A stretch of DNA of 64,000 bases from contig NZ_JAMQOP010000001.1 of NCBI RefSeq assembly GCF_031624495.1, positions 1,364,001 through 1,428,000 of the forward strand. Direction: 5' to 3'. The position numbers and the translations under genes are program-made. The notes beneath the pieces were generated by a model. That model was not told the DNA's origin, did no database searches, and saw only the letters and a list, made by a program, of their open reading frames with translations. The DNA comes from Halogeometricum sp. S1BR25-6. Its GTDB lineage: Archaea > Halobacteriota > Halobacteria > Halobacteriales > Haloferacaceae. Positions 1 through 64,000 of this stretch are shown here, one piece after another (positions within the stretch are counted from its first letter, which is position 1; each line of letters starts with the position of its first letter).

Positions 1-131
1 CCGTCGGAAATCGGCTTCGGCCCGCTTCCTGTTCAGTGTCAACAGTCACCAATCATACGGACCCCAATTCTGAGTGTACGTATAATCGCCATATAGTGAG
101 GATTAAGGTCATCCCCAACAAGGGGGGTGAT

Positions 132-1163
132 ATGGAGACGCGTAAGGTCCAGCGGCTGGGTCCGTCGACGCTGGCCATGACGTTACCGGCGGAGTGGGCG
201 AAGGAGCACAACGTGAACAAAGGCGACGAGGTGTCCCTCCGGATGGGTGGGAAGGGGACGCTCACCGTCCTGCCGGAGTCGGCGAGTCAGGAGGACGCGC
301 TGGCGACGATTCGCGCCGACGCCCTCAACGCGGACGCCCTCGAACGCGCCATCGTCGCGCAGTACGTGCTCGGCCGGCGGGTCATCCACATCGAAAAGAG
401 CGAGGGGGCACTCGACTCCGAGCACATCAACGCCGTCTACCGCGCGGAGACGCAACTGATGGGTCTCGGCGTCATCGAGGAGACGCCCGAACGCATCGCC
501 ATCCGCTGTTCGGTGGACCCGGAGGACTTCACACTCGACAACCTCCTCGAACGGTTGGAGAACACGGGAAGCACGATGCGGGGCGAGGCGATAAAGGCGC
601 TCGCGCACGGGAACGCCGACTTGGCTCAGCGAGCCCTCAACCGCGAGCGACAGGCGAACAAGATATTCGTCCTCCTGCTTCGCCTCATCTTCACGGCCTA
701 CCAGAACCCGAACCTCTGCCGCGCTGTCGGCCTCGAATCGGGCTTCCCCCTCATCGGCTACCGTTCGGTGGCGAAGAACCTCGAACTCACGGCCGACAAC
801 GCCGAGGACATCGCCGAAATCGTGATGGACGCCGAGGGGCACACCCTCGACGTCGACTCGACGACGATGCGCCGCATCCGCGAGTTCACCGACCAAGTCG
901 ACGAGATAACCAGCAAGGCGGTGCAGTCGGTGGTCGAACGCGACTACGACCTGACCGTCGAGTGCCGCGAACTGTTCCGCGATATCCGCGACAAAGAACA
1001 GGACATCCTCAGCGACCTCCCGGAGATGGACAACGAGCAACTCCTCCAGATACGCGAGGTGCTCGTCAGCCTCCAGCAGACCGCTCAGTACGCCATGCGG
1101 AACGCGGAGATAGCGGCAAACCTCGCGCTGAACGAGGAGTCCGACCACGTCACCATCGGCTGA
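132..1163 (+). CDS. AbrB/PhoU-type phosphate uptake regulator
   Basis: 343 aa. The N-terminus (about residues 1-50, beginning METRKVQRLGPSTLAMTLP) is an AbrB/SpoVT-like swapped-hairpin DNA-binding fold. The rest is all-helical with two PhoU-like repeats, an architecture common in haloarchaeal PhoU regulators. In this family PhoU proteins sense or regulate Pst phosphate transport; no pst gene is in view, so the target is inferred. I chose the ATG at 132 because GGGGGTGAT lies immediately upstream, an almost perfect match to the 16S anti-Shine-Dalgarno. A TATA-like stretch (GTATAATC, about 79-86) sits some 50 bases before the start. The frame stays open upstream to 36, but that extension has no family similarity. 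Confidence 0.85.
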   Translation: METRKVQRLGPSTLAMTLPAEWAKEHNVNKGDEVSLRMGGKGTLTVLPESASQEDALATIRADALNADALERAIVAQYVLGRRVIHIEKSEGALDSEHINAVYRAETQLMGLGVIEETPERIAIRCSVDPEDFTLDNLLERLENTGSTMRGEAIKALAHGNADLAQRALNRERQANKIFVLLLRLIFTAYQNPNLCRAVGLESGFPLIGYRSVAKNLELTADNAEDIAEIVMDAEGHTLDVDSTTMRRIREFTDQVDEITSKAVQSVVERDYDLTVECRELFRDIRDKEQDILSDLPEMDNEQLLQIREVLVSLQQTAQYAMRNAEIAANLALNEESDHVTIG

Positions 1164-1212
1164 CCGATTCGGGAATTTTCTTCGGCGTACGGCGAGCGAA
1201 GGCGAGAGCGGC

Positions 1213-2397
1213 TTATTCTATCGGTTCGACGGAGAACAGGCCGTCGTCCTCGGTGGCGGCGTCCGTCGCCGTCTCGCCGGTCGGCGTTTCTCCCCCACCG
1301 AGGAGTCCGTCGTCGCTCCCGTCACCGCCGGCGGAAGTCGCCGTCTCCGTTCTCGTTTTCGTCTCCGTCTCTGTCTCGGGTTCCGTCCCCGACGTCTCAG
1401 CCGAGTCGTCACCGGCCGTCGCGTTCCCCGTCTCCGCCGTCGGCTTCGTCCCGAAGATGTCCGTCTCGACCGTCCGTTCGTACGTCAGGGCGTCCAGCGG
1501 AACGCGGAACGTCTCCCCGCCCGCGTCGAGGCGGGCGTGGAACGTCATCCGCAGGTCGCTCACCTGATTCCGTTCGAGGTGGCTCACCCACCACTCGTCG
1601 AGGTTCTCGTTACGGAGGAACGTCGTCGTCCGCACCGTTCGCGTCGATTTCGGCGGAATCACGTACGCGGACTCGCTCGTGCCGGTTCCGAGCGTCACGT
1701 CGTTCATGGAGACGTCGTACCCGATTCGGGAGACGGTTATCGGGTAGGGTTTCGGGTTGCGGACGACGAACGTCAGTTCGAGCGCCGTCGTCGACTCGTT
1801 CACCGTCCCCCACGCCGCGCGCGTCTCGTCGACGTAGAGCACGGGGTCGGAGACGAGAGGAGCGTTCGCGTCCACCGGCCGCGTCTCCGTCGAGTCGAAC
1901 TGCGACAGCATGTCGGTGTCCACCTCGCGCGTGACGTTCGGCGCGTCGAACGTCCGACCGAGCGTCGCCGAGCGAACCGTCGGGTCGACGCTGACGACGG
2001 TGTGTTCGCCGTTGCGGACGTGCGACCGCCACCACGGGGCGATGCGTTCGTTCGACATCTCCGTCGTCGCGTTCACCGTGGCGTTCCCGGCGTCGACGGC
2101 GACGCCCGATTGCTCGCCGCTCGCCATCCGCACGTCGTTCATCCACACGTCGTATCCGACGGTCACGCCGCCGAGTTCGACCCCGATGGGGTTGGGGTTC
2201 GACACCCCGATGGTCGTCTCGACCACCGTCGTCTCCTCGGTCACGTTTCCGAAGCGGTTCTCGACGCCCGATACCGCGGGCGCGCCGACGACGCCGGCGG
2301 CGAGCATCCCGCCGCACAGAACGAGGAACACCGCGGCCACGGTACCGACGACTCGGAACCGACTCCCGAGACACAGCGATACGGTCCGTTCGATCAT
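1213..2397 (-). CDS. Membrane-anchored LEA14-like (LEA_2) protein
   Basis: 394 aa. A hydrophobic N-terminal segment (about residues 15-40) is a signal or anchor, followed by two LEA14/water-stress (LEA_2) beta-sandwich repeats. Each repeat carries the recognisable pattern of a ligand-free 'NP' segment: SNPNPIGVELGGVTVGYDV in the first and RNPKPYPITVSRIGYDVSM in the second. The last 70 or so residues are a low-complexity Thr/Glu/Gly tail, probably disordered. The family is linked to desiccation or stress tolerance, but the biochemical role in archaea is unknown. The protein probably faces outside the membrane. The start at 2397 (MIERTVSLCLG) puts charged residues right before the hydrophobic stretch; an upstream in-frame start at 2424 is possible. 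Confidence 0.75.
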   Translation of the reverse strand: MIERTVSLCLGSRFRVVGTVAAVFLVLCGGMLAAGVVGAPAVSGVENRFGNVTEETTVVETTIGVSNPNPIGVELGGVTVGYDVWMNDVRMASGEQSGVAVDAGNATVNATTEMSNERIAPWWRSHVRNGEHTVVSVDPTVRSATLGRTFDAPNVTREVDTDMLSQFDSTETRPVDANAPLVSDPVLYVDETRAAWGTVNESTTALELTFVVRNPKPYPITVSRIGYDVSMNDVTLGTGTSESAYVIPPKSTRTVRTTTFLRNENLDEWWVSHLERNQVSDLRMTFHARLDAGGETFRVPLDALTYERTVETDIFGTKPTAETGNATAGDDSAETSGTEPETETETKTRTETATSAGGDGSDDGLLGGGETPTGETATDAATEDDGLFSVEPIE

Positions 2398-2527
2398 TAG
2401 CTTCGAGATACAGTACAGATACAAAAAATGTCGTGAAAATGTATCTGTCTGTGACGACAGACGGCTCCTCGCTCGGCGTGCCGGCGGGTGTCGAATGAAC
2501 TAAGTCGGAGCCACCGAACTCCGAGAT

Positions 2528-2710
2528 ATGCAGACGCAGGACATTCAGTCGGACAAGGGAATCGGCTTCGCGGTGCTGTTCTCCGTTCTCACGATAATGG
2601 CCGCCGCCTGGATGGTCGCCGCGGGCGACCAACTTACGACCGCGCTCTCGTTCGCCGTCGCCATCATCGCCGCTTGTCTCGCCGTCGTCGGCGCGCAGGC
2701 GTTCTGGTGA
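2528..2710 (+). CDS. Small two-helix membrane protein
   Basis: 60 aa. A short polar N-terminus (MQTQDIQSDKGIGF) is followed by two hydrophobic segments, about residues 13-31 and 38-57, so it should be a two-span inner-membrane protein. It resembles short haloarchaeal membrane proteins of unknown function (I think the DUF7525 group, from memory). It stands alone, with the LEA14-like gene diverging upstream and a small DNA-binding-type protein downstream. No function can be given. Haloarchaeal codon use and third-position GC support it as a real gene. Confidence 0.65.
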   Translation: MQTQDIQSDKGIGFAVLFSVLTIMAAAWMVAAGDQLTTALSFAVAIIAACLAVVGAQAFW

Positions 2711-2778
2711 CTCCTCGAAAATTTGACTAATGTCTGACGAAAACCGTTAAGAGCCGAACTCCCTTACCACCGGTGAAA

Positions 2779-3003
2779 ATGAGTGAGTACACCGACGAAG
2801 AACAGCGGATCATCGCCTACCTGCGCGAGAGCGTCGGCGCGGGCGAGCGATACTTCCGGGCGAAGAACATCGCCGAGGCTATCGGCCTCTCCGCCAAACA
2901 GGTCGGTTCGCGTCTCCCTCGACTCGCGGAAAAATCCGAGGACGTGGAGATAGAAAAGTGGGGGCGCGCCCGGTCGACGACGTGGCGCGTCACCGTCGGC
3001 TAG
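2779..3003 (+). CDS. Small winged-helix-like protein (DUF7123-type)
   Basis: 74 aa. The sequence runs YLRESVGAGERYFRAKNIAE, then AIGLSAKQVGSRLPRLAEKS, then a short beta tail ending TTWRVTVG. This reads as helix, helix-turn-helix, wing, so it is probably a small winged-helix DNA- or RNA-binding protein. Similar short proteins are found across haloarchaea without a known function (DUF7123 from memory). ATG 2779 is preferred over the in-frame GTG at 2773. A TATA-like CCGTTAAG lies about 30 bases upstream, so the mRNA is probably leaderless. Confidence 0.7.
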   Translation: MSEYTDEEQRIIAYLRESVGAGERYFRAKNIAEAIGLSAKQVGSRLPRLAEKSEDVEIEKWGRARSTTWRVTVG

Positions 3004-3043
3004 GTCGGGTGGCTTTTTTACTCCCCTCCCGTAGCCGAGGTAC

Positions 3044-3475
3044 ATGACCGTCCGCGTCAGCAGAGCGTTCGAGTTCGACGCCCCGCCGGAGGCAGTCTGG
3101 GAGTTCATCGCGGACCCCGGGCGACGCGCGGAGGCCATCAGCGTCGTCGAGAGCTACGACGTCGACCCCGAGACCAACGAGGCGACGTGGGAGGTGTCGC
3201 TTCCCATCCCCCTCGTGCGGTCGACGGCGACCGTCGAGACGGAGGACGTCGAACGCGACCCGCCGCGGTTCGTCCGCTTCGTCGGCACCTCGAAGGTGAT
3301 GCGCGTCACCGGCGAGCACACCATCGAGAAGACGGAGACGGGCAGTCGACTCCGCAACGAGTTCGTCGTCGACGGCAAACTCCCCGGCGTCGAGAGCTTC
3401 TTCAAGCGCAACCTCGACCGCGAACTCGATAACTTGGAGGCGGCGCTCCGAGCGGATCTGGAGTCGACGGCCTGA
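3044..3475 (+). CDS. SRPBCC (START/CoxG-like) family protein
   Basis: 143 aa. It starts MTVRVSRAFEFDAPPEAVWE, the classic first strand and helix of SRPBCC lipid- or hydrophobic-ligand-binding helix-grip folds, and ends with a long C-terminal helix (RNLDRELDNLEAALRADLES). The family binds small hydrophobic ligands; the ligand here cannot be predicted. A TATA-like GCTTTTTTACTC about 28 bases before the ATG suggests a leaderless transcript. It is followed by a gene-free interval. Confidence 0.8.
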   Translation: MTVRVSRAFEFDAPPEAVWEFIADPGRRAEAISVVESYDVDPETNEATWEVSLPIPLVRSTATVETEDVERDPPRFVRFVGTSKVMRVTGEHTIEKTETGSRLRNEFVVDGKLPGVESFFKRNLDRELDNLEAALRADLESTA

Positions 3476-3639
3476 CCGTCCACGTCACGTCTCACTCACT
3501 CTCCTTCCTCGGTTTCGCGTCCGGTCTCGCGTCTCTCGCTCCCGCGGGACCATCCGCCCGACCACTCCAGTGCACCGTCAGGTACCCGTCCACCGGCCGG
3601 CCCTCTGGCGGTGTGCTGCGTCTTCGCATCACCCGGAGG

Positions 3640-3870
3640 CTTTATCCACTAGCCACTCATAGCGGATATTGCCGACGTACAGACGCTTTTCTCGTCTAGT
3701 CGGCACGACCCGCCGCACCACGGCCGTAGTGAACGGGGTCCGCTACGGCATCGACGCGCTTGCGGCGTCACGCGGGCACGCCCTCGAACCCGGCGGGGGC
3801 CGACCGCATCACGGCGCCGCTTCAACCGCGCGCCTAGAACCGTACCGCGCGGCGTGAGGAAACGCCGCGC
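3640..3870 (+). other. Gene-free interval with serial hairpins; possible structured RNA
   Basis: The 485 bases between 3476 and 3960 hold no convincing coding region. Inside are several strong potential hairpins: GCCGAC (3671) paired to GTCGGC with an inner AGACG/CGTCT stem; GCCGTAG (3723) with CTACGGC (3743); and a perfect nine-base stem GCGCGGCGT (3847) with ACGCCGCGC (3862) around a GAGGAA loop. A TATA-like CTTTATCC at about 3639-3646 sits some 25 bases before the first hairpin. Together they could be a non-coding RNA of roughly 200 nt read on the plus strand. I could not match it to tRNA, RNase P RNA or SRP RNA. The limits are estimates. Confidence 0.3.
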
Positions 3871-3960
3871 ACGCGGTTCGTACTTCACGCTCTCGAACCA
3901 CGCGACCGTCCGGAACGGGAACGAAAAGAAGAGCGGAAGCGGACCGCGGTTCGGTTCCGA

Positions 3961-5490
3961 TCAGTCCTCGCGGGTCTTGATGTCCGCCGAGAGTCCTTGT
4001 GCCATCTGGATGTCCTTCGAGTTGTTCAGCGTCCACGCCGTCCGCTCGGTGACGGCCTCGATGACTTCGCGAGCGCTGGGGTAGCCGTTACCCGACTTCT
4101 TCACGCCGCCGAACGGGAGATGTACCTCCGCGCCGATACAGGGGAGGTTACCGTAGGCGAGACCGATTTCGGCGTTGTCGCGGAAGTAGTTGATCTGCCG
4201 GTAGTTCTCGGAGATGATGGCCCCGGCGAGGCCGTAGTCGGTGTCGTTGTGGATGTCGACGGCCTCCTCGATATCGCCCGAGTACTTCAGGAGGGCGACG
4301 TGGGGGCCGAACACTTCCTCGTGCGTGCAGCGGAGGTTCTCGTGTGCGTCGGCCTCGTAGACGAACGGGCCGACCCAGTGGCCGCCCTCGTGGCCCTCGG
4401 GAATCTCGTCGTCGTCGAGTTCCGTCCGGTCGACCAGCACGTTCACGTCCTCGCGTTCGGCGAGTTCGTTGTACTTGGTCACCTTCTCCTTGTGACCCTC
4501 CTCGATGAGCGGTCCCATGAACGTCTCCTCGTCGAGGGGGTCGCCGACGGAGACGTTCTTCGCGTTCTCGACGAATCGCTCTTTGAACTCGTCGTAGACG
4601 TCCTCGTGGACGACGAGTCGCTCCGAGGAGACGCAGCGCTGCCCGGTCGTCTTGAACGACGACATGACCGCCGAGTGGACGGCGACGTCGAGGTCGGCCT
4701 CCTCGGTGACGACGATGTTGTTCTTCCCGCCCATCTCGCAGGCGGCGAGTTTGCCGGGTTGGCCGCCGACCTTCGAGGCTATCTCCTGTCCGACCTCCGC
4801 GGACCCGGTGAAGAGGACGGTGTCGACGCGGTCGTCGTCGACGATGGCCTCGCCGGTGTCGCCGAAGCCCTGCACCATGTTGAACACGCCGTCGGGGATG
4901 CCCGCGTCCTCGAACATCTCGGCGATGATCTGCCCGCACCACGGCGTCTGCTCGGCAGGTTTCCAGACGACGGTGTTACCCTCGACGAGGCTGACGGCCA
5001 TGTGCCAGAAGGGGATGGCGACCGGGAAGTTCCACGGCGTGACGCACCCGACGACGCCGCGGGGCTTCCGGCGCATGTAGGCGTCCTTCGCGGGAATCTC
5101 GGAGGGCACCACGTCGCCCTTCGGGTGGCGGGCGTCGCCGGCGGCCCACTCGACCATGTGCCACGCCTCGGTGACGTCGGCCTTCCCCTCGCTTATCTCC
5201 TTGCCGCACTCCTTCGTGACGACCTCGCCCAACTCCTGGTGGCGCTCTTTCAGTTCGTGGTAGATATCCCAGAGGTACTCCGCGCGGTCGATGTGCGAGA
5301 GCGCCTGCCACTCGTCTTCGGCCTCCGTCGCGGCCGCGAGCGCCGCGTCCACGTCGTCCGGCGTGCCCCGTCGGAACTCGCCCAGCGACTCCCCGGTCGC
5401 CGGGTTCTCCGACTCGAACGTCTCCTCGCCGGTCCCGTCGGTCCACTCGCCGTCGATGTAGTGTCGGTAGACTTCGTCGTGATTCGCCAT
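3961..5490 (-). CDS. Aldehyde dehydrogenase, likely 1-pyrroline-5-carboxylate (glutamate semialdehyde) dehydrogenase
   Basis: 509 aa, normal length for the NAD(P)-dependent aldehyde dehydrogenase superfamily. The visible active site has VTPWNFPVAIPFW near residue 155, the catalytic Glu in ACEMGGKNN, and the nucleophilic Cys in FKTTGQRCVSSERLVV. The C-terminal FGGVKKSGNGYPSAREVIEAV is typical. Family alone does not fix the substrate. The neighbourhood does: proline dehydrogenase is at 6413-7243 and a Bat-type regulator between them, so oxidation of glutamate semialdehyde to glutamate in proline catabolism is the best inference. ATG 5490 is preferred over an in-frame GTG eight codons upstream. 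Confidence 0.82.
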   Translation of the reverse strand: MANHDEVYRHYIDGEWTDGTGEETFESENPATGESLGEFRRGTPDDVDAALAAATEAEDEWQALSHIDRAEYLWDIYHELKERHQELGEVVTKECGKEISEGKADVTEAWHMVEWAAGDARHPKGDVVPSEIPAKDAYMRRKPRGVVGCVTPWNFPVAIPFWHMAVSLVEGNTVVWKPAEQTPWCGQIIAEMFEDAGIPDGVFNMVQGFGDTGEAIVDDDRVDTVLFTGSAEVGQEIASKVGGQPGKLAACEMGGKNNIVVTEEADLDVAVHSAVMSSFKTTGQRCVSSERLVVHEDVYDEFKERFVENAKNVSVGDPLDEETFMGPLIEEGHKEKVTKYNELAEREDVNVLVDRTELDDDEIPEGHEGGHWVGPFVYEADAHENLRCTHEEVFGPHVALLKYSGDIEEAVDIHNDTDYGLAGAIISENYRQINYFRDNAEIGLAYGNLPCIGAEVHLPFGGVKKSGNGYPSAREVIEAVTERTAWTLNNSKDIQMAQGLSADIKTRED

Positions 5491-5610
5491 ACAGGAAGTA
5501 GTCTCGAACGTCACTTAATAATCGGCGTCCCTCCCATGGACGGCGCGCGACCGTCGAGACCGGCGGGAACAGCGAACGATATATCACCCGGTAGCGCGAG
5601 AGCGTGGTAT

Positions 5611-6351
5611 ATGAGCGCACGCGGAGCAACGCAGACGGGGACGCGTCTGACGCTCGACCTCTGGCACCCTCGGTGCTGGGCGATAGAGTCGACCAGTAAA
5701 CGTCCCGGGGGCATCCTCGCGCACGCCATCTACCACGCTCCCGAGACGGGGACCGAGACGAGCGCGGTGAACGGACTGTTCACCGCCTACGGCGACTCCG
5801 CGGGAGAGGTGGAGGCGCTTCTCGACGAGATTCAGGGCTCCGAGTACGGCGGCGAGGTCAGAGAGCTACAGGAGCGGTTCGGGCGGACGGCCGCGCGGGT
5901 CGCTCCCGGTCAGGTCGCCCGCGAGTTCTTCTTGGAGTACGACCCGCGGGAGATGATCTGTCCGACGCTGCTCGAACACGGGTTCGTCCACAGCGCCCCG
6001 ACGCGTATCGAGGACGGCACGGAGTACTGGGACGTCTGTTTCACCGGCGAACGCGGCGAGGTGGGAACGGCGCTGGACGCCGTCCGCGAGGCGTCCGGCG
6101 CGGAGATAACCGTCGAGCGCATCGCCTCCTCGGAGACGGTCGACTCGGAGCGAACGCGCCGACTCGGGACGCTGACACCGACCCAGCGGGAGGTGTTCGA
6201 ACTCGCGCGGGAGCGAGGCTACTACCAGTGGCCGCGCGGCGTCTCGACGCGCGAACTCGCCGCGGAGGCGGGCGTCTCGAAGACGACGCTGCTCGAACAC
6301 CTGCGGAAGGCCGAGTCGAAACTGCTCGACCCGGACGAAGAGGACGCCTGA
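5611..6351 (+). CDS. Bat-type HTH (HTH_10) transcriptional regulator, probably of proline catabolism
   Basis: 246 aa. The C-terminal 55 residues carry the bacterio-opsin-activator HTH: LTPTQREVFELARERGYYQWPRG is recognisable around residues 183-205, followed by VSTRELAAEAGVSKTTLLEH, the recognition helix region. The upstream 180 residues are the usual GAF-like/HTH-associated sensor portion of this haloarchaeal family. It is divergent from the aldehyde dehydrogenase (start to start 120 bases) and convergent to proline dehydrogenase, so it probably controls both in response to proline or P5C. The start at 5611 follows GCGTGGTAT; the same frame is open far upstream only because it is antisense to the dehydrogenase. 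Confidence 0.8.
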   Translation: MSARGATQTGTRLTLDLWHPRCWAIESTSKRPGGILAHAIYHAPETGTETSAVNGLFTAYGDSAGEVEALLDEIQGSEYGGEVRELQERFGRTAARVAPGQVAREFFLEYDPREMICPTLLEHGFVHSAPTRIEDGTEYWDVCFTGERGEVGTALDAVREASGAEITVERIASSETVDSERTRRLGTLTPTQREVFELARERGYYQWPRGVSTRELAAEAGVSKTTLLEHLRKAESKLLDPDEEDA

Positions 6352-6412
6352 GGGCGAAGCGGCGAGAACGGGCGGGACGAGGCAGAGCGAACGGGAAGCG
6401 GACGACTGCGGC

Positions 6413-7243
6413 TCAGCCGAGGACGGCCCGGAGCGCGAACAGGGCGTTCTCCTTTCGCTCGCGCACCCGGCGCGCGAAGTAGGAGACCCACTTCGGCCCG
6501 TAGGGGACGTACCGGTAGACCGGAACCGACCCGACGAGCCGTCGCTGGACGTTCTCGCGGACGCCCATCAGCATCTGCACCTCGAACGGCGTTCCGTACT
6601 CGCGGTGGCAGTCGACGGCGTGATTTATCATCCCGACGTCGTGGCTGCCGACGGCGACGCCGTCGTCGAACTCCCGAAAGGCGAACTCGATGTACTCGCG
6701 GTACTTCTCGTCCACCGTCGACTTCTCGCGGTAGGCCACCTCCTTCGGTTCGTCGTAGGCGCCCTTCACGAGGCGGACCTTCCCGGGCACGTCGGCGAGT
6801 CGCTCCAAGTCCTCGCCGGTGCGCCTCAGGTTCGCCTGCACGCAGACGCCCACGTCTCCGTACTCGCGGGCGTTCTCCTCGAAGGCGTCGAGCGTCGCGT
6901 CCGTGGTCTCGTGGTCCTCCATGTCGACCCAGACGAAGACGCCGCGGTCGGCCGCGTGCTCGACGATGCGGCCGAGGTTGCGCCGGAACACGTCGTCGCC
7001 GACGTCCAACCCGACCTGTGAGGGCTTCACCGAGACGCAGCAGTCGAGACCGCGTTCGTCGATTCGCTCGGCGAGTTCGAGGTACGCCTCCGTGTCCGCG
7101 GCCGCGGCGGGTCGCTCGTCGTAGTGCTCGCCGAGGAGGTTCGCGATACCGGCGATGCCCTCCCTGTTCGTCTCCGCGACGTAGTCGAGCATCGTCTCGG
7201 CATCCTCTCCGGCGACGAAGTTGTCCGCGACGGGTGGCAGCAT
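6413..7243 (-). CDS. Proline dehydrogenase (monofunctional, FAD)
   Basis: 276 aa TIM-barrel of the PRODH family. Visible landmarks are VSVKPSQVGLDV (substrate/FAD barrel strand), RLVKGAYDEPKEVAY (the conserved R-L-V-K-G-A-Y), VGSHD, FEVQMLMGVRE and YVPYGPKWVSYFARRVRERK, equivalent to the C-terminal proline-binding R-R segment of PutA. It oxidises proline to pyrroline-5-carboxylate and passes electrons to the membrane quinone pool. It is much shorter than bifunctional PutA, as in other archaea and Gram-positives, and the second enzyme is the nearby aldehyde dehydrogenase. Confidence 0.9.
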   Translation of the reverse strand: MLPPVADNFVAGEDAETMLDYVAETNREGIAGIANLLGEHYDERPAAAADTEAYLELAERIDERGLDCCVSVKPSQVGLDVGDDVFRRNLGRIVEHAADRGVFVWVDMEDHETTDATLDAFEENAREYGDVGVCVQANLRRTGEDLERLADVPGKVRLVKGAYDEPKEVAYREKSTVDEKYREYIEFAFREFDDGVAVGSHDVGMINHAVDCHREYGTPFEVQMLMGVRENVQRRLVGSVPVYRYVPYGPKWVSYFARRVRERKENALFALRAVLG

Positions 7244-7307
7244 ACTTCGTTGGTGCGGTATGGGGTCCCTTAGAGGTCGACCCGACCATGTACGCCGTCG
7301 GTCGGGG

Positions 7308-7622
7308 TTATCCGCACCGCCGCCACTGCGCCGACGCTTCGAGGCCGGGAAGCGCCTCGCGGAGGTCCGTTTCGACGGCCCCGTAGAACCGCTCCCGACC
7401 GACCGGCGTGCGGACGCGCAGGACGTCCGTGTGGTTCGTCACGTGGAAGACGGAGAGTCGCCAGGGCGCGTCCACGTGCGTCCACTCGCTCTCACGGGAC
7501 GATTCCTCGTCGTCGACGACGCGGGAGCCCAATTCCCAACTCAGGCGGGTCAGACACCGGACGTCCAGCGGAACCGCGTCGGGGAGGGCGACGCCGTCGC
7601 CGTTCGATGCGTGGGTAGCCAT
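7308..7622 (-). CDS. Haloarchaeal hypothetical protein
   Basis: 104 aa, not recognised. A compact soluble protein with alternating hydrophobic strands (PWRLSVFHVTNHTDVLRVRT) and a helical C-terminus (GRERFYGAVETDLREALPGL). No cysteine pair, signal or membrane segment. It lies 64 bases upstream of proline dehydrogenase on the same strand and could be co-transcribed with it, but nothing ties it to proline metabolism. Acidic composition and GC-rich third positions support coding. Confidence 0.55.
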   Translation of the reverse strand: MATHASNGDGVALPDAVPLDVRCLTRLSWELGSRVVDDEESSRESEWTHVDAPWRLSVFHVTNHTDVLRVRTPVGRERFYGAVETDLREALPGLEASAQWRRCG

Positions 7623-7795
7623 ATCACGTCCCAGACAGCCCCGCGTAAAAAGAATGGTCGTTCAGGAACGATGCGCCGACCGACGACGAGGGGACGCAGA
7701 CCCACCAGGAGGACGACGTCGGGCGACAATCGAAGCCGCGCGGACGTGAGTATACGGCCACCAGAGTCACCCGTCTCGGCGGGGTATCTCGGGGT

Positions 7796-8155
7796 GTGTC
7801 AGAATCAGGACTCTCTCCGGAGGAGGAAGGCGCGCTCCGCCGCGTTCGACTCCTCGCGGACCTCATGGACGACGCCGTTACGATTCCGGGTACGAACAAG
7901 GGTATCGGTCTCGACTCCCTCATCGGTCTCGTCCCCGTCTCGGGCGACATCGTGACCGCCGCCGTCTCGCTGTACACCGTCGGCGAGGCGGTTCGGGCCG
8001 GCGCGGACAGCGGTATCATCAAGAAGATGCTGTTCAACATCGCCGTCGACCTCGGCGTCGGCTCCATCCCCGTCCTCGGGGATATCTTCGACATCTTCTG
8101 GAAGTCGAACGTTCGGAACGCTGAACTCCTCGAAGAGCACCTCACCGGCCGGTAA
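7796..8155 (+). CDS. DUF4112 family membrane-associated protein
   Basis: 119 aa. It has the DUF4112 signature: RLLADLMDDAVTIPGTNKGI, then GLDSLIGLVPVSGDIVTAAV and a second hydrophobic hairpin VDLGVGSIPVLGDIFDIFWK. The two D-x-x-x-G-x-x-P repeats flank hydrophobic segments, and the protein is probably membrane-embedded. Function of the family is unknown. It starts with GTG. The stop is followed closely by a T-rich run at about 8161, a plausible archaeal terminator. Confidence 0.8.
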   Translation: MSESGLSPEEEGALRRVRLLADLMDDAVTIPGTNKGIGLDSLIGLVPVSGDIVTAAVSLYTVGEAVRAGADSGIIKKMLFNIAVDLGVGSIPVLGDIFDIFWKSNVRNAELLEEHLTGR

Positions 8156-8159
8156 CGCG

Positions 8160-8172
8160 GTTTTTCTCTTTC
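8160..8172 (+). terminator. Oligo-T archaeal-type terminator
   Basis: A run of five T followed by CTCTTT starts five bases after the stop of the DUF4112 gene. Haloarchaeal transcripts commonly end at such T-rich tracts without a hairpin, so this is the likely 3' end of that transcript. Assignment is by position and base content only. Confidence 0.4.
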
Positions 8173-8208
8173 CGTTTCGATTCGAAGACCCCGTCGAATG
8201 GGCGACAG

Positions 8209-9006
8209 CTACGTCGCGCGCTGACCGATGACGCCCTTCAGCGCCGCGGCGTCGAAGTCGTGGTCCGGGCGGATGTTGACGAAATCGAGGAAATCGAGGG
8301 CCGCGAGCAGGTGCTCCGTCGTGTGCGATTCGAGCGCCGCGTCGACTGTCGCCTTCGCGCCGATGAGCGGTTCCATCGCGGCCAGCGCGCACGCGAGGTC
8401 GTACGACCGCGAGTCCTCGGCGCCCTCGTCGCTCACGTTCGTCGCGTCGATGAAGTAGACGTCGTCGTCGACGATGAGGACGTTCTCGGCGCGCAGGTCG
8501 CCGTGCGCGAGTCCGTGCTCGTGCATCGTGTGCAACGCCTGGAAGACGGCCGGCGCGAGTTGCTCCTCCCGTTTGCGGTCCAGTCGGTCCAGCGACTGGA
8601 AGTGGGGGAGATACTCCAGGACGAGGACGCCCAGTCCGTCCACCTCGAACGCCTCGACGGGTTCGGGGGCGTTCAGCCCGATTTCGCGCATCCGGCGGGT
8701 CGCCTCCAGTTCGTGCTCGGCCATCTCCAGGGGCGTCCCGAAGTGCTCGAAGAAGCCCTCGGTGCCCGAGGAGAACGCGCCGAGGTTGCGCCCGGTGGTG
8801 AACAGGGCGTGGACCAGCGAGTTCTGTTTCGAGACGACCTTGACGAACCACTCGTCGTCGACGACCATGGGGGTGGAGAGCCAGTTGTCGGCTTCGAGGA
8901 AGCGCACGTGCAGTTCCTCGCGTCCGTAGCGATTTCGGAGTTCGCGGACGACCGCCTCCAGTCGGGGCCAATCCACGCGCCCCCGGACGAGGCGGCGGAG
9001 TTCCAT
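8209..9006 (-). CDS. RIO-like/aminoglycoside-type protein kinase
   Basis: 265 aa. Kinase-fold features are visible: a lysine strand WFVKVVSKQNS near residue 55, a hinge-like LGVLVLEYLPHF, the catalytic loop HGDLRAENVLI (HGDxxxxN), and FIDAT in place of the usual DFG. This pattern fits RIO1/Kdo-type atypical kinases rather than eukaryotic-type kinases with a full glycine loop. Substrate is unknown. It is an isolated single gene, convergent to the DUF4112 gene. Confidence 0.72.
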   Translation of the reverse strand: MELRRLVRGRVDWPRLEAVVRELRNRYGREELHVRFLEADNWLSTPMVVDDEWFVKVVSKQNSLVHALFTTGRNLGAFSSGTEGFFEHFGTPLEMAEHELEATRRMREIGLNAPEPVEAFEVDGLGVLVLEYLPHFQSLDRLDRKREEQLAPAVFQALHTMHEHGLAHGDLRAENVLIVDDDVYFIDATNVSDEGAEDSRSYDLACALAAMEPLIGAKATVDAALESHTTEHLLAALDFLDFVNIRPDHDFDAAALKGVIGQRAT

Positions 9007-9067
9007 GAAACTGAGTAAAGAGCGCGGGGGTATAACTGTCCTGTCCGATTCCCGCCCGGCGGCGGAC

Positions 9068-9508
9068 TCAATCAGACGACGCGGTCCGGACGGTCAACAC
9101 GGGCACGTCCGACTGCCGGACGACTTTCTCCGTGACGCTCCCGAGGAGATAGCGGTCGAGTCCGGTTCGACCGTGCGTCCCCATCACGACGAGGTCACAG
9201 CCCTCCTCGTCGGCGTAGTCGTGTATCTCCTCGGCCGGAACACCGGTTCTGACCGCCGTCGTCACGGCTACGTCCTTCGAACGTACGTGGTCGGCCACCT
9301 CGTCGACGACGGCCTCGCCGTGACCGCGCCCCGCCTCGAAGACGACTTCGGCGTCCAACGCCCACTCGCCCTGTCCGGCCGACCGGATGTCGACGACGTA
9401 GAGGAGGTGAATCTCCGCGCCGTACGTGCTCGCGAGGTCCAGTGCGTGCTCGACTGCCCCGTCGGCCGGGTCGCTGCCGTCGGTCGGAACGAGGATGCGT
9501 TCGTACAT
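9068..9508 (-). CDS. UspA-domain universal stress protein
   Basis: 146 aa single USP domain. It opens MYERILVPTDGSDPADGAVE and ends with the ATP-binding pattern GTHGRTGLDRYLLGS followed by VTEKVVRQSDVPVLTVR. This G-x2-G-x9-G-S motif indicates an ATP-binding USP. Its role is a general stress function that cannot be specified. An in-frame upstream start is possible at 9556 but would add a non-family tail. Confidence 0.88.
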   Translation of the reverse strand: MYERILVPTDGSDPADGAVEHALDLASTYGAEIHLLYVVDIRSAGQGEWALDAEVVFEAGRGHGEAVVDEVADHVRSKDVAVTTAVRTGVPAEEIHDYADEEGCDLVVMGTHGRTGLDRYLLGSVTEKVVRQSDVPVLTVRTASSD

Positions 9509-9622
9509 ACTCGACTCTTCTCCGTCCGGTCTCAAAGCGGCGGCGGCCGTTCTCACGCCACGAGAACGGATTCATCACGGTCGTTCGATTGGTTTATTGC
9601 GCCGACGGGGGAACTCGTCCGT

Positions 9623-10739
<1,117 letters not shown>

Positions 10740-10765
<26 letters not shown>

Positions 10766-11216
10766 ACGAGAACTCAGAGCGCGCGAGCAGCACGGACAGC
10801 ACCTCCGCCGGGTCGTCCTCGGGGGCGACGCGGCGCGCGTACCACCGCAGCATCGCGGCGCAGACGGCGCCGATGTCGTCGTCCGCGACGCGCGTCTCGA
10901 ACGTTCCCTCGTCCGTGCGCGCGGCGAGGCTGACGAAGTAGTCCGGTCGCTCCTCCTTCTCCTTCTCCTTCTCTTCCGACCCGCCCGCCTCGCTCTCCGC
11001 CTCCGTTTCCGTCGCCGTCGAGTCGGCCGACCGCTGTTGGTCGTCCGTTTGTGCGAGAGTTCGAGTCTCGCGCCGTCCCCGCCGGGTCCGGTCTCCCGCC
11101 GTCGTGGCGGCGTCGCGGGCGGTGGCGACGACGTACCGACCGTCGCTGAGGGCGGTCACGCTCGGGTCGCGGCGGAAGTCCAGTTCATCGGGGGTGAGAG
11201 GCTCGCTGTCGTCCAT
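10740..11216 (-). CDS. DUF7500-type haloarchaeal protein (paralogue of 17502-18065)
   Basis: 158 aa. An N-terminal segment (PLTPDELDF ... SDGRYVVAT), a low-complexity Glu/Lys/Ser linker and a C-terminal helical domain (YFVSLAARTDEGTF ... AAMLRWYARRVAPEDDPAEV ... LSVLLARSEFSF). Both ends align with the protein at 17502-18065, where the matching pieces are GPRELDY, GGGRFVVAT, GFSLTAAFDGSVEH and WYAEQVDTDASDAEVLGILL. The linker here is longer and repetitive, and the C-terminal tail is shorter. Function unknown. Because the paralogue is inside the motility locus, a related role is possible. Its end overlaps the acyl-CoA dehydrogenase gene. Confidence 0.7.
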
Positions 11217-11351
11217 ACCCCTCGTGTCCCTCCCTCCGGTATCGTTATGGACGGTGTGACGGGCGACCAGGAGACCGTAACTACCGCTTTCGCCGGCTCA
11301 TCGGGCGGTTAAACTCGTCTCGCGAGGGGTGTTCGGAGCCGACGACGGCGG

Positions 11352-11750
11352 TCAGGGACGGGTCAGGACGAGGGGGACGGCGCTCCCGTCTCCGTCCGTA
11401 TCGGGGACGGCGTCCGCGCCCAGCGACACCGCGAACTGCTCGCGGTGGACGGCGCGCAGGGCGTCGCCCTCTTCGTCGGTGGCGTCGAGGGCCGCGATGA
11501 ACTCCGACCACACGGTCGGTTCGACGGCGAGGAAGTACGCCTCCTCGCCGCGTTTCGCGAGGGGGTCGGACGGCAGCGTCCGCCGCCACTCGTAGACGAT
11601 GTCGTCCACGCCGGGCAGCGCCCGGACGCCGCGCTGGTGCGCTGCGACGACGCGGCGGAGTCGGGCCGCGTCAACGCCGGAGTCGCGCGCGACGCGGCCG
11701 AGGACGGCGTCGTCGAACGCTTCGAGGGGGTCCCGCGGGTCGGTTGGCAT
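11352..11750 (-). CDS. Haloarchaeal hypothetical protein
   Basis: 132 aa from the start MPTDPRDPLEAFDDAVLGRV. Mostly helical, with RLRRVVAAHQRGVRALPGVDDIVYEWRR split over two helices and AYFLAVEPTVWSEFIAAL in the middle. No signal or membrane segment. I do not recognise the family. An in-frame GTG start 20 codons upstream would give 152 aa, but the shorter form has the more typical acidic N-terminus. It lies between a DUF7500-type gene and a divergent sugar kinase. Confidence 0.6.
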   Translation of the reverse strand: MPTDPRDPLEAFDDAVLGRVARDSGVDAARLRRVVAAHQRGVRALPGVDDIVYEWRRTLPSDPLAKRGEEAYFLAVEPTVWSEFIAALDATDEEGDALRAVHREQFAVSLGADAVPDTDGDGSAVPLVLTRP

Positions 11751-11860
11751 ACCGACTCGGACGGGGGCGACCGACTTCAACGCGCGGCTTCCCGGTGCCC
11801 GCGTCCGCACCCGCGGCGCGGTGAGGTGGTTTCAACTACCCGCTCGCCGTACGACGGGCC

Positions 11861-12880
11861 ATGACCGGAAACACCGATACCACCGCGAACGACGGCGACG
11901 CGCCCCGCGTCGTCGTCGCCGGCGAGACGCTCATCGACTTCCTCCCGGACCGCGAGGGCTCGCTCCGAGACGTGGAGTCGTTCACCCGGCGTCCCGGCGG
12001 CGCCCCGGCGAACGTCGCCGTCGGCCTCTCGCATCTGGACGAGACGCCGGCGTTCTCGACGCGGGTCGGCGACGACCCGTTCGGCGACTTCCTCGTCGAG
12101 ACGCTGGCCGAGGCGGGCCTCGACACCGAGTTGGTCGAACGCGACGCCGAGGCGAAGACGTCGCTCGCGTTCGTCGCCCTCGGTGAGGAGGCCGACCGGG
12201 GGTTCTCGTTCTACCGCGACCGGACCGCCGACACCCGGATGGAAGTCGGCGGCGTCCCCGACGCGACGCTCGAAGCGGCCGAGTGGGTCCACGTCGGCGG
12301 CGTGACGCTGACGGACGAACCCTCTCGGGAGGCGACGCTGGATTTGATGCGCCGCGCCCGCGACGCCGGCGTCACGGTGTCGTTCGACCCCAACGCCCGC
12401 CCCGAACTGTGGGACGAGTTCGACTACGGCGACTCGGTGGCGACGGCGTTCGGCCTCGCGGACGTGGTGAAGGCGACGCCGGAGGACCTCGCGGAACTCG
12501 ACTACGAGGGCGACCCCGCCGATATCGCCCGCGACATCACCGATTCAGGCCCGCACACGGTGTTCCTGACGCTCGGCAGCGAGGGGTCGCTCGCCGCGAC
12601 GACCGAAGCGTCGCCGTGGAGAGACGGGGACGCGGCGGCGGGCGCCGACGAGGTATCGGTCGTCTCGCACGGCGGCTACGACGTGGACCCCGTGGACACC
12701 ACGGGCGCGGGCGACGCCTTCACCGCCGGGATGGTCGCGGCGCTCGTCGGGGGAGAGTCGCTCTCGGAGGCGCTGACGTTCGCCAACGCGGTGGCCGCGG
12801 TGACGACCACCGCGCCGGGCGCGATGACTGCGCTTCCGGACCGCGAGGCGGTCCGGGCGTTCAGAGAAGAAGAGCCTTAA
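11861..12880 (+). CDS. PfkB-family carbohydrate kinase, fructokinase-like
   Basis: 339 aa ribokinase fold. VVVAGETLIDFLPDREG at the start, GGAPANVAVGLSHL (sugar-binding GG motif) near residue 48, VSFDPNARPELW, and the anion-hole/catalytic DTTGAGDAFTAGMVAAL near residue 285 with the Asp base. The combination AGETLIDF plus RPGGAPANVA is most like fructokinases, which phosphorylate fructose at O6, but KDG or other sugars are not excluded. The 3' end is four bases from the convergent actin-like gene. Confidence 0.85.
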   Translation: MTGNTDTTANDGDAPRVVVAGETLIDFLPDREGSLRDVESFTRRPGGAPANVAVGLSHLDETPAFSTRVGDDPFGDFLVETLAEAGLDTELVERDAEAKTSLAFVALGEEADRGFSFYRDRTADTRMEVGGVPDATLEAAEWVHVGGVTLTDEPSREATLDLMRRARDAGVTVSFDPNARPELWDEFDYGDSVATAFGLADVVKATPEDLAELDYEGDPADIARDITDSGPHTVFLTLGSEGSLAATTEASPWRDGDAAAGADEVSVVSHGGYDVDPVDTTGAGDAFTAGMVAALVGGESLSEALTFANAVAAVTTTAPGAMTALPDREAVRAFREEEP

Positions 12881-12884
12881 CCGG

Positions 12885-13949
12885 TCACTTCGTCAGTCGC
12901 TCGGCGATGCGCCGGGCGCCCTCGGCGGGTGCGAGGTCCGGCCGGTCCGCCGAGGTGGCCTCGACGTCGCGGTTCAGTTCCTCCGAGAGGCGCGTCTCGA
13001 ACTCCTCGACGATGCCGGGGATGCACGCCATCCCGCCGGTGAGGACGATGGGCTTCGAGAGGGCGAGTTGGTAGGGCTTCATGTGGTCGTTCGCCAACTC
13101 CGCGAGGAAGTTGTTCGCCACCTCGTCGACGGCGTCGTCGAGGTAGTCGTCCAGCGGTTCCATCACGGAGCGCTCGATGGTGAACTCGTGAGAGCCACCG
13201 CCGGGTTGCTGGATGACGTCGGTGAACGCCTCGAAGTCGTCGAAGTCGGCGTGCTCCTCTTTGTACTCGCGGGCCGTCGTCAGGTCGACGTTGACCCGCC
13301 CCTGCGTCTCCTCCTCGACGGCGTTGGCGATGCGGCGGTCCACCTCGTTGCCGGTGACGGCGCCGGAGACGAACGGCGAGAGCTGTTCGCCGTGTCGGTA
13401 CGCCGACGCTTCGAGGTTGGTCGACCCCATGTTGACGGCGACGAACACGCTGTCGATGGCCTCCAACTCGTCGCCGAAGGCGGGAATCGCTCCGCAGAGC
13501 GACTCGGGGAAACTCCGGACTAAGGCGCCCCCCACGGGGCTCTCCTCGATAACGCTGTTGAGGTTCTTCAGACCGGGTTCGTTGTCGATGGTCGGAATCG
13601 CGTAGACCACGGCGCTGTCGGCGTCGAGGCCGTTCGTGTTCACGAGTTCGGTAAAGAACTTCTGGGCTAAGGCGGCCCCCTCGTCGTCCTCCGGTAACCC
13701 GGAGCGGAGCATGTACTCCACTCTGTCCGGGTACTCCTGTGCGGCCTGCTCCCCGTACAGGACGCGTTCGTCGCCGGTTATCGGGTCCTCGTACGTCGCG
13801 AGGCAGGTGAGCGTCCGAACCGTCTTCAGTTCGTTATCGTCGTCGTAAAACTGGAGTACGGTCCGCGTGCTCCCCAGTTTGACCCCGACGGGCGTCGGGC
13901 CGTTTTCGTCGTCGAACGATGCGTCTTTGTCAGTTCCATCCTCCACCAT
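12885..13949 (-). CDS. Actin-superfamily protein, salactin/volactin-like
   Basis: 354 aa. The fold of actin/MreB/Hsp70 ATPases is visible: phosphate-1-like VGVKLGSTRTVLQF at residues about 21-34, a second strand-turn FVAVNMGSTNLEASAYRHGE near residue 168 (phosphate-2), and the adenosine motif IVLTGGMACIPGIVEEF near residue 301. The C-terminus RRIAERLTK follows. Haloarchaea have actin homologues such as salactin (Halobacterium) and volactin (Haloferax) that affect shape and motility; assignment to that group is inference from size and organism. An upstream TATA-like ACTTTTATCC (about 13967-13976) gives a short leader with GGAGGGG before the ATG. Confidence 0.72.
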   Translation of the reverse strand: MVEDGTDKDASFDDENGPTPVGVKLGSTRTVLQFYDDDNELKTVRTLTCLATYEDPITGDERVLYGEQAAQEYPDRVEYMLRSGLPEDDEGAALAQKFFTELVNTNGLDADSAVVYAIPTIDNEPGLKNLNSVIEESPVGGALVRSFPESLCGAIPAFGDELEAIDSVFVAVNMGSTNLEASAYRHGEQLSPFVSGAVTGNEVDRRIANAVEEETQGRVNVDLTTAREYKEEHADFDDFEAFTDVIQQPGGGSHEFTIERSVMEPLDDYLDDAVDEVANNFLAELANDHMKPYQLALSKPIVLTGGMACIPGIVEEFETRLSEELNRDVEATSADRPDLAPAEGARRIAERLTK

Positions 13950-14032
13950 ACCCCTCCGTAGCGTAACTAGGATAAAAGTCTTGTCCGAAATGCGACTGGT
14001 CAGTACAAGAGATAAGAAAGGAAGTGGGACAG

Positions 14033-14977
14033 TCAGCGACGCCGAACGCCGGCGGGCCGAATCGTCGGTTCTTCGTCGACTCCGCCGGCCATCGAGGCGA
14101 GTTGCGCGACGTAGAGGAGACTGAGGTGGTGGTCGTCGACGTCGAACTCTGACGTGTCAGAGACGTTACCTGAGAATCCGATGAGGTAGTCGTGCAGTTC
14201 CGTCTCCACCTCCTCGGTGATCCACTCGACGGCGTAGTAGTAGCGGAGGGCGTCCATCGTTCGCTTGAAGCCGCCCTTCAGGACCAGGAATTCGAGCCAG
14301 TCGAAGACGACGCGTTCGGCGGCGTACTCCTTCGGCACGTCCGAGAGGTAGGGCTTCTCCAGAGACCCGCCGGCGGCCGCCGTCTCGTGGATGAGTAGCT
14401 GTTCGAGTTGGTTGTCGCGGAGGGCCTCGCCGGCGCGGCCGCGGGGGCGGTCGCGCACCGGTTGGTCGAAGCGGAACTTGCCGACCTCCTCGAAGTCGTA
14501 CCTGCCCCCGGCGCTGCGCTCGTAGCCGAGTTCGTCGTACCCTCGGTCGCCGCCGCTCCGCCGTCCACCGCCGAGACCGTAGCGGTCGGCGAGGAGGTCG
14601 GCGTGCCGGACTTGGTCGTGCGCCCGGGCGTGGTCGCCGTACCCCTCGTAGGGACGGCGGAGGCCGTCGCCCCGGCGCGGGCGGCCGCGCCGGTCGGCGC
14701 CGTAGTCGTCGTGTCCGTCGTGGTCATCGTATCGGCCGGCGTCGTCGTACCCGCGGTCGTCGTCGTACCGGTCGCGGCCGTCTCGGTGGTCGAACCCGTC
14801 GTCGTCCCTGTCCCGGTTCGGCCGGTCGCGCGGACGCCGGGCCTCCTCGCGGGACGGTCGGCCGCCGTTGCGGCCTCGTCGACGCTCGCCGTCGTCGGTG
14901 CCGTTTCGGTCGCTGCGTCGTTCGTCGGCGATGCGTCGGAGTTCGCGTAAGTCGTAGTTGTCGGGATCTATCTTCAT
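14033..14977 (-). CDS. ArlD/E-family archaellum accessory protein with Arg/Asp-rich N-terminus
   Basis: 314 aa. The last about 120 residues are the FlaD/FlaE domain: EKPYLSDVPKEYAAERVVFD, then WLEFLVLKGGFKRTMDALRY, then EWITEEVETELHDYL. The same domain ends ArlCE (TLPASYVAESVALEWTQFLV there). The first 170 residues are extremely rich in Arg, Asp, Gly and Tyr, low complexity and surely disordered, unlike other ArlD/E proteins I know. The protein should join the cytoplasmic motor/switch complex. The ATG at 14977 has GAGGTGAG just upstream. It has its own copy of the shared motility promoter at 15081-15115. Confidence 0.78.
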   Translation of the reverse strand: MKIDPDNYDLRELRRIADERRSDRNGTDDGERRRGRNGGRPSREEARRPRDRPNRDRDDDGFDHRDGRDRYDDDRGYDDAGRYDDHDGHDDYGADRRGRPRRGDGLRRPYEGYGDHARAHDQVRHADLLADRYGLGGGRRSGGDRGYDELGYERSAGGRYDFEEVGKFRFDQPVRDRPRGRAGEALRDNQLEQLLIHETAAAGGSLEKPYLSDVPKEYAAERVVFDWLEFLVLKGGFKRTMDALRYYYAVEWITEEVETELHDYLIGFSGNVSDTSEFDVDDHHLSLLYVAQLASMAGGVDEEPTIRPAGVRRR

Positions 14978-15080
14978 ATCCTCACCTCGCACGCGCAACG
15001 GCGCGGTACGGCGTCGTGCGGCCGACTCCGTCCGTGTCAGAGAACGGGGGCGTGTCGTCGGAGAACAGCCACGGACGATT

Positions 15081-15115
15081 GATAAACTTGCCCCCGAGAA
15101 TATCAGTTCGGATAA
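15081..15115 (-). promoter_or_regulatory. Shared motility promoter element, copy before the ArlD/E gene
   Basis: Read on the minus strand: left arm TTATCC, four bases, right arm TGATATT, exactly 12 bases (CTCGGGGGCAAG), TATA box TTTATC at 15086-15081. Five other copies in this locus have the same order and the same 12-base gap. The transcript would start near 15055, giving a leader of about 78 bases before the ATG at 14977. Confidence 0.7.
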
Positions 15116-15270
15116 TGTATCGGACGGTCGCCGCGTTCACTCGTCGGCGGGGTCCACCTCGAACGGTGCGTCTCCCGCCGGTCGCCGGCGTCGGAACCGA
15201 ACCGTCGATTCGCCGCCGGAGTCGACGCTCAGCGTTCGAGGCGAGTTCGACGCGGAGCGTGCACGGGCGC

Positions 15271-15789
15271 TCAGAGCGTCGTTTCGCCGACGTGTGCGCT
15301 CCGAACGCGGAAGGCGCCGGTGGAGGCAGCGAGTTCGAGCGACCGGCCGTGGTCGCCGCCCACGTCCTCGGCGACGACGCGGATGCCCTGGCACGCGAGC
15401 GCTTCCCTAGCCGCGGCGACGTTCCGGTCGCCGATGCTGCCGTCGGCGGAGGAGAACTCGAACATCGTGCTCCCGCCGGCGAGTTTGGCCCACATCCGAC
15501 GCGGCTCCGCCCCCGCCTCGACCATCGCTCGGACGAGCGCCGGAACGACGGTATCGACGTACTTCGCCTCGGTGTCGCTTCCGTCGGCGGAGGGCAGCAT
15601 CGCGTGCGCCAACCCCGCGACAGCGGACTCCGGGTCGTAGACGGCGATTCCGACGCACGACCCGAGACCGCTCGTGGTCAGGGTGGCGTCGTCGGACGCG
15701 ACGGCGTAGTCGGCGATTCCGACCTTCGTGCGCTCTCGCTCGGCCTGCGCGGCGGGTGCGGTCGTGGTGGTGCTCGTGTATACTTTCAT
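15271..15789 (-). CDS. cheD: CheD, chemoreceptor glutamine deamidase
   Basis: 172 aa. CheD catalytic features are present: the Cys in LGSCVGIAVYDPES, the His in GLAHAMLPSADG, and the Thr-containing loop KLAGGSTMFEFS. CheD deamidates receptor glutamines and in Bacillus/archaeal systems partners CheC; here cheC lies 41 bases upstream on the same strand. A Thr/Ala-rich N-terminal extension of about 20 residues precedes the domain. It is the last gene of the cheY-cheC-cheD unit. Confidence 0.93.
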   Translation of the reverse strand: MKVYTSTTTTAPAAQAERERTKVGIADYAVASDDATLTTSGLGSCVGIAVYDPESAVAGLAHAMLPSADGSDTEAKYVDTVVPALVRAMVEAGAEPRRMWAKLAGGSTMFEFSSADGSIGDRNVAAAREALACQGIRVVAEDVGGDHGRSLELAASTGAFRVRSAHVGETTL

Positions 15790-15829
15790 CGTGGTGTGTC
15801 CGGAGGAGTGAGACCGGGGTTCGAGGGGC

Positions 15830-17035
15830 TCACCGCGCCGACTGTGCTCCCGCGGCCAGTCTGTCCAACGCCTCGCGGAGTTCCGCCTCGTTCGGGAGCG
15901 CGTAGATGTCGCAGGTGAACTCGTCGTTCGCGGTCCGAATCGCGGAGTCGATGAGGAAGGCGTACTCCTGCTCTTGGGCGAGTTCGGTCGCCAAGGGGTC
16001 GATGATGGCCGAACCGATGTCGTCGACGTACGTCGGCGGGGAGATATCGATGGTGGTCTCCAGGGCGTTCGCCCAGCCGTCGATGAACCCCGACGTGACG
16101 ATGTTACCTATCTCCTGGATAGCGCTCTGCTGCATCGCCGCGTCCGCCTCCATTCCGGGCATGAGCGCGTCGGCCACGCTGTCGGCCGACGCCTCGTCGA
16201 ACAGGATGGCGATGTAGCCCGACGGCGTGCCCATGAACTCCAAGACGACGCCCTTCCGCGTCGCGTCCGTGAGTTGCATCGGCACCGCCTCGATGGGGAC
16301 GAAACTGAGCCGGCTGACCTCGACGACCGACTCCATGCCGGTCATCGCCGTCAGGTCGTCGGAGGCCTGTTCGGCTCCGTCGGAGATCATCCCGGAGAAC
16401 GACGTGAACGTCTCGATGGGGACGCTCCCGACGCCTCCGTCGCCCGCGACGTTCGAGATGGTCTCGATGGAGTCGTGGGTCGGCAGCATGTAGATGTGGA
16501 AGCCGACCTGCTGGTCGTCGGTGTCGAGTTGGTTCCGGAACGCGAGGACGTGGTCCTTCCCCGTCGCCATCCTGAACCCGGAGTCGCCGGTGATGTCTTC
16601 GAGCGCCCCCTCCGTCTGAATGTCGACGAACGTCGGCGTCGTGATGTCGATGGAGGTATCGAGGTAGTCGGCCCAGCCGTCGAGGAAGCCGCCGAGCATG
16701 ATGTTTCCGAGCTCTTTCAACCCGCTCGTCGCCATCTCCCCGCCGGGATGGTCGGCGGCGCCGGGGACGAGAGCGTCGACGAGTTGAACCGCCTCCTCCC
16801 GGTCGAACGCGAGGATGATTCGCCCGTCGATGCCGCCGTTGAATCCGATGTGGACCGTCACGAGGTCTTGCTCGCGGAACTCGCGCTCGACGTCCGAGCG
16901 GGTGCTGACTTCTATCTTCGTCACCTTGACGAACGTCTCGACGCCGGTGAGCTGCGAGAGCGACCCGGCCGCTCGCTCCGCTCCCGAGTGAGCGAGACGG
17001 CTGAACGTGCGCAGCGACTGGACGTCGAGATTCAT
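15830..17035 (-). CDS. cheC: CheC, tandem two-domain CheY-P phosphatase
   Basis: 401 aa, about twice a single CheC. Each half has the CheC phosphatase motif (S/D)-x3-E-x2-N: SGLKELGNIMLGGFLDGWAD near residue 103 and SAIQEIGNIVTSGFIDGWAN near residue 302. Both Glu/Asn pairs are intact, so both halves may be active on CheY-P; single CheC carries two such motifs by itself, so each half here keeps only the first. The ATG overlaps the cheY stop (ATGA), showing translational coupling. CheC-CheD interplay is expected. Confidence 0.92.
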   Translation of the reverse strand: MNLDVQSLRTFSRLAHSGAERAAGSLSQLTGVETFVKVTKIEVSTRSDVEREFREQDLVTVHIGFNGGIDGRIILAFDREEAVQLVDALVPGAADHPGGEMATSGLKELGNIMLGGFLDGWADYLDTSIDITTPTFVDIQTEGALEDITGDSGFRMATGKDHVLAFRNQLDTDDQQVGFHIYMLPTHDSIETISNVAGDGGVGSVPIETFTSFSGMISDGAEQASDDLTAMTGMESVVEVSRLSFVPIEAVPMQLTDATRKGVVLEFMGTPSGYIAILFDEASADSVADALMPGMEADAAMQQSAIQEIGNIVTSGFIDGWANALETTIDISPPTYVDDIGSAIIDPLATELAQEQEYAFLIDSAIRTANDEFTCDIYALPNEAELREALDRLAAGAQSAR

Positions 17036-17400
17036 GCCTCGACGCTCACCACGTCGTCTATCGCCTGGAGGACGTTGGGCTTCTGGAACGGCTTCGTGAT
17101 GTACCCGTCCGCGCCGGCCTCGACGGCCTCGCGCATCTTCTCTTCCTGTCCGACGGACGTGCACATGATGACGGAGGCATTCGCGTCCAGCGATTTGATC
17201 TCCGTCGTCGCCTCGATGCCGTTCCGGATGGGCATCACGACGTCCATCGTGACCACGTCGGGGGAGAGTTCGCGGTACTTCTCGACCGCTTCGACGCCGT
17301 TCTCCGCCTCGCCGACGACCTCGTGTTCGCCGTCGAGCAGTTGCTTCAGCAGGTTTCGCATAAACGCTGAGTCGTCCACGACCAGTACGGTGCTTGCCAT
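17032..17400 (-). CDS. cheY: CheY response regulator
   Basis: 122 aa single receiver domain. Acidic pocket VLVVDDSAFM (residues 5-14), phospho-acceptor Asp in DVVTMDVVMP, the switch Thr/Ser in IMCTSVGQEE and the Lys in GYITKPFQKP are all present. CheY-P produced by CheA acts through CheF on the archaellum motor. GGAAGGAGGGG lies just before the ATG. The shared motility promoter lies at 17424-17458, placing the predicted transcript start almost at the ATG. Confidence 0.95.
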   Translation of the reverse strand: MASTVLVVDDSAFMRNLLKQLLDGEHEVVGEAENGVEAVEKYRELSPDVVTMDVVMPIRNGIEATTEIKSLDANASVIMCTSVGQEEKMREAVEAGADGYITKPFQKPNVLQAIDDVVSVEA

Positions 17401-17423
17401 GCCCCTCCTTCCGGGAATCTAAC

Positions 17424-17458
17424 TATAAACCCTTCCCCCTCATTATCAACGATGATAC
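17424..17458 (-). promoter_or_regulatory. Shared motility promoter element, copy before cheY
   Basis: On the minus strand: left arm GTATCA, four bases, right arm TGATAAT, then 12 bases, then TATA box TTTATA (17429-17424). This copy has the most perfect dyad. It would drive cheY-cheC-cheD. Confidence 0.75.
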
Positions 17459-17501
17459 GACAGGTCGTTGAGGGGACGGCGACCGAACCGGAGTCGCGAT
17501 A

Positions 17502-18065
17502 TCAGTCCCGCTCGGACGGAGGAAGTTGGAGTCCCTCGCCGGCCAGCGCCTCGATGAGGTCCGCGATGGAGTCGTCGGGCGTCAACCCGTGGTCGCGGAG
17601 CACGGGTGCCAGCACTTTGGTCGGAAACGTCACCTCCGTGTTCGAGGCGAGGAGGAGGATGCCCAACACCTCGGCGTCCGACGCGTCGGTGTCCACCTGT
17701 TCGGCGTACCACGCCGCGATGTCTCCGAACGCCGCGGCGACGTCGTCGGAGAAGTGCTCTCGGTGCTCGACGGAGCCGTCGAACGCGGCCGTGAGCGAGA
17801 AGCCGTAGGCGGCGTCCCGGTCGGAGACGTACCTGCTCGCCTGCTGTGCGGCGAACGTTCCGCGTTCCTCCACGGTGCGGTCGTCTTCGGTCGCCTCCTC
17901 GGCGTCGACCGTCGGGGTACCGTCCTGATCGGTGGCGACGACGAAGCGCCCGCCCCCGAGGTCAGCGACCCGGTCGCTCCCCGTGTAGTCCAACTCTCTC
18001 GGTCCGACGACACCCTCGCCGTCTCGACGGGAGGACGCTTCGTCTGGAGGGTCGTCGGACGTCAT
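17502..18065 (-). CDS. DUF7500-type protein inside the motility locus
   Basis: 187 aa. Contains GGGRFVVATDQDGTPTVD, a central helical/strand domain YGFSLTAAFDGSVEHREHFS, WYAEQVDTDASDAEVLGILL and a C-terminal helix pair LRDHGLTPDDSIADLIEALA. No signal or membrane segment. It is a paralogue of the protein at 10740-11216. Function is unknown; its conserved position between cheY and the archaellins suggests a motility-related role. A TATA-like CTTAATAG lies just upstream of the start. Confidence 0.75.
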   Translation of the reverse strand: MTSDDPPDEASSRRDGEGVVGPRELDYTGSDRVADLGGGRFVVATDQDGTPTVDAEEATEDDRTVEERGTFAAQQASRYVSDRDAAYGFSLTAAFDGSVEHREHFSDDVAAAFGDIAAWYAEQVDTDASDAEVLGILLLASNTEVTFPTKVLAPVLRDHGLTPDDSIADLIEALAGEGLQLPPSERD

Positions 18066-18184
18066 GCTCCGTGGTGGCCTCGGCGAACTATTAAGCCCAT
18101 CGGCGATTTCGAGTCCGCATTGACGCGAGCGAGCGCCACGCCGCTGAGTATCTTACGAGCGGATTAATCGACGACTGCTCGTCC

Positions 18185-18203
18185 GTTATCTCATTAGGAT
18201 AAC
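18185..18203. promoter_or_regulatory. Perfect inverted repeat upstream of the small HTH gene
   Basis: GTTATC and its complement GATAAC are separated by seven bases (TCATTAG), 42-60 bases before the ATG of the HTH gene at 18245. The TATC/GATA half-sites are those of the shared motility element, but with a seven-base instead of six-base inner spacer and no TATA at the usual distance. It may be an autoregulatory operator. Confidence 0.5.
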
Positions 18204-18244
18204 CAACACATTCACATCAACTCACGACAGAGATATCTCCGTCT

Positions 18245-18583
18245 ATGGAGTCTGACAGGACCCTCGCAGCGCTCGGCAACGAATACAACCCCGATATCTT
18301 ACGCGCCGCGGACGAACCGCACTCCGCACAGGAGTTCAGTAACATGCTCGACATTCCGATCGCGACGTGCTATCGGCGCATCGAGGAACTCACGGCCGCG
18401 GGCCTCCTCGAACTCCACGACAGGGTCCTCTCGGACGAACACCGACGAACGAACGTCTACCGGCGCGAGGTCGACGAAATCGTCATCGAGTTCGACGGAC
18501 AGGAGTGCAACGTCCAAGTGACCGAGCGCCCCGAAGTGAAGAACAAACTCGACGACGTCTGGCGGAAGATCGCGCAGGATTAG
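18245..18583 (+). CDS. Small winged-helix (ArsR-like) regulator within the archaellum locus
   Basis: 112 aa. The helix-turn-helix is SAQEFSNMLDIPIATCYRRI with following helix EELTAAGLLELHD, then a basic wing (SDEHRRTNVYRREVDEI) and a C-terminal beta/helix tail (PEVKNKLDDVWRKIAQD) typical of dimerising haloarchaeal HTH proteins. No metal-binding cysteine set. It sits between the DUF7500 gene and the archaellins, has a dyad upstream of itself, and lies 117 bases from the archaellin promoter element. It is therefore my prime candidate for the factor that reads the shared element; that link is inference. Confidence 0.82.
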   Translation: MESDRTLAALGNEYNPDILRAADEPHSAQEFSNMLDIPIATCYRRIEELTAAGLLELHDRVLSDEHRRTNVYRREVDEIVIEFDGQECNVQVTERPEVKNKLDDVWRKIAQD

Positions 18584-18636
18584 TCCGCCCGTTTCACACG
18601 TTCTCGTCGCTCCTCCTCTCCATTCTTCTTCGAGCC

Positions 18637-18653
18637 GTTAACGATCTGTTAAC
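18637..18653. promoter_or_regulatory. GTTAAC dyad between HTH gene and archaellin promoter
   Basis: Two copies of the self-complementary GTTAAC, centred 11 bases apart (one helical turn), form an inverted repeat with a five-base spacer. It lies 48 bases before the archaellin promoter element and 54 bases after the HTH stop. Could be an operator for the archaellins. Confidence 0.4.
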
Positions 18654-18700
18654 CGTGCGCGTGCGCGAGGGAAGACCGGACGTCCCGCTGCTCGGTACTG

Positions 18701-18735
18701 TTCTCATCTGAGATAATCGGGACCGTAGGATTATG
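18701..18735 (+). promoter_or_regulatory. Shared motility promoter element, copy before the archaellins
   Basis: Left arm TTCTCA, four bases, right arm AGATAAT, 12 bases (CGGGACCGTAGG), TATA-like ATTATG at 18730-18735. From GATAATCGGG through the TATA box it is nearly the same as the cheW copy. The transcript would begin near 18760. Confidence 0.7.
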
Positions 18736-18768
18736 TAGCCATCCCTGATTGTCTGGGTCGTAGGTCGT

Positions 18769-18787
18769 CACCTCCGGCACGGGGGTG
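18769..18787 (+). other. Potential hairpin in the archaellin 5' leader
   Basis: CACCTCC (18769-18775) can pair with GGGGGTG (18781-18787) across a five-base loop, giving seven pairs including one G-U. It lies within the predicted 55-base leader upstream of GGAG and the archaellin ATG. A role in mRNA stability or translation is possible but unproven. Confidence 0.35.
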
Positions 18788-18815
18788 GGGGGCCGAACTG
18801 GAGATACACAAACAC

Positions 18816-19469
18816 ATGTTCGAAAAATTTGAAGCCGACCGCGGTCAGGTCGGTATCGGTACGCTCATCGTGTTCATCGCGATGGTCCTCGTTGCTGCGA
18901 TCGCAGCGGGCGTCCTCGTGAACACGGCGGGCTTCTTGCAGGCCACCGCGCAGGATGCAGGAACACAGAGCGTCGACAAGGTCACGAACCGTCTCGACGT
19001 CGTCAGCACGCACGGTATCGTGAACGATTCCGGCGGCGATCTCGCCGTCGACAGTCTGAACCTGACGGTTCGTCTCGCGGCAGGGTCCGGCAGCGTCTCT
19101 CTCGAAGATACGACGATTAAGTACCTGAGCGACGATACTGCGCGGAACCTTGTCTACAAGAACGCGACGACGGACGCCGACGGAACGCAGCTCGGCGACG
19201 TCAGCAGTAATAGCCTGAGCTCGAACGAGTTCACCGCCTACGCGCTCGAAGACGGCGACGACACCTCGTTCCCCGTCCTCAGCAACCAGGGCGACCGCTA
19301 CGAACTCATCATCAACACGTCCGTCGTCGAGGCGAATGGCGCAGGCGTCGGTACCGGCGATTCCGTGAAGCTCGAAATCACGAGCCGTTCCGGCGGTTCC
19401 AGCCAGGTTATCCTGACCATGCCCCAGCAGCTCGCGGGCAAGGACGACAACGACCCCATCGCCCTCTAA
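18816..19469 (+). CDS. arlA1: Archaellin 1
   Basis: 217 aa. Class III signal: MFEKFEADRG, then the mature start [20 protein letters not shown]. Prepilin/archaellin peptidase should cut after residue 10. The hydrophobic helix forms the filament core and the rest the surface beta domain, ending with [17 protein letters not shown]. Sequons for N-glycosylation (NLT, NAT, NTS, NDS) occur. It is secreted without Sec signal cleavage and assembled by ArlI/ArlJ. GGAG precedes the ATG. Archaellin 2 follows after 12 bases. Confidence 0.96.
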   Translation: MFEKFEADRGQVGIGTLIVFIAMVLVAAIAAGVLVNTAGFLQATAQDAGTQSVDKVTNRLDVVSTHGIVNDSGGDLAVDSLNLTVRLAAGSGSVSLEDTTIKYLSDDTARNLVYKNATTDADGTQLGDVSSNSLSSNEFTAYALEDGDDTSFPVLSNQGDRYELIINTSVVEANGAGVGTGDSVKLEITSRSGGSSQVILTMPQQLAGKDDNDPIAL

Positions 19470-19564
19470 GGAGTAAGTTCAATGTTCAACAACATATTCA
19501 ACGAAGAAGACCGCGGTCAGGTCGGTATCGGTACGCTCATCGTGTTCATCGCGATGGTCCTCGT
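18837..19564 (+). repeat. 56-base identical segment shared by both archaellin genes
   Basis: Positions 18837-18892 and 19509-19564 are identical base for base. They encode the cleavage site and filament helix. The sequences diverge immediately after. The identity, including synonymous positions, suggests gene conversion or a recent duplication. Confidence 0.85.
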
Positions 19565-20129
19565 CGCGGCGATCGCCGCCGGGGTTCTCGTGAACACGGC
19601 CGGGTTCCTTCAAGCGACCGCAGAGGACGCCGGGGAGCAGAGCGTCAACAAGGTCACGAACCGCGTCGAAGTGCTGAACACGCACGGTGTCGTCGGCGAC
19701 AACAGCAACATTCAGGGAATCAACATGACGGTCCGCCTCGCGGCGGGGTCCAGTAGCGTCGACATGAACGAGACGTCGATCAAGTACCTGAGCGCGAAGA
19801 CCGTTCAGACGTTGACAAACCAGACCGTAGAATCGACGGAGACTGATGCGGTAGAAGTCGCCGACGCCGACGAATTCGGTCTCACGAAGATCACTGACGA
19901 CGACGGCTCGTTCGGCGTGCTCAACAGCATGAACGACCGCTACGAGGTCACGCTCGACACCGCGGATATCGAGACCGACACCAACGGTGCGGCTATCAGC
20001 AACGGTCTCACCACGGGCGAGAAGGTCACCCTCGAAATCACGAGCCGCACGGGCGGGACGACGCAAGTCATCCTGACGATGCCTCAGCAACTCGCCGGTA
20101 AGGACACGGGCGACCCGGTCGAACTCTAA
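19482..20129 (+). CDS. arlA2: Archaellin 2
   Basis: 215 aa. Leader [12 protein letters not shown] (12 aa) then the same [20 protein letters not shown]. It differs from archaellin 1 mainly in the central surface domain and shares the end [12 protein letters not shown]. Sequons NMT, NET and NQT are present. AAGGAG spans the stop of archaellin 1 and serves as ribosome binding site about eight bases before the ATG, so both are made from one mRNA. It is either a second filament component or an alternative archaellin. Confidence 0.96.
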
Positions 20130-20253
20130 GTTCGACAGTCTCTCGCACCGCCTTTCGGCCACCTTTCATTTCTCCGCGAACTCGACTGTCGAGCGATAGC
20201 GCTACCGGAGCGTGAGAACAGACTCTACAGACGAACGCGAAAAACGGAGCCGT

Positions 20254-21036
20254 CTACTCTAAGTCGCCTTCTTCGCCGAACCACGGCGGCGACTCGCCGA
20301 CCATCGAGAAACCGGCGGCCTGCTCGTAGATCTGAATACCGCCCTCGTCGATTTCGAGGGGAAACATCGAGTTCTTGATGGACTGCTTTCGCATCTTCGC
20401 CACCCAGACGTACCGGTTACTCGTCGCGCCGGCGGGGCTTTGAATCAGATAGATGTTCCCGTCGGTGAGGAAGTTCTCCAGTCCGATTTCGGTCTCGGGG
20501 AAGATGGCCGACTGCTCGGTGGTCAGAAGCGATGTCAGTCCGCTGTCCTTCAGGATGTCGATGAACTTTAGGAGGTACTGTCGCTGCTCTTTCTCCTCTT
20601 CGAAGAACAGTTGGAACATCGTCAGCGAGTCGAGAACGAGTCGGTCGTAGGAGGTGTCCTGCAGGTCGCCGAGGATGCGGTCGAGCGTGGAGGAGAAGTC
20701 GCCGTCCCGCAGGAGGGCGCGCTTGTCGTACACCTTGATCTTTCCCTCCTCGACGTACTCCGACCACCGGTCGAAGCCGATGGACTCCGCGGCTTCGCGG
20801 ATGTCGTCTTCGGTTTCCTCGAAGGTGAGGTAGATTCCCCCCTCGTCGTACTTGTCGACGCCGTTGTAGAGATACTGGAGACCGAGGATACTCTTTCCCG
20901 TTCCGGGGTTGCCGCTGATGAGTACCGCGGCGTTCCGTACGATGCCGCCGTTGAGGATGGAGTCGAGGCCTTCGACTCCGGTTTTGACGAGCTCTGGCAT
21001 AGATGATGACTCCGTGTAGACTATCGGTTCGCTCAT
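20254..21036 (-). CDS. KaiC/RecA-type ATPase of the archaellum locus
   Basis: 260 aa, single KaiC-like domain. Walker A GNPGTGKS at residues 42-49, catalytic Glu pair in TFEETEDD at about 71-78, Walker B LVLDS at about 133-137. It resembles ArlH, which is encoded separately at 23592, but is more like stand-alone KaiC/RAD55-like ATPases. It is divergent from arlCE and convergent with archaellin 2. Possible roles are regulation of assembly or signalling; none is proven. ATG 21036 is chosen because GGGTGGA lies before it; residues upstream in the frame are antisense to arlCE. Confidence 0.85.
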   Translation of the reverse strand: MSEPIVYTESSSMPELVKTGVEGLDSILNGGIVRNAAVLISGNPGTGKSILGLQYLYNGVDKYDEGGIYLTFEETEDDIREAAESIGFDRWSEYVEEGKIKVYDKRALLRDGDFSSTLDRILGDLQDTSYDRLVLDSLTMFQLFFEEEKEQRQYLLKFIDILKDSGLTSLLTTEQSAIFPETEIGLENFLTDGNIYLIQSPAGATSNRYVWVAKMRKQSIKNSMFPLEIDEGGIQIYEQAAGFSMVGESPPWFGEEGDLE

Positions 21037-21110
21037 CGGGGTTCCACCCGGATAATTCTTCTCACACGCTCGATGTACCCCACGGGACGGCGACGGCGCC
21101 TCGAAATATC

Positions 21111-21145
21111 GTATCACCACTGATAATTTGGTGGGAACATTCTTG
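21111..21145 (+). promoter_or_regulatory. Shared motility promoter element, copy before arlCE
   Basis: Left arm GTATCA, four bases, right arm TGATAAT, 12 bases, then TTCTTG in the TATA position. The arms match the cheY copy exactly; the TATA is weaker. Transcript start would be near 21170, a leader of about 135 bases. No TATA occurs at the equivalent place on the other strand, so orientation is toward arlCE. Confidence 0.62.
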
Positions 21146-21304
21146 TACCGATGACTGTTCATCTGAGTCAATGCTACCTGTTTCCCCGACGTCGGAGTAC
21201 CCGTCCGGCCGGGAGTCGACGCGACGTCGGTGTGAGGGCCGTTCGTCGCCGTCGGACGGCCCGAGGGTCGAAACGGCTCGTCGCACGCAACGGAGGCGAG
21301 TCGG

Positions 21305-22702
21305 ATGGGAATGACCGACTGGATACACGGGGAGGACGAGGAGACGCGTTCGGTTGAGGAGGGCACGGGCCTCGCCACCGACGGCCTCGGCTTCGACGAG
21401 GACCTCGAGGACTTCGGAGACGACTTCGGCGACTTCGGAGACGACTTGGCGGGGTTCGACGACGAGGACGAGGAGTACGACGAATTCAGCGGCGGCGGCG
21501 CCGTCGACTCGGAAGCCGTCGCCGACCTCGAAGACCGCGTCTCCGACCTCGAAAACGAGGTCAGCGCGACGTCCTCCGGGATGAACACCGTTCGCGAGGA
21601 GAACAAACAGATCGGCGAGACCGTCGAGGAACTCGACGACACCATCCGGAAACTGCTCGACATCTACGAGATGGTCACCCGCGGCATCAACCCGTTCGTC
21701 GACGACGCCCGCGAGATGGGCGGTCTGGAGGGCGGCGGCTCGTTCGGCCTGTTCGAGGCCGAAGAGGAGAAAGAAGAGCACCTCGACCCCGACGTCGCCA
21801 GCGCGGACGCCGAGAGCTTCTTCGACGAGGACTTCGGCGAACTCGGCGCCGACGAGGCGGCCGAGGAGGCCGAGTTGGCCGCCGAGGACGAACTCGCCGG
21901 GAACGAACGGGACGACCCCTCCGAGATACTCGGCGAGGAGGACCCCATGGTTGAGGACGACGCGGAATCCGCCGCCGGCGGATCGAGCTTCGACGACCTG
22001 AAAGCCGAGTACGAGGAGGACGACGGCTGGGACGAAGAAGCGGTCGACGACGAACCGCTCGACGCCGACGACCTGGCGGTCGGGGACGACGACGTTCCGA
22101 CGACCGAGGAGATTCTCGGCGAAGAGAACGAGGACGAGACCGAAGACGAGGACGAGTCGGAAGCGGAGACGGTCGACGACATCGGGGAACCGGACGCAGA
22201 GTCCGACGCGGACGCCGGGCCGTTCGAGTTCGCCGAGACCGACTCCGAACCGGCGGCCGAGGACGCCGAGGCGACCGCCGCGCCGGCCGACCGGTCGGCG
22301 GGCGACGCGAGCGAGGACGCCGCCGCGGATACGGATGCCGATGCGGCCGCAGACACGGACGCGGATGTCTACCTCGCGACCCTCCCGGCGAGTTACGTCG
22401 CCGAGTCGGTGGCGCTGGAGTGGACGCAGTTTCTCGTCTCCGTCGGCGGCGCCATCGGCGCCGCCCGCGCGCTCCGCCAGTACCGCGAACAGGAGTGGAT
22501 CTCCCGTCCCGTCGAACGGCAGATGAACGCGCACGTCCGCAACGCCGCCTCGGCGACGACGGCGGAGGAACCGCAGGACCTGCGCGTCGAACACCACAAA
22601 GAGAGCCTCACGTACGTCAGTCGCCTCGCCGGCGACGTCGCCGAGGCGCGTCTGCTCGAGGCGCTGTCGCACCGAGGAGGGACCCGTGGGCTTCGGCGTT
22701 AG
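21305..22702 (+). CDS. arlCE: ArlCE fused archaellum motor/switch protein
   Basis: 465 aa. An ArlC coiled-coil part (VADLEDRVSDLENEVSATSS then ENKQIGETVEELDDTIRKLL, ending YEMVTRGINPF) near residues 75-145, a very acidic disordered linker of about 200 residues, and a C-terminal ArlE domain (TLPASYVAESVALEWTQFLV to LEALSHRGGTRG) from about residue 360. ArlCE is euryarchaeal and is the cytoplasmic platform that receives CheF/CheY-P. The ATG 21305 has GGAGG eight bases upstream; ATG 21311 is also possible. It overlaps arlF by 17 bases. Confidence 0.93.
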   Translation: MGMTDWIHGEDEETRSVEEGTGLATDGLGFDEDLEDFGDDFGDFGDDLAGFDDEDEEYDEFSGGGAVDSEAVADLEDRVSDLENEVSATSSGMNTVREENKQIGETVEELDDTIRKLLDIYEMVTRGINPFVDDAREMGGLEGGGSFGLFEAEEEKEEHLDPDVASADAESFFDEDFGELGADEAAEEAELAAEDELAGNERDDPSEILGEEDPMVEDDAESAAGGSSFDDLKAEYEEDDGWDEEAVDDEPLDADDLAVGDDDVPTTEEILGEENEDETEDEDESEAETVDDIGEPDAESDADAGPFEFAETDSEPAAEDAEATAAPADRSAGDASEDAAADTDADAAADTDADVYLATLPASYVAESVALEWTQFLVSVGGAIGAARALRQYREQEWISRPVERQMNAHVRNAASATTAEEPQDLRVEHHKESLTYVSRLAGDVAEARLLEALSHRGGTRGLRR

Positions 22703-23141
22703 CGGTTCGGCCGCCATCATCTTCCTCGGCGTGCTCGTCTGCACCGGGACGCTGTACACCGCTGCGGCGGGGAGTGCAGAGCAACTCACCGACGCGAAGC
22801 ACGCGGACGGCGAGCGGTTGCTCGAACAGCGGAACACGGATATCGACATCACCGACGCCACCTACGCGGGCAACGAGTCCGACGGCTACACGGTGAATCT
22901 CCGGATAGAGAACACCGGCGCGACGACGCTCTCGGTGAACGAATCGTCGGTGCTCCTGAACAACGAGTACGTCGAGCCGACCGGATTCGACGTCGAAGCG
23001 GTCGACGGCGACGACGGAACCGACGTCTGGGCGCCCGGACAGACGCTCGAACTCCAGTTCCTGAGCGACGAGCAGCCGACCGACGTCAAGGTCGTCACCG
23101 GGTACGGCGTCAGCGACACCAACGCGACGGTGGTGGGCTGA
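22686..23141 (+). CDS. arlF: ArlF archaellum stator protein
   Basis: 151 aa from a GTG start inside arlCE. N-terminal membrane helix GVSGSAAIIFLGVLVCTGTL, then a beta-sandwich facing the pseudoperiplasm (VNLRIENTGATTLSVNESSV, VWAPGQTLELQFLSDEQP). ArlF binds the S-layer and, with ArlG, anchors the motor. It abuts arlG with no gap. Confidence 0.92.
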   Translation: MGFGVSGSAAIIFLGVLVCTGTLYTAAAGSAEQLTDAKHADGERLLEQRNTDIDITDATYAGNESDGYTVNLRIENTGATTLSVNESSVLLNNEYVEPTGFDVEAVDGDDGTDVWAPGQTLELQFLSDEQPTDVKVVTGYGVSDTNATVVG

Positions 23142-23591
23142 ATGGCCGACGTCTCCGCGCCGACGCTCATCCTGTTCATCGCCAGTCTCGTCATCGCCGC
23201 GGGCGTCTCGGGCGTCCTCATCAACACGGTGACCGACATCAGCAGCGCTCTCGACGACAGGGGAGCGGACGTGTCGAACAACATCCGCACCGACGTGGAG
23301 ATACTCAGCGCACCCGAACCGAACGTCTACGACGCGACCAACGGGACGCTCACGCTGTACGTGAAAAACACCGGGACCCGGTCGCTCCCGGCGACGGGCC
23401 AGACGTTCGACGTCATCGTCGACGCGCGGTACCGAACGAACGTCACCGTCACCGTCGCGGACGGCGAGTCGGCGTGGGGGCCGCACGGGGTGGTCGAAGT
23501 CGTCGTCGGCGACCTGAATCTCGACGCCGGCGACCACCGCGCGACGTTCGTCGTCGACGGCGACGAAGAGACGTTCCACTTCAACACATAA
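23142..23591 (+). CDS. arlG: ArlG archaellum stator protein
   Basis: 149 aa. One N-terminal membrane helix (APTLILFIASLVIAAGVSGV) then a beta-sandwich (LTLYVKNTGTRSLPATGQTF). ArlG forms a filament capped by ArlF in the stator. It starts directly after arlF's stop and stops directly before arlH. Confidence 0.92.
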   Translation: MADVSAPTLILFIASLVIAAGVSGVLINTVTDISSALDDRGADVSNNIRTDVEILSAPEPNVYDATNGTLTLYVKNTGTRSLPATGQTFDVIVDARYRTNVTVTVADGESAWGPHGVVEVVVGDLNLDAGDHRATFVVDGDEETFHFNT

Positions 23592-24341
23592 ATGAAATCG
23601 AATCAATTCTCACTCGGATTGCAACAGCACGACCGCCTCCAGAAGGAACTCGGTGGGGGAATTCCCCGCGGCGCCATCGTCCTCATCGAGGGCGACTACG
23701 GCGCCGGAAAGAGCGTCCTCTCCCAGCGGTTCACCTACGGCTTCAGTCAGGAGGACATCGTCACCTCGCTCATCTCCACGGAGTTGGGCGTCCGCGGGTT
23801 CCTCGACCAGATGAACTCGCTGTCGTACGACATGGTCAAACCGCTGCTCGACGAGGAGGTGCTGTTCATCCCCGCCGAGATAGACGCCTCCGGCGCCCTC
23901 ACCGGCGGCGCGGCCTCCGAGCGCAAACAGCTCCTCCGGCGGCTGATGGAGGCGGAGACGCTCTGGGAGGCGGACGTGACCATCATCGACACGTTCGACG
24001 CCATCCTGCGCAACGACCCGCAGTTCGAGGCGCTCGTCCGCCAGAACGAGGAGCGACAGGCCGCCCTGGAGATCATCTCCTTTTTCCGCGAACTGACGAC
24101 GAAGAACAAGACCATCATCCTCACCGTCGACCCCTCGACGGTCGACGAGGACGCCATCGGTCCGTTCCGCTCCATCGCCGACGTCTACCTCAAGTTGGAG
24201 ATGGTCGAGGTGGGTAACGACGTGCGGCGGAACGTCTTCGTCAAGCGGTTCGCGGGGATGGGCGAACAGGTCGGCGACCGCATCGGCTTCTCGGTCCGGT
24301 CCGGAATCGGCATCGTCATCGAGTCGAGGAGCGTGGCCTGA
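23592..24341 (+). CDS. arlH: ArlH KaiC-like ATP-binding motor component
   Basis: 249 aa. Walker A GDYGAGKS at about 34-41 and Walker B VTIID at about 129-133. ArlH binds ATP, forms rings and interacts with ArlI in the archaellum motor; its autophosphorylation regulates assembly in Sulfolobus. Glu residues follow in STELGVRG rather than a KaiC TxEE pair. ATG begins directly after arlG's stop and its own TGA overlaps the arlI ATG. Confidence 0.95.
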   Translation: MKSNQFSLGLQQHDRLQKELGGGIPRGAIVLIEGDYGAGKSVLSQRFTYGFSQEDIVTSLISTELGVRGFLDQMNSLSYDMVKPLLDEEVLFIPAEIDASGALTGGAASERKQLLRRLMEAETLWEADVTIIDTFDAILRNDPQFEALVRQNEERQAALEIISFFRELTTKNKTIILTVDPSTVDEDAIGPFRSIADVYLKLEMVEVGNDVRRNVFVKRFAGMGEQVGDRIGFSVRSGIGIVIESRSVA

Positions 24342-26008
24342 TGGCGACCGAACACGGCTCCGCGAAGCTCTCGGACGACCTGAAACAGCACGCGATGCGG
24401 TGGGGCCACCTGCGCGAGCACCTCAAGCGGTTCCGGCAGATTACGGGCGAGTTCCCGATGCTGGTCGAGGAGGCCTCCGGCGAGTACGAGTCCCGCCGGC
24501 CGAACGTCATCTACCACCTCGGCGGCCCCATCTACGCGCAGGTGTACGGCAACTTCGGGGAGACGACGAAGTACTACGCCATCGAACCCGAACTCGACGA
24601 GGCCGAGCGGGAGATATTCGACCGGGTGAAGGACAAACTGCTCGAACGCTCCGTCTCCAAACCCGCCCCCGAGGCCGACGTGGAGTACGAGGACCGCATC
24701 CAGGAACTGCTGGAGGAAATCGTCATGCTGGAGGGCGCTCAGAAGGGGCGGGTCCACGAACTCATCCAGCGGTTGGACATCGGTCCGCTCCAGGTGTCCG
24801 AGGAGACGTACGAGAAGATACAGTACCGCCTCGTGCGCGACATCGTCGGTCTCGGACCGCTCGAACCCATCATGCGCGACCCGGCGAACGAGGACATTCA
24901 CGTCATCGGGCCGAACCAAGTCGACGTCGACCACGGCGTCTACGGTCTCCTGGAGACGACCGTCGAGTTCGACTCGAAGGCGCAGTTCGACAACTGGCTC
25001 CGGAACATGGGCGAACGCATCGGCGACCCCGTCTCCGACGCCCACCCCATCGTCGACTCGACGCTCCCGGACGGCTCTCGTATCAACATCATCTACTCCG
25101 ACGACGTGTCGCTGAAAGGGTCGAGCCTCACCATCCGTCAGGGCGACGACGTTCCCCTCTCGGTGTTCCAGATCGCCAAGTGGGGGACGCTCTCGCCGGA
25201 CCTGTGTGCGTACCTCTGGATGGCGCTGGAGAACGAGCGGACCATCTTCGTCGTCGGCGAGACGGCGTCCGGGAAGACGACGACGCTGAACGCCATCCTC
25301 TCCTTTATTCCGCAGGACTCGAAGATTTATACCGCAGAAGACACCGCGGAGGTGCTCCCGCCGCACGACACGTGGCAGCAGCTCCTCACGCGCGAGGGGC
25401 GCGGCGCCGACTCCGAGGTGGATATGTTCGACCTCGTCGCGGCCGCCCTGCGTTCCCGCCCCGACTACATCATCGTGGGGGAGGTGCGCGGGGAGGAAGG
25501 GCGCATGGCGTTCCAGGCGGCCCAGACGGGTCATCCCGTGATGCTGACGTTCCACGCGAGCGACATCGTCTCGATGATCCAGCGGTTCACCGGCGACCCC
25601 ATCAACGTCCCCGAGACGTTCATGTCGAACTGTGACATCGCGCTGTTTCAAAACCGGGTCAAGCGCGGTAACGACACGCTCCGGCGCGTGACGAGCGTTC
25701 AGGAGATAGAGGGCTACTCGAAGGAGATGGGCGGCGTCGTCACCCGCGAGGCGTTCTACTGGGACCCCGTCGAGGACGAGATCGTCTTTCAGGGCCGCAA
25801 CAACTCCTTCATCATGGAGGAGAAGATCGCGACGCTCCTCGGCTACGACGACACGCGGAAGATATACGACGACATCGAGTACCGCGCCGAAATCGTCCGC
25901 CGGGCCATCCAGGAGAACATCACCGGCTACCACGAGGTGAACGAACTCATCGAGTCGTTCCAGCGCGACGGCGCTGAGGGACTCCCGTTCGACATGGCGA
26001 GGATCTAA
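24341..26008 (+). CDS. arlI: ArlI archaellum assembly and rotation ATPase
   Basis: 555 aa secretion-type hexameric ATPase. The N-terminal half carries the regulatory domain; Walker A GETASGKTT is near residue 306, an Asp box YTAEDTAEVL follows, and Walker B YIIVGEVRGEEGRMAFQAAQ with its His box (TGHPVMLTFHASD) lies near residues 376-410. It powers archaellin insertion and filament rotation with ArlJ. The start overlaps the arlH stop. Confidence 0.96.
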   Translation: MATEHGSAKLSDDLKQHAMRWGHLREHLKRFRQITGEFPMLVEEASGEYESRRPNVIYHLGGPIYAQVYGNFGETTKYYAIEPELDEAEREIFDRVKDKLLERSVSKPAPEADVEYEDRIQELLEEIVMLEGAQKGRVHELIQRLDIGPLQVSEETYEKIQYRLVRDIVGLGPLEPIMRDPANEDIHVIGPNQVDVDHGVYGLLETTVEFDSKAQFDNWLRNMGERIGDPVSDAHPIVDSTLPDGSRINIIYSDDVSLKGSSLTIRQGDDVPLSVFQIAKWGTLSPDLCAYLWMALENERTIFVVGETASGKTTTLNAILSFIPQDSKIYTAEDTAEVLPPHDTWQQLLTREGRGADSEVDMFDLVAAALRSRPDYIIVGEVRGEEGRMAFQAAQTGHPVMLTFHASDIVSMIQRFTGDPINVPETFMSNCDIALFQNRVKRGNDTLRRVTSVQEIEGYSKEMGGVVTREAFYWDPVEDEIVFQGRNNSFIMEEKIATLLGYDDTRKIYDDIEYRAEIVRRAIQENITGYHEVNELIESFQRDGAEGLPFDMARI

Positions 26009-26010
26009 CG

Positions 26011-27768
26011 GTGGCCGAGGCGAGCACCGGCACTGAGGACGGATTCGGCGCGCAGACCCGACAGGTCCGCGCGTTCTTCGACTCCGTCTTAGAGTCCTAC
26101 GAACGGATGCCGATGCCGATTCGACGGTACGCGCTGACGGTGCTCGCACCCGCGGGCGTCTTTTTTTTGGTCAGCCTCGCCGGCGCCGTCGCGCTTCCAT
26201 TTCCGGTGCTCGTCCGCATTCCCATCTTCCTCCTCGGCGTGCTCATCGTCGCCGGCGCGGTGTTGTACCCCCGACTGCTCGTCGAGGAGCAGCGCCGCGG
26301 TCTGGAGAACCAACTGCACCTGCTCATCACGCACATGACCGTGCTCTCGACGACGAACATCGACCGCGTCTCGGTGTTCCGCCAGTTGGGGAGAGAAGAG
26401 GAGTACGGCGAACTCGCCATCGAGATGCGCCGCATCACCCAACTCGTCGACACGTGGAACCAGTCGCTCGACGACGCCTGCGAACGCCGCGCCCGGCAGG
26501 TACCGTCGAAACCGCTCGCCGACTTTCTCGACAGATTGGCGTACTCGCTCAGCGCGGGCCAAGATATCGACGACTTCCTGCTCGGCGAGCAGAACGCGAT
26601 GGTCCAGAAGTACATCACCGTCTACGAGAGCGCCTTAGGCAACCTCGAAGTGATGAAGGACCTCTACCTCTCGATGATTCTGTCGATGACGTTCGCCGTC
26701 ATCAACGCTATCGTCCTCCCCATCCTGACGGGGACGGACGCGACGATGACCATCGGCGCCGTCATCGTCCTGTTCGTCTTCGTCCAACTCGGCTTCTACT
26801 ACGTCATCAAGACGATGTCGCCGCACGACCCCCTGTGGTACGTCCAGGGCGAGTACCGGACGAAAGCCGACCGGCAGATAGACATCGCGCTGTACGGCGC
26901 CGTCGCCCTGTCGTTCGTCCTCGTCTGCGTCCTCGCCCTCGGGACGGTCGGCGTCGGCTCCCTCGGTCGGACGGTACACGGTGTCATGCTGGACACGCCC
27001 GTCCCCCTGCTCATCGCCGCGCCGCTGACCCCCCTCGCCATCCCGGGCATCATCGCCCGCCGACACGAGAACCGAATCAAAGAGCGCGACGAGGAGTACC
27101 CCGGGTTCATCCGCGCGCTGGGCGCCTCCGAGAGCGCGAAGCAGAGCACGACGACGGCCGTGCTGAAGACGCTCCGCACGAAGGATTTCGGCGTCCTCTC
27201 GCGGGAGATAGACCGGCTGTACGTCCGGCTCAACATGCGCATCGGCCCGACCCGGTCGTGGTTCTACTTCACCGCCGAGTCCAGTTCCTACCTCATCCAG
27301 AAGTTCAGCGAGATGTACAACATCGGCCGGCAGATGGGCGGGCGACCGAAACAACTCGGCGAACTCATCTCACGGAACATGAACGAGATCATCAAACTCC
27401 GTCGCCAGCGCGAACAGGCCACGGTCACGCTCATCGGCGTTCTCTACGGCATCACCGCCTCCGCGTCGTTCGCGTTCTTCATCGGCTTGGAAGTCGTCGA
27501 GATCCTCGCCTCCTTCTCGACGCAGATGAACCTCGACCAACTGGAGTTCGGGCAACTCATCTACGCCGGGGTGTACGACATCCCGTTCATCGAGTTCCTG
27601 CTGGCGCTCATCATCCTGTTCAACGCGCTGCTGTCGTCGTTGATGATCCGGATGGTCGACGGTGGGCACAAGGCGAACGCCTACCTCCACTTCGTGGTGC
27701 TCGTGTGGATCGGCTGTGCGAGCGCCGTGATGACCTCCTCGCTCGCGGGAGCACTGATAAGCGTATGA
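26011..27768 (+). CDS. arlJ: ArlJ archaellum membrane platform
   Basis: 585 aa polytopic membrane protein with two T2SSF-like halves. Paired hydrophobic segments occur near residues 45-85, 215-260, 295-345 and at the C-terminus (about 480-585). The cytoplasmic loops between hold conserved basic patches that contact ArlI. GTG start two bases after arlI. The end overlaps cheF1 by four bases (ATGA). Confidence 0.95.
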   Translation: MAEASTGTEDGFGAQTRQVRAFFDSVLESYERMPMPIRRYALTVLAPAGVFFLVSLAGAVALPFPVLVRIPIFLLGVLIVAGAVLYPRLLVEEQRRGLENQLHLLITHMTVLSTTNIDRVSVFRQLGREEEYGELAIEMRRITQLVDTWNQSLDDACERRARQVPSKPLADFLDRLAYSLSAGQDIDDFLLGEQNAMVQKYITVYESALGNLEVMKDLYLSMILSMTFAVINAIVLPILTGTDATMTIGAVIVLFVFVQLGFYYVIKTMSPHDPLWYVQGEYRTKADRQIDIALYGAVALSFVLVCVLALGTVGVGSLGRTVHGVMLDTPVPLLIAAPLTPLAIPGIIARRHENRIKERDEEYPGFIRALGASESAKQSTTTAVLKTLRTKDFGVLSREIDRLYVRLNMRIGPTRSWFYFTAESSSYLIQKFSEMYNIGRQMGGRPKQLGELISRNMNEIIKLRRQREQATVTLIGVLYGITASASFAFFIGLEVVEILASFSTQMNLDQLEFGQLIYAGVYDIPFIEFLLALIILFNALLSSLMIRMVDGGHKANAYLHFVVLVWIGCASAVMTSSLAGALISV

Positions 27769-28868
27769 CCGACGAACCCCACGCACAGACTGACGCATCG
27801 ACGCTCGAACCGCCGGGCCGCGGTCGTGACCCCCGCAAGCGCGAACTCCGGACCGACGGGGGGACGGCCTCCCCCGGCAACGACGACCTGCTCGAAGCCT
27901 ACCGTCAGCGGAAAGAAGAACCCGCAGAGGACGGAGAGACGGCGGAGACGCGGAAGCGGAGGGAACTCCGCCGCTCGAAGAACGGCGAGTCCATCGTCGT
28001 CGACTTCGTCGCGAACTTCGTCGCCGGCGGCGACGCCACCTTCGAACCGGTGAAGGGGCGCGTCCTGATGAGCGAGCGCCGACTCATCCTCGCCACCTCG
28101 CGGTCGAAGACGGTCGTCCCCATCACCGCCATCTTCGACATCGCGGTCGGGCAGGTGCCGCCGGAGGTCGAGGAGTTCTTCGACTACACCGTCATGGTCG
28201 GCTACATCGTCGGCAACCGCCGGCGGACGACGGTCATCGGCGGCGACCGCGAGACCATCGAGAAGTTCTCCCTCCTGCTGTTCCGCGCAACGCTGAACGG
28301 GTCGACGACGCTCGTGAAACACCCCGCGAAGGTGGGCGGCCGCGTGATGGACACGCCGAAGCGCAAGACCGGACTCCACCTCGACTACGAGTCGGTGGTG
28401 TTCCCCGGCAACGACGTGTTCAGCGAGGGCGACGACCCGTTCGAAATCGACCTCGCCTCGGTCATCTTCTTCGAGGTCATCGAGCGGACGGTGGACGACG
28501 AGAAGCGACTCGTGCTCTCGGTGCAGCACTTCGAGAACAGCCAGACCGTCACCTCCGAGATATCGATGGGGTCGCGCCGGAAGATGAACATCCTCGGGCG
28601 CTACCTCCGACTCATCTACCACTGGATCAAAAGCGACGTTCGCGACGTGGAACTCGAAGAGGAGACGCTCGAAGTGCTCGTCGGCCTGTACTCTACCGGG
28701 TCCGACGTGGACCTCGCGTCGCTCTTGGAACTTGAGGCGGCGGAACTCGAACACCATCTCGGCGAACTGTTCGACGACAACCTCGTCACCGACGTGGAAC
28801 TGCCGTGCGAACTGACGCCGCAGGGCCGGTTGGTGGTCAACGAGGAGATAGAGGGCGTCAACGTCTGA
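27765..28868 (+). CDS. cheF1: CheF1, archaeal chemotaxis-archaellum adaptor
   Basis: 367 aa. The CheF (DUF439) core follows an acidic/basic N-terminal extension of about 75 residues: GRVLMSERRLILATSRSKTV, IFDIAVGQVPPEVEEFFDYT, LLFRATLNGSTTLVKHPAKV. The C-terminal helical domain (LEVLVGLYSTGSDVDLASLL) is winged-helix-like. CheF binds CheY, CheD, CheC and the archaellum motor in Halobacterium. The extension is much longer than in CheF2. Start overlaps arlJ stop. Confidence 0.92.
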   Translation: MTDEPHAQTDASTLEPPGRGRDPRKRELRTDGGTASPGNDDLLEAYRQRKEEPAEDGETAETRKRRELRRSKNGESIVVDFVANFVAGGDATFEPVKGRVLMSERRLILATSRSKTVVPITAIFDIAVGQVPPEVEEFFDYTVMVGYIVGNRRRTTVIGGDRETIEKFSLLLFRATLNGSTTLVKHPAKVGGRVMDTPKRKTGLHLDYESVVFPGNDVFSEGDDPFEIDLASVIFFEVIERTVDDEKRLVLSVQHFENSQTVTSEISMGSRRKMNILGRYLRLIYHWIKSDVRDVELEEETLEVLVGLYSTGSDVDLASLLELEAAELEHHLGELFDDNLVTDVELPCELTPQGRLVVNEEIEGVNV

Positions 28869-29317
28869 GCGCGCTCTGAGCGACTCGCGGTTCGTCGTGG
28901 CTCGTTCTGGTGGGTCGAATCCCGCCGTCCCCCCAGTGCACACCGTTCACGCGCTAGACAGCGCAGAAAGAAACGTTCCGAGGAGACTCAGACAGGCGGC
29001 ACCGACTAACGTGAAGAGCACAATCCCCCGCCGACCGCTACGAGCAGCACCGGAACGCTGTGGTCTCCGGCAGCGAGCGAGCGTATCGCCGGGAACCCGA
29101 TGGAAAGTCCGTTACCGCGAGGGCGCCGTCGTAGACGTACGGTCGTTCCACGGCAGTTGTGCCACTCTATGAATGCTAATAACTGAGCACCCGCGTACAC
29201 TCTCGATTCGCCCGGTATTCGGTAGCACGTTCCAGAGGAGTCGATGTCACTCTCGTCGTAGAGCGGCGCTCGGAGCATCGAAAAATCGGTCTCGCACCGC
29301 CGCCCGCGCCTGCACGT
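28869..29317. other. Intergenic region between convergent cheF1 and cheF2
   Basis: 449 bases with no convincing gene; the open frames are short and lack haloarchaeal codon bias. It should hold the two terminators. A T-arm-like stretch (28905-28922) is present but not a tRNA. AT content is slightly higher at 29160-29200. Confidence 0.5.
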
Positions 29318-30202
29318 TCACATGTTCGCGGCTTGGTCGTCGATGGCGTCCGCGGCGATGGAGCGTCCGCGCGCGTTCAACTCCACCTCGTGGCGGACCC
29401 GTACCTCGTCGAGGACGTTGTGGTCGATGAGGCGCGTGAACAGTTCCTCAACGTCGTCGACGTCGATGCCGAGGAACGCCGGGATGTCGAACGGGGAAAC
29501 GCCGGAGTACAGCGCCATCAGCACCTGCTTGTCCTGCTTGGAGAGTTCCAGCGCCGTCTCCGATTGCTCCTCTCCGATGCGGAGCAGCGACTTCAGGATG
29601 GTCACCGGTCGCTCCGGCCCCGAGACGTACGTCTGCACGCTCGTCCCGTCGTCGTAGGAGTGTTCGACTTCGATGACCTCGCGGGTCTCCTCGCGGACCG
29701 TCCGCCGGCCCATCTCGATGTCGCCGATGTCGTCAAGTCTGACGTGGACGAACGACCCCTCCACGGTGGCGATGCTGACTCCCGCCTCCTCGACTTTCAG
29801 TCGCGCGCCGACCCACTCGGTGTTCTGCACGACGCCGCCCTCGACGGCCGGATGGCGGACGAGGAACTTCGTCGCGTTCAACAGCGTCCCGTACAGTTCC
29901 AGTTCGAACTCGTCGAAGTCCGTGGGGGCGACGAGCACCACGTCCTCGCCGTCGTTGTACTGGAGTGCGAGGTAGTTCGAGACGGTGGCGATGCGCTGGT
30001 TCACGTCGAACCGGCCGCCGATCTGTTCGATGGAGGAAAGCGCGAACGTCCGCTTCCCGGCGGTGCCCGCGAGGATGAGCCGCTGATTCGAGAGCAGGAT
30101 GCGTCCGTTGGTCCAGTTGGCGTCGTTGAGACTCCGTCCGCCGCGCCGCACCTGCAGGAACCGGCCGTTCGTGTCCGCGACTTTCGTCTCGCCAGGCTTC
30201 AT
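29318..30202 (-). CDS. cheF2: CheF2, archaeal chemotaxis-archaellum adaptor
   Basis: 294 aa, minimal CheF: NGRILLSNQRLILAGTAGKR, IEQIGGRFDVNQRIATVSNY, LYGTLLNATKFLVRHPAVEG, and the winged-helix end QVLMALYSGVSPFDIPAFLG. It lies eight bases after cheR, the last gene of the cheB-A-R-F2 unit. Two CheF copies are usual in Halobacterium, with different binding roles. Confidence 0.92.
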   Translation of the reverse strand: MKPGETKVADTNGRFLQVRRGGRSLNDANWTNGRILLSNQRLILAGTAGKRTFALSSIEQIGGRFDVNQRIATVSNYLALQYNDGEDVVLVAPTDFDEFELELYGTLLNATKFLVRHPAVEGGVVQNTEWVGARLKVEEAGVSIATVEGSFVHVRLDDIGDIEMGRRTVREETREVIEVEHSYDDGTSVQTYVSGPERPVTILKSLLRIGEEQSETALELSKQDKQVLMALYSGVSPFDIPAFLGIDVDDVEELFTRLIDHNVLDEVRVRHEVELNARGRSIAADAIDDQAANM

Positions 30203-30210
30203 CTGTTATC

Positions 30211-31047
30211 TCACGGAGTCGGGGACCCCGTCGCGTTCCGGTAGATTCGGAGTCGCTTTTCTACGGGCTCGAACCAGTCGCGGCACGACGGCGGCACTGT
30301 CTCGGTCATCCCGATGGTGAGATAGCCGTCCGGGCTGAGCGCCGACCCGAGCGTGTCGAATATCGCCTGTTTCGCCTCGCTGTTGATGTAGATGAACAGG
30401 TTCCGGCACACCACGAGGTCGAACGTGTCCGGCGGCCGCTCCTGTACGAGGTCGTGTCGCCTGAACGAGACGATGGACTTCACGTCCTCGCTCACGCGGT
30501 AGACGTCGCCGTCGCGTTCGACGTAGCGGTCGTTTCCGGAGAGCGGTTCCAGTTGCGCCGCGACGTCGTTCGTCTCGGAGGCGTGGTACTCGCCCGCCCG
30601 CGCGGCGTCGAGTATCTCGGGTTTGATGTCGGTGCCGAGTATCGACACGCGGTTCGGGTCGATTCGGTCGTCGTCGTGCGCCAGCATCGAAAGCGAGTAC
30701 GCCTCGCGACCGTCCGAGCAGGCCGCACTCCAGACGCGGACCCGCCCGCTCCCATTGCCGGCGAGTTCCGCGAGCACCTCGCGGAGCGCCTCCCACACCT
30801 CCGGGTTCCGGAAGAAGCTGGTGACGTTGACGCTCAGCGAGTTCAACAGCGCCCGCTGCTCCTCGGAGTCGTCCACCAGCAGCGAGCGGTAGGCGTCGTA
30901 CCCGTCGACGCCGCGGCGTCGCATCCGCGCGGAGATTCGCCGGTCGAGGTAGGCGTCGTTGTACGAACTCGTCGCGAACGACAGCGACTCCTCAATGTGG
31001 CCGAGCAGCCGTCGGAACCCGTCGTCGGAGACTTCCGTGCGCGACAT
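30211..31047 (-). CDS. cheR: CheR chemoreceptor methyltransferase
   Basis: 278 aa. N-terminal helical domain with DAYLDRRISARMRRRGVDGY, then the SAM-dependent methyltransferase: RVRVWSAACSDGREAYSLSM (SAM-binding loop), ILGTDIKPEILDAARAGEY, FDLVVCRNLFIYI. It methylates receptor glutamates using SAM. The ATG overlaps the cheA stop by one base (TGATG). Confidence 0.95.
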   Translation of the reverse strand: MSRTEVSDDGFRRLLGHIEESLSFATSSYNDAYLDRRISARMRRRGVDGYDAYRSLLVDDSEEQRALLNSLSVNVTSFFRNPEVWEALREVLAELAGNGSGRVRVWSAACSDGREAYSLSMLAHDDDRIDPNRVSILGTDIKPEILDAARAGEYHASETNDVAAQLEPLSGNDRYVERDGDVYRVSEDVKSIVSFRRHDLVQERPPDTFDLVVCRNLFIYINSEAKQAIFDTLGSALSPDGYLTIGMTETVPPSCRDWFEPVEKRLRIYRNATGSPTP

Positions 31048-33590
31048 CAGTCGGCCGCCTCCTCGACTTCGGCGGGACCGTCGGCGTCCGGGTCCGCGTC
31101 GGCGGACTCCTCGCCTCCGCCGCCCGACGGCGGCGTCCACTCGCGCAGCGCCTCCCGTCCGCCGGCCGGCAGTTCGAGCGTGCTCACGTCGAGGATGGGG
31201 ATGACGTTCCCGTCGCCGATGACGGCCGTCCCGGAGAGCCCCTGCGTGCCGCCGAGCGGCCCCTGAAGCGGCGTGACGACGACCTCCTCCTGTCGGGTGA
31301 CGTGGTCGCAGTGCAGCGCCACCTGTCTATCCGACGGACGGATGCGGACGATCATCCCGCCGTCACCCTCCTCGATGTCGATGTCGAGGGCGTCGCGCAG
31401 ACGGATGAGCGGGAACAGCGACTCCTCGTGGACGACGACCTCCGCGCCGTTGACCGTCTGGACCCGCTGTCGCCGCGAAATCTCGTCGATGTACTTGATG
31501 GGGACGCCGAACTCGCGGTCGCCGACGCGGACGAACAGCACCTTGATGATGGCGACGGAGACGGGCAGGCGGATGGTGAACGTCGACCCCTCGCCGGGCG
31601 TGCTGGTGACGTTCGCGGAGCCGTCGAGCGCCTCCACGGTGGTCTTCACCACGTCCATGCCGACGCCGCGGCCGCTGACGTCGGTAATCTCCTCGTTCGT
31701 CGAGAAACCGGGGTGGAAGACGTAATCGTACACCTCCTCGTCGGGCATCGCGTTCAGTTCCTCGCGGGTGGCGAGACCGTTCGAGACGGCCTTCTCGCGC
31801 ACGGCGTCGGCGTCGATGCCGCTCCCGTCGTCGGAGGCGGTGATGACGACCGTGTCGTGCTCGCGGTGCGCGCTGAGTTCGACCGTCCCGGTGCGCGGCT
31901 TGCCGTTCGCCTCGCGCTCGTCCGGCAGTTCGATGCCGTGGTCCACGGCGTTTCGCAGGACGTGCATCAGCGGGTCGGAAATCTCGTCGAGGATGGTTCG
32001 GTCGAGTTCGATGTCCTCGCCCTCGACGGCGAACCGGACGCGCTTGTCCTGGTCGCGCGCCAGGTCGCGAACCAAGCGCGGGAACTTGTCGAACACCTTC
32101 TTCAGCGGGATGAGCCGCATGTCCATCACCGTGTTCTGGAGGTTCGTGGATATCTTGTCCAACTCGTCGAGCGTGTCGAGGCCGCTCGTCAGGTCTGCCT
32201 CGCCCTCCATCGCCTGCCGGAGTTTGATGCGGCTGGTGACCAGTTGCTCGACCAGTTCGTGCAGTTCGTCGAGTTGGTCGACGTCGACGCGGACGGACTT
32301 GACCGCGGAGATGGACTGTCCGCTCTCCCGCTTCTGCCGTTTCTCCCGGCTCTGCTCGCGTTCCGTCTTCGGACCGTCGTCCGCGCCGTCGTCGGCCGAC
32401 GGGTCGGCGCTCTTGGCACCCTCGTCTGCACCGCTCTCGACGGTGTCGGAATCCGACGAGGCGCCGTCCGGCGCCGCGTCGCCGGACGGTTCGGTGCCCA
32501 CGGACTGGAGTTCGACGTTCGACTCGCCGACGTGGTCGTCGTCGTCCCCGCCGTCGAGCGATTCGGCCTCGGTTTCGGACCCGGCGCCGGAGTAGGCGGC
32601 CTCGACGGCCGCGACGGCCTCCGCCGCCTCGGCGGGGTCGACGTCCGCCGCGGTCGGGACGTCGCCCTCGGCGCCGTCCGTTTCGATGCTCGATTCGGCG
32701 TCCGGTTCGGACGTCTCCGCGGGCGCGACGGCCTCGGGTTCGACGTCGACCGCGGCTTCCGATTCCGCGGCCGGTTCCGCGTCGACGGCCGTGTCCGCAC
32801 CTGCGTTCGCGTTCGCGGGGACCGGCTCCGGGTCGTCGTCCGCGAGAACGGCCGAGACGTCGGTCAGTTCGACGCGTTCGACCTTCCAGAGACCGGCGAG
32901 CGTCGGGCCGAGTTCCGCCTCGGGAACGTTCGCGACGAACAGCGCGAAGCCGTCGTCGAACTCGCCGTCCTCGATGCTGTCGATGTCGGGGACCGACCCG
33001 ACGACGTCGACGCCGTCGGGCACGCCGCCGAGGAACAGACCGGCGTCGACGCCCTTCATCTCCCCGGCGTTCAGTTCGATGGCGGCGTGATACAGCAGTT
33101 CGGCGTCCGCCAACGCTTCGCTCTCGAAGTCGAGCGTCTCGGCCGCGAGGGCGAACGCGTCGTCTTCGGGTTCGGCGTCGTCGGCCGCCGCCGACTCCTC
33201 GACCGGGGCGTCCTCCGCCCGCGCGGCGGCGCGAATCTCCTCGACGAGGGCCGTCGGGTCGCTCTGCGACTCGCCGTTCGCCTCGATGTCGCGGAGTATC
33301 TCCAGAATCTCGTCCATCCCGTCGAAGACGAGGTCCATGCGGTCCGGCGTCACGTCGAGTCGGCCGTGCCGTATCTCGTCCAAGAGGTCCTCGACGGCGT
33401 GCGCCACCGTGGCGGCGTTGTCGAAGCCCATCGCGCCGAAGTTCCCCTTCAGCGTGTGCGCCTGCCGGAAGATGTCGTCGATGGCCTCGGTGGCCTCGGG
33501 GTTCGACTCCAACTCCAGGAGCGAGTTGTTCAGTTGCGTGATGCTCTCCTCGGACTCCGTGATGAATGCTTGATACAGTTCGTCGTCCAT
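31047..33590 (-). CDS. cheA: CheA chemotaxis histidine kinase
   Basis: 847 aa. HPt domain with phospho-His in QAHTLKGNFGAM (His45), a CheY-binding-like P2 region at about 165-260, then an acidic disordered linker of about 190 residues, a dimerisation domain (VDQLDELHELVEQLVTSRIK), the ATPase domain with N box HVLRNAVDHGIEL, G boxes DDGSGID and GRGVGMDVVK, and a CheW-like C-terminus. The linker is unusually long. Start ATG 33590 is three bases from the end of cheB; an upstream in-frame extension overlaps cheB and is not used. Confidence 0.96.
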   Translation of the reverse strand: MDDELYQAFITESEESITQLNNSLLELESNPEATEAIDDIFRQAHTLKGNFGAMGFDNAATVAHAVEDLLDEIRHGRLDVTPDRMDLVFDGMDEILEILRDIEANGESQSDPTALVEEIRAAARAEDAPVEESAAADDAEPEDDAFALAAETLDFESEALADAELLYHAAIELNAGEMKGVDAGLFLGGVPDGVDVVGSVPDIDSIEDGEFDDGFALFVANVPEAELGPTLAGLWKVERVELTDVSAVLADDDPEPVPANANAGADTAVDAEPAAESEAAVDVEPEAVAPAETSEPDAESSIETDGAEGDVPTAADVDPAEAAEAVAAVEAAYSGAGSETEAESLDGGDDDDHVGESNVELQSVGTEPSGDAAPDGASSDSDTVESGADEGAKSADPSADDGADDGPKTEREQSREKRQKRESGQSISAVKSVRVDVDQLDELHELVEQLVTSRIKLRQAMEGEADLTSGLDTLDELDKISTNLQNTVMDMRLIPLKKVFDKFPRLVRDLARDQDKRVRFAVEGEDIELDRTILDEISDPLMHVLRNAVDHGIELPDEREANGKPRTGTVELSAHREHDTVVITASDDGSGIDADAVREKAVSNGLATREELNAMPDEEVYDYVFHPGFSTNEEITDVSGRGVGMDVVKTTVEALDGSANVTSTPGEGSTFTIRLPVSVAIIKVLFVRVGDREFGVPIKYIDEISRRQRVQTVNGAEVVVHEESLFPLIRLRDALDIDIEEGDGGMIVRIRPSDRQVALHCDHVTRQEEVVVTPLQGPLGGTQGLSGTAVIGDGNVIPILDVSTLELPAGGREALREWTPPSGGGGEESADADPDADGPAEVEEAAD

Positions 33591-33592
33591 CG

Positions 33593-34789
33593 TCACTTCT
33601 CCTCCGCCAGTCCCGCCAGAATGTGCGAGGCGATGTCGTCGGCGGGGGCGACGGCGTCGACGCACCCCGTTTCGATTGCCCGCTTCGGCATGCCGAAGAT
33701 AGCCGACGTTCCTTCGTCCTGTGCGACCGTGTGCCCGCCCGCGGCGTGGATGCGACCCATACCGTCGACCCCGTCGCGTCCCATCCCGGTGAGAAGCGTC
33801 CCCACGAGGGGCCCCTCGACCGCTTCGACGGCCGAGGCCATCGTCAGGTCGATGGCGGGCTTGACGCCGTGGACCGGTTTCGTGTCCGTGAGTGTCAGCG
33901 AGAGTCGCCCCGCGCGGTCGCGGTCGACCACGAGGTGCGACCCGCCGGGGGCGACGCGCGCCTCGCCGACGCCGATTCGCTCGCCGTCCGTCGCCTCGGC
34001 GACGCGGTACGCCGACCGCGCGTCGAGTCGGTCCGCGAAGCGCCTCGTGAACCCCGCGGGCATGTGCTGGACGACCACGATTCTCAGGTTCGCGGTCGTC
34101 GGCAGGTCCGCGAGGACCCGTTCGACCACGTTCGGCCCGCCGGTCGAGGCGCCGAGTATCAGCGTCGACACCTCGGGGTACGGCGAGTCCGATGCCGCCG
34201 GTCGGCGCGACGACGGCGCGCGCTCCGCCCGGTCGGCGCTCTCGCTCTGACTCCGACTTCGATTTCGATTTCGATTTCGACTCCGCCGACCGGCCCGCGC
34301 GCCGTCCCGCGAGGGCGCCTTCCGTCGACCGAGCGCCTCCGTCCGCCGCGTCGCCGAGAGATCCACCGCCGCCGCCGAACGGACCTTCTCGACGAGTTCG
34401 CGCTTCACGCGCGGCATCGAGGAGGTGACCTCGCCGCCGGGTTTCGTCACGAAGTCGACGGCGCCCACGTCGAGGGCCTCGAACGTCACGTCGGCGTCGT
34501 CCTCGGCGTGCGCCGAGAGCATCAACACCGGCGTCGGGCACGACGCCATGATGGCCTCGACGGCCTCGATGCCGTTCATCTCGGGCATCTCGATGTCCAT
34601 CGTTACCACGTCGGGGCGGTGTTCGGCGACGACGTCGACCGCTGCGGCCCCGTTCTCCGCCTCGGCGACGACGTCGATCCCCCCGTCTTCGAGGAGCGTG
34701 CGGATGAGCGTCCGCATGAACCGCGAGTCGTCGACGACGACGGCGCGCGTCGCGTTCCCCCCTGCGTTCGACTCAGATGCGGCGCTCAC
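33593..34789 (-). CDS. cheB: CheB receptor methylesterase/deamidase
   Basis: 398 aa. Receiver domain (AVVVDDSRFMRTLIRTLLED, phospho-Asp in VVTMDIEMPEMNG, Lys in DFVTKPGG) at 14-135, Arg/Ser-rich linker of about 60 residues, and methylesterase domain with catalytic Ser in LGASTGGPNVV, His in VVQHMPAGFT and Asp in TGMGRDGVDG. The GTG at 34789 is chosen because GGGGTG lies at -15 to -10 and it overlaps the stop of an upstream leader ORF (GTGA). Two earlier in-frame GTGs (34801, 34843) are possible. Confidence 0.92.
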   Translation of the reverse strand: MSAASESNAGGNATRAVVVDDSRFMRTLIRTLLEDGGIDVVAEAENGAAAVDVVAEHRPDVVTMDIEMPEMNGIEAVEAIMASCPTPVLMLSAHAEDDADVTFEALDVGAVDFVTKPGGEVTSSMPRVKRELVEKVRSAAAVDLSATRRTEALGRRKAPSRDGARAGRRSRNRNRNRSRSQSESADRAERAPSSRRPAASDSPYPEVSTLILGASTGGPNVVERVLADLPTTANLRIVVVQHMPAGFTRRFADRLDARSAYRVAEATDGERIGVGEARVAPGGSHLVVDRDRAGRLSLTLTDTKPVHGVKPAIDLTMASAVEAVEGPLVGTLLTGMGRDGVDGMGRIHAAGGHTVAQDEGTSAIFGMPKRAIETGCVDAVAPADDIASHILAGLAEEK

Positions 34790-34902
34790 CGCGACCCGCA
34801 CCCCTGTTCTCTGCGCGCGCGTTCGGCGCGCGGGGAACGACACCGCGACTCGGCGGGCGGCGCGCGACCGGTCGGTGACGTTCCGTTTTTCTGACCGCTC
34901 AT
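34786..34902 (-). CDS. Candidate 38-aa leader peptide coupled to cheB
   Basis: Begins MSGQKNGTSPTGRAPPAESR and ends CGSR with a TGA that overlaps the cheB GTG as GTGA. The ATG at 34902 is about 30 bases below the minus-strand TATA box (34930-34935), so a leaderless mRNA would start almost at this ATG. Ribosomes that begin here would terminate exactly on the cheB start. The product is basic, low complexity and unlike any family I know. It may be only a translational coupling device, or the region may be part of an extended cheB leader. Confidence 0.4.
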   Translation of the reverse strand: MSGQKNGTSPTGRAPPAESRCRSPRAERARREQGCGSR

Positions 34903-34929
34903 CTCTACCCGTTCTTCCGGAGTAGGGGT

Positions 34930-34964
34930 CTTAAACGCTCCCCGACGATACTCACGTCTGATAA
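34930..34964 (-). promoter_or_regulatory. Shared motility promoter element, minus-strand reading toward cheB
   Basis: On the minus strand: left arm TTATCA, four bases, right arm TGAGTAT, 12 bases (CGTCGGGGAGCG), TATA-like TTTAAG at 34935-34930. It uses the same dyad as the cheW promoter, read in the opposite direction, so the element is bidirectional here. Confidence 0.6.
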
Positions 34965-34983
34965 TCGGGTACGTAGCTTTATG
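34949..34983 (+). promoter_or_regulatory. Shared motility promoter element, copy before cheW
   Basis: Left arm TACTCA, four bases, right arm TGATAAT, 12 bases (CGGGTACGTAGC), TATA box TTTATG at 34978-34983. Predicted start near 35008, a leader of about 37 bases before cheW. Confidence 0.72.
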
Positions 34984-35044
34984 CCCGATTTGGCGCGAGA
35001 TTCTGGTAAGCCGGTGACGCTCGCGCGTCACGGGGAACTACACC

Positions 35045-35521
35045 ATGTCGCAGGAACCACAGACCGCTGCCGTGCCCGACGCTGACGAGGCCGAAGACGT
35101 TCGAGAGATACAGGTGCTCGAGTTCAAACTCGGCGGAGAGACCTACTGCGTCGACATCGAGTACGTCTCCGAAATCGTCGATAGAGGCTCTCTGACCGCC
35201 GTCCCGAACGCACCCGCCTACGTCGACGGCGTGATGGACCTCCGCGGTCGCACCACGTCCATCGTCAACCCGAAGGCCCTCCTGAACCTCGATACGAGCG
35301 AAGGAGAGTCCAAACGAATCGTCATCTTCGACTCGAGCAAGTTCGAGGACGACGCCGCAGTCGGGTGGTTGGTCGACGAGGTGTACCAGGTCGTCCGCGT
35401 CGCGATGGACGATATAGAGGAACCCCCCTTGGAGAAAGACGACTCCATCGAGGGCGTCATCAAGCGCGACGGCGAACTCGTCATCTGGATTTCACCGGTC
35501 GACGCCGTCGCGGCGCACTGA
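35045..35521 (+). CDS. cheW: CheW coupling protein
   Basis: 158 aa. CheW beta-barrel with QVLEFKLGGETYCVDIEYVS, NAPAYVDGVMDLRGRTTSIV (the conserved N-x-R-G region) and GWLVDEVYQVVRV. CheW links receptors to CheA. An acidic N-terminal extension of about 20 residues is present. It is divergent from cheB and shares its promoter dyad. Confidence 0.95.
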   Translation: MSQEPQTAAVPDADEAEDVREIQVLEFKLGGETYCVDIEYVSEIVDRGSLTAVPNAPAYVDGVMDLRGRTTSIVNPKALLNLDTSEGESKRIVIFDSSKFEDDAAVGWLVDEVYQVVRVAMDDIEEPPLEKDDSIEGVIKRDGELVIWISPVDAVAAH

Positions 35522-35568
35522 GCGCGCGACGACCCTCCGTTTTCATCTGCGCGCCGAGCGGCCGCACC

Positions 35569-36912
35569 TCAGAGTCCGCCGCGTCTCGTCCCGCCCCCGG
35601 ACCGACGACCGCGGACGACGGCGCCCGCGGCCGCGAGGATGCAGCAGGCCGCGAACACGAACGCGACCCCGTAGCCGAAGCCGCCGGCGACGGCGCCGCC
35701 GAGCGCGCTTCCGATGCCGCCGCCGAGGCTCCCGAGCGCCGTGTACGCACCCAGCGCTTCGCTCCGAACCGGTTCCGGCGCGAGGTCGGCGACGATGTCG
35801 GTCGCCGTCACGGCGATGAACGCCCACGCGAGTCCGATGACGGCGAACAGGACGCCGACGGCGAGCAGTCCGCCCGGCGGTGCGAGGGCGCCCCCGACGA
35901 GGGCGACGAGGGGGAAGACGACGACCCGCGAGAGCAGCGCACCGGTCTGGAGTCGGAAGCGGTCGAACCGGGCCGCGAGCGACCCGACGGGCGCGTACGC
36001 GGCGGCCGAGGCGGCCGCGGACACGACGTTCAGCGCGAACACGTGGTCGGTGGTGTAGCCGACGTCCGTCAGGAACGCCGGCAGCGGCGCGAAGAAGACG
36101 GCGAATCCCCCGAAGAACAGCGTCGCCGCCGCGAGATAGCGCATCAGTTCCCCCGAGAACCGCTCGGTCAGGGGTTCGGGTCTTCGCCGCGTCCGCCGGA
36201 GCGAGCGGAGCGCCCAGTACACCCGGCCGGGGCCGAACGGGACGGCCCGCGTGGACCGACTGCCGCCGAGGCCGTCGTGTCGGACGCGGCGGAGCAATCG
36301 GACGTACCGGCGCTCCGTCAGCCGCGGTCGCTCGGGGTAGCGGATGTACACCGCGGCGAATCCGAACAGGGCGACGACGCCCGCGGCGAGGAAGAACAGG
36401 CGTTTGGCCGCGAGGGGGGCGATTCCGAACGCCGACCCCGCGAGCGCGGACCACAGCGCGCCGGCGACGAGGCCCGCCAGCCAGCCGTACCCCTGGTACT
36501 GGTTCAACTTCCCGAACCGAACCGACCACTCGTGCGGTTGGTAGCCGTCGACGACGACGAGATTCAACACCGGCGCGGCGGCAGCGACGACGAACCAGAG
36601 GACGGCGTTGGCGACGAGCACCGTCCACGGCGAGGAGAGCACCGGCGTCACGAGGAGGACGGCCCCGGTCAGGCCGAGGGCGACGAGGATGAACGGTCGC
36701 CGTCGGTGGGTCCGCGAGACCGCCCAGCCCCAGAGAATCGCGCCGGGGACGCCCGCGAACGCCGCGGTGGCGGCGATGAGACTGACGAGCAACGCTCCCG
36801 CCCCGAGGTCGATGGCGTATAGCGGAACCAACACCGACGCCGCGCCGACCGAGGCGTACCCCATCCCCCATCCGTACAACCACGCGTCACTCGGTCGGCG
36901 CGTCTCACTCAC
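35569..36912 (-). CDS. MFS transporter
   Basis: 447 aa, about 12 membrane segments. MFS marks include ILWGWAVSRTHRRRPFI (loop 2-3) and an internal repeat after residue 230 (PVGSLAARFDRFRL). A basic cytoplasmic loop of about 50 residues (RRVRHDGLGG) separates the halves. Substrate cannot be told. Convergent to cheW with 48 bases between. A GTG start at 36912 (VSETRRPSDAWLYGWG) is preferred. Confidence 0.85.
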   Translation of the reverse strand: MSETRRPSDAWLYGWGMGYASVGAASVLVPLYAIDLGAGALLVSLIAATAAFAGVPGAILWGWAVSRTHRRRPFILVALGLTGAVLLVTPVLSSPWTVLVANAVLWFVVAAAAPVLNLVVVDGYQPHEWSVRFGKLNQYQGYGWLAGLVAGALWSALAGSAFGIAPLAAKRLFFLAAGVVALFGFAAVYIRYPERPRLTERRYVRLLRRVRHDGLGGSRSTRAVPFGPGRVYWALRSLRRTRRRPEPLTERFSGELMRYLAAATLFFGGFAVFFAPLPAFLTDVGYTTDHVFALNVVSAAASAAAYAPVGSLAARFDRFRLQTGALLSRVVVFPLVALVGGALAPPGGLLAVGVLFAVIGLAWAFIAVTATDIVADLAPEPVRSEALGAYTALGSLGGGIGSALGGAVAGGFGYGVAFVFAACCILAAAGAVVRGRRSGGGTRRGGL

Positions 36913-37033
36913 GGAACACCGGACGGAATCGGGGGCCAAAGAGGTTACCGAATCGAAACGTCGGCCAGTGCAGAACGGCGGATATTTGTGCGTCCACGGG
37001 GGACAGAACGACGAACATGGACGGCGATTCCGC

Positions 37034-38611
37034 GTGAGTCGGGACGACGACTCCTTCGTGGCTTACGGCATCGAAGACAGACCACCGCTCGGCACTTCTC
37101 TCCTCCTCGGCGTCCAACACTATCTGACGATGGTCGGGGCGAACATCGCCGTTCCGCTCATCCTCGCGGGCGCCCTCGGAATGCCCGCCGAGATTATCCC
37201 GCGCTTCGTGGGGACCTTCTTCGTCATCTCCGGCGTCGCCACGCTGGCGCAGACGACGTTCGGCAACCGCTACCCCATCGTGCAGGGCGCGCCGTTCTCG
37301 ATGCTGGCGCCCGCGCTGGCCGTCGTCGGCGTCGTGACGGCGAGCAACCCGACGGGACCGGCGTGGCAGGCCGCCCTCCTCCAGTTGCAAGGGGCGATAC
37401 TCGTCGCCGCCCTCGTCGAAATCGTCGTCGGCTATCTCGGCCTCCTCGGGAAACTCCGCTCCTTTCTCTCGCCGGTCGTCATCGCGCCTACCATCGCCCT
37501 CATCGGCCTCTCGCTGTTCAACACCCCGCAGGTCACCGCGGCGGCCACGAACGTTCCCCTCCTCGCCCTGACGCTGCTTCTCATCGTCCTCTTCTCGCAG
37601 TATATCGACACCGCCCACCGCGTGTTCGGCCTGTTCCCCGTCCTCCTCGGCATCGTCGTCGCCTACGGCATCGCGGCGGTGCTCTCGGCCGCCGGCGTCT
37701 ACGCGCCCGGTACCTCCGGCTACGTCGACTTCGGAGCGGTGCTCTCGGCGCCCGCGTTCGTCCCCATCTACCCCCTCCAGTGGGGCTTCGCGGGCGGACC
37801 GAACGCCGCGACCGTCGCCGTCCCCCTCCTCGGCGAGGTGGCGTTCGGAATTCCGCAGGTCACCTCGGCGTTCGTCGTCGGGATGCTCGCCGGCGTCGGT
37901 GCGTCGATGATAGAGAGCCTCGGCGATTACCACGCCGTCGCGCGCCTCTCCGGCGTCGGCGCCCCCTCCGAGAAGCGCATCAACCACGGCATCGGCATGG
38001 AGGGCCTCATGAACGTCTTCTCGGCGCTCATGGGCGGGTCCGGTTCGACCTCCTACTCGGAGAACATCGGCGCCATCGGCCTCACCGGCGTCGCCTCCCG
38101 CTACGTCGTCCAGATCGGCGCCGCCGTCATGCTGGTCGTCGGCTTCGTCGGCTACTTCGGACAACTCGTCGCCACCATCCCCGACCCGGTCGTCGGCGGT
38201 CTCTACATCGCCATGTTCGGGCAGATAATCGCCGTCGGCCTCTCGAACCTGAAGTACGTCGACCTCGACTCCTCGCGCAACATCTTCGTCGTCGGCGTCT
38301 CGCTGTTCGTCGGCCTCGCCGTTCCCACCTACATGGCGAACGTCGGGTCCGCGCAGGCGTTCCAGGAGGGGATGCGGGGCGTCGCCTACCTCGGACCGAT
38401 ACTCGGCGCGCAGGTCGTCTCGAATACCGTCTTCGTCATCGGGTCGACGGGGATGGCCGTCGGCGGCCTGTTCGCGTTCGTCCTCGACAACACCATCGAG
38501 GGGACTCGCGAGGAACGCGGTCTGAACGAGTGGGAGGCGTCCGCCGAGGCCGACGAGGAGTTCGCCTCCGCCTACGACCGCTTCGTTCGCGGCGGGACGA
38601 AGGGCGACTGA
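37034..38611 (+). CDS. Xanthine/uracil permease family (NCS2) transporter
   Basis: 525 aa. About 12-14 membrane spans with NCS2 features: LLLGVQHYLTMVGANIAVPL at the start (the Q-H of helix 1), the QxFGNRYPIVQG-like motif, FSALMGGSGSTSYSENIGAI (the NTTS-like signature with catalytic Glu/Ser) and GQIIAVGL. It moves nucleobases or related compounds with H+ or Na+. The GTG at 37034 gives VSRDDDSFVAYGIEDRPPLG, the typical start for the family. Confidence 0.9.
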   Translation: MSRDDDSFVAYGIEDRPPLGTSLLLGVQHYLTMVGANIAVPLILAGALGMPAEIIPRFVGTFFVISGVATLAQTTFGNRYPIVQGAPFSMLAPALAVVGVVTASNPTGPAWQAALLQLQGAILVAALVEIVVGYLGLLGKLRSFLSPVVIAPTIALIGLSLFNTPQVTAAATNVPLLALTLLLIVLFSQYIDTAHRVFGLFPVLLGIVVAYGIAAVLSAAGVYAPGTSGYVDFGAVLSAPAFVPIYPLQWGFAGGPNAATVAVPLLGEVAFGIPQVTSAFVVGMLAGVGASMIESLGDYHAVARLSGVGAPSEKRINHGIGMEGLMNVFSALMGGSGSTSYSENIGAIGLTGVASRYVVQIGAAVMLVVGFVGYFGQLVATIPDPVVGGLYIAMFGQIIAVGLSNLKYVDLDSSRNIFVVGVSLFVGLAVPTYMANVGSAQAFQEGMRGVAYLGPILGAQVVSNTVFVIGSTGMAVGGLFAFVLDNTIEGTREERGLNEWEASAEADEEFASAYDRFVRGGTKGD

Positions 38612-38693
38612 GCTCTCGTCGCCGACGACGCGGTCGTCCTCGCCGTTTTCCGCCTCGCACACGCCTTTTACCGACCCGTTCCTTTCATCGAAC

Positions 38694-39497
38694 GTGACAG
38701 ACCTCGACCTCCCCGCGATAGGGTACGGCACCTCCGGCGACGAGGAAGGAGACGAGTGGACCGACAACGTCGCCGCGGCGTTGGACGCCGGCTACCGCTT
38801 CGTCGACACGGCGCAGATGTACGACAACGAGGCGGAGGTCGGCGCGGGCGTCGCCGAGAGCGACGTCGACCGCGAGGATATCGTGCTGGCGACGAAGGTA
38901 GAGCCCGGACACCTCGCGCCCGAGGACGTGAAGTCGACGGCGAGAGAGAGCCTCGACCGCCTCGGCGTCGAGACGGTGGAGATGCTGTACGTTCACTGGC
39001 CGGCCGACGCCTACGACGCCGAGGAGACGCTTCCGGCGTTCGACGAACTCCGCGAAGAAGGCCTGACAGACCACGTCTGCCTCAGCAACTTCGAGCCGGA
39101 CCTGCTCGACGAGGCGCGCGAGATTCTGGACGCCCCCGTCGCGGCCCACCAAGTGGAGTGCCACCCGCTCCTTCCCCAAGAAGAACTCCGCGCGTACGCC
39201 GACGAACACGACCACCACCTCATCGCCTACTCGCCGCTCGGTCGGGGGAAGATACTCGACCACCCCGTGCTCTCCGAAGTGGCCGAGAAGCACGACGTTT
39301 CGACCGCCGAGGTGTGCATCGCGTGGGCCGTCGAACACGGTATCGTCCCCATCCCGAAGTCCTCGGGCGACCACGTCGCCGACAACCTCGCGGCCGCCGA
39401 GATGGAACTGGACGAGGCGGACCTCGAAAAGATAGACGCAATCGAGGAGCGCCGACGCGTCATCGACCCCGACATGGGGCCGTGGAACCGGGAGTGA
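38694..39497 (+). CDS. Aldo/keto reductase (tandem copy 1)
   Basis: 267 aa TIM barrel of AKR type. Catalytic Tyr in RFVDTAQMYDNEAEVG, Lys in IVLATKVEPG, His in LYVHWPADAY and Asp in FVDTAQ form the tetrad. The NADPH-binding end PIPKSSGDHVADNLAAAEME matches. GTG start; a TATA-like CCTTTTACCG about 28 bases upstream suggests a leaderless mRNA. Substrate unknown. Copy 2 follows after seven bases and is very similar. Confidence 0.9.
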   Translation: MTDLDLPAIGYGTSGDEEGDEWTDNVAAALDAGYRFVDTAQMYDNEAEVGAGVAESDVDREDIVLATKVEPGHLAPEDVKSTARESLDRLGVETVEMLYVHWPADAYDAEETLPAFDELREEGLTDHVCLSNFEPDLLDEAREILDAPVAAHQVECHPLLPQEELRAYADEHDHHLIAYSPLGRGKILDHPVLSEVAEKHDVSTAEVCIAWAVEHGIVPIPKSSGDHVADNLAAAEMELDEADLEKIDAIEERRRVIDPDMGPWNRE

Positions 39498-39504
39498 CGG
39501 ACCG

Positions 39505-40293
39505 ATGACGACACTCGACCTCCCCGATGTCGGGTACGGCACCGGCGGCGCGACGAAGGAGGACGTGGTCCGTGCGCTCCGCGTCGGCTACCGCCACCTC
39601 GACACGGCGCAGATGTACGAGAACGAGGCGGACGTCGGCGAGGCGGTGGCGGAGAGCGACGTCGACCGCGACGATATCGTCTTGGCGACGAAGGTTCGTC
39701 CCGAGAACCTCGCGCCGGAGGACGTGAAACGGACGGCCAAGGAGAGTCTGGACCGACTCGGCGTCGAGAAAGTGGAGATGCTGTACGTCCACTGGCCGAC
39801 CGCGGCGTACGACGCCGAGGAGACGCTTCCGGCGCTCGACGAACTCCGCGAGGAGGGCCTCGTCGACCACGTCTGTCTCAGCAACTTCACGCCCGCACTG
39901 TTGGACGAGACGCGCGAGGTTCTGGAGTCGCCCGTCGCCGCCCACCAAGTGGAGTGTCACCCGCTCTTCCCGCAGGAGGAACTCCGCGCGTACGCGGAGG
40001 AGCACGACCACCGCCTCGTTGCCTACGTCCCCCTCGCGCGTGGCGAGATTTTCGACCACCCCGTCGTCTCCGAGGTGGCAGAGCGACGCGGCGCGTCCGC
40101 GGCGCAGGTGTGTCTCGCGTGGGCCGTCGAGAAGGGGGTCGTCCCCATCCCGAAGGGGTCGGGCGACCACGCCGCGGACAACCTCGCGGCGACCGAGGTG
40201 GGACTGGACCGAGCGGACCTCGAGAAGCTAGACGGAATCGAGGAGCGGCGGCGCGTCGTCGACCCGGAGACGGCGCCGTGGAACCGGGCGTAG
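39505..40293 (+). CDS. Aldo/keto reductase (tandem copy 2)
   Basis: 262 aa. Same tetrad: RHLDTAQMYENEADVGEAV, IVLATKVRPENLAPEDV, LYVHWPTAAYDAEETLPAL, and PIPKGSGDHAADNLAA. It lacks a short insert (SGDEEGDEWTDN) near residue 14 of copy 1. High similarity over the full length marks a recent tandem duplication. Probably in one transcript with copy 1. Confidence 0.9.
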   Translation: MTTLDLPDVGYGTGGATKEDVVRALRVGYRHLDTAQMYENEADVGEAVAESDVDRDDIVLATKVRPENLAPEDVKRTAKESLDRLGVEKVEMLYVHWPTAAYDAEETLPALDELREEGLVDHVCLSNFTPALLDETREVLESPVAAHQVECHPLFPQEELRAYAEEHDHRLVAYVPLARGEIFDHPVVSEVAERRGASAAQVCLAWAVEKGVVPIPKGSGDHAADNLAATEVGLDRADLEKLDGIEERRRVVDPETAPWNRA

Positions 40294-40297
40294 CCGC

Positions 40298-40537
40298 TCA
40301 CCGCTGCCACTCCTCGTCGCCGTCGTTCGGACTGTCGGGCGGCGATTCTCCCCATCCCATCTCGTCTTCGTCCGTCTCGACCAGTTCCTCCGCGATGCCG
40401 GCGCGACCGGCGGCGACGAGGACGAGGTAGCCGACGGCCCCGACGGTGAACAGGAGCACCGGGATGACGAACGGGCCGTACGACCCGACGAGCCAATCGA
40501 GGAAGCGAGCGACCACCGTCTGGAGCAGCACGGCCAT
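40298..40537 (-). CDS. Small single-span membrane protein
   Basis: 79 aa. One hydrophobic segment (SYGPFVIPVLLFTVGAVGYL, about residues 19-42) preceded by an amphipathic start, followed by an acidic cytoplasmic tail. No known family that I can name. It ends four bases from the convergent AKR and lies 24 bases downstream of the mechanosensitive channel on the same strand... its 5' end faces the channel's 3' end, so co-transcription after the channel is likely. Confidence 0.6.
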   Translation of the reverse strand: MAVLLQTVVARFLDWLVGSYGPFVIPVLLFTVGAVGYLVLVAAGRAGIAEELVETDEDEMGWGESPPDSPNDGDEEWQR

Positions 40538-40561
40538 GGCGACGCTTCGAACGCCGCGGAG

Positions 40562-41746
40562 TTACCGTTTCGGGCTGACGTCGGCGTCCGCTCCGCCCGT
40601 CTCGCCCGCGCCGTCCGTCGCCACGCGCCCGTCCCCCTCGGGGTCGGTGCCGCTCGGGTCCGACACCCTCCCGGTCGACTCCACGTCCGCGGCGGCGGTC
40701 GTCGTCAGCGTCACGTCGCGCTTCGGGAAGGGAATCTCTATCGCGGCGTCGTTCAGCGCCGCGTACAGCGCGCGGTTCAGTTCGTGCTGGGCGCGGCGGC
40801 GGCGGGTGGGCGCGCTCACCCAGCAGAGCAGTTCGTACTCCAAGGCGGAGTCGCCGAACCGGCGGAAGCGCATCCGGGGTTTCGGCGAGTCGAGGACGAG
40901 CGACTCGGCCTCGGCCACGTCGACGGCCAGCGCCTCGAAGCCGTCCAACTCGGTGCCGTAAGCGACGGAGAGGGGGACGCGGATGCGTCGGCGTCGCTGC
41001 GGGGCGGACTCGTTCGTTATCTTCGCCGCGTTGAGCACGGAGTTCGGCACCGTCACCATCAGTTCGTCGCGGGTGAGAAGCGTCGTCGAGCGGATGCCCA
41101 CCTTCACGACGGACCCCGAGGTGCCGTCGTCGAGGACGATGAAGTCGCCGAGTTTGTACGTGTCGTCGAAGTACAGCGCGATTCCCCCGAAAAAGTTGGC
41201 GACGGTGTCCTTCGCGGCGAAGCCCACCGCGATTCCGGCGACGCCCGCCGCGCCGAGCAGCGGCGTTATCTCGATGTTCCAGACGTACAGTAGCGTGGCC
41301 GCGCCGCCGAGGAGGACCACCAGCGTCCAGACGTTCGAGAGGACGGGCGCGAAGTCGAACCGACCGCCCTCCTCGTTCACGCGTTCGACCAGTCGGTTCA
41401 CCGCGCGGTTGGCCGCGTACGCCCAGACGAGGACGATGACCGACACCGAGGGTTTGCCGAAGAAGGTGTCGAGCGTCGCCGGCGGGAACACCGTCGACGC
41501 CCGCACGGACGGCACCTGCGTGAGGAGGAGGACGCCCGCCAGGGCCGCGGTGACGACCAGCGGCGCCCGCAGTTCCGAGAGGACGATGTCGTCGTAGGCG
41601 CTGTCGGTGTGGACGACGTAGCGGCGGGCCGTCCGGAGGACGACGAACTCCAAGGCGAGGGCGGCGGCGACCGAAACGAGGAGGAGCGCGGCCGTCGCCT
41701 CCACCGCGGAGAGCCCCGCGAACGCGTCCGTGAATGGGCCGAGCAT
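40562..41746 (-). CDS. MscS-family mechanosensitive channel
   Basis: 394 aa. Three or more N-terminal membrane segments, then the pore helix LLGAAGVAGIAVGFAAKDTV (the glycine-alanine TM3) and the MscS beta domain VLDDGTSGSVVKVGIRSTTL, followed by the C-terminal alpha/beta domain. A disordered acidic Thr/Gly tail of about 50 residues closes it. It gates on membrane tension during osmotic downshock. Start at 41746 (MLGPFTDAFAG) keeps the hydrophobic helix near the N-terminus. Confidence 0.88.
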   Translation of the reverse strand: MLGPFTDAFAGLSAVEATAALLLVSVAAALALEFVVLRTARRYVVHTDSAYDDIVLSELRAPLVVTAALAGVLLLTQVPSVRASTVFPPATLDTFFGKPSVSVIVLVWAYAANRAVNRLVERVNEEGGRFDFAPVLSNVWTLVVLLGGAATLLYVWNIEITPLLGAAGVAGIAVGFAAKDTVANFFGGIALYFDDTYKLGDFIVLDDGTSGSVVKVGIRSTTLLTRDELMVTVPNSVLNAAKITNESAPQRRRRIRVPLSVAYGTELDGFEALAVDVAEAESLVLDSPKPRMRFRRFGDSALEYELLCWVSAPTRRRRAQHELNRALYAALNDAAIEIPFPKRDVTLTTTAAADVESTGRVSDPSGTDPEGDGRVATDGAGETGGADADVSPKR

Positions 41747-41839
41747 GCCCGAAACAGGACGCGTCCGGAGATAACGGTTTCCCGTACGGTCGTCGGCGCC
41801 GACCAATCAGCTTTTGCGGGTTCCCGCGGGAGCGGAGGT

Positions 41840-42352
41840 ATGTACTGGAAGGGCCACTGCGGCGTCTCGCTGCTCGTCTTCGCGCCCGCCGGGTTCGCCC
41901 TCGTCCGCCTCGGCCGCCCGGACCTCGCGTTCGTCGCCGGCGCGACGATGCTGTGGCTGACGATGCTGCCGGACGTGGACCACAAGGTGCCGGGCCTGCC
42001 GCACCGCGGGCCGACCCACTCGCTTTTCTTCGCCGCCCTCGTCGGCGGCGTCTTCGCCGGCGTCGCCCGCGCGCTGTCGTCCGTCGACGCGGGCCTCGGC
42101 GACGCCGGACTCGCCGTCCTCGCGGGCGGGAGCCTGACCGTCTTCGCGTTCTGCCTCGGCTTTCTCACCGTCCTCGCGCACCTGCTCGGCGACGCGCTCA
42201 CGCCGATGGGCGTGAACTTCCTGTGGCCGCTCTCCGGCCGCCGCGACACCGTCTCGGCGTGGCGCGCGGACAACACGCTCGCCAACTACGCGCTGTTCGG
42301 ACTGGGCGTGTTCGCCGCCGCGGGCGCACTCTATGCGGCCGTCGCGGTCTGA
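41840..42352 (+). CDS. YdjM/DUF457-type membrane-bound metal-dependent hydrolase
   Basis: 170 aa. Four to five membrane segments with the family's metal-site pattern: GHCGVSLLVFAP with an early His, LPDVDHKVPGLPHRGPTHSL, and LAHLLGDALTPMGVNF near the C-terminus. GGAGG lies very close (two bases) to the ATG at 41840. Function is inferred only from similarity to YdjM, an LexA-regulated inner-membrane protein in Escherichia coli. Confidence 0.82.
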   Translation: MYWKGHCGVSLLVFAPAGFALVRLGRPDLAFVAGATMLWLTMLPDVDHKVPGLPHRGPTHSLFFAALVGGVFAGVARALSSVDAGLGDAGLAVLAGGSLTVFAFCLGFLTVLAHLLGDALTPMGVNFLWPLSGRRDTVSAWRADNTLANYALFGLGVFAAAGALYAAVAV

Positions 42353-42376
42353 AAGCGCGCCTCGCCCGCTGTCCGG

Positions 42377-43246
42377 TTACTCCGAGGACTCGTGGACGGT
42401 GACCACCGGCACCGGCGACGTGCGGACCGTCTTCTCGGCGACGCTTCCGAGGAGGATGCGGTCGACGGCGCCCTTGCCCGTCGTCCCCATCACGACGGCG
42501 TCGATGTCGTACGACTCGATAGCGTCGAGGATGGCTTCGTGCGGCGACCCGTGCTCGACGTGGCTCTCGACGTCGACGTCGCGGGACTCGGCCGCGAGAA
42601 CGACGTTCTCGACGGCCTCCTCTGCGGCCTCCTCCTCCTCGGCCCCGGAGAGCGCAGAGCGCACGTCGAGTCCGAGCAGCGAGTCGTCGACGACGCTGAG
42701 CACGTGCAGCGTCGCGCCGAGCGACGCCGCCAGGTCGACGGCGTGCTCGGCCGCGTACGTCGCCGTCGAACTCCCGTCCGTCGCCACGAGAACTCGGTCG
42801 TAGGGGAACGACAGCGACCGCTCGGTTCCCGTGCGGACCGTGACGACCGGGCGCTCGGAGAGGCGGACGACCTTCTCCGTGACGCTTCCCAGCAACTGCT
42901 TCGAGAGCCCCTGCTGTCCCTGCGTGGGCATCACGACGGCGTCGTAGTCGTACTCCTCGGCGTAGTCGACGATGGTGGGGACCACGTCGCCCTGCACCAC
43001 GTCCGTCGAGTACTCGACGCCCAGCGAGTCGAGCACCCCGCCGGCGTCGTCGACGATGTCGGTCCCCTCCTGTTCGAGGGCGTCGACCACGTCGTTCTCG
43101 ACGACGGTGACGCTGTCCCTGCTCGTGTCGGCGACGAACAGCAGCGTGACTTCGCCGTCGGTCCGCTGCGCCATCTCGCCCGCGTGGTACAGGACTTCCT
43201 CGGAGCCGTCGCTGCCGTCGACCGGCACGAGTATGCGCTCGTACAT
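42377..43246 (-). CDS. Tandem UspA-domain stress protein
   Basis: 289 aa with two USP domains. First: MYERILVPVDGSDGSEEVLY to TQGQQGLSKQLLGS; second: YDRVLVATDGSSTATYAAEH to GTTGKGAVDRILLGS. The second G-x2-G-x9-G-S is a good ATP site; the first is variant. Tandem USPs of this kind are frequent in haloarchaea. No operon partner. Confidence 0.9.
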   Translation of the reverse strand: MYERILVPVDGSDGSEEVLYHAGEMAQRTDGEVTLLFVADTSRDSVTVVENDVVDALEQEGTDIVDDAGGVLDSLGVEYSTDVVQGDVVPTIVDYAEEYDYDAVVMPTQGQQGLSKQLLGSVTEKVVRLSERPVVTVRTGTERSLSFPYDRVLVATDGSSTATYAAEHAVDLAASLGATLHVLSVVDDSLLGLDVRSALSGAEEEEAAEEAVENVVLAAESRDVDVESHVEHGSPHEAILDAIESYDIDAVVMGTTGKGAVDRILLGSVAEKTVRTSPVPVVTVHESSE

Positions 43247-43365
43247 GATGATTCCACATGCGTGCGACGGAGGTTAATCGCTTTTCCCCGGTCCGACCGG
43301 AGATTCGAGGGGGTAACCCCGGCGGGCACAGTACCTATTGACGTTCCCGTCGGACGACGAGCGGG

Positions 43366-43785
43366 ATGGACTTCGACACCTTCCTCGGCGAGGTGGAGAG
43401 CCGCGGACAGCTCGCGTCGACCGAGGATGCCCTCAGGGCGACGCGTATCACGTTCGAGGCGCTCGGCCGGCGCGTCGACGCGGAGGACGCAGAACGCCTC
43501 GGAGCGCAACTCCCCGGCGAACTCGAACGATTCCTTACGAAGGAGGACGCCGTCGAGCGCTTCGCGTGGGGGGAGTTCGTCGGGCGACTCGTCGAAGCGG
43601 GCGACTACGACGAGGGCGCGGGCGGCACCGCCGCCTACCACGCGCGGGTCGTCCTGAGCGTCGTCGACGACGCGACCACCGAGGGAGCGGTCGGGGCCGT
43701 CCGCGAACGACTCCCCGCCGAGGAGGACTGGGACGAACTGTTCGCGCTGGTCGACCGAAGCGGGCAGGCGGCCGACGCGGAGTAG
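43366..43785 (+). CDS. DUF2267 family protein
   Basis: 139 aa all-helical. MDFDTFLGEVESRGQLASTE and TRITFEALGRRVDAEDAERL, then AQLPGELERFLT, are the DUF2267 repeat. Function unknown; members often occur near stress genes. Followed after 61 bases by an AhpD-like gene. Confidence 0.85.
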   Translation: MDFDTFLGEVESRGQLASTEDALRATRITFEALGRRVDAEDAERLGAQLPGELERFLTKEDAVERFAWGEFVGRLVEAGDYDEGAGGTAAYHARVVLSVVDDATTEGAVGAVRERLPAEEDWDELFALVDRSGQAADAE

Positions 43786-43846
43786 TTCCGCGTCCCGACG
43801 CCGAGGCCGAGCGAGAGTATAAGGGACGACCGGGATAGTTCCCCGT

Positions 43847-44431
43847 ATGGAACTGGCCGACGACGCGATGACCCGATTCCCGGTGCCCGACTACGAGGAC
43901 CTCCCCGAGGACCTCAGAGAGCGAATCGACGAGGAGACCGAGCGCGCGGGGTTCACGCCGAACGTCTTCTCGGCGTTCGCGTACAAACCGAGTCACTTCC
44001 GCGCGTTCTTCGCCTACCACGACGCCCTCGTTGAGGACTCCGCGCTCGACCGCGAGGAGATAGAGATGATAATCGTCGCCGTCTCGGGCGTCAACCACTG
44101 TTACTACTGCAACGTCGCCCACGGCGCCCTCGTCCGCATCTACGCGAAGGACCCGACGCTCGCGGACCAACTCGTCGCCAACTACCGGCAGGCCGACATC
44201 TCCGAGCGGCGGATGGCGATGCTCGACGTCGCGGTGAAACTCACCGAGTCGCCGCGCGAGGTGACCGAGGCGGACGTCGAGCGACTGGCCGAGGCGGGCT
44301 ACTCCGAGGAGGCTATCTGGGACATCGCCTCCGTGACGGCGATGTTCAACCTCTCGAACCGCATGGCGATGTTCGCGGACATGCGACCGAACGAGGAGTT
44401 CCACACGCTGGGGCGCGAGACGCGGGAGTAG
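43847..44431 (+). CDS. AhpD-like (carboxymuconolactone decarboxylase-fold) peroxidase-related protein
   Basis: 194 aa. Active-site pattern EEIEMIIVAVSGVNHCYYCN then VAHGA: Glu, C-x2-C and His of the AhpD fold. This type (peroxidase-related, uncharacterised) is longer than AhpD and lacks a known partner. Likely thiol-based reduction of peroxides; exact substrate unknown. Confidence 0.88.
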   Translation: MELADDAMTRFPVPDYEDLPEDLRERIDEETERAGFTPNVFSAFAYKPSHFRAFFAYHDALVEDSALDREEIEMIIVAVSGVNHCYYCNVAHGALVRIYAKDPTLADQLVANYRQADISERRMAMLDVAVKLTESPREVTEADVERLAEAGYSEEAIWDIASVTAMFNLSNRMAMFADMRPNEEFHTLGRETRE

Positions 44432-44454
44432 AGTCGACGGGTCACCCGAGAGCG

Positions 44455-45378
44455 CTAGAACAGGCCGAAGACGAACCCGAGCCCCATCAGGATGAGAATC
44501 GCGGCCGAGACCGTCGGGAAGTGCTGTGCCAGCGATTCGACGCGGTCCTCGTAGCGGTAGTACCCCGCCACGAGCAGCAGCGTCAGCGAGACGATACCGG
44601 CGAGGACGGCAAGCGCGTACGCGCTCATCAGTTCCAGACAGTAGCTCGACCCCGTACACAGGAGCAGAATCTCGAACTCCTCCTCGTGGGCGAATCCGAG
44701 GACGAACGCGAACCACGCGAGACTCCACAGGGTCGTCCCCGAGGCGTCGCCGTCGAACCCGTGGGAGTGCGAGTGCGAACGTGCGTGGGGGTCCGAGCGA
44801 CCGCCGACGAACGGAACCGCGGACCGCAGACGCGCGAGAAGGCCTTCCGAATCCCGGCCGTGGCCGTCGTCCGTGTCGTGGTCGTGGTGGTCGTGTCCGT
44901 CGTCCGTGTCGTGGTCGTGGTGGTCGTGTCCGTCGTCCGCGTCGTGGTCGTGGTGGTCGTGTCCGTCGTCCGCGTCGTGGTCGTGGCCGTCGTGGTCGTG
45001 GCTGCCGTGACCGTGGCCGTGGCCGTGGTCGTCCTCGCCGTCTCCGTGCCCCCCATGGTCGTGCCCGTGGCCGTGTCCGCCGCCCCGGAGTTCGTTCAGA
45101 CCGAGCAGTATCAACAGAACGCCGGCGACCTGCGATATCCACGGCAGTTGCGTCAGGTCGAAGTAGGATTTCGCCGCGAAGAAGACGAGCACCATGGCGA
45201 TGCTGCTCACGAGGTGGCCGACGCCGAGAATCGTCCCGGCGGCCGCCCCGGAGAGCCACTTGTTCCGCTTCTCCATCGCGTAGGAGGCGGCGACAGGCCA
45301 GCCGTGACCCGGTTCGACGCCGTGGACGATACCGAGTGCGACCGCGCCGCCGAACAGTCCGATTAGGTCACTCGCCAT
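44455..45378 (-). CDS. NicO/RcnA-type nickel (cobalt) transporter with His-rich loop
   Basis: 307 aa, six or so membrane spans. The metal-site helix GIVHGVEPGHGWPVA near the start resembles the H-A-x-E-P-G-H motif of RcnA/NicO, and the second conserved stretch is GFAHEEEFEILLLC. Between spans 3 and 4 lies a cytosolic loop of about 95 residues, almost all His, Asp and Gly, with four 11-residue repeats (DADDGHDHHDH). Divergent nikR sits 119 bases away. Direction (import or efflux) is not decided by sequence; NikR control is the likely regulation. Confidence 0.86.
   Translation of the reverse strand: MASDLIGLFGGAVALGIVHGVEPGHGWPVAASYAMEKRNKWLSGAAAGTILGVGHLVSSIAMVLVFFAAKSYFDLTQLPWISQVAGVLLILLGLNELRGGGHGHGHDHGGHGDGEDDHGHGHGHGSHDHDGHDHDADDGHDHHDHDADDGHDHHDHDTDDGHDHHDHDTDDGHGRDSEGLLARLRSAVPFVGGRSDPHARSHSHSHGFDGDASGTTLWSLAWFAFVLGFAHEEEFEILLLCTGSSYCLELMSAYALAVLAGIVSLTLLLVAGYYRYEDRVESLAQHFPTVSAAILILMGLGFVFGLF
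44863..44994. repeat. Four 33-bp tandem repeats in the His-rich loop
   Basis: The repeat unit begins at 44863, 44896, 44929 and 44962, each 33 bases, the last one drifting. On the coding strand each unit gives 11 residues of the His/Asp loop. The period is a multiple of three so gain or loss of units keeps frame. Confidence 0.85.
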
Positions 45379-45496
45379 ATCCCAAATCCGTCTCTGGCGG
45401 GTATAACGGCTGTTAAGACCGGTTCGGTGGATTCGTAATAATCGTTCGCCGGTCGGGATGCGACGATTCTTACGCCTCCTCCGCGGAGGGAGACGC

Positions 45497-45892
45497 ATGC
45501 GAACGAGTTTGAACGTCCCCGACGACGTCCTCGCGGAGTTCGACGCGGTGTGGGAAGCCGAGGGCCTCGACTCGCGTTCGCGGGCGATACGCGAGGCGAT
45601 GCTGGAGTACGTCGAGTCGCACACGCGACTGGAGGAGGCCGAAGGGGACATCGCGGCCGTCGTCGCCTTCGACTACGAACACGAGTCCGTCATCCGCGAG
45701 TTGCACACCGTCCAGCACGAGTTCGAGGACATCATCGAGGCGACGAGTCACACGCACCACGGTCACTGGTGCTTCGAGGTGGCGTTCTGCGACGGGCCGG
45801 CCGAGGGCGTGCGGCGACTCGTCTACCGCCTGCGCGACTTCGACGCCGTCCGCCGCGTGTCCGTCCTCTCGTTGACTATGTCCGAGGCCTGA
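45497..45892 (+). CDS. nikR: NikR nickel-responsive repressor
   Basis: 131 aa. Ribbon-helix-helix MRTSLNVPDDVLAEFDAVWE then SRAIREAMLEYVE, and the ACT-like nickel domain with THTHHGHWCFEVAFCDG, which holds the His-x-His and Cys ligands of the square-planar nickel site. It represses nickel transport genes when nickel-bound, so the divergent transporter is the obvious target. GGAGGGAG lies before the ATG at 45497. Confidence 0.93.
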   Translation: MRTSLNVPDDVLAEFDAVWEAEGLDSRSRAIREAMLEYVESHTRLEEAEGDIAAVVAFDYEHESVIRELHTVQHEFEDIIEATSHTHHGHWCFEVAFCDGPAEGVRRLVYRLRDFDAVRRVSVLSLTMSEA

Positions 45893-45955
45893 CACTCAGG
45901 AGCGCGAACCGACGGCGGAAGCCTTATCAACTCGGTCGACCACTGTCAACTCGCA

Positions 45956-46150
45956 ATGGCGAAAGGTACGGTTGCGTTCTTTAACGACACCGGCGGTTAC
46001 GGATTTATCGAAAGCGAAGAGTCGGACGAAGACGTCTTCTTCCATATGGAAGACGTCGGCGGCCCGGACCTCGAAGAGGGCCAGGAAGTCGAGTTCGACA
46101 TCGAACAGGCGGACAAGGGTCCCCGAGCGACGAATCTTCAGCGCCTGTAA
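45956..46150 (+). CDS. cspA: Cold-shock domain protein CspA
   Basis: 64 aa, one cold-shock domain. RNP1 GYGFIES and RNP2 DVFFHM are intact. It binds single-stranded nucleic acid. A TATA-like CCTTATCAAC about 28 bases before the ATG suggests a leaderless transcript. Confidence 0.95.
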   Translation: MAKGTVAFFNDTGGYGFIESEESDEDVFFHMEDVGGPDLEEGQEVEFDIEQADKGPRATNLQRL

Positions 46151-46378
46151 GAACGCAACACGGTAGCGGTACTGCGGTCGGCGGTCACGTCGATTCTCAT
46201 CACGATTCTCGGTATTTTAACGCGCCCCGAGCGACGGCGCTCCGCCGGGCCGGCGGACGCTCCCGTTCGCCCGACGGTACGACTGCCGACCGTCCCTCAC
46301 CCCGGTAAGCCGACGGCCGGGATAGATGTCGGTCAATCAGAGAGAACCTACATCCGCGCGCGTTTCCAAGGTCAGGCG

Positions 46379-47434
46379 GTGGACCAGCTAGATAACCTCG
46401 GACGAGCGGGCATCGACGCCCTGCCCGTGGAGGCGGCTATCGTGGACGCCGAGGGGACGATACTGCTGGTGAACGAGCCGTGGCGGGGGTTCGCGGACGA
46501 GAACCGCGGCGAACGCCCCGACTACTGGGTCGGCGAAAACTACTTCGACGTCTGCGAGCGAGCTGGTGGCTCCGTCTGCGACGGCGTCGTGGCGGGACTC
46601 CGGGCGGTGCTGGACGGCTCCCGGGAGCGGTTCCGGTTCGAGTATCCGTGCCACGGCCCGTCGGAACAGCGCTGGTCCGCGCTCGACGCCGTCCGGTTCC
46701 GTCACGGAACGGACCACTACCTGCTCCTCTGTCACTTCGACGTCACCGAGCAGAAGCGGAACGAGTCGCTGGCGGAGGCGCGGTCCGAACAACTGGAGAC
46801 GCTTCTCGGCATCCTGACTCACGACGTGCGGAACCCGCTGAACGTGATCGAGGGGTACGCCGAACTCCTGGCTACCGAGTCCGACGGCGACAGCGCCGAA
46901 CTGGACGCGATTCGACGGGCGGCCGCCCGAATCACCGAGATAACCGAGACGGCCCTGGAGTTCGCGCGAACGGGTGCGACGGCGCGGATAGAACCGCTCA
47001 GCGTCGGCGAGGTGGCCGCCGAGGCGTGGGACAACGTCGCAACCGGGGATGCGACGCTGGAGGCTCGCCCCCTCCCGAGGGTGCACGGCGACAGGCGACT
47101 CCTGTCGCACCTGTTCGAGAACCTGTTTCGGAACGCCGTCGAACACGGGGACGCCGACTGCGCGGTGACCGTCGGTCCGCTTCTCGACGGATTCTACGTG
47201 GAGGACGACGGGTCGGGACTTCCGGGAGAGATCCGCGAGAAAGCGCGCCGAGCCGACTTCTCCACGCAGGGCGCCGGCGGCTTGGGGCTGGCCATCGTTC
47301 AGTCGGTCGCCCGGCTACACGGCGGAACGCTGCGGATCACCGACGCGTGCGGCGGCGGCGCCCGATTCGAGGTCACGGGGTTCGACATCGCTCCCGGAGA
47401 CCCCGCGCCCGACGCCGCCGGCGCCTCCGAGTAG
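46379..47434 (+). CDS. PAS-domain sensor histidine kinase
   Basis: 351 aa, no membrane segment. PAS domain at about 10-125 (EAAIVDAEGTILLVNEPWRG), coiled helix EQKRNESLAEARSEQLETLL, H box GILTHDVRNPLNVIEGYA, N box FENLFRNAVEHGDADC, and G-box regions VEDDGSGLPGEIRE and GGLGLAIVQSVARLHGG. It starts with GTG. Sensor ligand and response regulator are not apparent; orphan cytoplasmic kinase is typical for haloarchaea. Confidence 0.88.
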   Translation: MDQLDNLGRAGIDALPVEAAIVDAEGTILLVNEPWRGFADENRGERPDYWVGENYFDVCERAGGSVCDGVVAGLRAVLDGSRERFRFEYPCHGPSEQRWSALDAVRFRHGTDHYLLLCHFDVTEQKRNESLAEARSEQLETLLGILTHDVRNPLNVIEGYAELLATESDGDSAELDAIRRAAARITEITETALEFARTGATARIEPLSVGEVAAEAWDNVATGDATLEARPLPRVHGDRRLLSHLFENLFRNAVEHGDADCAVTVGPLLDGFYVEDDGSGLPGEIREKARRADFSTQGAGGLGLAIVQSVARLHGGTLRITDACGGGARFEVTGFDIAPGDPAPDAAGASE

Positions 47435-47453
47435 CCGTACCGTACCGGAGTCG

Positions 47454-48251
47454 CTACCGCCGACTGCCGGGTTGGGGGTCGACGTGCGCGGGCGCCATCA
47501 GGTCCTCGACGTCGCTGTCGTCCAACCACTCGACCAGTTTCACCAACTGGTCGGTCGCCGCCTCGAACAGTCGTTTCCCCGCCTCGGGCGTCGCGTCCGT
47601 CTGGTCGCCGAACGCGCCGTTCTCCGAGTTCTCGACGGCGTCGAAAAAGGTGCGCGCGCCGTGCGTCATGTAGTTCGGCGAGTCGTCGAGGTCGACGAGG
47701 CCGCCGTCGCGGGCGTCTTCGAGGCGGTCCTCGCGGACGAGTTCGCCCGCGACGTGCATGATCATCGCCGTCTCCTTCGGGCCGGCGTGGGGGCCGTTGC
47801 GCTCGAACACCTCGTCGACGAGGTCCGGGATGGACTCGTCCCACATCCACTCGATGGCGTACATCGTCCCGTCGTCGCGGAGGCGGCGGCCCACCTCGCG
47901 GAGGTGCTGGACGTTGCCGCCGTGGGCGTTCACGTAGACGACGCGGTCGATTCCGTGGTACGCGAGGTTGCGCGTCATCGACTCCACGTAGTCGCGGAAC
48001 TGCGGCGGGTCGACCCACATCGTCCCGTGGAACTGCCGGTGGTGGGGGCTGACGCCGACGTTCACCGTCGGCGCGCAGAGCACCTCCGTCCGGTCTGCCG
48101 CCGCCCGCGCGAGCGACTCGGCGATGAGGTGGTCGGTCGCGAGGGGGAGATGCGGGCCGTGCTGTTCGGTCGAACCGAGCGGAATCAACGCGACGGACTC
48201 CTCGGCGACGTAGTCCCCGAGTTCGGGCCACGTCTGGTCTGCGACGTACAT
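47454..48251 (-). CDS. Creatininase-family amidohydrolase
   Basis: 265 aa. The metal-binding motif GSTEQHGPHLPLATD (Glu, His, Asp) near residue 26 and YVNAHGGNVQHL near residue 105 are both clear, as are HAGPKETAMIMH and the C-terminal helix. In archaea the family includes ArfB, which deformylates a riboflavin/F420 precursor; other members act on creatinine or cyclic amides. No neighbours decide. Confidence 0.82.
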   Translation of the reverse strand: MYVADQTWPELGDYVAEESVALIPLGSTEQHGPHLPLATDHLIAESLARAAADRTEVLCAPTVNVGVSPHHRQFHGTMWVDPPQFRDYVESMTRNLAYHGIDRVVYVNAHGGNVQHLREVGRRLRDDGTMYAIEWMWDESIPDLVDEVFERNGPHAGPKETAMIMHVAGELVREDRLEDARDGGLVDLDDSPNYMTHGARTFFDAVENSENGAFGDQTDATPEAGKRLFEAATDQLVKLVEWLDDSDVEDLMAPAHVDPQPGSRR

Positions 48252-48330
48252 CTACTCGGAGAGACTGCGAGAAGGGAGAAGAAAGTACGTGAGCCGGCGC
48301 GGTTGTCGGGGTTCCGATAGCCGACACCGG

Positions 48331-50010
48331 CTACCGTCCGAACGTCTCCTCCTCCATCCGCCGCAGTTCGATGCGGCGGATCTTCCCCGAGGACGTCTTC
48401 GGCAGTTCGTCGACGAACTCCACCCTCCGGGGATACTTGTACGGCGCCGTCTCCCGCTTCATGAACTCCTGTATTTCCTCGACAAGTTCCTCGGACCCCT
48501 CGTAGCCCTCGCCGAGGACGACGTACGCCTTCACCACGTCGCCGCGTTCCTCGTGCGGGGAGGCGACGGCGGCCGCCTCCGCGACAGCGGCGTGGGAGAC
48601 GAGGGCGTCCTCCACCTCGAACGGGCCGATACGGTACCCCGCCGAGATGATGATGTCGTCGGCGCGGCCCTCGAAGAAGAAGAAGCCGTCCTCGTCGCGC
48701 GAGGCCAAATCGCCCGTGCGGTAGTACTCCCCGGAGAACGTCTTTCTGTCGAGGTCGTCGCGCTCGTAGTAGCCGTCGAAGATGCCCGGACAGCCGACGG
48801 GGACGGCTATCTCGCCGATTTCGCCCGGTCCGAGTTCCTCTTCGTCGTCGCCGATTATCGTCGTCCCGAGGCCGGGCGTCGGCCGGCCCATGCTCCCCGG
48901 TTTGACCTCGACGCCGGGGTAGTTCGTCACGAGCGCCACCGTCTCCGTCTGGCCGTAGCCGTCGCGCGGCGTAACGCCGAACGCCGACTCCAAGGCGTCG
49001 ATGGGTTCGCGGTTCAGCGGTTCGCCCGCCGAGAGCGCCGCCCGCAGGTCGATGTCGTACCCCGAGAGGTCGACCTGCGAGAACATTCGGTACTGCGTCG
49101 GCACGGCGCACAGGCGCGTGACGCCCTCGTCGGCCATCACCGAGAGGAACGCCTCGGGGTCGAAATCGCCGTCGTACAGCAACTGCGTCGCGCCCGTCGT
49201 GAGGCCGACGCCGACCGGACTCCAGAACCACTTGGCCCACCCGGTGCCCGTCGTCGCCCACAGCAGTTCCTCCTCTAAGTCCGCCGGTTCCTCGGTTTCG
49301 CCGGGCGGCACGACGCCGTCGGCGGTGACCCCCCACCAGTACGGCGCGTTCACCAGTTCGAAACAGCGCATCCATCGGTGGCGGTGCATCACGGGCTTGG
49401 GTTGCCCCGTGGTTCCCGACGTGTAGTTGATGGACATCGGGTCCGAGGCGCCGAGTTCCGGGCCGTCGTGCGCCGTCTTCCGCCCCTCGACCAGCGAAGC
49501 GAACGTCTCCCAGCCCTCGCCGTCGCCGTCGCTGCTCTCCCCTTCGTTTCCGTCGCCGAGGACGACGAACTGTTCGAGCGGCGTCTCCCCCCGCACCGCG
49601 TCCACCATCCCCGTGAGCGACTCGTGGGCGACGACGGTCGACGCCTCGCAGTCGTTCGCGCGGTAGGCGATGTCCTTCGGCTTCAGCATCGACGAACAGG
49701 GAACCAAGAGCCCCCCGCGCTTCAACGCGCCCAGTTGTACCGCGAACACGTCGGGGTGCCGCGGAACGAGATGCATCACCCGGTCGCCCTTTTCGACGCC
49801 CATCTCGGCCAAGGCGTTCGAAAATCTGTTCGCGTCGTCCCGCAGGTCGGCGTACGTCCGTTCCTCGCGTCGGCCGTCGGCGTCCCGGAAGCGGAGGGCC
49901 ACCCGGTCGCCGAACGACGCCGCGTGCGACTCGATAACTCCGGGGAGGCTGTATCCCTCCGGTACGTCCCACTCGAACTCGCCGACGGCGTCGTCGTATG
50001 ACAGTGCCAT
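48331..50010 (-). CDS. Acyl-CoA synthetase, AMP-binding (ACSM-like)
   Basis: 559 aa ANL-superfamily. Motifs: INYTSGTTGQPKPVMHRH (A3), GYGQTETVALV (A5), YYRTGDLASRDEDGFFFFEG (A7) and the catalytic Lys in LPKTSSGKIRR (A10). It forms acyl-CoA from acid, ATP and CoA through an acyl-AMP; chain length is probably short-medium. A TATA-like AATAATTATT lies about 30 bases before the ATG, indicating a leaderless mRNA. Confidence 0.9.
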   Translation of the reverse strand: MALSYDDAVGEFEWDVPEGYSLPGVIESHAASFGDRVALRFRDADGRREERTYADLRDDANRFSNALAEMGVEKGDRVMHLVPRHPDVFAVQLGALKRGGLLVPCSSMLKPKDIAYRANDCEASTVVAHESLTGMVDAVRGETPLEQFVVLGDGNEGESSDGDGEGWETFASLVEGRKTAHDGPELGASDPMSINYTSGTTGQPKPVMHRHRWMRCFELVNAPYWWGVTADGVVPPGETEEPADLEEELLWATTGTGWAKWFWSPVGVGLTTGATQLLYDGDFDPEAFLSVMADEGVTRLCAVPTQYRMFSQVDLSGYDIDLRAALSAGEPLNREPIDALESAFGVTPRDGYGQTETVALVTNYPGVEVKPGSMGRPTPGLGTTIIGDDEEELGPGEIGEIAVPVGCPGIFDGYYERDDLDRKTFSGEYYRTGDLASRDEDGFFFFEGRADDIIISAGYRIGPFEVEDALVSHAAVAEAAAVASPHEERGDVVKAYVVLGEGYEGSEELVEEIQEFMKRETAPYKYPRRVEFVDELPKTSSGKIRRIELRRMEEETFGR

Positions 50011-50348
50011 GGCTTCCCATCGGAAACATAGTGAATAATTATTTGGGTCGGCCGCCGCGCGCCGTCGGGAAGGCGAGCCGTCTCCGAAGGCGGCGCGTAG
50101 CTATCTGGTCGGTGGCCGCACGGTGTTCCGACGGCGTCCGGTCGCGTCCGCACCGTCAGCGCATCTCGGAACTCCCGCGACACCTCACTCGACCGATAGT
50201 TATGGACGTTTGCCACCGTTTCCGACGTTTTCGAGCGGATTCGGACGGGTTCCTGAGTTCCAGCGAGGCGATGATGTCAGAGATAATTAATTTGAGTCGG
50301 CCGACCTTCGGTCATCGCCGAGACGACCCGGCGGTCGACGAGGAGCGC
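50011..50348. other. Intergenic region upstream of the acyl-CoA synthetase
   Basis: 338 bases without a gene. AT-rich tracts at 50030-50045 (promoter of the synthetase on the minus strand) and 50278-50298. No strong hairpin or repeat seen. Confidence 0.5.
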
Positions 50349-51455
50349 TCAGGCCACCGGAGCCTCGTCGCCGCCGACGGCGCCGGCCGAGTCGCCGCCC
50401 GTCTCGCCGCCCTCGCCGCGGAGCGCCAGCGCGAACGCCCCGAGGCCGACGAGGAGGACGAGGAACTGGAGCACGCCGCCCGCGAAGGGAACGAACCCGA
50501 CGAGGGCCACGAGCAGCAGTCCGACCGCGAGGGCGGCCCAGCGGCTCTCGTACTCGGTGAGCGACAGCAGCCACGTCCCGAGGACGAGGGCGCCGTACAC
50601 CGAGGTCACCCACAGCACGAGGGCGAACAGGACGAACCCCGCTATCGACAGTGGGATGCCGACGACGGTGAGGAGCGTCAGCACTAGCGCCACGGGGACA
50701 CCGACCAGGGCGAGGAGACCGACGCCGCCGCTCCTGACCGTCCGCTCCGTCCCGACGTTCGTCACGCGCGCGGCGAACCGGGGCGCGACGAGGAGGAGGA
50801 CGGCGCCGAGGACGAGGTTGACGAGCAACCAGTAGGCGGCGACGACGCTCTCGGGGAGGACGAACCCGTCGGGGTCACCGACGACGGGCGTCGTCGTCAC
50901 GAGGTTCTCGTCGCGGGTGACGGTCCCGGCGACGGACGCGCCGTCGGCGACGCCGAACGTCTCGGCGTCGTAGGTGACGCTCCCGCCGACGACGGCGGTG
51001 CTCCCGACGAGGAAGCTGTCGGCGCCGACGGTTACGTCGCCGTCGACGGTCCCGGCGAGTCGGACGTCGCCCGCGCCGGCTTCGAGGTTCCCGCCGATGA
51101 CGGCGGTACTCCCGACCAGAAGCGTTCCGCTCGCCGTCCGTACATCGCCGTCGACGGTTCCGTCTATCGTGACGGACCCGGCGGCGACGCCGACATCGCC
51201 GGTGACGCGGCCCGTCTCGGTGACGACGACGTTGCCGGCGAGAGCTTGTACGTCGCCGTCGACGGTGCCGGCGACGACGACGGTGCCCGCCGCGGCTTCG
51301 AGCGTTCCGCTGTACGTCTCGCCCTCGGCGACGGTGACGGCCGGGCCGAAGGGGGCTTGCTGCGCCTGCGCGCTCGCGACGCCGACGGCGCTTCCCGTGA
51401 AGACGAGCAGCGCGACGACGACGGCGAGCAACCTGGATACCGACGAACTGGACAT
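50349..51455 (-). CDS. Bactofilin-like secreted beta-helix with C-terminal membrane domain
   Basis: 368 aa. A Sec-type signal (LLAVVVALLVFTGSAVGVAS, about 8-27) precedes some 145 residues of bactofilin-like beta-helix turns built on repeats such as GTVDGDVQALAGNVVVTETG, GDVGVAAGSVTIDGTVDGDV and VGADSFLVGSTAVVGGSVT. Then come four to five membrane helices (YWLLVNLVLGAVLLLVAPRF onward) and an acidic tail. Polymer-forming bactofilins usually are cytosolic; with this signal the helix should face outside. Haloarchaeal halofilins are bactofilin relatives, but equivalence is not shown. Confidence 0.78.
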   Translation of the reverse strand: MSSSSVSRLLAVVVALLVFTGSAVGVASAQAQQAPFGPAVTVAEGETYSGTLEAAAGTVVVAGTVDGDVQALAGNVVVTETGRVTGDVGVAAGSVTIDGTVDGDVRTASGTLLVGSTAVIGGNLEAGAGDVRLAGTVDGDVTVGADSFLVGSTAVVGGSVTYDAETFGVADGASVAGTVTRDENLVTTTPVVGDPDGFVLPESVVAAYWLLVNLVLGAVLLLVAPRFAARVTNVGTERTVRSGGVGLLALVGVPVALVLTLLTVVGIPLSIAGFVLFALVLWVTSVYGALVLGTWLLSLTEYESRWAALAVGLLLVALVGFVPFAGGVLQFLVLLVGLGAFALALRGEGGETGGDSAGAVGGDEAPVA

Positions 51456-51694
51456 TAATGGCTCCCGAGCGAACGCTCTCGCAGACCGGTTCACACGGAG
51501 TCTCGGCCCCACCGGGCCGGTTCGCTCTCGGTTGGTAGTACGGTGCATCCGACCATAAAGCAGGCGTGAGCACTTGTGGCGTGAGAACCGTGGATGGATT
51601 CGTACTCGCGGACCGCGAACGTCTGAGAAAGAATCCGGCCGTCCCCACCGCCTCGCGTGGCTTTTTCCGCGCTGCGGTCGTGCGGGCAGATAGC

Positions 51695-52672
51695 ATGGAG
51701 TACACGACACTCGGCGACACCGGGATGGAAGTGTCCAAAATCTGTCTCGGCTGCATGAGCTTCGGGACGAGCGACTGGCGCGAGTGGGTGTTGGACGAGG
51801 AGGAGGGCAAGGAGTTGGTCGACCGGGCCATCGAACTCGGTATCAACTTCTTCGACACCGCGAACGTCTACTCGAAGGGGGAAAGCGAGAGAATCCTCGG
51901 CGAGGCGCTGGACGAGTACGACCGGGACGAACAGGTGGTCGCGACGAAGGTGTACGGACAGATGGACGACGAGGACCCCAACTCGGGCGGCCTCTCGCGG
52001 AAGACCATCGAACAGGAGTTGGACAACTCCTTGGAGAGGCTCGGGATGGACACCGTCGACCTCTACCAGATTCACCGCTGGGACTACGACACCCCCATCG
52101 AAGGAACGCTCCGTGCCCTCGACGACGCCGTCCGTCGGGGGAAGGCGCGCTACATCGGCGCCTCCTCGATGTGGGCCCACCAGTTCGCGGACGCGCTTCA
52201 CACCTCGGAGTCGCTCGGCTTGGAGCGCTTCGCGACGATGCAGAACCACTACAACTTGCAGTACCGGGAGGAAGAGCGAGAGATGCTTCCCCTCTGTCAG
52301 AAGGAGGGCGTCGGCGTCATCCCGTGGAGTCCGCTGGCGCGCGGCGTCGCCGCCCGTCCGCACGAGGAGGCGCGGTCGACCGCCCGCGGCGAAACCGACG
52401 ACTACGCGCGCGAGCATCCGTACCTCGAAGGCGGCGGCGAGGCGGTGAACGAGCGCATCCAAGAACTCGCCGAGGAGAAGGGCGTGAAGATGGCGCAGAT
52501 AGCGATGGCGTGGCAGTTCGAGAAGGACTGGGTCGACGCGCCCATCGTCGGGACGACGAGCGTCGAACACCTCGAAGACGCCGTCGAGGCCCTCGACATC
52601 GACCTCTCCGACTCCGACGTGGAGTACCTCGAAGAGCCGTACGAACCGGTCCGCGTCAGCGGCCACGAGTGA
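51695..52672 (+). CDS. Aldo/keto reductase (YghZ/Kv-beta-like)
   Basis: 325 aa AKR. MEYTTLGDTGMEVSKICLGC opens it, then Asp-Tyr in NFFDTANVYSKGESERILGE, Lys in QVVATKVYGQ, His in DLYQIHRWDYDTP and the NADP end PIVGTTSVEHLEDAVEAL. It is a different subfamily from the tandem pair at 38694-40293. Substrate unknown. Confidence 0.9.
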   Translation: MEYTTLGDTGMEVSKICLGCMSFGTSDWREWVLDEEEGKELVDRAIELGINFFDTANVYSKGESERILGEALDEYDRDEQVVATKVYGQMDDEDPNSGGLSRKTIEQELDNSLERLGMDTVDLYQIHRWDYDTPIEGTLRALDDAVRRGKARYIGASSMWAHQFADALHTSESLGLERFATMQNHYNLQYREEEREMLPLCQKEGVGVIPWSPLARGVAARPHEEARSTARGETDDYAREHPYLEGGGEAVNERIQELAEEKGVKMAQIAMAWQFEKDWVDAPIVGTTSVEHLEDAVEALDIDLSDSDVEYLEEPYEPVRVSGHE

Positions 52673-52693
52673 GGTCCCGCGGAGCGGTCCTCC

Positions 52694-53896
52694 TCAGTCG
52701 CCCGCCGACTCGACGAACCCCGACCCGAACCCGCCCGAGGAGAGCCGTTTGACCGCCCGCCCGGCGACGAGGGCGATAGCGACTTCCGAGAGGCCGACGA
52801 CGGCGAACGCGGCGAGGTAGCCCGCGGCCGAACTGGCGACGCCGCCGACGAGAAAGCCCGCGAGGAAGCCCAGGCTTCCGAAGACGTTGAACCCGCCCAG
52901 CGCCGCCCCGCGCTCCTCGGGCGCGGCCACGTCCGTCACGAGCGCCATCGTCGCCGGCGAGACGAGGGCGCCGAAGACGCCGACGAGCACCATCAGACCG
53001 ACGGCGGCGGCGAGCGACGGCGCGAGGCCGACGGCGACGATGGAGAGGCCAAAGCAGACGGACCCGGCCACGACGGGGACGAACCGGCCCACCCGGTCGG
53101 AGAGCATGCCGAAGGGATACTGCAGGAGGGCGAACGGGAAGAAGAAGGCGAACAGCGCCATCCCCGCGAGCGAGGCGTCGAGGCCGAACGTCTCGCGGAA
53201 GTAGGCGACGCCGACCAGCGCGAAGAACCCAGCCGTCATGCGGTCGATGAAGCCGAACGCGTACGGGACGGCGAGTTGGGGGCGCGCGCGGAGACGACCG
53301 AAGGCGGCGCCGAGGCGGACGCGGACGCCCTCCGGCGTCCGGTCGGGCACCGTGGCGGCGAGGAGGGCGGCGACGGTCAGGAGGGCCGCCGCGCCGTACA
53401 GCGGGTACAGCGGGTCGGCGTCGGTGAGGAAGCCGCCGGCGACGGACCCAAGCGCCGCGCCGAAGCCGATTGCGATGCCGGCCGCGCCCATGTTCTGGCC
53501 GTTGTCCGAGGAGAGGTCCGCCAGCGCCGTCATCGACAGCGAGAACGCACCGATGGTGGCCGCGCCGCCGACGAGGCGGACGGCGAGGACGGCGGCGAAC
53601 GGGAGGCCGAGCGACGGGACGGCCGCGAGGACGAGGTAGCCGAGGGCGCCGCCGAGGGCGCCCGCGACGATGAGGGGACGGCGGCGGCCGAGCGAGTCGC
53701 TCACCGCGCCCCAGACGCCGGCGAACGTGACGAACGCGGCGTACTCGGCGACGAGAAACAGCGTCCGCGTTGCGGTGGTGCTCTCGACGCCGAACGCCGT
53801 CACGAGGTCCGAGAGACCGGGGTAGAGGAGCACCTGAGACACCAGTACCGTCCAGACCGCGAGCGCGAGTCGCCTGCGCTCGGTCTGTCTGTCCAT
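52694..53896 (-). CDS. MFS transporter (multidrug-type)
   Basis: 400 aa, 12 membrane segments. GVWGAVSDSLGRRRPLIVAG is the MFS loop 2-3 motif A, and YPFGMLSDRVGRFVPVVAGS the matching motif in the second half. Drug/H+ antiporter type is likely. It converges on the AKR gene with 21 bases between. Confidence 0.88.
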   Translation of the reverse strand: MDRQTERRRLALAVWTVLVSQVLLYPGLSDLVTAFGVESTTATRTLFLVAEYAAFVTFAGVWGAVSDSLGRRRPLIVAGALGGALGYLVLAAVPSLGLPFAAVLAVRLVGGAATIGAFSLSMTALADLSSDNGQNMGAAGIAIGFGAALGSVAGGFLTDADPLYPLYGAAALLTVAALLAATVPDRTPEGVRVRLGAAFGRLRARPQLAVPYAFGFIDRMTAGFFALVGVAYFRETFGLDASLAGMALFAFFFPFALLQYPFGMLSDRVGRFVPVVAGSVCFGLSIVAVGLAPSLAAAVGLMVLVGVFGALVSPATMALVTDVAAPEERGAALGGFNVFGSLGFLAGFLVGGVASSAAGYLAAFAVVGLSEVAIALVAGRAVKRLSSGGFGSGFVESAGD

Positions 53897-53945
53897 ACCG
53901 TCGACTCGGCGCGGCGGGGGAAAATCGCGTCGTTCCGGCCGACCC

Positions 53946-54635
53946 TCACTCGGAGGCGCGCCGGACTCGCTTCAGGTCGTCTATCATCGTTCCCTCGTCG
54001 GGTTGGGTGCCCCGGTAGGCGCGTTCGACGTAGCCGTCGCCGTTCACGAGGAGGACGACGCTCGTGTGCGCGAACATGTACGGGTCGTCGCCGTTCGCCT
54101 GCTGCTGGAAGAAGACGCCGAACTCGTCGTCGACGATGCGCCGCGCCTCGCTCTCGCCGTCGGGGCGGAGGAAGTGCCAGTTGCCCGCGTCGGTGTCGAC
54201 GTTCATCTGCTCGGCCTCCTTCCTGAAGGCCGCGGCGTCGTCGCGCGCCGGGTCGAACGATATCGGGTAGAACGACACCTCCTCGGCGTAGCCCTCGTTC
54301 ACCGAGTGCACCTGCACCTCTCTGAGGGCGCTGATGAGCACCGGACACACCGTCATGCAGTTCGTGAAGAAGAACGTGTGAAAGTGCGGTCCCTCGATGC
54401 TCCGTACTGCGACGCTTCCCTCCGAGAGCGCGTACGGAACCGTCACGTCCGGGACGCGTTCGCCCCACGCCGGATACGGCAGGTCCGAACTCTCCAACCC
54501 CTCCTCCCGGTCGGGTTCGCCGAGGGCGACGTCCGGGTTCGCGTCGCCGAACCCGGCTATCGACCCGCCGGTACACCCCGCAATCCCCGTCGCGCCCGCG
54601 AGTCCCGCGGCGCCGAGGAACGACCGTCGATCCAT
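53946..54635 (-). CDS. sco1: SCO1/SenC copper chaperone-like lipoprotein
   Basis: 229 aa. Tat-like MDRRSFLGAAGLAGATGIAG and lipobox Cys (GCTGG) at residue 21. The thioredoxin-like SCO domain has the copper pair FTNCMTVCPVL and the His in MFAHTSVVLLVNG. SCO proteins deliver copper to the CuA site of cytochrome oxidase or reduce thiols outside the cell. Divergent from the 54768 gene. Confidence 0.9.
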   Translation of the reverse strand: MDRRSFLGAAGLAGATGIAGCTGGSIAGFGDANPDVALGEPDREEGLESSDLPYPAWGERVPDVTVPYALSEGSVAVRSIEGPHFHTFFFTNCMTVCPVLISALREVQVHSVNEGYAEEVSFYPISFDPARDDAAAFRKEAEQMNVDTDAGNWHFLRPDGESEARRIVDDEFGVFFQQQANGDDPYMFAHTSVVLLVNGDGYVERAYRGTQPDEGTMIDDLKRVRRASE

Positions 54636-54767
54636 GTGATTCGGGTAGGCGTTCGGCCCTGAAGAACGGTCCGGTTCGCCGGACGGCGTTCGACCGGTAG
54701 TCGAGGACGGGGCGTCCCCGACGGGCGCACCAGAACTCACTTGCCCGCGAGACGCCTAGCCGACCCC

Positions 54768-56054
54768 ATGTTCGAGCGTGGCGCGTCGCGTCGGGAGTTC
54801 ATGAAGGCCGCCGTCGCCGTCGGCGGCGCGACGGCCCTCGCCGCCTGCACGACGCGCGCCGAGGAGCCGATTCCGACGGGGACCGACGACCCCGCCTCGC
54901 TCCCGGCCCGACAGCACGCGTGGAACGACCTGCTCCCGGAGGACGACGCCGGCAACGTCGTCCTCCCGCGCCATCAGGTCCTCCTCTATCTGAACCTCGA
55001 CGGCCGACCGAACGCCGGCGACCGGGAGACGGTGGAGGCGGCGCTCTCGACGCTGGACCGGGCGTACGAACGGAGCAACGAGGGGCTCGTGTACTCGATA
55101 GCCTACTCGCCGCGGTACTTCTCGCGGTACGACGCCTCGCTCCCGGCGGGCGTCGACCTGCCCGAACCGCGGGCGCTCTCGTCGTTCGAGACGCCCGAGT
55201 TCGACCGGCAGGACGCCCTCCTCCACCTCGCCTCGGACCGTCCGGACGCCCTCCTCGGCGCCGAGGAGGCGCTGACGGGCGAGGCGGAGACGGTCAACGG
55301 CGAATCGGTGGGCGCGACGCTGACGGACGTCTTCTCGGTCGCCGACCGGCGCACCGGATTCGTCGGCGAGGGGATGCCCGCCGAGCGACAGGGCGACTTG
55401 GAGGGGATTCCCGACTCGGGCCCGGTTCCCGAGGAGTCGCCGCTGTTCATGGGGTTCAAAGCGGGATTCGCGAAGAACCAAGCGAGCGAGGACTACGTAA
55501 CCATCGCCGAGGGACCGTTCGCCGGAGCGACGACGAAGACGGTGGCGAACATCCGCCAGCGACTCGACGACTGGTACGGCGAGCAGGACTTCGAGGAGCG
55601 CGTGATGGAGATGTTCTCCCCGGATCACGCGGAGCAGAACCTCGTCGAGGGCGTCGGCGAGAACCTCGGGGACGACAGCGGAATCGACGCGATGCTCGAC
55701 TCCCTCCGCGACGACGCGCGGGAGTTCGGCCGCGTCGGCCACGCGCAGAAGGCGGCGCGCGCGAACCGCGACGACGACGGGAACGTCAAACTGCTCCGCC
55801 GGCACTTCGAGTCGACCGACGACGGGGAGGCGAGCCTCCACTTCCCGAGCCTCCAGCGCGGAATATCGGACTTCGAGGCGGTCCGGGAGGCGATGAACGG
55901 CGCGGACCTCACCGACGCCCCCACCATCCGACAGCGCGTGAACAACGGTATTTTGGAATATATCTTCGTCCAGCGGCGCGGCAACTTCCTCGTCCCGCCG
56001 CGCGACCTGCGAGCGCTGCCGACGCCGGCGGGCGAGACGCCGGGCGTCGAGTAG
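54768..56054 (+). CDS. Tat-exported lipoprotein, DUF7405/DyP-peroxidase-like
   Basis: 428 aa. SRREFMKAAVAVGGATALAA is a Tat signal, ending in lipobox Cys (AACTT). The mature protein has DRRTGFVGEGMP, ESPLFMGFKAGFAKNQ and TTKTVANIRQRLDDWY. These are features of haloarchaeal Tat proteins related to DyP-type peroxidases, but I do not see the whole DyP haem site, so enzymatic activity is uncertain. It is divergent from SCO1 (132 bases between starts). An in-frame GTG/ATG upstream (54741) is possible. Confidence 0.72.
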   Translation: MFERGASRREFMKAAVAVGGATALAACTTRAEEPIPTGTDDPASLPARQHAWNDLLPEDDAGNVVLPRHQVLLYLNLDGRPNAGDRETVEAALSTLDRAYERSNEGLVYSIAYSPRYFSRYDASLPAGVDLPEPRALSSFETPEFDRQDALLHLASDRPDALLGAEEALTGEAETVNGESVGATLTDVFSVADRRTGFVGEGMPAERQGDLEGIPDSGPVPEESPLFMGFKAGFAKNQASEDYVTIAEGPFAGATTKTVANIRQRLDDWYGEQDFEERVMEMFSPDHAEQNLVEGVGENLGDDSGIDAMLDSLRDDAREFGRVGHAQKAARANRDDDGNVKLLRRHFESTDDGEASLHFPSLQRGISDFEAVREAMNGADLTDAPTIRQRVNNGILEYIFVQRRGNFLVPPRDLRALPTPAGETPGVE

Positions 56055-56085
56055 TTTTACTTCTACGCTCCCCGTGAGCCGCCGT

Positions 56086-56502
56086 ATGCAGGTCCGCCAG
56101 ATAATGAGTTCGCCCGTGGTGACCGTCGACGTCGGGGCGACTCTCCGCGACGCGGTCGGCGAGATGCTGGACCGCGGCGTCGGCAGCGTCGTCGTCGTCG
56201 ACGCGGGACCGGTCGGTATCGTCACCCGCACGGACGCCCTCCGAGAGACGCACCGCGGCGACGGGTCGCTCTCGGCCGTTCCGGTCACCCGAGCGATGAA
56301 CCGCGACCTCGTCACGACGACGGAGAAGGCGAGCGTCACGAGCGCACTGGAGGAGATGAAGCGGCACGAGGTGAAGCGACTGCCCGTCCGCGACGGCGTC
56401 GACCTCGTTGGCATCGTCACGGTGACCGACGTCGCCAGACACCAACCGCAGGCGGTCAACGAGGTGCGGCGACACCTCGGAAGCGGCGGCTGGCGAGGGT
56501 GA
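56086..56502 (+). CDS. CBS-domain pair protein
   Basis: 138 aa. Two CBS domains: MQVRQIMSSPVVTVDVGATL to VVDAGPVGIVTRTDALRETH, and AMNRDLVTTTEKASVTSALE to GVDLVGIVTVTDVARHQPQA. Such stand-alone pairs bind adenine nucleotides. It follows the Tat lipoprotein by 31 bases. ATG 56086 is chosen over GTG 56074. Confidence 0.9.
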   Translation: MQVRQIMSSPVVTVDVGATLRDAVGEMLDRGVGSVVVVDAGPVGIVTRTDALRETHRGDGSLSAVPVTRAMNRDLVTTTEKASVTSALEEMKRHEVKRLPVRDGVDLVGIVTVTDVARHQPQAVNEVRRHLGSGGWRG

Positions 56503-56523
56503 GCGCGCGGTCGACCCGGCAAC

Positions 56524-57186
56524 TCAGACGAGGCCGAGGAAGCGCGCCGAGACGGCCAACTGCCAGAGTCCGGCGAGCACCATCACTGCGCCGGCGACGC
56601 GCTGGACCGACCCGACGCGCCCCGAGAGGCCGCCGACGGCGTCGCTGCCGAGTGCGCCGAGGACGGTGACCGCGGCCAGCGGCGCCGCCGCGGCGACGAC
56701 GTACGCGAGGAGGGCGACGGCCGCCTGCGGGGCCGGGAGCGTTAACGACTGGGTGAGGACGCCGAGGACGACGGGGACGACGCACCCCGCAGCCGCGAGG
56801 GCGTAGACGGCGCCGAAGAGGGCGAATCCGCCCGCGGAGGCGCGCCGCGCCGGGAGTCGGAGGTGGAGCGTCGGCGCGCGGTCGAAGACGTAGAGCGCGC
56901 CGAAGAGGACGAGGACGGCGCCGACGAGCGGTTCGAAGAGGGCGAGCCGGGAGACGACGGCCGTCCCGGCGGCGAACAGGAGGGCGGTGACGGCGCCGAG
57001 TGCCGAGAGCGCGCCGGCGGCGGCGGCGGCACCGCGGACGGCGGCGCCGCGCAGGTCCGCGTCCTCGCGGCCGACGTAGTAGCCGACGTAGCCGGGGAGT
57101 AGGGGATACGCGCAGGGGGCGAGAAAGGTGGCGGCGCCCGCGGAGACGGCGAAGGCGACGGTGCCGGCGAAGGGGGCGGCCGTCAC
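56524..57186 (-). CDS. ccdA: CcdA-like transmembrane thiol transporter
   Basis: 220 aa, six membrane segments. The two Cys of CcdA/DsbD are in TFLAPCAYPLLPGYVGYYVG and ALAAAGCVVPVVLGVLTQSL. It passes reducing power from cytosolic thioredoxin to outside proteins, here presumably the TlpA-like protein encoded one base upstream. A GTG start overlaps a GAGGTGA ribosome site within the upstream stop. Confidence 0.9.
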   Translation of the reverse strand: MTAAPFAGTVAFAVSAGAATFLAPCAYPLLPGYVGYYVGREDADLRGAAVRGAAAAAGALSALGAVTALLFAAGTAVVSRLALFEPLVGAVLVLFGALYVFDRAPTLHLRLPARRASAGGFALFGAVYALAAAGCVVPVVLGVLTQSLTLPAPQAAVALLAYVVAAAAPLAAVTVLGALGSDAVGGLSGRVGSVQRVAGAVMVLAGLWQLAVSARFLGLV

Positions 57187-57187
57187 C

Positions 57188-57703
57188 TCACAGCACCGCC
57201 CGAATCTCCTCGCGCAGAGCCGACTCGGCGGCGAGTCCGCGGTGCGTCCACGTCACGGTCCCGTCGGCGTCGGCCACGGCGAGGAAGGGGAGGCCGCCGG
57301 CCCCCAACTCGCGCATCAGGTCGCTCTCGGGGTCGTGGCCGACGGTCCACGCGCCGTCGTGGTCGACCCACCACTCGCGCACGTCGGCCGCCGAGAGGCC
57401 GCCGCCGAACCGCTCGTTCGTCACGGAGACGAACGCGACTCGGTCGCCGAACTCCTCGTGTAGCGCCGTCAGCGACTCCATCTGCTCGGAGCAGGGGGCA
57501 CACCACGTGGCGAACAGGTCGAGCACCGTCGGAGTGTCCGGGACGGGGAGCGACCGCTCTCCGGCCGTCGACCCCGGCGCGTCGAGCGTTCGAACGGTCA
57601 GCGGGAGTCCGTCGTCGAGTCCGATCCCGTTCAGGGCGACGTACCCCGCGCCGCCGACGACGCCGAGGCCGCCGAGACCCGCGAGGAGTTCGCGTCGTCT
57701 CAC
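57188..57703 (-). CDS. TlpA-like membrane-anchored thioredoxin
   Basis: 171 aa. An N-terminal anchor/signal (RRRELLAGLGGLGVVGGAGY), then a TlpA/ResA fold with active site FATWCAPCSEQ and the cis-Pro loop GAGGLPFLAVAD. GTG start at 57703 with GGGAGGA nearby. It is the likely receiver of electrons from CcdA and works in cytochrome c maturation or SCO recycling. An in-frame extension to 58066 overlaps dsbA and is rejected. Confidence 0.9.
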   Translation of the reverse strand: MRRRELLAGLGGLGVVGGAGYVALNGIGLDDGLPLTVRTLDAPGSTAGERSLPVPDTPTVLDLFATWCAPCSEQMESLTALHEEFGDRVAFVSVTNERFGGGLSAADVREWWVDHDGAWTVGHDPESDLMRELGAGGLPFLAVADADGTVTWTHRGLAAESALREEIRAVL

Positions 57704-57711
57704 GGTCCTCC

Positions 57712-58386
57712 CTACGACTTCGAGGCGGACTTCAGGTGTCCGTCGATGGTTCGCTTCACCGTCTCCCAACTGGGGTCGGCCGCCGTCTCGCCGTTGACGA
57801 CGATGGTCGGCGTCGACTGGTACCCCTTGTCGACGGCGCGCTGTCGGTCGCTCTCGACGACCGGCCGGTAGGCCTCCTGGTCGACGGACGCGGCGACTTC
57901 GCAGCCGTCGACGTCGAACTCGCTCGCCGCGTCGTGGACGACGGAGAAGCCGTCGCTCGTCAGGTCGCTCTGCCGCTCGAAGAGGGTCTTGCCGTACTCG
58001 AAGAACGCCTCCGCGTCCGCGCGGTCCTGCACGGCGCGGGCGGCGATGGCGCCGCCCCACGACCACTGCTCGTTCACCGGGAGCGGGAAGTCGAAGAAAC
58101 GGTAGCGGACGTCGCCGCCGTCGATGTAGTTCTCCCGTATCTTCGGGAACACGTTCAGGCTGTAGGTGGCGCAGTGGGGGCAGGCGTAGTCCTCGTAGGC
58201 GTCGACGGTGACCGGGGCGTCGTCGGGTCCGAGCGACGGACGGGGGAGGGAGCCCACCTGGTCGAGTTGACCGACGTCGCAGGAGAGGTCGGCCATCCCG
58301 GCGGTCCCGCTCCCGCCGAGACAGCCGGCGGTGGCGGCGACGGCGCCGCCGGCGGCGGCGAGGTACGCTCGTCGGGTCGTTCGCAT
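57712..58386 (-). CDS. dsbA: DsbA-like thiol oxidoreductase lipoprotein
   Basis: 224 aa. Signal MRTTRRAYLAAAGGAVAATA with lipobox Cys (AGCLGG), then DsbA fold with C-P-H-C in DYACPHCATYSL, helical insertion and cis-Pro QSTPTIVVNGE. It is eight bases upstream of the TlpA gene, first of the dsbA-tlpA-ccdA unit. Acts outside the cell in disulfide formation or as thiol relay. Confidence 0.92.
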   Translation of the reverse strand: MRTTRRAYLAAAGGAVAATAGCLGGSGTAGMADLSCDVGQLDQVGSLPRPSLGPDDAPVTVDAYEDYACPHCATYSLNVFPKIRENYIDGGDVRYRFFDFPLPVNEQWSWGGAIAARAVQDRADAEAFFEYGKTLFERQSDLTSDGFSVVHDAASEFDVDGCEVAASVDQEAYRPVVESDRQRAVDKGYQSTPTIVVNGETAADPSWETVKRTIDGHLKSASKS

Positions 58387-58496
58387 AGTCGCGTTGAGGG
58401 AGTCTGGCTATTTATGCTCACCGTGAACCGGAAGCCGTCACAGAGGCGAACCAGGCGCGCGTCGTCGCGATTCGGCCGCGGCCGCGGACCGTTGAC

Positions 58497-58688
58497 TCAG
58501 CCGTCGGCGGGGCCGTGAAGCGCCGGGAACGTCGCCCCGCAGTCGTCACAGGTCAGCGTCTCCTCGGTCAGGTCCGTCCGGTCGCCGTCGCCCTCGCCCG
58601 GTTCGGTCGTGACGAAGCGGTTTCCGTCCGGAAGGGAGAGATACGTCGACGCGCCGCAGGCGGGACAGGGAACGCTCACGAGAGGCAT
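58497..58688 (-). CDS. Small double zinc-ribbon protein
   Basis: 63 aa. C-x2-C pairs in VPCPACGAS and LTCDDCGATF form one zinc knuckle set. Many archaeal small zinc ribbons have this form; role unknown. Confidence 0.8.
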   Translation of the reverse strand: MPLVSVPCPACGASTYLSLPDGNRFVTTEPGEGDGDRTDLTEETLTCDDCGATFPALHGPADG

Positions 58689-58797
58689 CGTGACGGGACG
58701 ACGGGTCGGAGCGACAAAAGACTGGGCCGGCGGTTCTCGGTCGGCCGCGAACCCGAAGGCGGCGGCCGCCTCGGGGAGCGCCGTCCGGCGTCCCGCG

Positions 58798-59358
58798 TCA
58801 GGGTGCCGCCCGGTCGCGCCACGCGAGGAGGTCCGCGCGGTCCCGCGTGTCGGCGGGCAGGTCGTCGAAGGGGAACCACCGGGCGGCGGATATCTCGCCG
58901 TCGGGGTCGCACACGCTCGGTGTCGCCCCCTCGGCGGTGGCGGCGAACACCGGGAGGACGCCCCACGTCTCGCAGTCCGAACAGCGGATGTCGACGCGTT
59001 CCGCGACCGCGAGACCGCGGTAGTCGGCCGCGATACCGGCCTCCTCGCGGAGTTCGCGGACTGCCGCCTCGCGGTACGTCTCGCCCTCGCGCACCTCGCC
59101 GCCGGGGAGGACCCACAGGTCCGCGCCCTCGTGGCGGACGAGGAGCACGTCGCCGCCGTTGGAGACGATGGTCTGGGCGCCGTACGGCGCCCCCGTTCGT
59201 TTCACGCGACGCGCCAGCGTCCGGAACCGCCGTCGGGAGACGCGGTGCGCACAGCGGTCGTCGAGGTAGCCCGAGTACCGTTCGCGGAGCCGCTGGTACG
59301 CCCGTTCGGCGCGCTGACTCGCCTCCTCGGCCAGGAACCAGAGGTCGTTTACGACCAT
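58798..59358 (-). CDS. Nudix hydrolase
   Basis: 186 aa. The Nudix box is complete: G-x5-E-x7-R-E-L-R-E-E-A-G-I within residues about 87-110, with LPGGEVREGE at its start. An N-terminal helical extension of about 60 residues is haloarchaeal. It cleaves nucleoside-diphosphate-linked compounds; the substrate is not known. Confidence 0.9.
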   Translation of the reverse strand: MVVNDLWFLAEEASQRAERAYQRLRERYSGYLDDRCAHRVSRRRFRTLARRVKRTGAPYGAQTIVSNGGDVLLVRHEGADLWVLPGGEVREGETYREAAVRELREEAGIAADYRGLAVAERVDIRCSDCETWGVLPVFAATAEGATPSVCDPDGEISAARWFPFDDLPADTRDRADLLAWRDRAAP

Positions 59359-59508
59359 CGCTCGCGGTCGGCGGAGCGGGTCGGTCGCGCGTCGGGTCGA
59401 CTCATGGACCGTCGTTCGCGCGCGCGGCTAAAGACGCCTTCGGCACCGCGAACGCCGCCGTCGCGGCGAACCAGTCGACTTTTCACCTCCGCGGTCCGCA
59501 TCCGAGAC

Positions 59509-59721
59509 ATGGAATTCGACGAAGGCGACGCCGTCGTTCTGCACGACAAGCACAGCGAGTTCGACGGACAGGTCGGCAAGATCACGCAGGTCGTAGAGAC
59601 GATGTTCGGCGACGAGACGTACGTCGTCAGCTTCGACGAGGGGCAGGAGGTCGGCATTTCGTCCGACCAACTCGACGAGGCCGACGAGGAGGAGGCCGAC
59701 GTCGACGCCGACGCGGAATAG
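59509..59721 (+). CDS. Small acidic beta-barrel (KOW/DUF1918-like) protein
   Basis: 70 aa. FDEGDAVVLHDKHSEFDGQV then VGKITQVVETMFGDETYVVS suggests a small SH3-like barrel with acidic tail. Function unknown; it lies 39 bases upstream of the RNA-binding protein, with which it may be co-transcribed. A T-rich run just after its stop might act as terminator. Confidence 0.7.
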   Translation: MEFDEGDAVVLHDKHSEFDGQVGKITQVVETMFGDETYVVSFDEGQEVGISSDQLDEADEEEADVDADAE

Positions 59722-59726
59722 GACGG

Positions 59727-59734
59727 ACTTTTTC
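59727..59734 (+). terminator. Oligo-T tract
   Basis: Five T's in GACTTTTTCC just after the 59509-59721 gene and before the next ATG. Could end the first transcript or be the promoter TATA of the next gene (about 28 bases upstream of 59761); the latter also fits. Confidence 0.3.
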
Positions 59735-59760
59735 CGCCGGGACGCGAAGAGCGGACGAAG

Positions 59761-60213
59761 ATGGCTCGCGTCCCTTTCCACTACGTCGACCTGCGAACCT
59801 TCTGCTACGAGACCGAAGACGACAAGCGCGTCGAGGCGGCGCTCCGAAATTTCCTCCCCGACGAGTTCGAGGTCGAACGCACCGAGAACGCCGGCCACCA
59901 CGGCGACCGTATCATCGTCCTCTCCGCGCGCGTCGAACGCGCCGACGAGGTCCGACACGTCCTCTCGGCGCTGTCGGAACTGTCGACGTTCGACCAACTC
60001 CTCGAAGAACTCGACCAGCGCGTGACGGAGAACTGCGAACTCTTCCTTCGGTTGGACAAACAGGCCGCGTTCGGCGGCGACGCTCGCCTCGGCGACGGTA
60101 TCACCTTCCGCGCGAAGGTGGAGGCCTACCCCGCGAAGAAGGAGGCCGCCGTCGAGAACGCACGGGAGGCGCTGTTGCAGGCGGCGGAGATGAACGAGAG
60201 CGACGAGGAGTAG
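59761..60213 (+). CDS. RNA-binding protein (PF01877/UPF0201-like)
   Basis: 150 aa archaeal protein: MARVPFHYVDLRTFCYETED then DKRVEAALRNFLPDEFEVER and LFLRLDKQAAFGGDARLGD are the RNA_bind (PF01877) fold. Such proteins occur with exosome/ribosome genes; target RNA is not known. Confidence 0.85.
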   Translation: MARVPFHYVDLRTFCYETEDDKRVEAALRNFLPDEFEVERTENAGHHGDRIIVLSARVERADEVRHVLSALSELSTFDQLLEELDQRVTENCELFLRLDKQAAFGGDARLGDGITFRAKVEAYPAKKEAAVENAREALLQAAEMNESDEE

Positions 60214-60255
60214 CGTCGCTTCCCCTCGCCCGTCACTCGTTGTCGGTCGCTTGGC

Positions 60256-60819
60256 TCACTCGTCTTTCCACTTGATGGAACAGCCCTGCGAGGGCGTCTC
60301 GTCCAGCGGAATCTCCTCGCCCGCGATGACGGCTTCGACGGCCGTCCGCATCTCGTAGTCGGTCACCTCGTCGTCGGGACTCATCGCGTCGTCGATGCGC
60401 GAGTGGAACGCCAGTCGGAACTCGCCGCCTTCGCGTTCGAAGAGGAACGGGTCCGGCGTGCACACCGCGCCGTACTCGCGGGCCGTCTCCTGGGACTCGT
60501 CGCGGAGGTACGCCGTGTACTCGATGGTCCCGTCCTCGACCAACTCCTCCATTCGTCCGAGAGAGTCGTCGGGGTACTCCTCGGCGTCGTTGGGGTTGAC
60601 GCCCACGACGGCGAGTTCGTCGTACGAGCGCGCGAGGTAGTTCAGTTCGTCGAACTTCGCCTTCGCGTAGGGGCAGTGGTTGCAGGTGAACACGACGAGC
60701 AGCGCCTCGCGGTCCTCGAAGGAGTCGAGCGAGTACGTCTCGCCGTCGGCGCCCGGGAGCGAGAAGTCGGGCGCGGCGTCGCCGCGCGACAGTTTCGAGT
60801 CGGATTCCTTCAGTACCAT
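60256..60819 (-). CDS. Thioredoxin-fold (AhpC/TSA-like) protein
   Basis: 187 aa. GDAAPDFSLPGADGETYSLD, then the redox site VVFTCNHCPYAKAKF with C-x2-C, then VVGVNPNDAEEYPDDS and VCTPDPFLFE (cis-Pro). This is the 'thioredoxin family, CNHCPY' type common in haloarchaea, probably a peroxiredoxin-like reductase. Cytosolic, no signal. ATG 60819. Confidence 0.87.
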   Translation of the reverse strand: MVLKESDSKLSRGDAAPDFSLPGADGETYSLDSFEDREALLVVFTCNHCPYAKAKFDELNYLARSYDELAVVGVNPNDAEEYPDDSLGRMEELVEDGTIEYTAYLRDESQETAREYGAVCTPDPFLFEREGGEFRLAFHSRIDDAMSPDDEVTDYEMRTAVEAVIAGEEIPLDETPSQGCSIKWKDE

Positions 60820-60854
60820 CTCGGCCGAGCGTACGACGGCGAGGCGGAAAGACG

Positions 60855-61280
60855 TTACTCGACCGAAACCAGGTAGACGGCCACGACGGCCAAGGCGATG
60901 CCCAGCCCCTTCCGCGCGGTGAACGACTCGTTCAGGAAGACGATGCCGACCAGCGAACTGAGCGCGAGGAACATCCCGAAGATGGGGGCGACGACGCTCA
61001 CCGGTCCCATCGACAGCGCGCGGTAGTACGAGAGGATGCCGACGGTGAGACAGAGGCCGGCGGCGAGGACGAACTTCGTCTTCGGGTGCGTCACGTAGGA
61101 GAGGGCGTCCGCGTCGGTGTAGACGACGACGCCCGCCGTCACGACGACGAGCACGGTGTTGGCTATCAGGGCGGCGACGTTGCTCGGAATCCTCGGCGTC
61201 CCCGTCGTCGCGACGCTCATCAACGGCGCGACGAACGCGTACGCGCCCAACGCGAGGAGGGCCCACGGGAGATAGTTCAT
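60855..61280 (-). CDS. EamA/DMT-family half transporter
   Basis: 141 aa with about five hydrophobic segments, half the usual DMT size, so it should dimerise. LPWALLALGAYAFVAPLMSV and RALSMGPVSVVAPIFGMFLA, then FLNESFTARKGLGIALAVVA, are EamA marks. Substrate unknown. Confidence 0.85.
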   Translation of the reverse strand: MNYLPWALLALGAYAFVAPLMSVATTGTPRIPSNVAALIANTVLVVVTAGVVVYTDADALSYVTHPKTKFVLAAGLCLTVGILSYYRALSMGPVSVVAPIFGMFLALSSLVGIVFLNESFTARKGLGIALAVVAVYLVSVE

Positions 61281-61331
61281 CGTCGTTGGTTCCGGCCGTC
61301 CGCTGTTGACGGTTTCGACCCGCGGTCGCCG

Positions 61332-62705
61332 TCAGAGCGCCGGCGCGCCGCCCCCGTCCGGACGCACCGCCCCCGCCCGGACGTTCGAGCGGTTCTCGGT
61401 CCCGGGTTCCAGGGGGGTGCGCTGACTCGCCACGAACTCGACGACGACCGTCGGCTCACGGTCGCTCTGGGCCACTATCTGCCTCCTGAGTCGCTCGCTC
61501 AGCTTCGGGTAGCTCTCGTCTGTCGGACGGCGGACGGTGACCGTCACCTGCTGCGATTCCGCGAACCGGGGGCCCGGGTTGAACCCGACCTGTACCCCTA
61601 CGAGTTCGAGCCTGTCATAGCGCTCCTGCGAGAGCGCCTGCTCGACGGCGACGTTCGCCGAGTGATTGAACGAGACGTGCGTCCACACGGCGCCCCCGGC
61701 GGTAACGAACACCACGAGGAGGACGACGGCGACGGCGAACGAGGGGGCGTACTGCCGTATCGAGACGTTCGACAGCGGACTGCTCGAGTCCCACTCGGTC
61801 GGTCGGTAGCCGAGGTACCAGAAGACGGCGACGCCGGAGACGTGTATCGACGCGGCGTTCACGGCGAGGAGCACGAGCGCCCCGAGCGCGATGGTGGGCT
61901 CCGACCAGATCACTCCGACGGACACCGCCGCGGCGGCGGGAATGAGGGCGGCGGCGATCATCACGCCCACGAGCGCCGCGGAGATGCCGGTGGCGATACT
62001 GACCGCGCCCGCCGCCCCGGCGCAGACCCCGATGACGAGCGACAACAGCCCCGGGGAGATACGCTGTGCGATCTGTGCGGTCGTCGAAGGGCGCAGCGAA
62101 GGCGGGAGCAGGACGCCGGTCCTGAGGGCGTAGCCGAAGGCGATGGACCCCAGTATCGCCATCCCCAGCCCGAGCAACTGCGTTCTGAACCCCTTGATTA
62201 TCATGTCCCGATCCGCGAGGACGGTGCCGAGGCTCGCGGTCAGCGCCGACCCCACCAGCGGCGCGATGACCATGGACCCGACGACCAGCGCCGGCGCGTC
62301 GAGGAGCAGACCCGCCGTCGCGACGATGGCGCTCAGACACGTCAGCAGGTAGTACGTGAAGGCGTCCGGCAGGAGACCGAGCACCTGCGAGCGGAGTTCC
62401 TCGACGGCGATGCTGCTGTCCTCCTCCTCGCCGACCACGAACCGGTCTTCGACCTCCCCCATGTTCTCCGAGAGCGCCGAGGTGGCTTCCGCGGCGACGG
62501 TGTACGCGTGTTCGTCGTGTCCCGCCTCGTCGAACCGCGCGAGGACGACTTCGAGCGCCTGTTCGGGTACCGGAAACTCGACGACGAGTAGGTCCCCGCG
62601 ACCGCTGGACTCTTCGTAGATAACGTAGTCGATGTTCTCGTCTTCGAGCACGGCCACGACGTTCTCGCGGTCGTCCTCGTGGATGAGAGTCCGAATTAAC
62701 CTCAC
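61332..62705 (-). CDS. DUF389 (TIGR00341) membrane protein
   Basis: 457 aa. N-terminal ACT-like domain (VRLIRTLIHEDDRENVVAVL), then eight or so membrane helices (AFTYYLLTCLSAIVATAGLL, SMVIAPLVGSALTASLGTV) and a C-terminal extracellular beta part. The family is of unknown function. I choose GTG at 62705 over the GTG at 62729 because relatives begin at VRLIR/MRL. Confidence 0.86.
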   Translation of the reverse strand: MRLIRTLIHEDDRENVVAVLEDENIDYVIYEESSGRGDLLVVEFPVPEQALEVVLARFDEAGHDEHAYTVAAEATSALSENMGEVEDRFVVGEEEDSSIAVEELRSQVLGLLPDAFTYYLLTCLSAIVATAGLLLDAPALVVGSMVIAPLVGSALTASLGTVLADRDMIIKGFRTQLLGLGMAILGSIAFGYALRTGVLLPPSLRPSTTAQIAQRISPGLLSLVIGVCAGAAGAVSIATGISAALVGVMIAAALIPAAAAVSVGVIWSEPTIALGALVLLAVNAASIHVSGVAVFWYLGYRPTEWDSSSPLSNVSIRQYAPSFAVAVVLLVVFVTAGGAVWTHVSFNHSANVAVEQALSQERYDRLELVGVQVGFNPGPRFAESQQVTVTVRRPTDESYPKLSERLRRQIVAQSDREPTVVVEFVASQRTPLEPGTENRSNVRAGAVRPDGGGAPAL

Positions 62706-62893
62706 TCCGTAAAACTTCGAGCGAGGCACGGATAAGGCGTCTTGCCGCCGAAATGACGGGTTCGAGCGCTAACACGCCCGCCACCCTCGAAAAGACGCAA
62801 ACGTTGCTTTTATTCCGAAACGAGTACCAGATATTCACCCCAGATACGCGATGAGAGACATGATTTAACTTGTATGACGGCATAAGTCCCTCT

Positions 62894-63091
62894 ATGTCGC
62901 AATCACGGACGCCATCCGAGATAGCGTACACGTGGGAGGACCCGAATCGCTGTCCATTCTGTCGGACTGAACTCGAAAACCCCGGCGCCGGTTTCCTCGC
63001 CCACTTAGAAGAGAGCCCGGTCTGCGAACGCGGGTTCGAGACGTGGCGGACCAGCGTCGCCGACGACATGCGCGGCGAGTGGTCCGGATAG
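62894..63091 (+). CDS. Small C2HC zinc-binding protein (DUF7501-like)
   Basis: 65 aa. CPFCRTELENPGAGFLAHLE then SPVCERGFE: C-x2-C, His and Cys may bind one zinc. Haloarchaeal proteins of this size are common (DUF7501 from memory). Function unknown. The start ATG 62894 is preferred to a codon at 62870. Confidence 0.75.
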   Translation: MSQSRTPSEIAYTWEDPNRCPFCRTELENPGAGFLAHLEESPVCERGFETWRTSVADDMRGEWSG

Positions 63092-63140
63092 GGGGGGCGG
63101 GCGAAGACGGAGACGGAGACGAAGAGGAACGCGGCGCCGT

Positions 63141-64000
63141 TCAACCGACCCAGACGTCGGCGAAGGCGTCGAAGAAGTCGTCGCCGGTGTTCACGAGGAC
63201 GTGGTCCGCGCGGAGCGTCTCGGCCCGGTCGGCGACGGTGTCGACGTGCGCTTCGAGGCGGCGGCGGTACTGCTGGGCCAGGGACCCGCCGAAGTACGAC
63301 CGCCGGGACTCCTCGGATTCGGGGTCCTCGAAGATGGTGTCGCCCGAGACGCTCGGGTCGAGTTCGTCGGGCGCGAGCGTCTGGAGCAACAGCACGTCGT
63401 TGTCCCCGAGTGCGGCCACGGCGGCCTCCACCTCCTCGGGGTCGACGAGGAAGTCGCTGACGACGACGACGAGCGACCGCGAGCGGATACTGCTCTCGTA
63501 CTCCTCCAACGAGGCGACCAGGTCGGCCTCGTCGCGCAGTTCCGTCTCGTTCAGCAGGTCGACGACGCGGAGCAGGTCGCCGCGACTCGACCGTCCGGTG
63601 TCGAGGCGGAGCGGTCGGTCGCGGAACGTCGAGAACTGGAAGTCGTTGTTCTCCTCGACGGTGAGGTAGGCGAACCCGAGGCCGAGTTTCGCGCCGAACT
63701 CGAACTTGTGGGCGTCGCCCTCGCCGTAGTCCATCGACGCCGAGGTGTCGACGAGGACGTGGACGGTGAGATTCCGCTCCTCTTCGAACTGCTTGACGTA
63801 GTACTCCTCGGTGCGGGCGTACACCCGCCAGTCGATGAGTCGGGTGTCGTCGCCGGGGGCGTACCGCCGGTAGTCGCTGAACGTCAGTCCCTCGCCGACG
63901 CTCGGGGACTCCTGGTCGCCCTGCTGGAGGTCCTCGGAGACGCGCTTCAGCGAGGCGTCGAACCGCGCGAGTTCGGCGAAAAAGCCCGGGTCGATGGTCA
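63141..64000 (-). CDS. DUF58 domain protein (start codon cut by window edge)
   Basis: About 286 aa. The N-terminus TIDPGFFAELARFDASLKRV is in frame at the window edge; a codon xTG at 63999-64001 would be its start, so only one base is missing. Next come GEGLTFSDYRRYAPGDDTRL and IDWRVYARTEEYYVKQFEEE, then a vWA-like fold with MIDAS LVDTSASMDYG. DUF58/MoxR partners are usual, so a MoxR ATPase gene is expected just outside at the plus side. Confidence 0.88.
   Translation of the reverse strand, partial: TIDPGFFAELARFDASLKRVSEDLQQGDQESPSVGEGLTFSDYRRYAPGDDTRLIDWRVYARTEEYYVKQFEEERNLTVHVLVDTSASMDYGEGDAHKFEFGAKLGLGFAYLTVEENNDFQFSTFRDRPLRLDTGRSSRGDLLRVVDLLNETELRDEADLVASLEEYESSIRSRSLVVVVSDFLVDPEEVEAAVAALGDNDVLLLQTLAPDELDPSVSGDTIFEDPESEESRRSYFGGSLAQQYRRRLEAHVDTVADRAETLRADHVLVNTGDDFFDAFADVWVG

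Follow-up and report, generated by a model that had tools for sequence, protein, structure and literature searches.

The window, that is the whole 64,000-nucleotide stretch of Halogeometricum sp. S1BR25-6 DNA that was analysed, contains a locus of arl and che genes. Within it, an open reading frame on the forward strand (18245–18583) with an ATG start codon encodes a 112-aa protein. Its codon-position GC content (0.66/0.35/0.81) follows the haloarchaeal pattern, and the protein gives a significant match to the ArsR-type helix-turn-helix of Pfam HTH_20 (34.9 bits against a curated cut-off of 27 bits). DUF7500, cheY, cheC, cheD and arlD lie to the left of the gene, and two archaellins, a KaiC-like cirA and arlCE-F-G-H-I-J lie to the right. 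An earlier note on this DNA had placed the gene between cheY and the archaellins; the position holds, except that the DUF7500 gene (17502–18065, minus strand) also intervenes after cheY. Among 80 named haloarchaeal loci, the majority have a full-length relative beside arl/che/cirA genes, and this context, the Pfam match and synteny with HVO_1209 of Haloferax volcanii mark the gene as the csmR orthologue. In this member of the Halobacteria, the gene for the small 112-aa winged-helix protein stands next to arlA and cirA. The cirA-like gene (20254–21663, minus strand; Pfam KaiC) is a csmR neighbour in most relatives, a linkage that holds across most loci, those of genomes without ArlH included (L069–L126; G015 C1:2047567 and 2048178; G018 C47:30034 and 29319). 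A Salactin gene at 12885–13949 (Pfam Salactin, 607 bits) likewise borders the arl/che genes in relatives belonging to Haloferax, Halogeometricum and Halobellus; its promoter region contained no CsmR element in the 19 loci examined.

An AlphaFold2 model of the protein, calculated from 18 relatives, has a mean pLDDT of 78.6, with the C-terminal 15 residues poorly predicted. The best Foldseek match of the model was 2P4W, Phr of Pyrococcus furiosus (ArsR family; E 9.6e-05, TM 0.71 on the query), which the published study of CsmR likewise found (PMC13286277). Further matches were to ArsR, Fur and related winged helices, CzrA, CadC and NolR among them. The protein combines an ArsR-type (HTH_20) winged helix with an ArsR-like fold. 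The Lrp/AsnC label used in PMC13286277 finds no support in the Pfam, PDB profile and fold searches made here. Neither the AsnC-type HTH nor the C-terminal RAM domain that define Lrp/AsnC proteins was matched by Pfam, no Lrp was found among the 50 best fold matches, and the PDB profile search gave no Lrp chain an E value better than 0.69.

Six arl and che promoters of the window (arlD, cheY, arlA, arlCE, cheB and cheW) share the element TATCA(N4)TGATA, which lies upstream of BRE/TATA with a gap of exactly 14 bp to the TATA-like box. On the minus strand, the elements of arlD (TATCCGAACTGATA, 15101–15114) and of cheY-cheC-cheD (TATCATCGTTGATA, 17444–17457) are followed at this distance by TTTATC and TTTATA respectively. 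On the plus strand, those of the archaellins (TCTCATCTGAGATA, 18702–18715) and of arlCE-F-G-H-I-J (TATCACCACTGATA, 21112–21125) precede ATTATG and TTCTTG. One further element (34950–34963) is shared by the divergent cheW (plus strand, TTTATG) and cheB (minus strand, TTTAAG) and is 14 bp from either TATA box. The same gap was seen at 45 of 47 distinct cheY sites, 17 of 17 arlD sites and 40 of 40 arlCE sites in the 80 named loci, and the inner spacer is N4 in 242 of 341 target promoters, N5 in two and N3 in none; the loci are related, so these counts are not independent. The arlA sites of relatives keep the same frame (xTTATG). The dyad centre of the element is 21 bp, or two helical turns, from the start of the TATA box, just upstream of the BRE.

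From position and half-site, the earlier note proposed the 112-aa protein as the factor for this element. The identification is correct and already published. CsmR (HVO_1209) of Haloferax volcanii, reported in June 2026, is a 13-kDa winged-helix protein whose gene lies upstream of arlA1/arlA2 (PMC13286277). Deletion of HVO_1209 abolished swimming and its overexpression led to a gain of motility; the ChIP-seq motif, TATCA(N4)TGATA, was present in 50 of 65 peaks, arl and che promoters among them (PMC13286277). This motif is the shared element of the window, TATC-N6-GATA. No mention of HVO_1209/CsmR was found in the literature searched apart from PMC13286277. By synteny and by its near relatives, on which the orthology rests, the 112-aa protein represents CsmR in this genome. 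Element binding and the requirement for swimming are data from H. volcanii and are predicted for the protein of the window. The regulator's identity is supported by a gene order matching that of HVO_1209, by the ChIP-seq motif in H. volcanii and by the way the element tracks the presence of csmR across genomes.

In 60 related genomes, which are not independent observations, csmR is present in 36 of the 38 that are ArlH-positive and in 13 of the 22 that are ArlH-negative (Fisher P 0.001). In 32 csmR-positive genomes the composite element gave 121 matches, against 7 for a control pattern, whereas 11 csmR-negative genomes showed no enrichment (5 matches against 4). One genome with arl genes and no csmR (G014) has a 38-kb arl region without any element within one mismatch. 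Sequence comparison supports the view that the composite element varies together with csmR. In the window's own genome, three transducer genes are among the composite matches that lie outside the window.

The best explanation overall, to which we assign a probability of about 0.92, is that the gene is csmR, that its product binds the arl/che elements and that an inverted repeat at 18185, discussed below, is not its operator. Our own results cover the geometry of the sites, their conservation and the way they co-vary with csmR; binding in vivo and the loss of swimming are taken from the H. volcanii literature. Most likely a CsmR dimer occupies TATCA(N4)TGATA, with one winged helix on each half-site. 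It would sit 14 bp upstream of TATA in the arlD, cheYCD, arlA, arlCE-J, cheB and cheW promoters, most likely touching TFB/BRE from there and setting archaellum and chemotaxis output together, along with that of several transducer genes at other places in the genome. The net sign of this regulation could be positive or negative, because deletion of csmR raises arl/che transcripts yet stops swimming (PMC13286277). An activator role, as the place of the site would suggest, agrees poorly with these RNA data. At every arl/che promoter CsmR might act as a plain repressor and not as a TFB-touching activator, since the transcripts that rise are exactly those of the genes with motif-bearing, strand-consistent ChIP-seq peaks (PMC13286277). 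However, steric repression would be unusual from a site that lies exactly two helical turns away on the upstream side of BRE/TATA, and motility is lost on deletion and gained on overexpression. We give the plain repressor a substantial chance of being right, with the odds somewhat against it.

The earlier note had also described a perfect GTTATC/GATAAC inverted repeat upstream of csmR, with a seven-base spacer and no TATA at the usual place, and had read it as the mark of an autoregulated gene. The repeat (18185–18203) is present as described: in GTTATC-TCATTAG-GATAAC the left half occupies 18185–18190, the right half 18198–18203, and the inner spacer is 7 bases long; a TATA box is indeed missing from its usual place. 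Its half-sites are indeed those of the shared element and match TATC-N6-GATA at 15101, 17444 and 21112. Perfect 6+6 dyads with a spacer of 3–12 arise in 36% of shuffles of the csmR intergenic region, so the repeat is weak evidence for a binding site. That it is a variant operator through which the 112-aa protein regulates its own gene would agree with the half-sites, with the rarity of TATC-N5..8-GATA (2.6% of shuffles of the same region) and with the real element found at csmR in other families. Against this, GTTATC is replaced in four congeners by GTCGTC, GTCGTC, GATGTC and GATTTC, a 7-nt inner spacer occurs in only 2 of 341 target promoters, and the right half is explained by a separate conserved block at the TATA position (GATAACCAACACATTCACAT), to which it belongs. 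The congener sequences and spacer counts led us to reject the repeat as a CsmR operator. Of the 23 loci in the Haloferax/Halogeometricum/Halobellus/Salinigranum group, 22 have no correct element upstream of csmR. Autoregulation through the repeat is not supported, given its species-specific left half, its spacer and these group loci. The csmR promoter of this species has no conserved operator of its own; the repeat is probably a product of chance, and a variant operator at this site is very unlikely.

What is conserved in front of csmR is a gene-specific block, ACCAACACATTCACA (18202–18216, plus strand), which occupies the position of the TATA box and is the only exact copy in the genome. In the form ACC(AA/GT)CACATTSAC, with minor changes, it is kept in 23 loci of the Haloferax/Halogeometricum/Halobellus/Salinigranum group, and csmR of this lineage is probably driven by this TATA-less block of its own. 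The conserved ACCAACACATTSACA block was considered as a shared regulon element and rejected, since an exact copy was found only at csmR in the four genomes searched.

The csmR promoters of other haloarchaeal families contain a correct element in 25 of 58 upstream regions, against 0.2 expected from shuffles. In 16 loci, mainly from Haloarcula and its allies, only 2 bp separate TATCAN4CGATA from the TATA box of csmR (element at about −49 relative to the csmR start; L090, L092, L097, L099, L112, L126 and others). Its half-sites are fixed while N4 varies, which suggests autorepression of csmR in these lineages; the csmR promoter of Haloarcula relatives has a conserved putative operator of its own. 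An element 2 bp from TATA would cover the BRE, a position typical of a repressor; abutting the TATA box in this way, it probably represses csmR. Autoregulation of csmR is thus plausible in other haloarchaea, through a different and correctly spaced site. None of the autoregulation terms that we looked for is present in the main text of PMC13286277. In 48 of the 58 loci of other families, TGATAAC stands in the last 16 bases before the csmR ATG, its right half well kept and its left half poor; it may represent a second operator or an initiator.

Seven further csmR-like matches occur in the genome (the best with 45% identity over residues 18–98) and these paralogues could share the element, but it is highly improbable that one of them, rather than CsmR, is the main winged-helix reader of the element in this genome, as it is the csmR orthologue itself whose presence the element follows, and ChIP has proven CsmR to be the binder in H. 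volcanii.

Three genomes (G040, G041 and G057) have kept csmR, but none has CheF or an ArlH match above the cut-off. The regions read of G040 (L222, G040:C7:82000-100000) and G057 (L224, G057:C1:3100000-3119900) contain a full che operon, cheY-cheB-cheA-cheC-cheC-cheD-cheR. The composite element is found before cheY and before transducer genes in each of the three genomes. In G057 and its congener G041, a PilB3-type operon next to the che operon is preceded by a weaker element with two mismatches; in G015, which also lacks ArlH, elements precede two type IV pilins. Elements on che, transducer and probably type IV pilus genes of ArlH-less genomes suggest that CsmR serves chemosensory behaviour beyond archaella, a role we predict from these sites. 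Tentatively, CsmR may be an older regulator of chemosensory behaviour and not of the archaellum as such, which, where archaella were lost or never present, still controls a full che operon and transducers and perhaps also the machinery of a type IV pilus; we regard this as a conceivable history that falls short of even odds. A chemosensory type IV pilus system in haloarchaea without ArlH and CheF is possible and, if true, would suggest a Pil-Chp-like system in archaea. A literature search on chemosensory pili in archaellum-less haloarchaea found nothing direct.

These data extend a regulator known from one species to a whole class, with a precise promoter geometry, and predict chemosensory control without archaella. 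They also offer a testable split between sites at an activator position (14 bp from TATA, arl/che) and a site at a repressor position (2 bp from TATA, Haloarcula csmR). This split is relevant to the published paradox of a csmR deletion that raises transcripts and stops swimming. Among known proteins, Phr (2P4W) is the best fold match of the 112-aa protein but is longer (about 200 residues), has other targets and shares a low identity (21%). EarA, the archaellum activator of Methanococcus and Pyrococcus, is reported to be absent from haloarchaea and to resemble CsmR neither in sequence nor in structure, although it too is a small winged-helix protein that acts just upstream of the archaellum BRE/TATA (PMC13286277). 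The published account of CsmR differs from ours in assigning the protein to Lrp/AsnC, where our sequence and fold searches lead to ArsR/Phr-type winged helices, and in stating that csmR always co-occurs with archaellins in Halobacteria (PMC13286277), where we find many ArlH-less genomes with csmR. The protein of the window resembles HVO_1209 in its position upstream of the archaellins, its neighbours (cheY/C/D, arlD and cirA), its size (112 aa against about 13 kDa), its winged-helix domain, its target promoters and the motif TATCA(N4)TGATA.
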